From a virus, in IMG/VR virus record IMGVR_UViG_3300007735_000564, positions 1 to 27,616 of that record: DNA of 27,616 nt; one strand, written 5' to 3'. Position numbers and translations under genes: made by a program. Positions 1-27,616 of the stretch are shown here, piece by piece; within the stretch, counting starts at the first letter, position 1, and every line of letters starts with the position of its first letter. Under the pieces are notes generated by a model. The model saw only the letters and a program-made list of their open reading frames with translations. It was not told the origin of the DNA and searched no databases.

Positions 1-78
1 CTTGCTGAACATATCGGCAGGCTTAATCTCATTACAAACGTTGCATTTGTAGTGGCTAGACGGTTCTATTCTCTGCAT
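1..78 (-). CDS. Small zinc-finger protein, partial (runs off left edge)
   Basis: An ATG at 78 opens a frame that stays open to the window edge (26 residues visible). The peptide has a CNVC zinc knuckle followed by a KPADMF stretch. This C-x2-C-x4-KP-x3-F arrangement is familiar from short zinc-binding modules at the front of phage HNH or endonuclease VII-type proteins and from stand-alone phage zinc ribbons; the second Cys pair would lie beyond the edge. The start lies inside the end of the preceding 49-aa gene in another frame, overlapping it by 23 bases, and has no strong ribosome site, so translation is probably coupled. Whether a nuclease domain follows cannot be seen. Confidence 0.55.
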   Translation of the reverse strand, partial: MQRIEPSSHYKCNVCNEIKPADMFSK

Positions 79-205
79 CGGTCACCATTTTATCATAGGT
101 TTCCTTTAACATACTTGTGAATTCTCCGTTGCCTCTGTCAATAATGGCGTGTTCTTTTTCAACGCCGTCTGTTCCAGTCACTTTAACAAAAGATACATTT
201 TCCAT
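56..205 (-). CDS. Small acidic hypothetical protein (49 aa)
   Basis: Complete ATG-to-TAG frame starting two bases after the stop of the receptor-binding protein gene, with GGAG ten bases upstream of the ATG. The protein is polar, with no membrane segment or recognisable domain. Position at the tail end of the late operon suggests a minor virion, lysis or late accessory role, but no function can be assigned. Confidence 0.6.
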   Translation of the reverse strand: MENVSFVKVTGTDGVEKEHAIIDRGNGEFTSMLKETYDKMVTDAENRTV

Positions 206-207
206 TT

Positions 208-1317
208 TTATAACTCCGCACTAAATCCGATGTAGGCTGATGTTGAATTGTTTGCCAATAAATAACAAGGACGATATTGAGTAGCACCTGTGACTGCTAA
301 ATTAAAGGCTTGTCCATTTCTAGAACCAACATCAATAGATGCCGATGATGGCACGAAACTATTAACGCCATCACCAAGCCATAAATTGCTATATTCAATA
401 GTCGAAGGTGATGTACGCATTGTTATTGGACTTTGAACAACCATTCTTGCATTTGTTGTTCCTGTAAATAATCCTGTTGTAAAATACTGATAGGCATTAT
501 CGCCACCTGCTCGCCAGTAATACCTTTGGCAAGCAGCCAATTCACCTTGAATAGTTCCTGTTGCAGTTTGGAAGGCTGTGGCTACAGAGCCTGCTTCTAG
601 TTGGACACCCCAGAAATCACAGGTCATTGTTGTACCTGTTGGCATAGCAATACGAATTTGTAAATTACTATTTGTTCCAATAGTTACACCTGACATAGAA
701 GGTAATGCAACGGTCATTGTGTATCTTGCCCAAGAAGTAGTAAGTGTTGCAGAACCAACCGTAGTTGTAACGGTTGCGCTACCACCTGTTGATTGTTGGT
801 AAGCATAAACAGTTAACGCTCTGGAAGCATCTGCTTTAGCCCAGAAAGATAAAGTTACTGTTTGACCTGAGAGGGTTCTAATATCTTCAATTCGTTGAGA
901 TAATGCTTGAATTGTATTACTAGTTCCAGCAACGCTAGTATTCCATCTTAAGAAGTATTGACCTTCATAGCCAGCAACTGGTGCTGTACCTGGTGTAAAA
1001 GTTTGTTGGCTAATGGTTCTAGTAAAACTACTACCATCTAATTCAACAAACCATCTATCTGCTACATAAGTGGCATTAGCTGGATTGCTAAAAGACGTAC
1101 CTCTTTGCCAAATACCAAAATCACCATTGATAATTTTATTCTTACCAGCAGCAAAGTTGCCTTGATAGCGCAGACCTGTAGATGTGGAACTATCGGCTAC
1201 GAGAGTTTCGCCATCGTTGCCTACTGGCACACGTGCTTGGGTTGTGCTGTAACCATAAAGGTCACCTTTAGCTGTGAGCGGTGATCCACCACCGCCTGGT
1301 ATACGTCCAGTAGCCAT
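208..1317 (-). CDS. Tail fibre / receptor-binding protein with carbohydrate-binding-like jelly roll
   Basis: A 369-aa protein. Residues 1-50 form an attachment-type module (GRIP, then LTAKGDL, VPVGNDGETLVAD and TGLRY) that recurs at the start of the 246-aa fibre at 1530-2270. From about residue 58, the pattern KIINGDFGIWQRG, ADRWF, a Thr/Ser-rich beta region, FWGVQLEAGSVATAF and ELAACQRYYWR is typical of phage fibre domains with a carbohydrate-binding beta-sandwich. The Cys-Gln-Arg-Tyr-Tyr element is a common landmark at its end. The remaining roughly 100 residues are beta-rich and lack landmarks; they may bind the receptor. A perfect AGGAGGT ribosome site precedes the ATG. A fibre role at the distal end of the late operon fits the context; the binding target is unknown. 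Confidence 0.8.
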   Translation of the reverse strand: MATGRIPGGGGSPLTAKGDLYGYSTTQARVPVGNDGETLVADSSTSTGLRYQGNFAAGKNKIINGDFGIWQRGTSFSNPANATYVADRWFVELDGSSFTRTISQQTFTPGTAPVAGYEGQYFLRWNTSVAGTSNTIQALSQRIEDIRTLSGQTVTLSFWAKADASRALTVYAYQQSTGGSATVTTTVGSATLTTSWARYTMTVALPSMSGVTIGTNSNLQIRIAMPTGTTMTCDFWGVQLEAGSVATAFQTATGTIQGELAACQRYYWRAGGDNAYQYFTTGLFTGTTNARMVVQSPITMRTSPSTIEYSNLWLGDGVNSFVPSSASIDVGSRNGQAFNLAVTGATQYRPCYLLANNSTSAYIGFSAEL

Positions 1318-1320
1318 TAG

Positions 1321-1530
1321 TTAGTTACCTCCTAGAATTGTTTTAAGTTCATCCTCAGTCAAGCCAAGACGAGCCAATAGAGCAGCCTTGTCTGCTTCGG
1401 CTTTAGCTTGTAGTTCTAACTGAATTAACTCATCATCGGAATAATAAATAGTTTCAACAACATTATTCTTTGGCTTTGTTTCATCGTATCCGCCTTCTGC
1501 AAAAACTACTGATTTAATTTTTTTAGTCAT
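1321..1530 (-). CDS. Small fibre-associated acidic protein (69 aa)
   Basis: The ATG at 1530 overlaps the stop of the upstream fibre gene as TAATG and has AAGGA about nine bases upstream; a longer frame to 1632 exists but would sit inside the fibre gene and is rejected. The protein has a basic start (MTKKIK), an acidic middle and an Ala-rich helix ending LLARLGLTEDELKTILGG. Short phage proteins that follow fibre genes often end with this L--LGLT--E---LL-G helix (XkdW-like and tail-fibre assembly-type proteins). A role in fibre folding or assembly is inference from that ending and from its position between two fibre genes. Confidence 0.7.
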   Translation of the reverse strand: MTKKIKSVVFAEGGYDETKPKNNVVETIYYSDDELIQLELQAKAEADKAALLARLGLTEDELKTILGGN

Positions 1531-2270
1531 TATACAATCCTTAATTGAGTAAGTGGTGTGGAGCCTGTGCTGGCTGTTAATGAAGTTGCTGTTGCAAATG
1601 CTCCAGTCACTCCTGTTTGTTGATAATACCAATTTGGAGTGGTTGTGGTATTTGTTGCAACCTGGAAAACAATTCCAGGTATTGCAGCACTGGAAGCAAA
1701 AGCCGCACCTCTGAAAGTTGAAGTTGTAGCAGCGGTTTGCATATTAAATGCCAAATAATACCAACCTGAACTTACGCTTTGAGAAATTGTTATGTCATAG
1801 GCAGTATCTGCTGTTGTAACACTAACCGTTCCAGCATCTAATAAAACGGTTGTTGGTTTTCCTGTTGTAGTGCTTGCATTGTAAATACCCAATCTGACAG
1901 TAGCCGTACCTGAAAAAGTAGCACCTGACCATATCCCTATTCGGTCAAAATTGCCTGTAGATAAAAAAATTGGAATATAGTATGTAACATCCTCTGTAGG
2001 TGCAAAAGTTGCGTTTAGAGTGGTTGTATAACTTGGACGAACATAATATCCAGAATTTTCTTGAAGTAATAATGGGTCAAGAGCAGAAGCGGATGTAGCC
2101 CACGCCAATCCAGTCGCAGCAGTTGAGTCTGCCGTCAATACTTGTCCGTTGCTTCCAACGCCTAAACGCGCAGGTGTTGATGCGCCAGTTGCAGCAATTA
2201 AATCGCCTTTTGTTGTAAGGATTGTGGGTTGAATTCCACCTTCAACCGAAGGTATGCGTCCAACTGTCAT
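1530..2270 (-). CDS. Fibre protein sharing the N-terminal KGDL module
   Basis: A 246-aa protein. Residues 1-57 (GRIPSVEGG, LTTKGDL, ARLGVGSNGQVLTADS, TGLAWA) match the N-terminal module of the 369-aa receptor-binding protein, so both probably dock on the same virion partner. The rest is a beta-rich Thr/Ser/Ala-rich domain with YYIPIFLSTGNFDRIGIW and WYYLAFNMQ, consistent with a jelly-roll fibre head. Start and stop overlap with its neighbours as TAATG. It lacks the CQRYY landmark of its paralogue and so carries a different tip. It is likely a second tail fibre or decoration protein; specificity is unknown. Confidence 0.7.
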   Translation of the reverse strand: MTVGRIPSVEGGIQPTILTTKGDLIAATGASTPARLGVGSNGQVLTADSTAATGLAWATSASALDPLLLQENSGYYVRPSYTTTLNATFAPTEDVTYYIPIFLSTGNFDRIGIWSGATFSGTATVRLGIYNASTTTGKPTTVLLDAGTVSVTTADTAYDITISQSVSSGWYYLAFNMQTAATTSTFRGAAFASSAAIPGIVFQVATNTTTTPNWYYQQTGVTGAFATATSLTASTGSTPLTQLRIV

Positions 2271-2599
2271 TATGCAATCTCGCTTCCAAATGCGGCAAAG
2301 GACATTGTTGCGCTAGATGAGTAGATAGTTACTATATCTGCAGCACCAAGAGTCAAGCCAAGTGTGAGTGTATCTGATGCGTTACCAGGCAGTGATACGT
2401 CATATGCAATGTACTGAGATGCAGCAAGAGCTGCACCGTTGACGCGTACTGCGATGCGGTATGTAGCAGCAGTAGCAGATTGATTACATACAGTCACTGT
2501 AGACACGATTGTCTGTGTAGCAGCGGGTGTTGTATAGAGTGATGTTGCTGTTGTTGCACTTGGATTTGACTGTCCAAGCACCTTGTAAGTTGTTGCCAT
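2270..2599 (-). CDS. Small beta-rich virion protein
   Basis: A 109-aa protein rich in Thr, Ala and Ser, with alternating hydrophobic residues (TYRIAVRVNG, DVSLPGNASDTLTLGLTLG, DIVTIYSS) typical of one small beta-sandwich. It has a strong GGGAGG ribosome site, and its stop overlaps the next start as TAATG. Similar short beta-sandwich proteins sit in tail and fibre clusters of aquatic phages. I infer a small structural or decoration protein of the tail or fibre base; no catalytic features are visible. Confidence 0.65.
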   Translation of the reverse strand: MATTYKVLGQSNPSATTATSLYTTPAATQTIVSTVTVCNQSATAATYRIAVRVNGAALAASQYIAYDVSLPGNASDTLTLGLTLGAADIVTIYSSSATMSFAAFGSEIA

Positions 2600-2602
2600 T
2601 GG

Positions 2603-2998
2603 TTAACCTCCCATAAGAAGCAGGCTACTTGGTGAAGTATCTGCTGTTGTGTTTGTAAGTCCTGCCTCAAATGCATTGAGATCATCACTTGTGAGAACGT
2701 GCTTTACTGAAGCACCAGCACTATGTGATACATCACTTGTGCCAGCACCTCCTCGAACGATTGTTAATGTATCGCTCGAAATATATTTTACGAAGACAAT
2801 CTCTTCGTTCTGTGTATCAACATCTATAGCCACTGTGAATTGGTCTGGGTAGACTCCAGCTACTGCTGGACCAAGTGTTACTCCACCCATCAAGCCACCA
2901 CCGGTGCCTGTTGCAACTGTGGCTGTTGTAGCACCAGCAGAGAGTGAAGTAAGCAGTGTTGTTGCAATGCTTGTTGAACTAAATTTACGTACTGTCAT
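2603..2998 (-). CDS. Virion structural protein of the tail/fibre module
   Basis: A 131-aa protein. A Thr/Ala/Gly-rich start (residues 1-45) leads to a compact domain: DQFTVAIDVDTQNEEIVFVKY, then DTLTIVRGGAGTSDVSHSAGA and HVLTSDDLNAFEAGL. This pattern recalls a family of phage structural domains that set a value, a unit of reaction and an RGxxGT turn. The neighbouring 298-aa protein carries a comparable DDELIWID...GRGWQGTSPAPHA segment, so the two may share a fold. GAGGATAAATA precedes the ATG. Most likely part of the tail tip or fibre attachment. Confidence 0.65.
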   Translation of the reverse strand: MTVRKFSSTSIATTLLTSLSAGATTATVATGTGGGLMGGVTLGPAVAGVYPDQFTVAIDVDTQNEEIVFVKYISSDTLTIVRGGAGTSDVSHSAGASVKHVLTSDDLNAFEAGLTNTTADTSPSSLLLMGG

Positions 2999-3007
2999 TA
3001 TTTATCC

Positions 3008-3904
3008 TCAGCTCGTGTAGTGTACGCGAATAGGGTACTTGTCTTGTAACTTCATTGCTTCTTCATTAAAGCGTTGGTTGTAGAGTGCAAAGATATAACG
3101 AGATGAAGCAACACCAGCACTAGATGGAATCTTTGTATCATTCAGGTCAGCCTCAGCTGATGACAAGTTGATACGACCTGAATCTACATATGAGAGCAAC
3201 TTATAAGATGCACCAAGAGTTACTACATCGCGGCAAGAGTCAGGTAATCCTGTTACATCTGCAAAGTCATCAGTGTTAGCATCGAGTGTATTAGCAGTAG
3301 TTGTGTACCAGACCTGAACTGTGCGTCCTGGTTGAATGTTCTCATAGATGTTAATTGTGTTAGTTGTATTAAAGGCTGAGATATTAGCCATAGGATCTGC
3401 ACGCCAACGGTTAATTGGTAGCCACTCTAGGCTAGAACCAGTTGTCTGCCAAGATGCATAGATAATAGATTCGCAGTCATCTGGTAACGGATATGTTGTC
3501 TGGCTTGCATTGAATGTAAATGTTGTTGAGTTAACTGCCCATAGTTTTGGGAAGAAACTGTTGATAGTATCGTTAATAGCCTGCTTGATAACTGTACGTG
3601 GGAATGTTGGTGTTAGTGTTACTTGAGCATACTGTGCGTGTGGTGCTGGTGATGTACCCTGCCAGCCACGACCAAAGCCTGGAGCTGCATTAAGAGTATT
3701 GTTTGTTGAGTTAAAGTTATCAATCCAGATGAGTTCGTCATCAATTTCAATGATGCCTTTTGCTAAGTTGCTAGATGAACCAACCTGAATTGCTAGGTCT
3801 GTTGTAGTGATTGCGCTGTTGAGATAAGTAATTCTATCTTGGCGCAGGGTGTAGCCAGCCAGTGAGGATCGTACTTCATCCACCATCTCTGCGAGTGTTG
3901 CCAT
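3008..3904 (-). CDS. Connector / tail-adaptor-like structural protein
   Basis: A 298-aa protein with an N-terminal helix, then a beta module (TDLAIQVGSSSNLAKGIIEI, DELIWID, GFGRGWQGTSPAPHA), then a segment beginning FPRTVIKQAINDTINSFFPKLW and a long beta-rich region ending in a helical tail. Proteins of this size and pattern occur once per genome after the capsid genes of short-tailed phages and act as head-tail connector or tail tube base; that role is inferred by recall and position. Its start overlaps the end of the glycosyltransferase by 29 bases, which implies translational coupling. Confidence 0.6.
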   Translation of the reverse strand: MATLAEMVDEVRSSLAGYTLRQDRITYLNSAITTTDLAIQVGSSSNLAKGIIEIDDELIWIDNFNSTNNTLNAAPGFGRGWQGTSPAPHAQYAQVTLTPTFPRTVIKQAINDTINSFFPKLWAVNSTTFTFNASQTTYPLPDDCESIIYASWQTTGSSLEWLPINRWRADPMANISAFNTTNTINIYENIQPGRTVQVWYTTTANTLDANTDDFADVTGLPDSCRDVVTLGASYKLLSYVDSGRINLSSAEADLNDTKIPSSAGVASSRYIFALYNQRFNEEAMKLQDKYPIRVHYTS

Positions 3905-4949
3905 TGTTTACCTTTTCTTGATAGAACTGAACGTTGTTGAGCAAGCGTTCATCGTTTGGACTTATCTCTAGTGCTTTCTTTCCATACTCAAGTGCTGTTG
4001 GAAAATCTTCTAATTGCCAACTTGATATTGCAATCAAGTCATAGGCCATATGGCCCCACGCCCAGTTCTCCGATAGGAAACTTACTGGCTTTTCTGTGTA
4101 ATCTAATGCCCTCTTAGATACCAATAGACACTCATCCCACTGCTGCGTCATATAGTAATGATTAGCAAGTGCCATCAGTGATTCTCTGCTAGAGAACTCT
4201 TCTACAGATTTAAGTAAGTGTTCTTCTGCATTTGCTTCATCACACTTAGCCATTAGTCTGCAGGCATAACTGCGTTCTTCTGGAAATACTGATTTCTCTA
4301 AATACTTCTTAAAGTTATCTAATGCCTCGGCTGGTCTCTTAAAGTTGTAATACTCTCTAGCCAAATAGTACAGATTACGAGCATCTGGGTTTTCTTTGAC
4401 TGCCATCTCTAGCAGTGGTAAGTAACTATGCCGTGACTTTGTTCTGTCTTGACGATGATGTATCTCAAAACCAAACTTCTTACGAGATTCTTCCTTATCA
4501 CCGTACCATTGTGGTACTTCGTGTATCGGATAGTTCCATCTCATATTCTGTCTGCGATGTACCTTGAATCCATCGAACTCACTATTAGCAGTTCCATCTG
4601 GATTAAAAGATTCAATGCGCCGATATGTTGGTCTATCTATACCTTCGTCAAATGCTTTCTGTAACTCATCACGCCAACCCTTGCTCATAGTCTCATCAAG
4701 GTCTAACGCAATACAGTAATCAATGTCAGCTGGTAGTAATGCTAACGATGCATTTCTCGCATCATCAAACCTAAATGGGTTGACATATATCGGGACAACC
4801 GTAATGCCAAGCTCTCGTGCAATCTCAACGGTTTTATCTGTTGATCCTGTATCGGCGATAAGCCAATAGTCTGCATCCTTGACTGACTCAAACCAGCGTC
4901 TGACGTGCTTCTCTTCGTTTTTAGAAATTGTGTAGATGGCAACTTTCAT
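3876..4949 (-). CDS. Family 2-type glycosyltransferase with TPR-like tail
   Basis: A 357-aa protein. Residues 1-90 are a GT-A fold: MKVAIYTISKNEEKHVRRWF, the ADTGSTDKT nucleotide-sugar loop at 33-41, and a DLDE metal-binding motif (DxD-type) at 83-86. IHEVPQWYG and the following His-rich stretch at about 142-170 fit the acceptor side of GT2 enzymes. From about residue 185 the protein is helical with TPR-like repeats (ARNLYYLAREYYNFKRPAEA, ...ALEISPNDERL). The predicted reaction is transfer of a sugar from a nucleotide donor to an acceptor. It lies inside the structural operon, directly after the collagen-like fibre, so a virion protein is a plausible acceptor. Sugar and acceptor cannot be read from the sequence. 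Confidence 0.85.
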   Translation of the reverse strand: MKVAIYTISKNEEKHVRRWFESVKDADYWLIADTGSTDKTVEIARELGITVVPIYVNPFRFDDARNASLALLPADIDYCIALDLDETMSKGWRDELQKAFDEGIDRPTYRRIESFNPDGTANSEFDGFKVHRRQNMRWNYPIHEVPQWYGDKEESRKKFGFEIHHRQDRTKSRHSYLPLLEMAVKENPDARNLYYLAREYYNFKRPAEALDNFKKYLEKSVFPEERSYACRLMAKCDEANAEEHLLKSVEEFSSRESLMALANHYYMTQQWDECLLVSKRALDYTEKPVSFLSENWAWGHMAYDLIAISSWQLEDFPTALEYGKKALEISPNDERLLNNVQFYQEKVNNGNTRRDGG

Positions 4950-4958
4950 ACGCCTATT

Positions 4959-6206
<1,248 letters not shown>

Positions 6207-6207
<1 letters not shown>

Positions 6208-6494
6208 CAGGAAGAGACCGCTCTGAGAGCTGCCGCTGCAGGAAGACCAGAAGTACCAGCGATGTAATTACATACACCAGAGAAATCAAGCCAATCTTTT
6301 TGATTACTGATACCCGCAATTTGATTCAACACTCCTACTGTATCGGTTACTGTTAATGTTACTGAACGCTGTGCAGCCCACGCTCTTGCTGCTGCTGCTT
6401 GGTCCACGTAGTCGCTAATCGCAGGATAGGTGCCACCATTGGCGAGGCGATTTAACTCTGATGTGAGTGTTGATCCATAAGTTCCTAGTGCCAC
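6207..6494 (-). CDS. Small helical hypothetical virion protein (95 aa)
   Basis: The start codon is GTG at 6494, preceded by GTAGGAGTAACAG. The protein reads as a mostly helical small domain with LTSELNRLANGGTYP, a run AAAARAWAAQRS and KDWLDFSGVCNYIAG. I recognise no family with certainty; similar short proteins lie near fibre modules of aquatic phages. It is linked by ATGA to the next gene. A structural or assembly role is inferred only from place in the operon. Confidence 0.6.
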
Positions 6495-6503
6495 CTGTTA
6501 CTC

Positions 6504-6665
6504 CTACTTCTTCTTTTTAGATACTGCTGCGTTGTCTACCAAGTTTGGATAAGGACGACCTGCAGCCTTAGCACGTGCCTTAGCCGCTGACTTCTGTGCA
6601 GGAGTTAATGTCTTTGACTTCTGCTTTGGGTTCTTCTTATCCCAGAATGCAACTTTCTTTTTCAT
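6504..6665 (-). CDS. Small Lys-rich protein (53 aa), AGRPYPNLVDN type
   Basis: Complete frame from ATG 6665 to TAG, overlapping the upstream stop as ATGA. The sequence is highly basic (MKKK start, KKKK end) with LTPAQKSAAKARAKAAGRPY followed by PNLVDN, a motif I recall in short conserved phage proteins encoded among structural genes. It has no hydrophobic core beyond one short helix, so it may bind nucleic acid or a structured partner. With its three neighbours it forms a run of small basic proteins. Confidence 0.75.
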   Translation of the reverse strand: MKKKVAFWDKKNPKQKSKTLTPAQKSAAKARAKAAGRPYPNLVDNAAVSKKKK

Positions 6666-6940
6666 TTGCAACTACAATCCCAAGCGCGTAGCGACTTGTT
6701 AATTCTTGAGTTCGGATCTTTTGCTGTCTTAGCAGAAGTTAGTTTTGACTTCATTCCACACATACGACCACAGAAAGACTTGCGACGTGCTGCAGACTTA
6801 GGTGACTTCTTAGCCTCAGCCTTTTTAACTGGTGGCTTGAGGTTCATCCCTTGTGCTTTAGCAGAGGCACGACCCTTAGCGTTAAGACCGCCTTTAGGAT
6901 TCTTACCCTCTGCTCTTTGCCACGCTGCAGACTTTGCCAT
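6662..6940 (-). CDS. Basic conserved phage protein, DUF6321-like
   Basis: A 92-aa protein with the signature order SAAWQRAEGKNPKGGLNAKG, then GMNLKPPV, a Lys/Ala linker and RRKSFCGRMCGMK, ending NKSLRAWDCSCK. This matches the phage family I know as DUF6321 (AWQRxEGKNPxGGLNxKGR... RRKSFCxRMxGMK), common in cyanophages and other aquatic phages and of unknown function. The extra Cys residues at 57, 61 and 89-91 could bind a metal. It is translationally coupled on both sides (TAATG upstream, ATGA downstream). Confidence 0.85.
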   Translation of the reverse strand: MAKSAAWQRAEGKNPKGGLNAKGRASAKAQGMNLKPPVKKAEAKKSPKSAARRKSFCGRMCGMKSKLTSAKTAKDPNSRINKSLRAWDCSCK

Positions 6941-7110
6941 TACTTCTTCTTACCCATTTTCTTCTTTGACATCTTTGCCTCAGATAGTGCGATAGCAATT
7001 GCTTGCTTACGTGACTTAACTACTGGGCCTTTCTTACCTGAGTGAAGGGTTCCACCCTTGAACTCTTTCATTACTTTAGAAATCTTCTTAGCGCCTGTAG
7101 CCTTCTTCAT
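6940..7110 (-). CDS. Basic conserved phage protein, DUF6496-like (56 aa)
   Basis: Frame from ATG 7110 to a TAA that overlaps the next ATG. The order ISKVMKEFKGGTLHSGKKGP, then SRKQAIAIALSEAKMSKKK, is the hallmark of a small family I know as DUF6496 (KVMxEFKxGxLxSG...RKQAIAIALSEA), found in phages and some bacteria. The function is unknown. The high Lys content suggests binding to DNA, RNA or acidic protein surfaces. Confidence 0.85.
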   Translation of the reverse strand: MKKATGAKKISKVMKEFKGGTLHSGKKGPVVKSRKQAIAIALSEAKMSKKKMGKKK

Positions 7111-7111
7111 A

Positions 7112-7264
7112 TTAGGACTGCTTAGGTGCTGGCTTGCCGAATGCGCCAGTCTGTAGTTTGTCGTATGTCATAAATGGTTGGTCGTTAGCATCTGCTGGAT
7201 ATGGCTTGAAGTATTCATCTTCTTCCATTGAACCTTCGTATCCCATTGGATCGTTTGCTGGCAT
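7112..7264 (-). CDS. Small acidic hypothetical protein (50 aa)
   Basis: Starts with an ATG behind a strong AAGGAG site and ends at a TAA just before the DUF6496-like gene. The acidic N-terminal half (GYEGSMEEDEYFKPYPAD) and the short QPFMTYDKLQTGAFGKP segment show no known domain. It differs sharply in charge from the three basic proteins that follow, so they may form a complex, but this is speculation. Confidence 0.65.
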   Translation of the reverse strand: MPANDPMGYEGSMEEDEYFKPYPADANDQPFMTYDKLQTGAFGKPAPKQS

Positions 7265-7274
7265 TTTATTCTCC

Positions 7275-7541
7275 TTAGTTGAACTTTAGGTTTACTCCAT
7301 CGAATGCTTTACCAGCATCGTTGGAAATCTGTACCGCGGCTTTTATATCGTGCATCTTTGTTGAACGTGGTTCAATACCCTGACGCACCGCGTCATAGTA
7401 AGAACCCAGTTCTTTGTCGTGCTCCTTGGCTGTTGGGATACCGCTTGACTTAGCGGCTCCTGCATCCATCTGAAGTCCTAGTGCTTTGCAACCAAAGCAA
7501 CCTTCAACCTCTATCGGATGATGCTCCCAATGCTTAGCCAT
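7275..7541 (-). CDS. Small conserved phage protein with GCFGCK zinc motif
   Basis: An 88-aa protein opening MAKHWEHHPIEVEGCFGCKA, with His residues and a Cys pair that probably bind zinc, then a helical region (EHDKELGSYYDAVRQGIEP) and a short C-terminal AVQISNDAGKAFDG. The W--HP--VEGCFGCK opening recurs in small proteins between capsid and tail genes of actinobacteriophages. It overlaps its neighbour as TAATG and has no ribosome site of its own, so it should be made by coupled translation. Function unknown. Confidence 0.75.
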   Translation of the reverse strand: MAKHWEHHPIEVEGCFGCKALGLQMDAGAAKSSGIPTAKEHDKELGSYYDAVRQGIEPRSTKMHDIKAAVQISNDAGKAFDGVNLKFN

Positions 7542-7867
7542 TATGGAATAAGAGTTACGTAAGCGCCGTAACCTGCGTTGATTAGAATTTGTGCTACATC
7601 ATTAGCAATGGTGTACTCGTGACCACCAAGGAAGTAATAATCAGCAGCAGCCAAATCATCCTGACTTGGAGTTTGATTCTCTGTAACAGTTGTGCCGTTA
7701 ATAATTAAACTAATACCTCTATGGATATCGGTAATGCTAATTGGAATAGGTCCATCAATAGTTCCGCCAGCTAAACGACGACCCGCTAAACGAGCATATG
7801 GAGATGCATATGTATAGTCTGCAATCCAGGTCTCATTGCGGTAAGGCGTAGTTAATGAGTATGCCAT
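7541..7867 (-). CDS. Head-completion-type hypothetical protein (108 aa)
   Basis: First gene after the major capsid protein, behind GAAAGGTTGGGAT. The protein has ETWIADYTYASPYARLAG, a central RGISLIINGTTVTENQTPS segment and a hydrophobic end (DVAQILINAGYGAYVTLIP). No family is certain. Small proteins in this slot are often head-completion or head-tail joining proteins, or capsid decoration proteins. Confidence 0.6.
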   Translation of the reverse strand: MAYSLTTPYRNETWIADYTYASPYARLAGRRLAGGTIDGPIPISITDIHRGISLIINGTTVTENQTPSQDDLAAADYYFLGGHEYTIANDVAQILINAGYGAYVTLIP

Positions 7868-7891
7868 ATCCCAACCTTTCTAAGTGACAGA

Positions 7892-7909
7892 GGCGGGTTT
7901 GACCCCGCC
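7892..7909 (-). terminator. GC-rich hairpin after major capsid gene
   Basis: GGCGGG and CCCGCC form a perfect 6-bp stem with a six-base loop between the capsid gene stop and the next gene. On the transcribed strand no U-run follows, so it is more likely an attenuator or an mRNA 3'-end stabiliser that boosts capsid message than a full intrinsic terminator. Confidence 0.5.
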
Positions 7910-7924
7910 CCTGCCGTCGCACTA

Positions 7925-8857
7925 TTAGTTAATGCTTGTTGCAGACTCAATGCGATAGAGTGCTGCTTCACGTAGGCGTGCGAAGCCGCCCATATAGTAC
8001 CAACCGATGGTACGGAAACGACGGAGTGCGTCAATTTCTGGACCGATAACAGTTGAGATGTTTTGTCCCATTGCTTCAGCAAGTGCTTCACGACCAGCGA
8101 CAACTGCCTTGTAGACGTTGACTGATCCTGAGTTAGCTGCGAATGGTACGCGAGGTGTTTCAACAATGAATGCACCTTCGAGAACTCCAACTGCACCAGC
8201 TGTGAACGGTGTACGCTCAACATACTTTGTGAGTTCTTGGAATCCACCAGTACCTGATTCAGCACGAAGATCGGCTGATTGGCGTGGGTGTAGGTATGCA
8301 GCATATAGTTCGCCGATACGAGGCAAAGCCTTGTTTGTGCGAAGTTGTGTTACAGCCTCACGAATATCTTGTGTTGAGATAGTCGCTGCAGCTGTAATTG
8401 TGTTTGTTGAAGTTGCTGTGTTACCTGCGTAGATGACGTTTGAGCCACCTGTGAGGACTGCTGCAACTACAGCATCAATTGAGTCTGCTGAGTTGTAAGC
8501 GATGATGTCAGCAAGAGCTGAATCTACATCGTTGAATGAAGTTAGGTTTAACTTCTTTGTTGTTGTTACGGCTGAGCCGTATTCGTTAAGTGTAACTGTA
8601 ACCTGATTTGGGTTACCTAGTGCAATGCTTGATACGTCTGTTGTTTCTGTCAATGTAGATGTTGCTTGTGCAAGATCTGAGTAGATAGAGAACACAACTG
8701 ACGAACCTGGCATTGCCTGTTGTACTGGCTTAACATCAGCAAGTGAGCGCATAACTGGAATGGAACGGAGTGCCATTCTTACGTACTGATCGTACGCTGT
8801 CTGCACCAAATTGCTAATCGCAGATGTACCGGTAGGGGTACCTCCTGGAACTGGCAT
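7925..8857 (-). CDS. Major capsid protein (N4 gp56 / HK97-fold type)
   Basis: A 310-aa protein. Features include an N-terminal helix ending SLADVKPVQQAMPGSSVVFS, a beta region (VTVTLNEYGSAVTTTKKLNL), a central helix (ALADIIAYNSADSIDAVVAA), the A-domain-like ELYAAYLHPRQSADLRAESG, and a late strand VVAGREALAEAMGQ with RFRTIGWYYMGGFARLRE near the end. This arrangement is that of the N4 gp56-like major capsid family, an HK97-fold shell protein. The gene follows a scaffold-like gene and is followed by a hairpin, as is usual for the most abundant virion protein. GAAAGG precedes the ATG. No maturation protease is visible nearby. Confidence 0.9.
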   Translation of the reverse strand: MPVPGGTPTGTSAISNLVQTAYDQYVRMALRSIPVMRSLADVKPVQQAMPGSSVVFSIYSDLAQATSTLTETTDVSSIALGNPNQVTVTLNEYGSAVTTTKKLNLTSFNDVDSALADIIAYNSADSIDAVVAAVLTGGSNVIYAGNTATSTNTITAAATISTQDIREAVTQLRTNKALPRIGELYAAYLHPRQSADLRAESGTGGFQELTKYVERTPFTAGAVGVLEGAFIVETPRVPFAANSGSVNVYKAVVAGREALAEAMGQNISTVIGPEIDALRRFRTIGWYYMGGFARLREAALYRIESATSIN

Positions 8858-8883
8858 TTGTTACCTTTCGTTAGGGGTGAGGG

Positions 8884-9354
8884 TTAAAGACCAGACTCCC
8901 GAATAACTGCATCCAACTCTTCTTTGCTATTTGCATTCATTAACCGTTGCATAATGTCTTGTCCGGCTTCAGGTGTAAAACCTGCTTCGGCTGTTTGCGT
9001 TAGTTTCTTATATGCAGCAATGTCTGCTGGATCTGCATTCGGTACTGCCTGGCTTGACTCGATGTTAAGACCGAATACATCGGCATTAGCTTCGAGCCAC
9101 TTAGACACGGACTCTTCAGTTGGGTCAATGTCCTGTGGGATAAATGAAGAGATCTTCTGATTTACCCCGCGAGCTGCGAGGGCATCCTTGATTGCTCTTT
9201 CACGTTGCGCCTTGCTTAGTCCTTCGAACTGAGCACGAAGCTCTTGTAGTTCTTTGTCCTTTTGCTTGGCTGCTTTGCGTAGTTGTTTTACAAGGTCATT
9301 CGATGAATCCTGTGTGAAGTCATCGTCGTCATCCTCGTACTCGTAATTGGACAT
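8884..9354 (-). CDS. Scaffolding-like protein
   Basis: The ATG at 9354 is preferred because AGGGAG lies at the right distance; an ATG at 9372 has no ribosome site. The 156-aa protein begins with a very acidic segment (EYEDDDDDF), then a charged coiled coil (VKQLRKAAKQKDKELQELRA) at about 20-55, then a segment with SSFIPQDIDPTEESVSKWLE and a helical C-terminus. Length, acidity, coiled coil and the position just upstream of the major capsid gene are the classic marks of a capsid assembly scaffold that is removed before DNA packaging. Confidence 0.8.
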   Translation of the reverse strand: MSNYEYEDDDDDFTQDSSNDLVKQLRKAAKQKDKELQELRAQFEGLSKAQRERAIKDALAARGVNQKISSFIPQDIDPTEESVSKWLEANADVFGLNIESSQAVPNADPADIAAYKKLTQTAEAGFTPEAGQDIMQRLMNANSKEELDAVIRESGL

Positions 9355-9473
9355 AGTCCATCTCCCTATCATTAGTTGATTGCGCCAGCCTCATATTCTG
9401 TTGGGGAACAGATATGGCTCTGACTCCTGGTCTTGATATCACTCCACTAGGCCAGTCGTTCTAGTGGCAGGCT
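9355..9473 (-). other. Untranslated stretch upstream of the scaffold gene
   Basis: About 120 bases between the 398-aa gene and the scaffold start. It holds the inverted repeat listed at 9444-9467 and an open frame without a start codon whose end reads HICSPTEYEAGAIN before a TAA at 9372-9374. No gene can be supported here. It is the largest gap within the late structural operon and may hold a promoter or processing site for scaffold and capsid expression. Confidence 0.4.
9444..9467 (-). repeat. Inverted repeat CCACTAG / CTAGTGG
   Basis: A perfect 7-bp inverted repeat with a ten-base loop lies just after the stop of the 398-aa gene. No U-run follows on the transcribed strand. It may separate the message of the internal virion proteins from that of scaffold and capsid by pausing, processing or stabilisation. 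Confidence 0.45.
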
Positions 9474-10670
9474 TTATAGTGCTCCGGCTCTATCGCGTGC
9501 TAATGCACCAAGTCCGGATTGACCGCTAAACTTTGCGGTTTCAAGTGCTGTTAATTTCTTACGCTTCTGCGCTGCTTCTGCAGATCCTGCAAGATTAAAT
9601 ACTTCTTGCTCTGCAGTGGCCTGAGTATAAGGTGATTCCTTATAGAACTCAGCAAGTTGTCCACCACGTGGTGCAACCTGTGCAATAGTTGCAAATCCTT
9701 GTTGTGCTGCAGACTTATCAACACCAGCTGCTGTTAGTTCCTCAGCTCGTGCTAAACCAGTCTGTAGTCCTTGTGCCATAGCAGCGCCACCAATTTCAGC
9801 AGCGGTTACCTTACGCTGAATGTTCTTGATAGCGTTGTTTGGATCAAGTGTATAAGCCAAGATATCACCGTTAGTAATATCTGGATAGAACTCTTTGAGT
9901 GCTCTAGCAACTTCTGGATTAGCTTTGAGTACACGGTCCTGTGCTGTCATAATACGGTCTTCTAGTTCTGCAGAAGAAATATCATTAGCAATGAACTTCT
10001 CAAATCCTTCTTGACGACCCATCTCTCCACGTGTGTAGTAAGTATCAGGTAATCCATAACGACGCATAATTTCTTGATACTGATCTTCAAGACCAAGATA
10101 AGTAGATTCATCTATTGCTTTAAGACCCTTAGCGATGCGTTGTGCGTTAGCAGCAAAGCGCTTCTTATAAGCATCTGTTTGACGAAGTAGAAGAGTAAGT
10201 TCGCCTTCTGATGTACTATCAGTTATCAGGTCCTTTAGCGGTTCTACTAATGCTTCAAGACCATATAGAGCAAACTGAGAAAAGAGTAGATCATAAGCAG
10301 AATTCTTTGCATTAGATTGTGTCTGTGCTAAAGACTGTGGAACTGGTACGTTTTGCAGTCCACCTAGTTGATTAGTAAGTTCTTCAACCTGCGGTCCAAC
10401 AGTTGATACTGTTCCAAAAGAAGTCGTATAAGGTTGACTTGTAATAACATCAAGTCCACGCTTACTCATTGCTCCGCCTTGGGAGCCAAGAATCTTTTCT
10501 TCTTTTACTTGTAACGGATCAAGGATTGCTTTAGCTCCGCTAAGTTGGGTTTTAAGTGGCTCCAGTTTAGCCTGGACTGCTGCACGTTGTCTTGCTATCT
10601 CAGCATTACGAGCATTAGCGGCAGCAATGGCTGCAGCATTAGCAGCAAGTTCTTCTTTTGTATATGCCAT
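9474..10670 (-). CDS. Internal virion protein-like, coiled-coil (398 aa)
   Basis: A helical protein. Residues 1-60 are an Ala/Glu/Lys-rich coiled coil (TKEELAANAAAIAAANARNA...). The middle has YDLLFSQFALYGLEALVEPL and AYKKRFAANAQRIAKGLKAI, then YQEIMRRYGLPDTYYTRGEM, and the end is Ala-rich. It is the last of three large proteins between portal and scaffold and lies two bases after the 403-aa gene. Helical proteins grouped this way in short-tailed phages form the internal core that is ejected with the DNA; that role is an inference. The ribosome site (CCAGGGG) is weak. Confidence 0.6.
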   Translation of the reverse strand: MAYTKEELAANAAAIAAANARNAEIARQRAAVQAKLEPLKTQLSGAKAILDPLQVKEEKILGSQGGAMSKRGLDVITSQPYTTSFGTVSTVGPQVEELTNQLGGLQNVPVPQSLAQTQSNAKNSAYDLLFSQFALYGLEALVEPLKDLITDSTSEGELTLLLRQTDAYKKRFAANAQRIAKGLKAIDESTYLGLEDQYQEIMRRYGLPDTYYTRGEMGRQEGFEKFIANDISSAELEDRIMTAQDRVLKANPEVARALKEFYPDITNGDILAYTLDPNNAIKNIQRKVTAAEIGGAAMAQGLQTGLARAEELTAAGVDKSAAQQGFATIAQVAPRGGQLAEFYKESPYTQATAEQEVFNLAGSAEAAQKRKKLTALETAKFSGQSGLGALARDRAGAL

Positions 10671-10672
10671 TT

Positions 10673-11884
10673 TTACCCCTGGAATCCAAAGTCTCTAAGA
10701 ACTTTTAGAGCTGCATTTGATACTTCTGCACGTGCATTGTTTGTGTATTGCCAACGTGGGTCCTTACGAAGCAGACGTTGAAATTCATATGATGTCATAG
10801 TCTTATCACCAGAAATTGCTTTTGTTAAAGCAGGATCTGTAATATCAATATCATTTGGATTTAATTCAAGCACTTGTGCCATTGCTGACTTATAAGGTTG
10901 ATAAATAGTTGCAAGGTCTGTTCCGGAATTAAGTAAATCTGCTATTGCTTTTGGTTGAGATACCGACGCAACTTTTCTAAATATAGATGCAATATCATTA
11001 GGTGATTCACCTTCGTTAATTCTATTTGCATACATTAGTGCATCTTCTGGTGATAGAACAATACCATTTGATTTAGCAAAAGATTGAACCTGCTGTCTTG
11101 CTGCATCAATAGAAGTCTGTTTGGCAGTTACTGATTTTTGCTTAACTGCTCCTGCTTCTTTTGCAAGATTAGCTAGTATACCTGGTGAGGCTTTTGGATT
11201 TGCTTCGTACTTACCGGTTGAAATAAGATCTGTTAAGAACTGTTCTTTATCCAAGCCACCATATGTAAGTCCATTTACATATTTAGATGGATTCTTCTTT
11301 TGAGCATCGTTTAGAATCTTTGTGATAGCTGTTACTTCTTTATCACTTGCCTGTCTTCCAAGAACCTTACTAAAGACTGTATTGATATCAGACTTAGCCT
11401 GTGTAGGACTTGATATGTAGGCTTGTGGTAATGAAGAAGCAGCACCTGCTGCAGCATTCTTTGCTGCATTGTTAAACCAGTCTTCTAATGTTCCAGTTCT
11501 AGCGACTATGTCAGAAGAACCCATAATATTTGTAGCGAGTTTACTGACGTATCCGCCTACATAACCTGGATCAAGGCTTTTTCTTCCTGTTAATTTAGCT
11601 ACAGCAGCTTTAACTCGTCCATATGCCTTTGAATCTGTTCCAGCCAAGGTGGTTATGTATGAACCAATTTGAATAGGAGGCAAGGAAAGAGGATTTCCAT
11701 TTGCATCAAGTAAACCAAAACCAACATCTACCTTATAAACAGAATCATCCGTTATGCCACTGGTATTACTACTTCCCATATTAAATGAAGGAGGTGGTGT
11801 TACGTTATCGCCTGGTTTATTTATGTTGCCCTTGCCATCAGGGGTCCATACCCATTGACCATTTTTATCTTTAGTCCAGGACAT
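10673..11884 (-). CDS. Internal virion protein-like (403 aa)
   Basis: It opens with MSWTKDKNGQWVWTPDGKGN and a Gly/Pro/Asn-rich linker. Around residues 165-200 lies VFSKVLGRQASDKEVTAITK followed by ILNDAQKKNP, an LGRxAsxxEVxxxTxxLNxAxxxNP motif I recall from virion proteins of cyanophages and actinobacteriophages. The rest is helical, ending EFQRLLRKDPRWQYTNNARA. It overlaps the 1741-aa gene as TAATG with GAGGTG upstream. Linked expression of the trio suggests one particle component, probably the ejected core. Biochemical function unknown. Confidence 0.6.
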   Translation of the reverse strand: MSWTKDKNGQWVWTPDGKGNINKPGDNVTPPPSFNMGSSNTSGITDDSVYKVDVGFGLLDANGNPLSLPPIQIGSYITTLAGTDSKAYGRVKAAVAKLTGRKSLDPGYVGGYVSKLATNIMGSSDIVARTGTLEDWFNNAAKNAAAGAASSLPQAYISSPTQAKSDINTVFSKVLGRQASDKEVTAITKILNDAQKKNPSKYVNGLTYGGLDKEQFLTDLISTGKYEANPKASPGILANLAKEAGAVKQKSVTAKQTSIDAARQQVQSFAKSNGIVLSPEDALMYANRINEGESPNDIASIFRKVASVSQPKAIADLLNSGTDLATIYQPYKSAMAQVLELNPNDIDITDPALTKAISGDKTMTSYEFQRLLRKDPRWQYTNNARAEVSNAALKVLRDFGFQG

Positions 11885-14800
11885 TACTTATTCACCTCAA
11901 TCACTTCATAGTTATCGTTTTCAAGATAGCGTGTGTATAGATCCGCAAAGCCAGTATCGTAAAGTTTAAGGTTAATAATATAATCATCCCATTTATCTTT
12001 TAAGTCAGCATTTGCAGGGTTTGTTAGACCCGATACACCAAGATACTTCTTACGGTTAGCAAGTTCGTTAGCAACATAATCTCTGTTAAGAACATAGTCT
12101 TTAACAGCCATCATTGTTGGAGTATTACCATACTCTTTCATCCAGGCTTCGTTACCTAGAGTCTTAATAAGACCCTTTACATAACGCTTTGTTTTAGTAA
12201 AATCGCCAACGGAGTTATCGTAAGCCTCTGCCCAAGATGGGAGATATGCCTTAATTGATTCAACCGATTCTTTCCATTTTGCTGTTAAACCCATTTGCTG
12301 TGCAGCTTGTGAGTTAATATCCTTGATACCGTACTTAGTAAGCAGAGCATCGCGTTGCTGAGAGAACTTTTCATAATAGTTCCAGCCTAGGCTTTCTTCA
12401 CGGTCTACAATGATATCCTCAGTAGCGCGAGATTCTGTATACTTGATCTCTCCGCCAGGACGAACATTCTTATTACGGAAGTAATTAGCCGCAGCATCTG
12501 AATACTTATCAGAGTTATTACCGTAGTTAGCAATAAATCCTACGAGTCCAGGTACGTTAAGTTTATCCATTTCACCTAGCAGTGGACTAAACTTCTTAAC
12601 GTTTACAACAGCACCCACGGTTGGGTTAAGATTGGTCTTATTCTTACTTGTAGGTGCAGTAATAATATAACCTAAATCACCATACTTGTTAAGAATATAA
12701 TCATCAACCTTTGTCTTACCAATCTTAGGATCCTGTAAAGCTGCTCGGTAATCATCCATAATCGGTTGCCATTCAGGTCTGAATGTGAAAGTAAAAGGTA
12801 AACCAAGGTTTGCCCCGATACGAATTTTGAATAATGTGTTTGCAAGTTTTATTGCATCTTGGAAATTTGGTTGTTTTCCAATACTTCCATTTGAACGCCA
12901 TTCATATTCAAGTGTCTTCATAGCACTTGCTACTGCTCTTGCATATGTTGCATCATCTAGTCCAGATTGAAGTGATGCATACTTCTGACCAGCTGCTGGT
13001 AGCAATAGTTTCCAAGGATTAGCAGGAGCCTTACCAAACGGAATCAAGCTATTCATAATTGCATTTGAAGTTTGTTCGCCAAAGAAGTCAGTTAAAAATG
13101 TCTTAGCGCTTTCAACTCTATCTGGTCTGCTATTAGCAAGCATAGATACCGGAATGGTTACAGGAACACCAAATGATGGTGCTAATGGGTTATCTCCTGT
13201 AAGGAAAACGTTAAGACTATTTTTAGGTATAGATACTTGGTATCCTTTAGGGATACCAAATCTTCCTTGAATACCTTCAGGAATAGTAAGAATTATAAAT
13301 TGATTTTCAGAAGGTGGTGCTCCTGGTGGAACTTCTTTACCTTCTTGGTCAATAACAGTTGCTATTCTATTTGGAAGATTCCAAATCTGTTGAGCACGAG
13401 CAATACGTGCAGGATCTTCAAGCAAGAACTTTCCATAAACTTTAACAGCATTGTACTGTGCATTAAAGAATGGTACTAGAAAGCGCATAAAGTTAGACAT
13501 ACCTGTATTGTTGGCAATACGATAAAGTACATCTTTCAGAGTCTTCTGTGATGCAGCGTGTGCGCTGCGTTGCAACTGAATAATTAAGTCTGGGTCTTGT
13601 ATATTCTTACCCATACCTTCAGCAAGGTTAATTTCTAGTTGAAGGTTCTTCTTGTATAAGTTATTATAGAATGGCCAAGCAACAAGATTATTTTCAGGTG
13701 TTGAACCAATAACCTTAAATATACCAGAAATTGCGTCGTTAATAGTTGTCTTAATAACGCCCTTATTATATCGGAGCGTATCCTCGACTAAAGAACGCCC
13801 AGCGATAGGAATCAAGTTTGGTGTTCCACGCATAAGCAAATCAAATTGCTCTGGTGAAATTTCTTCTCTTGCAAGAAGTGAGCGAACTTGTTGGTCTGGA
13901 AATAGTTTCAAGATACGTGAACGTGCTTCTGATACGTGCAAAGGAATATCAACTTTACTTACGTCAGAGTTAATCTCTTGTAAATAGAAGTTTCCTTTTT
14001 CACTTTGAAGCCATTGAATAATCTTTGAATCTGGTTCACCTTGAAGGATTCGCATAGCAAGTTGGTCTTCACGTAAAATACGATTAGCAAATACAGACAT
14101 TTCATTAAAGTATTGCGGATCACCAGGTTCAACTTTTACTCTGTTTTCGCTAAGATTCAAAGCAGATGTTAAAGTCTTTGAACCCTTTGCTGCATCAAAA
14201 CTTAGATATGCTTGGCCTTCTGTCATCCAGTTAAGGGATCCCTCGCTGGATACTTCAGCTCTTACTAAAGAACCATTTGGTCCAGCGAATGCACCATCTG
14301 CAATAACCTTCTTGCCGTTAGGAGAAATAAATACTTCTTCTGTTTCTCCAGCTTTAATTATTTTTAATTCAGAACGACGTTGTGCAAGGAATTGAGATTG
14401 TTCAACCTTTTCTAAAATCTGATTATCAATCTTATTTGCAAGTTCTTGATAGTAACGAATGCGTAACATCTGCTCTTCACCAAGAAGGTCAGCAATTTCT
14501 TCAAATCCTTGACCACGTGATGTTTCATAAGATGTAATAACTCTGATGTTTGGATACTCAATAGGACCCTTACCACGAAGGTTTAAGAGACCAGCTGATT
14601 CAAGTTCATCAGCAAGCATACCGGAAGGAACACCGCGACGTGCTTCAATCTCCGGTGTTGCACCCTTAGGTAAACGCTTTCCGCTACCAGGAATCTTATA
14701 AAATACTTTACCGCTTAGGTAATCAGCATATACAAGAGTTGTTCCCTTTGGAAGTGTTGGTACTACTTCTTCTCTTACATACTTTGAAAATGCTTTATTC

Positions 14801-17109
14801 TGTAGCGTTTCAAATTTAACTTTATCACCGGCAAACAAAAGACCCTTTTGCTTCTTTCGCTTATCCATTAGTTCAAAGTATGCCTTAGTATCTGACTCTT
14901 TGAGAAGGGGCTTAGACTTAGATGTAATTGCAAGTTCAACAGCCTCTGGTGTTACTTGTTTTCCAAATGTTCCAGCAGCATTAGCATAGTATGACTTAGG
15001 TGTTAATTCGTTTAGAATTGACTCACGAACGTTAATAACATCTTGACGTTGTTGGATCAATTTACCAACTTGTGTATTAAGCTGAGAAGGTCTTGTAGCA
15101 GATAGTGTTTCATCTACAAAATTTTCTGCTTGCTTCTTACGAGTTCCTAAATTCTGCTTAAATGTTTTGAATACTTCATCGGTCTTTGCAATAGATCCAA
15201 GCGCTAATGCAGCACGTAGTTGTCCGTCAATTGTGTTACGGATAGGATAACCCATACGTGTAAGAACAGAAGCCTTAAATAGTGAGTTTGCAAAATCCAT
15301 TGCATCTTCAAGTTCTTTACCAGCTAAACGTGCAGTTAAACCAGCTTTAGTTACTGCTTCTCCAGACGGTACAAGACGCTTGTATAATTTAAGAAAGTTA
15401 TCAAAATCTGCAAAATCCATCATTGGCACAACGTTAGGCATTTCAGATTTCCAGAATGGCGACGTAACTAGTTTACCGTTATCGTCAACCCAAAAGCCCT
15501 TTTGAGAAATTGAATTCATAATTCCTCTACGAACTGAACCAAAAGCCTTATACCACATAGTTGCTTCTTCAACTGATAGCCCATTTTCAAGAGCAATAAT
15601 GTTTGCTACTTCTTGTTCAATGTTTTCAACTGCCTGAAAACGTTCAGTAGAGTTTTTTGCAAGTGCGTATTCAGAATATAATTGTGTTTTAACTGGTAGG
15701 TACTCTGGATTGCGTAGTACCGGTACAGAATTGAGTGCGTACTTAATTTCATTTGAAGATTCTGACATAGGAGTTCCGTCAATACGAACAATTCCACGTG
15801 GAAGTTTATTAAATGCTGCCTGAATAACTGCAACAGGTCGTGAGAAAGGTGTTTTTTGGAACGTTTCTGTATAAAAAGAAAAATCGTGGCGTAATTCAGC
15901 AGCTCTAGCACGAGCCTTTTCAATTGAAACACCAACATTTTTATTAAACAGATTAACATCAGCAGCTGAAGTGTATTCGTTTATGACACGATAGTCACCA
16001 AGACGCTCATTCATTGCGCGTGCAAGGTTTACATCGCGTAATTTTAGGTCTTCAAGAACTTTACCCAAGCGATCATACTCTTGAATAGTTGGTTCTAAAT
16101 TTTTAATATTAGCGCCTGCGCCCCATTCAATATTTGCATACTTTTTAGCAACAGGATCGAGTAAATCTTGTGAACGTTGAATTTCGTCTGCAATAGATGC
16201 ACGAGTTGCTGCAATTTTTGCAAGAGAAGCTCTATCTCCAGCTGCTGCAGCAATGAAATTTGCAGCATCCTCATAGGTATTTGCTTCACCTATGAGAACT
16301 TTCATTAAACGTGGATTAGTGCTTTTTGTAATAAGTGGATGTGAAGAAACTTCTGCTATATTTTTACCAACAAGAGAAGATACAGCAGTACCGATAGGAG
16401 TTTCTCGTCCAGCTTTACCTGCAGTTTCTACCCAAATACCGTGTTGATCTAAATCTTTACGAAGGGTAACAATATCATCAGCAGTTTTAATAGGATTGAT
16501 AAGAATATTCTTGCGTGCTATTCCAGCACCTTTACCAACAATAACTAAAGGGTCTGCATACCAGTTGAGTAGCCCATCAATAGCACCTGAAGCTGCTTTG
16601 CCAAATATGTTTTTTTCAAAAGTTTCTTTGCGATCTGTTGGATCTGCAATATTAAAGTACTTATCAAATAGATAAACGTATGGTGCAATTGCTGCCTGTC
16701 CAGGACTAACCTCTTCGGCAAGTTTCCAGTTAGCTGCAATATCTGGAACTTCTCCCTTGAGTAACTGACCTGAGGAAAGAGAAATTGTTGATACTGGTTG
16801 AGATACTTTTGGATATAGAAATTCATAAGCCTTATTAGCTTCTTCCATACCAAGGTTAAATGCTGTATCTAATTTAATTGTTTCTGCTGGCTTTAATAAA
16901 GTTCCTGTAACTGCTTTTCCAGCTTTTTGACCAGCTTCTTGAAATGGCTTAGCAGCAGCGGCTGATATCTGTGTAGTATCAACACCAGGAGCAATTCTAC
17001 CTGCTGCAGAACCAGCAAAGCCAGCTGCTACGTTTTCACCAACCGCAGACAAAGCCTGACCGATAGTTGATGCAATCTTACTCTTTATGGAATCCCAATA
17101 ATTGGCCAC
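11884..17109 (-). CDS. Giant virion protein (1741 aa), probable ejection protein
   Basis: The start is GTG at 17109, with GGGAGG eight bases before it. Residues 10-75 are Ala/Gly-rich amphipathic helix. Landmarks follow: LLNWYADPLVIVGKGAGIAR near 180-199, FKASVLTRMGYPIRNTIDGQ near 611-630, and FMRFLVPFFNAQYNAVKVYG near 1205-1225, with a helical, aromatic-rich C-terminus. No catalytic signature (polymerase, protease, lysozyme) is evident. I recall the LTRxGYxxRN--D-QLR and RF-vPF-NA elements from large virion proteins of actinobacteriophages. It takes the slot after the portal where MuF-like or virion enzyme proteins are usual. A DNA-ejection protein is the best inference; a tape measure is unlikely in this position. 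Confidence 0.65.
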   Translation of the reverse strand: MANYWDSIKSKIASTIGQALSAVGENVAAGFAGSAAGRIAPGVDTTQISAAAAKPFQEAGQKAGKAVTGTLLKPAETIKLDTAFNLGMEEANKAYEFLYPKVSQPVSTISLSSGQLLKGEVPDIAANWKLAEEVSPGQAAIAPYVYLFDKYFNIADPTDRKETFEKNIFGKAASGAIDGLLNWYADPLVIVGKGAGIARKNILINPIKTADDIVTLRKDLDQHGIWVETAGKAGRETPIGTAVSSLVGKNIAEVSSHPLITKSTNPRLMKVLIGEANTYEDAANFIAAAAGDRASLAKIAATRASIADEIQRSQDLLDPVAKKYANIEWGAGANIKNLEPTIQEYDRLGKVLEDLKLRDVNLARAMNERLGDYRVINEYTSAADVNLFNKNVGVSIEKARARAAELRHDFSFYTETFQKTPFSRPVAVIQAAFNKLPRGIVRIDGTPMSESSNEIKYALNSVPVLRNPEYLPVKTQLYSEYALAKNSTERFQAVENIEQEVANIIALENGLSVEEATMWYKAFGSVRRGIMNSISQKGFWVDDNGKLVTSPFWKSEMPNVVPMMDFADFDNFLKLYKRLVPSGEAVTKAGLTARLAGKELEDAMDFANSLFKASVLTRMGYPIRNTIDGQLRAALALGSIAKTDEVFKTFKQNLGTRKKQAENFVDETLSATRPSQLNTQVGKLIQQRQDVINVRESILNELTPKSYYANAAGTFGKQVTPEAVELAITSKSKPLLKESDTKAYFELMDKRKKQKGLLFAGDKVKFETLQNKAFSKYVREEVVPTLPKGTTLVYADYLSGKVFYKIPGSGKRLPKGATPEIEARRGVPSGMLADELESAGLLNLRGKGPIEYPNIRVITSYETSRGQGFEEIADLLGEEQMLRIRYYQELANKIDNQILEKVEQSQFLAQRRSELKIIKAGETEEVFISPNGKKVIADGAFAGPNGSLVRAEVSSEGSLNWMTEGQAYLSFDAAKGSKTLTSALNLSENRVKVEPGDPQYFNEMSVFANRILREDQLAMRILQGEPDSKIIQWLQSEKGNFYLQEINSDVSKVDIPLHVSEARSRILKLFPDQQVRSLLAREEISPEQFDLLMRGTPNLIPIAGRSLVEDTLRYNKGVIKTTINDAISGIFKVIGSTPENNLVAWPFYNNLYKKNLQLEINLAEGMGKNIQDPDLIIQLQRSAHAASQKTLKDVLYRIANNTGMSNFMRFLVPFFNAQYNAVKVYGKFLLEDPARIARAQQIWNLPNRIATVIDQEGKEVPPGAPPSENQFIILTIPEGIQGRFGIPKGYQVSIPKNSLNVFLTGDNPLAPSFGVPVTIPVSMLANSRPDRVESAKTFLTDFFGEQTSNAIMNSLIPFGKAPANPWKLLLPAAGQKYASLQSGLDDATYARAVASAMKTLEYEWRSNGSIGKQPNFQDAIKLANTLFKIRIGANLGLPFTFTFRPEWQPIMDDYRAALQDPKIGKTKVDDYILNKYGDLGYIITAPTSKNKTNLNPTVGAVVNVKKFSPLLGEMDKLNVPGLVGFIANYGNNSDKYSDAAANYFRNKNVRPGGEIKYTESRATEDIIVDREESLGWNYYEKFSQQRDALLTKYGIKDINSQAAQQMGLTAKWKESVESIKAYLPSWAEAYDNSVGDFTKTKRYVKGLIKTLGNEAWMKEYGNTPTMMAVKDYVLNRDYVANELANRKKYLGVSGLTNPANADLKDKWDDYIINLKLYDTGFADLYTRYLENDNYEVIEVNK

Positions 17110-17112
17110 GTA

Positions 17113-17259
17113 TTAAACCTCCCGTGTAAGGTGTTTAATAAAGTCGTCTCTATCTTGATCTGATTCCCAAGGAATATTTGCAAGAGAAAGTACTACACCT
17201 GGATAATCATAACCAAGGGCGTCAACAAATGCTGTAACATCTTTGACAAATTGATTCAT
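17113..17259 (-). CDS. Small hypothetical protein (48 aa)
   Basis: Frame from ATG 17259, overlapping the upstream stop as ATGA, to TAA just before the ribosome site of the 1741-aa gene. The sequence is acidic and compact (MNQFVKDVTAFVDALGYDYP ... WESDQDRDDFIKHL), probably helical. No family is recognised. Its end contains the GGGAGG used by the next gene, so the two are tightly linked. Confidence 0.65.
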   Translation of the reverse strand: MNQFVKDVTAFVDALGYDYPGVVLSLANIPWESDQDRDDFIKHLTREV

Positions 17260-17657
17260 AGTGACCCTTGAAGAAAACTTACAAATGCTCTAAATGATTT
17301 TGGAGTATCTTGCATTGATGCCATAGAAGTCAGTGATGGTAAATATTTTGCAACAATGTCTTTATCATCTTGTTGAATTTGATTCATCATTAGTGCATCT
17401 GAACCAGCACCAGGACCACGATCTAAACCAGCAGTAATTGGTTCTTCAGGACGCTGTGTTTCAGCAAAGAGTTCTGTAACTGGAGCACCTGCTGGACGAC
17501 CACCTACGTTGTCTGCTACGCCACGTGTGGCTGCTAATGGAGCGCCTGATTTAACGGCTGCTGTCTCTACACCTTCACCATAATACTGTGATGGTAGATC
17601 TGTTCTTTTGGAAAATTTGCCAGGACCTGCAGCACCGGCGAGTGGACCTCTAGCCAT
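17256..17657 (-). CDS. Conserved small phage protein (MARGPLAGAAGPGK type)
   Basis: A 133-aa protein with a low-complexity first half: MARGPLAGAAGPGKFSKRTD, then QYYGEGVETAAVKSGAPLAA and TRGV, then Gly/Pro-rich DRGPGAGSDA; the last 45 residues are helical. The PLAGAAGPGK-S-RTD ... YGEG ... AGAP-AATRG order is one I recall from short proteins encoded just after the portal in aquatic and actinobacterial phages; their function is not known. ACAGGAGGAAACAG before the ATG is a strong ribosome site. It overlaps the upstream gene by eight bases. Confidence 0.75.
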   Translation of the reverse strand: MARGPLAGAAGPGKFSKRTDLPSQYYGEGVETAAVKSGAPLAATRGVADNVGGRPAGAPVTELFAETQRPEEPITAGLDRGPGAGSDALMMNQIQQDDKDIVAKYLPSLTSMASMQDTPKSFRAFVSFLQGSL

Positions 17658-17868
17658 CTGTTTCCTCCTGTATTGTTTCTAAATCTTGTGAAAATTCTTC
17701 CCACACTTTGATTGTGGCTGACTTTTGATTAGCGTGATATATAGATAATTCGTATAACTCAGAAGCAAACGCTTCTACTGTCTGTGTTAGGTTGTACATA
17801 AATCCTGCAAGAATGACAAGAAAATCTGTTGGGCGTACTGGACGCGGAAGTTTATCTTTACTACTCAT
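17650..17868 (-). CDS. Small conserved phage protein (72 aa)
   Basis: The ATG at 17868 is chosen over an in-frame GTG at 17880 because AAAGGTG sits at proper distance only for the ATG. The protein has a basic start (SSKDKLPRPVRP), a hydrophobic helix (TDFLVILAGFMYNLTQTVEA) and an acidic end (WEEFSQDLETIQEETDG). The hydrophobic helix is rather amphipathic and could be a helical bundle rather than a membrane span. No known function; it travels with the gene after it. Confidence 0.7.
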   Translation of the reverse strand: MSSKDKLPRPVRPTDFLVILAGFMYNLTQTVEAFASELYELSIYHANQKSATIKVWEEFSQDLETIQEETDG

Positions 17869-17895
17869 CGTCCAGTACACCTTTCAGGTTAATAA

Positions 17896-18027
17896 TTAAG
17901 CCTTCTTGCCTTTGCGTCCAGGAACGTTCATTCCGAAGAATACTTTTCCGCCTGCTGGCTTTGCTGTGTCTTTCTTGCCTTCTACTGGCTTTACTTGTAC
18001 AGCTTTTTCAAATGTACCTTTTTTCAT
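17896..18027 (-). CDS. Small basic protein (43 aa)
   Basis: Preceded by a consensus AGGAGGTG site, from ATG 18027 to TAA. The sequence is Lys-rich at both ends (MKKGTFEKAVQVKPVEGKKD and GRKGKKA) around a small hydrophobic patch (GKVFFGMNVPG). No family is recognised. Strong translation signals and its place between portal and the other small head genes argue that it is real. Confidence 0.7.
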   Translation of the reverse strand: MKKGTFEKAVQVKPVEGKKDTAKPAGGKVFFGMNVPGRKGKKA

Positions 18028-18044
18028 ATTTGCACCTCCTTCAC

Positions 18045-19796
18045 TTATGCTGCCCCACCAATAGAGGCTAGTAGTTGCGCTATATCGGGACGTTGACCAG
18101 CAGCAGGGGCCTGACCAGCTTGTTCTTGTGGAGGTTGCTGCGAGGCAGGAGCGGTGGCCGCACCTGCTGCTGGAATCTGTTGTTCCATACCTGGCGCTAC
18201 TACTGGCGCTGCTGGAACGGGTTCTGGCATAAATACTTTTTCTACAGTTGACTCTAGTGAGAGTCCCTTTTGGCGACCTTGGATAACACCTGCGATACGC
18301 TTGACAATCTCTTCAGGGTTTTGCCCCTGCGCCGCCATAGCAGGAATAGCTTGAGCATACTGAGCAACGGCCACACGCAAAGAGTCACGCATTTCTTCAA
18401 TATCAACACGCTGTTCCTCCTGTGTAACATTGAGGTCCATAGGAATCTCACGTCGTACATAGTCGCGGGAGACAAGTTTATCTGAACGCATTTGTAGTAA
18501 TGCGATGATGGCACGGTTAGGATCCATACCGGACATAATTCCGTAGCGTACGTCTACACCGTACTCGCCCTTGATGTCACGAGATGGTACGTACTTCATT
18601 GTGTATGGAGTACCGTCATCTGTTCCCTTGATTGTCTTTGTCATTGAACCGAAGATAACTTCGTCAACTTCAAAGCAGAGAGATACAAGTTCCATAAAGA
18701 GGCGTGCAAATTGTGCTTGAGCTGATTTAATCTGTGTATCAAATCCAGCCTGTAGTGCTTGTACACCACGACCTGTAACAACAGATGCGCTGATATCTCC
18801 TGAACGAGACTCAGGATAGCGAGCACCTAAGCGTAGTTCGCGCTCTAGGACACCGGACTCAGTAAAGACTCCAGGTGGTAATTCTAGTGGAACACGACGA
18901 ATATTCTGTGGTTGAGATGAACGCATAATTGCATCTGGACCAAGTGCTAGTTCTTGCACATCTTGTGGAATAGCAATAGGTGCTTGGATAGATTTCTCAG
19001 CGGCTTGAATCTGTAGTACTGCAAAGCGAGCACGAGCAAGTTGTACTGCTAGTACATCATCAAACTGACCACGTGCTTCTCCATCAAGAGATGAACGAGT
19101 AACGACACGTGCTAGGCACTTGCCAATCTGGTTTTTCACACGAGAGATAACTAGATTCTCACGCTCTGGTAGATAGATAAGGTCTTGGTCTTTGTCGTGG
19201 TAGCGAACCATTGAGATATAAGGGGAAGATGTCTGGTAGGCACGCTTGTTAATAATCTGGTCATAAAACTCTGGGTATTGTGATGCTAATGTTTCAGCAT
19301 CTGTTACTACAACCTGAGTCATAGAAGTACAACGACCAAAGCGGTCTACTTCTGGATATACACCAAAAGGATTAAGCAGACGGATACGAGGATTGTTTGT
19401 CTCATAATCCATCTCAATAATTGCTGGTAGAAGTCCGTATGTGTTGTACCAGTCTGCGCCTGTGTACATCTGAAGTTGTAAGTCAGAGGAACCGACGTAG
19501 TAGTTAGCAATACGAGTACGGGTATCTGCAGCTTTACGCTGAGCATCGGAAACCATATTAGTTGCTGCACAGTTAAAGGATGGCAGTGGTGCCATTGCCT
19601 CTGCTAGATCACGGGCAGCAACATCAATGAAGTTGGCGACTAGAGGCTTTGGATAGTCCTCTGAGAACATAGAAGGAAATACTTTTGAGATATCTCCTTG
19701 ACGTACAGACAACACATCGCGCATACGTTGGTCTCGCGCTGATGAGCGCGTACGCAACCGCGATAGTTTCGCGTCAACTTCTTTGACTGATAACAA
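18045..19796 (-). CDS. Portal protein
   Basis: A 583-aa protein. The start is TTG at 19796, with AAGGAA seven bases upstream; no better ATG or GTG lies nearby. The body shows the portal pattern: KPLVANFIDVAARDLAEAMA in the N-terminal domain, ADWYNTYGLLPAIIEMDYET and RIRLLNPFGVYPEVDRFGRC in the wing, a central helical region (RYPESRSGDISASVVTGRGV QALQAG), and a low-complexity Pro/Ala/Gln-rich C-terminus from about 525. It forms the dodecameric DNA gate at one capsid vertex and binds the terminase. It follows the terminase gene with only a microprotein gene between. Confidence 0.85.
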   Translation of the reverse strand: MLSVKEVDAKLSRLRTRSSARDQRMRDVLSVRQGDISKVFPSMFSEDYPKPLVANFIDVAARDLAEAMAPLPSFNCAATNMVSDAQRKAADTRTRIANYYVGSSDLQLQMYTGADWYNTYGLLPAIIEMDYETNNPRIRLLNPFGVYPEVDRFGRCTSMTQVVVTDAETLASQYPEFYDQIINKRAYQTSSPYISMVRYHDKDQDLIYLPERENLVISRVKNQIGKCLARVVTRSSLDGEARGQFDDVLAVQLARARFAVLQIQAAEKSIQAPIAIPQDVQELALGPDAIMRSSQPQNIRRVPLELPPGVFTESGVLERELRLGARYPESRSGDISASVVTGRGVQALQAGFDTQIKSAQAQFARLFMELVSLCFEVDEVIFGSMTKTIKGTDDGTPYTMKYVPSRDIKGEYGVDVRYGIMSGMDPNRAIIALLQMRSDKLVSRDYVRREIPMDLNVTQEEQRVDIEEMRDSLRVAVAQYAQAIPAMAAQGQNPEEIVKRIAGVIQGRQKGLSLESTVEKVFMPEPVPAAPVVAPGMEQQIPAAGAATAPASQQPPQEQAGQAPAAGQRPDIAQLLASIGGAA

Positions 19797-19818
19797 TGTG
19801 GGGTTCCTTAATTAGTTA

Positions 19819-19896
19819 TTAACACTTGCAGGCTTTTTTGGACTTGCCGCACTTCTTGCACTTCATATCGGACTTCTTAATCATAGTCTTAGCCAT
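19819..19896 (-). CDS. Cys/Lys-rich microprotein (25 aa)
   Basis: Very short, but with a consensus AAGGAG ribosome site correctly spaced before the ATG. The protein is MAKTMIKKSDMKCKKCGKSK followed by KACKC, with five clustered Cys residues in a CxxC...CxC pattern among many Lys, fit for one zinc ion. It fills the gap between terminase and portal. Too short for homology by eye; the ribosome site and reading frame are the main support. Confidence 0.6.
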   Translation of the reverse strand: MAKTMIKKSDMKCKKCGKSKKACKC

Positions 19897-19906
19897 TGTG
19901 GTCTCC

Positions 19907-21769
19907 TTAGATGAATGTTTTGTTTTGCTCTGCGAATAGTTCATCTAGGTTGACAACTGTTCGCTTACCTATCTCGTGACGAGACAGGAATGGGTTTGCT
20001 AGGTGATGCTTTGAGTACTTGCCGTAGTTGAGCATCTCACGGGCGCGGATCTCACAGAACCAGAGCGCCATTACTAAGTCAGTCTTACCCTTAGTAGTTG
20101 GAGACCACGTAATCAATTGCTCAATAAGAGCTTTGACATTCTCGGTCTGATCTGAAGGTAAGTGAATAAGATTATCTCGGTGGTGCTTGCCATCGTGTTG
20201 CTTTGTACCAAAGAGGCTAGACATAGAGGCTACGCCAAAACCAGCATCCCATTTATTCTGACCGGTATGGTGTTCCTTGAATTGAACTCCACGAGTTGCC
20301 AAGTGCTGACGGATGCCTTCATCTTGTGTAAGGAAAGACTGGAAAGCGTTCTTCTCTACAATCCATTCGGACGGTGAGTAGATAGAAGTCCAGTCAAAGA
20401 TTAAGTTACGAATTGCTGCAGGTGATGGTCGGGTAATCTTAATAGCATCTACGATGTAGCGCTTATTAGAACTACGGTCTACCGCGTAGCAGATAGCTGC
20501 GGTATCGCCAATCATTGCAGGGTCTAGCCCGCAGATAATAGAAAAGCCGTTCAAGTCTCGCGGATGTCCAGGGTGGCCTGCAATCAACGGACCTGACTTA
20601 CGCATACCGTCAATAGAGCCACGTACACATACTGGGTCAAAGGCTGAGTCATCTGATATATCTTGTTGCTGATAAATCAAAGCCCAGGTACTAGCATCCA
20701 TAGACTGGCGTTCGTTAAATAAGTTGCGACCTGACCAGCGTGGGTATAGACCAGTAACCTCATCCTTATCGGATTCAGCTTGTCCATCGAAGGGTGCATC
20801 TGATGCAGGCCACAAAGTTTCCCATTTGTCGGGGTCTTCATCTGCTGTCAGAAGCGCCGGCATCGCAAGATATGTCCACGGGACGAGACCGCCTGGGTAG
20901 CGGTCCTCATTGCGTAATTCTTTATAGAGGTCAACGGAAGCCACACGGGTACCGATAATAATAAGTTTACCTGTTGGGTTTAGACGAGAGCGTACGTCCT
21001 GTGTTAGCCACTTAATCTGACGTTCAAAGTCATTAGCGTTAGACAAGGTAACAGCATCGTCTACAATAATCATATCGGCACGCTTGCCGTAAATCTGACC
21101 GCCGATACCGACGGCTTCAATGTTCGGATCTTTTTCACCAGACTCACGGAGTTCATCTCCGAAGGTGATACGGGTTGCCTGCCACGATGCTGACTTAGAG
21201 TTAAAGCCAACACCAGCGGCGTAAGCCTGCTGGAGCTGCTCATACATCGGGTGAGTCAGTCTCTGCTTAATAGCGTAGAGAAAGTCTGCGGCTAAGCTCT
21301 GTGTCTGAGAAACAATCAGGACTCTAAAGTTCGGGTTCTGGGCTACCATCCACGTTACGTAGTCCACGGTTATCGTCATAGACTTGGCGTGGTTTGGCGG
21401 GATGTTAATGAGGATTCTATTGTTAGCAACGCCTGGCTCATACTTCATAGCGGGGTGTAACCAACTTGGCGGCCTACCCTCGATAACATCTACAATGTTC
21501 TTCTGGTGGGCGAAAGTCTTGGAGTGTAGGAAGCGTTCACGGAACTCTTCAAAGGAGATGTCGTGGACATCGCCTGAGGCAAAGGACTTGTCTTTGAGTC
21601 CGAGCCGTGTACGGTCAATCTTATCGGTGAAGACCTTATCAGTGCGCCGGTAGTATTCGTATGTCTTCATAGACTTACCAGCTGAGGCACACGCCTGCTC
21701 GATAGTCATACCCTCTGCTACACAACCAAGGATAATTCTTTTGGCTATGTCTGCACTGTTTTCTGCCAC
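19907..21769 (-). CDS. terL: Terminase large subunit with N-terminal HTH
   Basis: A 620-aa DNA-packaging motor, starting at GTG 21769 with AGGAG upstream. Residues 1-60 contain a helix-turn-helix of small-terminase style (GMTIEQACASAGKSMKTYEY). The ATPase has a variant Walker A (PPNHAKS, 124-130), Walker B (MIIVDD, 233-238) and coupling motif GTR (273-275). The nuclease has GLDPAMIGDTAAICYAVD from 414 and a late Asp in GKTDLVMALWF. It should bind the portal, translocate DNA by ATP hydrolysis and cut genome ends. No separate small terminase gene appears in the window, so the N-terminal domain may do the DNA recognition. Confidence 0.9.
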   Translation of the reverse strand: MAENSADIAKRIILGCVAEGMTIEQACASAGKSMKTYEYYRRTDKVFTDKIDRTRLGLKDKSFASGDVHDISFEEFRERFLHSKTFAHQKNIVDVIEGRPPSWLHPAMKYEPGVANNRILINIPPNHAKSMTITVDYVTWMVAQNPNFRVLIVSQTQSLAADFLYAIKQRLTHPMYEQLQQAYAAGVGFNSKSASWQATRITFGDELRESGEKDPNIEAVGIGGQIYGKRADMIIVDDAVTLSNANDFERQIKWLTQDVRSRLNPTGKLIIIGTRVASVDLYKELRNEDRYPGGLVPWTYLAMPALLTADEDPDKWETLWPASDAPFDGQAESDKDEVTGLYPRWSGRNLFNERQSMDASTWALIYQQQDISDDSAFDPVCVRGSIDGMRKSGPLIAGHPGHPRDLNGFSIICGLDPAMIGDTAAICYAVDRSSNKRYIVDAIKITRPSPAAIRNLIFDWTSIYSPSEWIVEKNAFQSFLTQDEGIRQHLATRGVQFKEHHTGQNKWDAGFGVASMSSLFGTKQHDGKHHRDNLIHLPSDQTENVKALIEQLITWSPTTKGKTDLVMALWFCEIRAREMLNYGKYSKHHLANPFLSRHEIGKRTVVNLDELFAEQNKTFI

Positions 21770-21781
21770 GGATCTCCTAAT

Positions 21782-21794
21782 GGCGCGAAGCGCC
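21782..21794 (-). promoter_or_regulatory. Hairpin immediately upstream of terminase ribosome site
   Basis: GGCGC-GAA-GCGCC is a perfect 5-bp stem with a three-base loop, four bases before the AGGAG of the terminase gene. On the late transcript it would sit at the edge of the ribosome footprint. An A6T4 tract follows on the upstream side. It could tune terminase translation or act as part of a packaging signal. Confidence 0.5.
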
Positions 21795-21813
21795 GAAAAA
21801 ATTTTGGGGACGG

Positions 21814-21843
21814 GCCGGAATCATTCGATTCCTTTATACCGGC
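21814..21843. repeat. Nested inverted repeat
   Basis: GGAATC-ATTC-GATTCC forms a 6-bp stem with a four-base loop, and GCCGG / CCGGC encloses it as an alternative outer stem. TACCGGCT recurs at about 21837 and again at about 21867, so the outer arm has two possible partners. Confidence 0.5.
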
Positions 21844-21882
21844 TTGAAGGGGATTTTTAATTAAGTACCGGCTAAGGTAATT

Positions 21883-21894
21883 GATAGAACTATC
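21883..21894. repeat. Short hairpin GATAG-AA-CTATC
   Basis: Perfect 5-bp stem with a two-base loop; equally readable as a 12-bp palindrome for a dimeric DNA-binding protein. Confidence 0.35.
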
Positions 21895-21904
21895 CCAACT
21901 AAAA

Positions 21905-22043
21905 CCCGCGACTGCGGGGACTGGTCGGGCTTGAACGCCCGAAGGAGCCACAGCGACTGAGGGGTAAGTCAGCGCTCATCCTTAGGGGACTCGCGTAGGG
22001 TAACCGTAGCGAGTAATTCGGGGCTTCCCCGGCTTACAGCCCC
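21905..22043 (-). ncRNA. Array of five hairpins: structured leader or non-coding RNA candidate
   Basis: Five stems follow each other with little between them: CCCGC/GCGGG (21905-21918); TCGGGC/GCCCGA (21925-21942); an extended stem AAGGA...AGCG-A-CTGA with TCAG-CGCT...TCCTT (21942-21983); ACTCGC/GCGAGT (21989-22014) with GGTAACC in its loop; and GGGGCT/AGCCCC (22020-22043), which competes with a tighter GGGG-CTT-CCCC. This density of G+C-rich stems contrasts with the AT-rich surroundings. On the minus strand it would be the 5' leader of the terminase message; on either strand it could be a stand-alone RNA or a packaging/origin element. No tRNA cloverleaf fits. Confidence 0.5.
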
Positions 22044-22059
22044 TACTATATAGAAGGCA

Positions 22060-22078
22060 GGAAATTTAGACCATTTCC
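22060..22078. repeat. Inverted repeat GGAAAT / ATTTCC
   Basis: A perfect 6-bp stem with a seven-base loop that closes the run of hairpins on the early side of the late leader. AT-rich, unlike the five stems to its left; may be an operator rather than an RNA stem. Confidence 0.4.
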
Positions 22079-22192
22079 CGCGTTGGTATTACATATCTTT
22101 AATAATGTGGTGTAACTCACACGGTTTGCTATTCTGACCTGCGGTTTTACCAGATCCAGCTTTCACTTTAGGAAATATATTTATTTGGGGAG

Positions 22193-22222
22193 TATATACC
22201 TCCGCGCCAAGAAATTAAGCAA
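22193..22222 (-). promoter_or_regulatory. Possible late promoter (leftward)
   Basis: Read on the minus strand, TTGCTT and TATATA are separated by 18 bases, weakly matching sigma70-type -35 and -10 boxes. It would start a leader of about 420 bases that contains the hairpin array. The match is imperfect and a phage-encoded activator may be needed. Confidence 0.3.
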
Positions 22223-22267
22223 CAGGGGGTCTGTTTTCTGCCTGTACGCCTTGCCCCTAGCCCCTTG

Positions 22268-22289
22268 CCTATTTTTTAAGAGCAATAGG
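22268..22289. repeat. Inverted repeat around T-run
   Basis: CCTATT and AATAGG form a 6-bp stem around a ten-base loop that includes the end of a T6 run. It might be an operator or weak terminator between the two halves of the hub. Confidence 0.3.
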
Positions 22290-22337
22290 AGAAGAGTAAG
22301 AGCGTGCTAACCCTACGGCACTTTATTAACATCTCCC

Positions 22338-22527
22338 GCAGCACTATTAAGTAACCGCTCTAATAGCTAAGCCGATAACACCGAGCAGCTCTAGCCGATA
22401 GCTCTAACATCTCGCAGCTCTAGCGGATCGCAGCTAATAGCTCGCAGCTCTAAGCTCTTACCTATGTTACCCGTGAGTAATGTTACCCGTGAGTAGAGCT
22501 TAAAAGCTGCCCTAGATAGCAGCTAAA
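22338..22527. repeat. Iteron-like GCAGCTCTA repeats
   Basis: GCAGCTCTA occurs at 22385, 22414 and 22444, spaced 29 and 30 bp, the first two extended to GCAGCTCTAGC. Variants occur at 22338 (GCAGCACTA), 22430 (GCAGCTAAT) and 22519 (GCAGCTAAA). Several further AGCTCTAA units lie between. Regular spacing near three helical turns suggests a protein binding along one face of the DNA, as at replication origins or repressor arrays. Confidence 0.6.
22464..22495. repeat. Perfect 16-bp tandem direct repeat
   Basis: ATGTTACCCGTGAGTA occurs twice with no spacer. It lies between the GCAGCTCTA repeats and the early promoter-like element. A tandem operator or an origin-protein binding site is likely. Confidence 0.7.
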
Positions 22528-22556
22528 AGATCTAAAAGAATTAAGCTCTTGCCTAC

Positions 22557-22584
22557 TTGACTATAGGGGATAGTACGGTACTTT
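22557..22584 (+). promoter_or_regulatory. Possible early promoter with palindromic operator
   Basis: TTGACT at 22557-22562 is followed after 16 bases by TACTTT at 22579-22584, a moderate sigma70-like pair, about 50 bases before the first early ATG. The spacer holds the palindrome AGTAC-G-GTACT (22572-22582), where a repressor dimer would block polymerase. Confidence 0.4.
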
Positions 22585-22633
22585 TATCTAGTGGGCAGAT
22601 AGCCCGCGAGCTTTACCTACCGAAAGGCTTACT

Positions 22634-22870
22634 ATGTATACAAGTGCAGATGTAAACACAGATGTAAATACAGATGTAAAAAAGATAGTGCTATTCATTA
22701 AGAATTGCCTACGTGATGAGGGTTATTCTAAAGAGCTTATAGCTTACTTATTTAGCACCTATGATCTAGAGAGCTTTATTACACAGAGTAAAGGGTGGAA
22801 TAGATTACAGCTTGCGACTCACTTTCTTACTCACGCCCGCACTATTGACGCAGCAGCTACCAACTATTAA
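22634..22870 (+). CDS. First early protein (78 aa), unknown function
   Basis: The first gene of the rightward operon, with GAAAGG before the ATG. The N-terminus encodes a short repeat, ADVNTDVNTDVKK, from three nearly identical 12-base units (22646-22681). The rest is helical: KIVLFIKNCLRDEGYSKELI, FSTYDLESFITQ, and NRLQLATHFLTHARTID. No family is recognised. As the promoter-proximal gene it should be among the earliest expressed; a regulatory or host-interaction role is inferred. Confidence 0.7.
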   Translation: MYTSADVNTDVNTDVKKIVLFIKNCLRDEGYSKELIAYLFSTYDLESFITQSKGWNRLQLATHFLTHARTIDAAATNY

Positions 22871-22880
22871 GGATAAATAA

Positions 22881-23003
22881 ATGGCACTTAAATTAGACTA
22901 TAAAGTGTGCGATAAATGCGCTCACCTACTTACAGAGCTTTACTTTACGGCGGATAGTGCGACTTGCTCTATCTGTATTAATCCGAAGGGAATAAATAAA
23001 TGA
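22881..23003 (+). CDS. Zinc-ribbon microprotein (40 aa)
   Basis: ATG with AAGGA upstream; the stop overlaps the next start as ATGA. Two Cys pairs (CDKC and CSIC) about 18 residues apart form a mini zinc ribbon. The segment LDYKVCDKCAH resembles LYKVCGKCTR of the 40-aa protein at 24033, also at DNA level. Probably a nucleic-acid or protein-binding zinc module. Confidence 0.7.
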   Translation: MALKLDYKVCDKCAHLLTELYFTADSATCSICINPKGINK

Positions 23004-23413
23004 ACACAGACACACAGACGCAGACTATGGATGAGCTACTTAATGAGCTAGGCGTAACTATGCGGGTGTTAGGTTATGACTGCCACCCCGCTAAAGTCAC
23101 AGAGTGGCAGAGTAAAGCTAATTGCTACCGCGTGCGCCTTATCTATGGCAAGCGGTATTATTCTCTTTATTACTATACAGGGCGCGGTATTAAGAGCGAG
23201 CCTACGGCTAGCGATGTAATCGCTTGCCTAAGTAATGACGCCTCTATCCTAGAAAGCTGCTCGGATCTAGAGTGCTTTAAGGCGTGTATGGGTGAGGATA
23301 GCGATACGGCTAACACGTACCGCGCCATTAAGCGGCAGACTGCCCGCTTTCATAAGCTAATCGGTGACGCTAACACGCTAGAGCGTATTGCTACCCTAGC
23401 GCGTGAGATGTAA
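23000..23413 (+). CDS. Conserved phage protein of unknown function (137 aa)
   Basis: Starts at an ATG overlapping the previous stop, with AAGGGA upstream. After a polar start, the body reads YRVRLIYGKRYYSLYYYTGR, then SEPTASDVIACLSNDAS, then LECFKACMGEDSDTANTYRA and KQTARFHKLIG. This follows a widespread phage family: a beta unit, an EPTaaDVLxCLxxDA segment, an acidic D-DS---A--TY turn, and a final Q---L---G helix. I know of no established function for it. It is the best conserved-looking gene at the left end of the early operon. Confidence 0.8.
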   Translation: MNTDTQTQTMDELLNELGVTMRVLGYDCHPAKVTEWQSKANCYRVRLIYGKRYYSLYYYTGRGIKSEPTASDVIACLSNDASILESCSDLECFKACMGEDSDTANTYRAIKRQTARFHKLIGDANTLERIATLAREM

Positions 23414-23424
23414 GGGGCGAGCTT

Positions 23425-23586
23425 ATGAGCGCGTATGAGTATGAAATACAGGGCAATTATGGCTACGGGTGGGATCTACTTACCACAGAGGAGACACTTA
23501 CAGAGGCACGCGAGCAGCTTGCTACTTACCGAGCTAATGAGCGGATACCGCTAAGAATTAAGCGGGTTAAGGCGGTGGAATTATGA
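23425..23586 (+). CDS. Conserved small phage protein (YEIQGNYGYGW, 53 aa)
   Basis: ATG behind AAGGGG. The protein follows the order YEIQGNYGYGWDLLTTEETL, then EAREQLATYRANER, then IPLRIKRV. This matches a small phage family with a YEIQGNYGYGWE start, an E-l--Y-eNe middle and a FRI-k-RV end, seen across many phages; function unknown. The stop overlaps the next ATG as ATGA. Confidence 0.8.
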   Translation: MSAYEYEIQGNYGYGWDLLTTEETLTEAREQLATYRANERIPLRIKRVKAVEL

Positions 23587-23726
23587 GCGATGAATTAGAG
23601 GTGTTAAGGCTAGAGTATTGGCACGCACGTAATAACCCTTTATTCGATAAACCCGAGCAGTATTGCTATCTATTAGACTTAATAATCGAAAGAATCGAAG
23701 AGCTAGAGAAAGAGAGGGCAGACTAG
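23583..23726 (+). CDS. Small acidic helical protein (47 aa)
   Basis: ATG within the previous stop, with AAGGCGGTGG upstream. The sequence is acidic and leucine-rich: MSDELEVLRLEYWHARNNPL, then YLLDLIIERIEELEKERAD, probably two helices. No family is recognised. The last codons contain the GAGAGGGCA that serves as ribosome site of the following GTG gene. Confidence 0.65.
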   Translation: MSDELEVLRLEYWHARNNPLFDKPEQYCYLLDLIIERIEELEKERAD

Positions 23727-23869
23727 TGAGACTTACACGGCGCGGGCGCATAGTGCGAGCAGTATTTATCCTTATCGGGATCGCTGCGCTCTATTGGATA
23801 AGCGGTCACGTATGGTACACGCCTAACGGCTACTGTATCGGTGAGATGAGTGAGTGCGTAAAGCTCTAG
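23726..23869 (+). CDS. Single-span membrane protein (47 aa)
   Basis: The GTG at 23726 overlaps the preceding TAG and follows GAGAGGGCA; a longer frame from 23663 lies inside the previous gene. The protein has a basic start (RLTRRGRIVR), one membrane helix (AVFILIGIAALYWISGHVW, about 12-30) and a short outer tail with NGYCIGEMSEC. I recall small actinobacteriophage membrane proteins with this basic-helix-GYC-G-M-EC plan. Function unknown; lysis timing or exclusion are options. Confidence 0.75.
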   Translation: MRLTRRGRIVRAVFILIGIAALYWISGHVWYTPNGYCIGEMSECVKL

Positions 23870-23883
23870 AGACGTACTATCCC

Positions 23884-23925
23884 CTCCCGCGAGAGCGGGA
23901 GAGGGTAGTCTGCCACTAGGGGCAG
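23884..23925 (+). other. Two hairpins in an early intergenic gap
   Basis: CTCCCGC-GAGA-GCGGGAG (23884-23901) is a 7-bp stem closed by a GNRA-type tetraloop, followed by CTGCC/GGCAG (23910-23925). No U-run follows, so termination is uncertain; processing or stabilisation of the early message is a good alternative. Confidence 0.5.
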
Positions 23926-23947
23926 AGTTAAGAGAAAGAGGGCAAGT

Positions 23948-24040
23948 GTGGACGCATTAGAGGCGCTAATAGCTGCGGGAATTGTAAAGATTATCCCCGT
24001 AGGATACGAAAAAGCGGAAGAGGGAGAGAATAATGAATAG
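23948..24040 (+). CDS. Short acidic peptide (30 aa)
   Basis: GTG start at 23948, six bases after the junction motif AGAGGGCAAG; the frame ends at TAG 24038-24040 and overlaps the next gene. The peptide has a hydrophobic helix (ALEALIAAGIVKIIPVG) and an acidic tail. Supported mainly by the ribosome-site cassette and coupling; it may be only a translational leader. Confidence 0.45.
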   Translation: MDALEALIAAGIVKIIPVGYEKAEEGENNE

Positions 24041-24155
24041 CAAGTGCGAGCAATGCGGGTCAATTTTGGATCTATTGACTGCGTTTACGCTTTATAAAGT
24101 GTGCGGTAAATGTACGCGGGCTAACCATAAAGCAATGGCAAGGGGAGGCAAGTAA
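24033..24155 (+). CDS. Zinc-ribbon microprotein (40 aa)
   Basis: ATG at 24033 after GAGGGAGAG; the TAA overlaps the next ATG. CEQC and CGKC pairs about 20 residues apart make a mini zinc ribbon, with a basic tail (RANHKAMARGGK). TATAAAGTGTGCG-TAAATG is shared with the gene at 22881, which suggests duplication or recombination between the two. Confidence 0.7.
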   Translation: MNSKCEQCGSILDLLTAFTLYKVCGKCTRANHKAMARGGK

Positions 24156-24298
24156 TGAGCAGAGCTAAGGTATACACACGCCTACGCGATAGCGTAACGG
24201 GCGAGATAGTGGGAGAGGGCGAGCTATCGCAAGCGAGAGCGCGGGCGATTATTAAGGCTTACGCGCTCGCGGGGCTTACAGTAGAGGCGGTAGCGTAA
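24155..24298 (+). CDS. Small hypothetical protein (47 aa)
   Basis: Coupled by TAATG on both sides, with GGGGAGGCAAG before its ATG. The sequence SRAKVYTRLRDSVTGEIVGE, then ELSQARARAIIKAYALAGL, TVEAVA predicts a beta hairpin followed by a helix. No family is recognised. Confidence 0.65.
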   Translation: MSRAKVYTRLRDSVTGEIVGEGELSQARARAIIKAYALAGLTVEAVA

Positions 24299-24414
24299 TG
24301 GCGCTCTGTATAGCTTGCGGGCGTAAAGCGACACTATCTATCTATTCCCGTATTTATAGCGTAGAGATAACCGTGTGCCGAGAGTGCGCGATTAAGAGAG
24401 AGGGCAAGCAATGA
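24298..24414 (+). CDS. Zinc-ribbon microprotein (38 aa)
   Basis: ATG at 24298 in a TAATG overlap. CIAC near the start and CREC near the end form a compact zinc ribbon around a beta hairpin (ATLSIYSRIYSVEITV). The end of the gene carries the GAGAGAGGGCAAG cassette, giving a REGKQ C-terminus. Confidence 0.7.
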   Translation: MALCIACGRKATLSIYSRIYSVEITVCRECAIKREGKQ

Positions 24415-24584
24415 AAGAGCTAGAGCAATTCTTAAACGTAGAGGCAGAGTGGATACTAGAGCGCCTTAGTACCGGTACAGAAAGTAATGACCGCAATTAC
24501 TATCAAGGGCGGTTAGATCAGCTCGCGCAAGTGCGCCGTTACTTATCTATGCCTCAACTTATGAGAGAGAGGGCGAGCAAGTGA
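24411..24584 (+). CDS. Small charged helical protein (57 aa)
   Basis: ATG overlapping the previous stop as ATGA. It is helical and charged (MKELEQFLNVEAEWILERLS, then GRLDQLAQVRRYLSM); the shifted-frame cassette gives RERASK at the end. No known family. Confidence 0.65.
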   Translation: MKELEQFLNVEAEWILERLSTGTESNDRNYYQGRLDQLAQVRRYLSMPQLMRERASK

Positions 24585-24766
24585 AATCACTAGAAGATTT
24601 TAGCCCGCTAGAGAAGATTAGAGCTATTGACGGCGCGACACAGCGCAATAGTGAAGGGCGCTATTTTTACATAGATCATAGAGGCTATCACTACGGCTAT
24701 ACAGCGCACTTTACGGGCGCTTATGTCTGTTACACGTGCGGTAATCTATGTGACTGCGGTGAATAG
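24581..24766 (+). CDS. Small protein with Cys cluster (61 aa)
   Basis: The GTG at 24581 overlaps the previous TGA (GTGA) behind GAGAGAGGGCGAGCAA. The N-terminal half is charged; the C-terminal half has aromatic beta strands (GRYFYIDHRGYHYGYTAHF) ending CYTCGNLCDCGE, four Cys fit for one metal. Function unknown. Confidence 0.7.
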   Translation: MKSLEDFSPLEKIRAIDGATQRNSEGRYFYIDHRGYHYGYTAHFTGAYVCYTCGNLCDCGE

Positions 24767-24775
24767 TTAGGGTAT

Positions 24776-24832
24776 AGTAAGGGATAGTGGTACGCCACCC
24801 GCGCTTACTCTCTCCTCTCGGTAGGGGGAGAG
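24776..24832 (+). other. Hairpins in an early intergenic gap
   Basis: AGTAAG and CTTACT enclose GTGG-TACG-CCAC (24776-24809), followed at once by CTCTCC / GGAGAG (24810-24832). The gap of 127 bases is the longest within the early operon and has no gene of its own. No U-run follows the stems. Confidence 0.5.
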
Positions 24833-24893
24833 GGTGAGGGCGAGAGGTAGATCACCTCATAACACGAATAAGAGAGAGCAAGAGGGCAAGTAA

Positions 24894-25031
24894 ATGAGCA
24901 ATGTATGGAGTGCAGCAGTAACCGATGAAATGGTAAGCAGCTTAAACAGTAATGAAATAAGCCTATTGGTAGAGGCACTTAATGACTCTGTAATGGAGAT
25001 CTGCCAAAATTATGGGATAGAGGGCAAGTAA
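24894..25031 (+). CDS. Small acidic protein (45 aa)
   Basis: ATG after AGAGGGCAAGTAA; the TAA overlaps the next ATG. The sequence MSNVWSAAVTDEMVSSLNSN, EISLLVEALNDSVMEICQNY predicts two helices; the cassette encodes the IEGK end. No family is recognised. Confidence 0.65.
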   Translation: MSNVWSAAVTDEMVSSLNSNEISLLVEALNDSVMEICQNYGIEGK

Positions 25032-25180
25032 TGAATAAGTGTGACGACTGCGAGAGCGAGATCACGCTCACGCTAGAGGCTTATGGTAACGGGCAGCTAA
25101 TGAGAATTGACTGCCCTCAATGTGGCGTTAGCTACGATACTAATTTAGATCCGATAGAGGGAGAGAGGGCAAGCAAGTGA
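25031..25180 (+). CDS. Zinc-ribbon microprotein (49 aa)
   Basis: TAATG overlap with the previous gene. CDDC near the start and CPQC at 28-31 flank a beta hairpin (EITLTLEAYGNGQLMRID), the typical shape of a zinc ribbon. The end reads GERASK from the junction cassette in a second frame. Confidence 0.7.
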   Translation: MNKCDDCESEITLTLEAYGNGQLMRIDCPQCGVSYDTNLDPIEGERASK

Positions 25181-25443
25181 GTGACTTACAGACTATGGAT
25201 GCGGTAATTAGGTGGCGCGATACGCAAGAGGAGGTGGGCGTTACGTTAGCCCGTATCCCTTATGAGTGGCGCGATAAATTAGATCAGCACCCGCAAGATG
25301 AAGCTATTTTTTATTGGCTAACCGAGCAAGAGTGGCACTTAATCGGTCACTTCGCGTTTGCTAATGAGGAGTGGGAATTGGTAGAGCTTAACGGCGATAG
25401 GTTAGATCCCGATACAGGCACGTATGAGAGAGAGGGCAAGTAA
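25177..25443 (+). CDS. Small acidic aromatic protein (88 aa)
   Basis: GTG start at 25177 (GTGA overlap) behind GAGAGAGGGCAAGCAA. Tryptophan-rich and acidic: PYEWRDKLDQHPQDEAIFYW, then EQEWHLIGHFAFANEEWELV. It resembles many small early phage proteins of the type that bind host enzymes, but no family is recognised. The cassette supplies the REGK end. Confidence 0.7.
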   Translation: MSDLQTMDAVIRWRDTQEEVGVTLARIPYEWRDKLDQHPQDEAIFYWLTEQEWHLIGHFAFANEEWELVELNGDRLDPDTGTYEREGK

Positions 25444-25788
25444 ATGATAGATCCACTATGTAAGAATTGTGGCTATGAGTCTAGTGAATTAAGCAAGCTA
25501 GGCTATTGCCATAATTGCCAAAATGCTTACTATCTAGGCAGCATAAGCAAGAGAGTAAGTGAAAATACAAAGCAAGAGATACTAGAGATAACCGATAGTG
25601 ATAAGAGTTTCTCTAATTTCATTGACGGTATAGAGTCGCTAGAGGGACAGACACTAGGGCTAGTAACAGATGTAGCAAGCATAGACGGTGAGGAGCTAAC
25701 CGATTATGAGTGTCTAGAGATTATTAGAGACATACTAGATCTCGCAGCTGCTTACCGCTCTAGAGAGAAAGGGCAGTGGGATGAGTAA
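25444..25788 (+). CDS. Zinc-ribbon protein with acidic helical tail (114 aa)
   Basis: The ATG directly follows the previous TAA, after GAGAGAGGGCAAG. Residues 6-26 form a zinc knuckle pair (CKNC and CHNC); the remaining 85 residues are acidic with helices (EILEITDSDKSFSNFIDG, ECLEIIRDILDLAAAYRS). The N-terminal ribbon could bind nucleic acid or protein while the acidic part mimics or binds a partner; this is speculation. Confidence 0.7.
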   Translation: MIDPLCKNCGYESSELSKLGYCHNCQNAYYLGSISKRVSENTKQEILEITDSDKSFSNFIDGIESLEGQTLGLVTDVASIDGEELTDYECLEIIRDILDLAAAYRSREKGQWDE

Positions 25789-26002
25789 AGAATACACGTA
25801 TGTAATCGTCTATAAAGAGGGCGAGGGGTGGGAGATAGATACCGAGTCGGAGGAGCAATTCTTTCCTAACGGCACTATTTACGACACTGATACGAGAGAG
25901 TGGGAATACGGTTACTTAGGTGACGGTGAGTTTAATGCTAATGAGAAAGCCGTTACCGAGCAGCTATGTAAGGCACTAGACACTATGAACGGAGAGATCT
26001 AA
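25781..26002 (+). CDS. Small acidic protein (73 aa)
   Basis: ATG overlaps the end of the previous gene by eight bases, with AAAGGGCAG upstream. The sequence is acidic with beta strands (KEYTYVIVYKEGEGWEIDTE, WEYGYLGDGEFNANEKA). No family is recognised; its charge is typical of early inhibitors or DNA mimics. Confidence 0.65.
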   Translation: MSKEYTYVIVYKEGEGWEIDTESEEQFFPNGTIYDTDTREWEYGYLGDGEFNANEKAVTEQLCKALDTMNGEI

Positions 26003-26229
26003 TGGAATACGATTATCGGGTTACTTTCATAACCGATTACCTTACGATTACTACTAATGTGAGCCTTAATTTAGACGACACTATTGGTAATTGCAGTGAG
26101 GAGGCAAGCGAGCAAGCCCGTATTAACGGGATGAATAATGTTGTGGATGAGCTAGGACGCTTTGACGAGACACTCATTAACGACATAACCGTAACGCTAT
26201 TACTAAAGGATGAGGAGATAGAGCTATGA
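26002..26229 (+). CDS. Small acidic protein (75 aa)
   Basis: TAATG overlap with CGGAGAG upstream. A beta strand start (DYRVTFITDYLTITTNVSLN) is followed by an acidic helix region and a final strand (DITVTLLLKDEEIEL). No family is recognised. Confidence 0.65.
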   Translation: MEYDYRVTFITDYLTITTNVSLNLDDTIGNCSEEASEQARINGMNNVVDELGRFDETLINDITVTLLLKDEEIEL

Positions 26230-26495
26230 GCTACGAGCCACCACTAGATGACCCTATCGCTACTGGCGCGGTAATCACAGGGCTAAGTGAACACTACGGC
26301 TACCAATGTGAGATGTGCGGGAGCGAGTGGGTGAGGTATGAACACTTAGACGGTAAAGACTGCGAGGAGGACTGCGAAGATCCGTGTCTAATTCGCTGCT
26401 GTAATGAGGAAGAGTGCGGGGGAGCAGCTATTTATCTTGACCCCGATAATGTAAATGAAAGCTACGACACATTAGAGGAGATGTACGGTGAATAA
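26226..26495 (+). CDS. Cys-rich acidic zinc protein (89 aa)
   Basis: ATGA overlap with GAGGAG upstream. Ten Cys residues: CEMC at 28-31, then CEEDCEDPC and IRCCNEEEC, with His nearby, enough for two metal ions in a very acidic protein. The N-terminal half (PPLDDPIATGAVITGLSEHY) is also found in style in small phage early proteins. Function unknown. Confidence 0.7.
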   Translation: MSYEPPLDDPIATGAVITGLSEHYGYQCEMCGSEWVRYEHLDGKDCEEDCEDPCLIRCCNEEECGGAAIYLDPDNVNESYDTLEEMYGE

Positions 26496-26796
26496 ATACA
26501 AAATAACCTTGGAACTTACAACTGAATACAATCCTAATACGTGGAATTGGCACGAAATCGTGGGGCTTTATCCTAACGAAGAGTTATTCGTGGCAGTAGA
26601 AGAAATGGAGAGAGAAATGACTGAACCGACAAAAGAATACTGGCAAGCTAAAGCGCAATTATGCGAGAGGGTGGCTATGGATCAGTTGCTTAAAGCCGAT
26701 AGTGCTGGAGCAATGAGAAACTTAGAGCGTATGGTGTACGCTTTAAGCCGTGTAGAAGGTATAGTAACGAGAGAGGGAGAGGGCGATAATGCGTGA
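26488..26796 (+). CDS. Small helical protein (102 aa)
   Basis: The GTG at 26488 follows GAGGAG and overlaps the previous gene by eight bases. The N-terminal part is beta (KYKITLELTTEYNPNTWNWH), the rest helical (AVEEMEREMTEPTKEYWQAK, CERVAMDQLLKADSAGAMRN). The last codons hold a variant of the junction cassette. No family is recognised. Confidence 0.65.
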   Translation: MNKYKITLELTTEYNPNTWNWHEIVGLYPNEELFVAVEEMEREMTEPTKEYWQAKAQLCERVAMDQLLKADSAGAMRNLERMVYALSRVEGIVTREGEGDNA

Positions 26797-27007
26797 TACT
26801 ACTGTGGTAAAAACCAAAACCTGTAGGATTTGTAACAAGTACGAATTATGGGTTCTTGATAGCGTAGACGTACAAAGATGGCAAAATGGGGAGCTTATAC
26901 AAGATGTATTCCCTAAGATGTCCATAGATGAGAGAGAAATTTTAATAACTGGTACGCACGGTGCGTGCTGGGACAAATTATTTCCAAAGGAGGACGACAA
27001 TGAGTGA
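26789..27007 (+). CDS. Conserved small phage protein with CRIC and IQDVFP motifs (72 aa)
   Basis: ATG behind GAGAGGGCGATA. The order CRICNK, VQRWQNGELIQDVFPKMSID, EREILITGTHGACWDKLF matches a small family common in phages of cyanobacteria and actinobacteria (CxxC ... W--G--IQDaFP-LS--ERE-LISG---CWD--F). The Cys pair and the late Cys near Trp may hold zinc. Function unknown. Confidence 0.85.
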   Translation: MRDTTVVKTKTCRICNKYELWVLDSVDVQRWQNGELIQDVFPKMSIDEREILITGTHGACWDKLFPKEDDNE

Positions 27008-27251
27008 GGTAATTACATTTCACCCGAAAGTATCGCCACTATTTACCTTCTATGAGGTGGTAGAGGGCGAGGGCAACGCTGTATGGGGCGGTAACGACCC
27101 GATAGAGGCAGTCCAATGGCTACGCCGTAGCCCTGTGAACTCACGCCTACTGGTATCAGGCTGGGACGCAGAGGGAGAGGACGCTATGCTCGTCGGGCAA
27201 CCCTTAGACATCACAAAGATAGTATTCGCCACGTTAGCGGGAGTCCTATGA
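27000..27251 (+). CDS. Small hypothetical protein (83 aa)
   Basis: The ATG at 27000 has AAAGGAGG at the right distance; a longer frame from 26961 has no ribosome site. Beta-alpha pattern: SPLFTFYEVVEGEGNAVWGG, then DPIEAVQWLRRSP, then RLLVSGWDAEGEDAML, then LDITKIVFATLAGVL. This resembles compact phage proteins that carry a single small domain, but I cannot name it. Confidence 0.7.
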   Translation: MSEVITFHPKVSPLFTFYEVVEGEGNAVWGGNDPIEAVQWLRRSPVNSRLLVSGWDAEGEDAMLVGQPLDITKIVFATLAGVL

Positions 27252-27322
27252 TACTGGGGATTATCGGAGTAATGGTACTCTTCTACCTATTGCTAGTAGC
27301 TGAGGATAAACTTAATGACTAA
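27248..27322 (+). CDS. Membrane micropeptide (24 aa)
   Basis: ATGA overlap with GGGAG upstream. Almost the whole peptide is one hydrophobic helix (ILGIIGVMVLFYLLLVA) with an acidic tail (EDKLND). Tiny single-span peptides like this occur in early phage operons; a role at the host membrane is inferred. Confidence 0.55.
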   Translation: MILGIIGVMVLFYLLLVAEDKLND

Positions 27323-27616
27323 TGAGCAGGAGAGCAAGACGGTCAGTGGCAAGCAAGCCATTTCGTACCGTAACTACAGACGAGCGAGAGATCGCGCACT
27401 GGTGAGGCTTACACACGCTTACCCCGACACGTACAGGCAACTGTTAGCAGAGGAGAAAGCCTTTGATGAGGTTAATGGTAAGAAGTGGGTTGGTATTACT
27501 GGTAGTACTAACCTTGTTGTGGGTATTCATACCCGCGCCAACGGTGCGGTTGGAATTATCGCAGCACAAGCCAGCAATACCGATAGTCAAGACCAAAGCT
27601 ACAATGGAGGAGAAGA
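27315..27616 (+). CDS. Conserved phage protein with RNYRRARDRAL motif (partial at right edge)
   Basis: ATG at 27315 after GAGGATAAACTTA; the frame is open to the window edge (100 residues visible). The segment AISYRNYRRARDRALVRLTH, then YPDTYRQLLAEEKAFDE, is a basic helical region I recall from phage proteins of unknown function (RNYRRARDRAL--L---YP--Y--LL-eE). The following part is less conserved. A competing 27-codon frame from 27322 is rejected in favour of this one. Confidence 0.7.
   Translation, partial: MTNEQESKTVSGKQAISYRNYRRARDRALVRLTHAYPDTYRQLLAEEKAFDEVNGKKWVGITGSTNLVVGIHTRANGAVGIIAAQASNTDSQDQSYNGGE

Follow-up and report, generated by a model that had tools for sequence, protein, structure and literature searches.

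Comparison among related phages showed that the minus strand ahead of the terminase large subunit gene (TerL) in this window, the whole 27,616-nucleotide stretch of viral DNA that was analysed, carries a structured RNA of a new family, about 160 nt long, heading the late operon in freshwater phages. The element occupies positions 21883-22045 on the minus strand (163 nt; the copies of relatives measure 144-177 nt), and TerL (19907-21769, minus strand) is the first gene of the late operon. We propose, with a probability of roughly 0.45, that this phage RNA forms the 5' end of late transcripts and regulates, by attenuation or antitermination, whether the polymerase elongates into the operon.

Relatives were collected with the TerL of the window as query, which gave 80 IMG/VR loci, and with a TerL-independent 24-base core pattern, which gave many more. 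These searches located the core at 192 of 196 IMG/VR sequences. In 187 of the 192 core loci TerL follows on the same strand after 105-722 nt, and the other five contigs end before reaching it. Longer records hold at most one copy of the core. The exact core was found in none of approximately 85,000 bacterial and archaeal genomes whose contigs were searched, nor were TerL relatives found there. The element is, as judged from its distribution, phage-specific and bound to the site ahead of TerL. A preliminary description of this region had stated that none of the familiar RNA families fits it, and this holds for Rfam 15: the window gave no match at the gathering score and none up to E = 5 in 21700-22600, and the other representatives checked gave none at the element position. 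Literature searches found no report of the element, and PMC10202952, in the parts available to us, is silent on it. Covariance model R1 scored the window element at 110.5 bits, with the window itself in the training set.

The preliminary description listed nine stems within 21782-22078 as an array. Stem and fold checks recovered all nine, but as three separate groups: those at 21883, 21905, 21925, 21942, 21989 and 22020/22043 are parts of the conserved RNA, the stem at 22060-22078 is the palindrome of a promoter-like module upstream of the RNA, and those at 21782 and 21817 are accessory. The hairpin at 21782 does lie four nucleotides before the terminase ribosome site, as described, but both accessory stems occur in only part of the relatives. 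The fold of 21770-22090 was better than that of controls of equal dinucleotide content (z = -3.3 on the plus strand and -3.5 on the minus strand, 200 dinucleotide shuffles); the adjacent 22090-22400 gave z = +0.8 and -0.2, respectively, in the same test, and 72 dereplicated relatives had a mean z of -1.6 in the sense and -1.3 in the antisense direction. As both strands fold about equally well, energy alone neither proves an RNA nor picks a strand, and the minus strand was settled by comparing base pairs among relatives. Such modest and strand-symmetric advantages of single sequences over shuffles might also be produced by chance hairpins, but this explanation, like that of a translated region, is refuted by the comparison and is extremely improbable, given the covariation described below and the reading frames. 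Element lengths spread over every class modulo 3, and each of the 138 distinct copies has stops in frame 0, as nearly all have in the other two frames. With such lengths and stops, the element is by these measures non-coding and the region untranslated, a point on which the preliminary description could have failed.

Covariation was evaluated with an alignment of 72 dereplicated element copies (A1), and pair counts and the tree used the 138 distinct copies. RNAalifold on a MAFFT alignment returned only ten pairs, with stem types misaligned with each other; because of this misalignment, structures were tested by named pairs and by an unaligned stem inventory. In A1, 90.8% of the pair cells of helices P1, P3 and P4 were standard, versus 79.9% after shuffling, and these helices contained 122 double changes versus 39 and had a covariation score of 0.253 versus 0.102, which none of 500 shuffles reached. 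Sliding the partners by one column lowered pairing to about 50%. The compensatory changes that the preliminary description left to comparison are therefore found across relatives, and besides the pair S-S' discussed below they include variants of P1, P3 and P5.

The 5'-most hairpin, P1 (22020-22043, minus strand), pairs GGGGCT (22043-22038) with AGCCCC (22025-22020), and the mutually exclusive pairings that had been noted at 22020-22043 proved to be real alternatives. The stem inventory contained at least ten P1 sequences with pairing kept, among them GTAAAAC/GTTTTAC, GCAAAGC/GCTTTGC, GCAAATC/GATTTGC and AGGGGTTT/AAAGCCCT, and pair counts showed zero mismatches among 38 copies of one type. P2 (21989-22014, minus strand; ACTCGC/GCGAGT) has GGCCTC/GAGGCC, CTTCGC/GCGAAG and other arms in relatives, with the alignment of this helix between types being uncertain. 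P3 (21978-21990, minus strand; GTCC-CCTAA-GGAT) keeps its CCTA(A) loop while its arms change together (GGCC/GGCC, GCCC/GGGC, CATCCC/GGGATG, GCCCC/GGGGC).

The conserved core, P4 (21938-21963, minus strand; CCC-UCA-S-UUC-GC(UGUR)GC-UC-S'-YUC-GGG), is conserved in sequence as well as in shape. Its pair S-S' (G21957 and C21944 in the window) was the strongest covarying pair, and each of the 138 distinct copies has either G-C or C-G there. On the TerL tree the pair underwent 15 parsimony changes, and in 13 of 13 supported independent pairs both bases switched jointly (p = 0.00024), which indicates a structured RNA whose compensatory changes go beyond relatedness. Recombination as a block could move S and S' together, but linkage alone is insufficient to explain the switches because the base between them (A or G) is unlinked, being freely combined with both S-S' states. 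The neighbouring pairs 112-129 and 115-127 had weaker covariation support, and the proposed CCC-GGG pairs of P4 never vary and thus give no covariation signal.

P5 (21926-21941, minus strand; CGGGC-GUUCAA-GCCCG) has a GNYAA loop in most copies and GGGAGT/ACTCCC arms in L154 and L196, and its stem is absent from 24 of 138 copies (about 17%). The GGG of TTCGGG can pair either with the CCC of P4 or within P5, so that the base of P4 and P5 are mutually exclusive, and both uses are conserved in most copies. Two further candidates were rejected or left out. P5 had been considered as a tRNA-like T-arm on account of its GUUCAA loop, but relatives carry GNYAA loops and ARAGORN finds nothing; a long-range closing helix of CUUACCC with GGG(A)UAG can form in many copies, with outer pairs that lack covariation.

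Directly 5' of the RNA stands a promoter-like module, AAARCGGGAAATGNNTTAAATTTCCTGCCTTATATATAGTAGGGG, which is near-invariant in 106 distinct upstream sequences. It comprises a palindrome (22057-22081, minus strand; GCGGGAAAT-N7-ATTTCCTGC) that is a putative activator or operator site, and the -10-like hexamer TATAGT (22045-22050, minus strand). The only perfect match in the window to GGGAAAT-N6-ATTTCC is at 22060-22079. A sigma-70 scan of the window found no site with a matching -35 at TATAGT, and since a -35 of the sigma-70 type is lacking, transcription from here may require an activator or a sigma-like factor encoded by the phage itself. The RNA lies at a fixed distance from this module and at a variable distance from TerL, which argues that it is anchored to the start of the transcript and not to the translation of TerL. 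In the complete-like relatives G001 and G006, one copy each of module and core is followed by a long run of genes on the same strand; in G006 this run includes almost all genes (about 36 kb), so that the element would head a very long transcription unit if there is no internal promoter. The RNA is likely to be the 5' part of the late transcript, and synteny, covariation and the promoter-like module agree with the earlier suggestion that the minus strand encodes, where the late message begins, a structured regulatory leader or a phage non-coding RNA. A phage-encoded protein with sigma-70 region 4, a candidate reader of a late promoter, was also observed at L351:13913-14569.

P1 starts only a few bases from the -10-like hexamer, and its sequence drifts while its pairing is kept, which would also suit a leader that stabilises the late mRNA or serves its translation or processing, with 5'-terminal hairpins shielding it from decay and the rest organising processing. 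A sister clade described below also has a 5'-terminal hairpin. We regard this explanation as unlikely, as it accounts neither for S-S' nor for a P4 core that hardly varies.

At the 3' end of the element, directly after the core, a hairpin (21897-21918, minus strand; CCCGC-AGTC-GCGGG, then TTTTAGTT) with a TTTT run resembles an intrinsic terminator. A terminator-like hairpin of -5 kcal/mol or better, with compensating arms, was present in 30 of the 72 relatives; the others have a weak one or none, and relatives of the class ending GCGGCAGGTGTA lack the U-run. A termination role for this hairpin and U-run is plausible but not uniform. After the U-run follows GATAGTTCTATC (21883-21894, minus strand), which is conserved in alignment A1. 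Between the RNA and TerL, some phages have a tRNA, a small ORF or a duplicated insert; the tRNAs are tRNA-Arg(ACG) or tRNA-Phe(GAA) (L027:2115-2188, L069:4912-4985, L070:477-550, L073:537-612, L106:2658-2731). Related inserts of about 130-150 nt (GTGACA...GTATGTAGGC...CACCTACACGGCGCTGTCAGTCGCTCGGTC), with no Rfam match, occur just upstream of TerL in L078 and L079.

These features could instead belong to a free-standing small RNA, made from the late promoter and ended by the hairpin and U-run or through processing, whose target in trans would be host or phage mRNA, polymerase or a protein. The combination of a promoter-like module, a conserved fold and a terminator-like hairpin in about 40% of copies would fit such an RNA, as would the preservation of P4 in sequence and shape, and the tRNA genes immediately downstream in some phages would release the 5' part when processed. 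However, TerL always follows on the same strand, for which action in trans gives no need, and the terminator is inconsistent among copies; we hold this alternative to be a real but minor contender.

The elongation-control reading supposes that the palindrome and TATAGT form the late promoter and that the first 160 nt or so of the transcript fold beside the polymerase. The folded leader would then decide whether transcription stops near the hairpin and U-run at 21897-21918 or proceeds into the long late operon, the GGG of TTCGGG toggling between P4 and P5 as a switch and the balance being shifted by a phage factor, a host factor or the RNA itself. Such a leader would act like an attenuator or antitermination leader and not as a switch of TerL translation or a packaging site. 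We favour this reading because of the covariation and synteny, the single copy ahead of a long same-strand run in G001 and G006, the hairpin and TTTT after the core in the window and about 30 of 72 relatives, the conservation of both uses of the same GGG in most copies, and the sister clade, in which a leader of its own, likewise rich in hairpins, follows a comparable palindrome and -10-like sequence. Control of ribosome binding at TerL is disfavoured by the gap of 105-722 nt and by the tRNA genes that lie within it (L027, L069, L070, L073). The reading is weakened by the terminator-like hairpin, which over half of the relatives lack or have only in a weak form, by the loss of the U-run in one class, and by the invariance of the CCC-GGG pairs, which places them outside the covariation test. 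Promoter, transcript start and termination at the element are putative, being read from sequence. No NusG-like protein or domain was found in ten relatives, and a PHROGs search of 20 proteins from two relatives identified no known antiterminator and found a sigma-like factor; a phage sigma-like factor could control the late genes without antitermination.

The late leader of lambda consists of the promoter pR', the 6S RNA and the terminator tR', at which Q antiterminates, and terminase is a late gene. The arrangement here resembles it in having a promoter-like module, a leader of about 160-200 nt, a hairpin with a U-run (in part of the copies) and the late operon; it differs in the conservation and covariation of the leader RNA itself, in having TerL as the first gene and in a terminator that only some copies have, and no Q homologue was identified among the 20 proteins of two relatives searched against PHROGs. 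The put sites of phage HK022 are cis-acting antitermination RNAs of about 65 nt with two hairpins, present as two copies in the early operons. Like put, the element would fold in the nascent transcript shortly after a phage promoter, but it is a single copy of 144-177 nt ahead of the late operon with an unrelated structure, and it does not correspond to put itself; the put-like antitermination role offered in the preliminary description is possible. In lambda nut, boxB is a 5-bp stem with a GNRA-like pentaloop that is always present. P5 bears only a likeness to it: it is a stem of 5 bp with a pentaloop of the GNNAA type and follows GCUCSYUC, but it is absent from 24 of 138 copies and the boxA-like stretch includes the swapping base S'. 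No N-like protein was found, N-like peptides being too short for the search. The element shares with the pRNA of phi29 that it is a phage-encoded structured RNA near packaging genes, and it differs in its lack of an Rfam match, in a classical TerL phage with cos-like ends, and in its position at the start of the late operon.

The preliminary description had also suggested a packaging site read by the helix-turn-helix of terminase. As a cos or pac site, the region would be a DNA element recognised by terminase, with the inverted repeats being protein sites; it adjoins TerL, contig ends cluster upstream, and the N-terminal stretch of TerL resembles a helix-turn-helix. TerL itself matches Pfam Terminase_6C weakly (E 8e-4, below the curated cut-off) and is 42.7-47.5% identical to annotated phage terminases and to the unannotated OX376641. 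However, the contig ends coincide at a single base of a cos-like motif (TGCCG...GGTA, then GTMNGCCC) that lies 324-358 nt upstream of the core and about 260 bp upstream of the RNA. In the window this motif is at 22300-22321 on the minus strand, with GTGCCGTAGGGTTA and GCACGCTC on the two sides of an inferred cut at 22308/22307; independent contigs (L045, L040, L070, L019, L220) begin at the same base. A search from the early side for contigs ending at this site gave a single locus. This motif, outside the RNA, is on present evidence the better candidate for the genome end, and the RNA, which does not coincide with the cos-like contig starts, is not supported as a cos or pac site. Near TerL, the direct repeats AGCCGGTA (21837-21873, minus strand; TACCGGCT on the plus strand at 21837-21844 and 21866-21873) differ among phage groups (CCGGTA, CCTAGTA, CAGCTAAT, CCGATAA, CCAGGTATAAAT), the two copies usually agreeing, and they look like the sites of a fast-changing DNA-binding protein. 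The helix-turn-helix of TerL, which is nearly invariant among relatives while the repeats change, was rejected as their reader. Moreover, two bases 14 nt apart that alone swap as a pair, across a base linked to neither, would be unexpected for a DNA site, and a promoter-like module directly adjoins the element; a packaging role is highly unlikely. An insert of about 70-80 nt in the GGGATAG/TTCTATC region was seen in L006, L017, L018, L028 and L030, and it contains a long hairpin with a further copy of the direct repeat of the respective group.

To our knowledge, RNA-directed control of late transcription is little known outside lambdoid phages. The phages studied here are widespread in lake metagenomes, and their uncatalogued RNA provides a defined object for the question of how late genes are switched on. 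A sister clade (L268-L347), whose TerL is about 47% identical, includes the cultured Planktophila phage LanE43AprF5 (F5, OX376641). Ahead of TerL it has a leader with a hairpin array, its own palindrome (e.g. ACCCGTTCCAACGGGT) and a TATATAG-type -10, so that place and plan are the same but the sequences, with the core CACAGTTATGCCGTT..., are different. Model R1 had no match above noise in this leader, and a score of 19 bits for L279 was treated as noise. Homology to the leader of Streptomyces phage Immanuel3 or to that of OX376641 was rejected, as neither has the core or a model match. It is conceivable, though we offer this only tentatively, that the element represents a new class of cis-acting, switch-like leaders with which phages of freshwater Actinobacteriota program polymerase for a long late operon, and that an unrelated RNA has replaced it at this position in the sister clade; if true, RNA-based control of late transcription would be general and fast-evolving in these phages. 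The alignment and model make the element searchable, and the cultured phages of the sister clade make the idea testable. Phage F5 and its Planktophila host are described in PMC10202952, according to which cultured relatives infect 'Ca. Nanopelagicales', a group that ranks with the most abundant bacteria of fresh water.

Several minor observations were made in other contigs of the set. L035:702-765 (minus strand) has a sub-threshold match to the type II hammerhead ribozyme (32.4 bits, gathering score 37, E 0.008). L351:8293-8856 encodes a phage proteasome/HslV-like peptidase, and a short protein at L351:18040-18642 and L349:5264-5884 matches the central domain of the DNA polymerase sliding clamp and RusA-like families.
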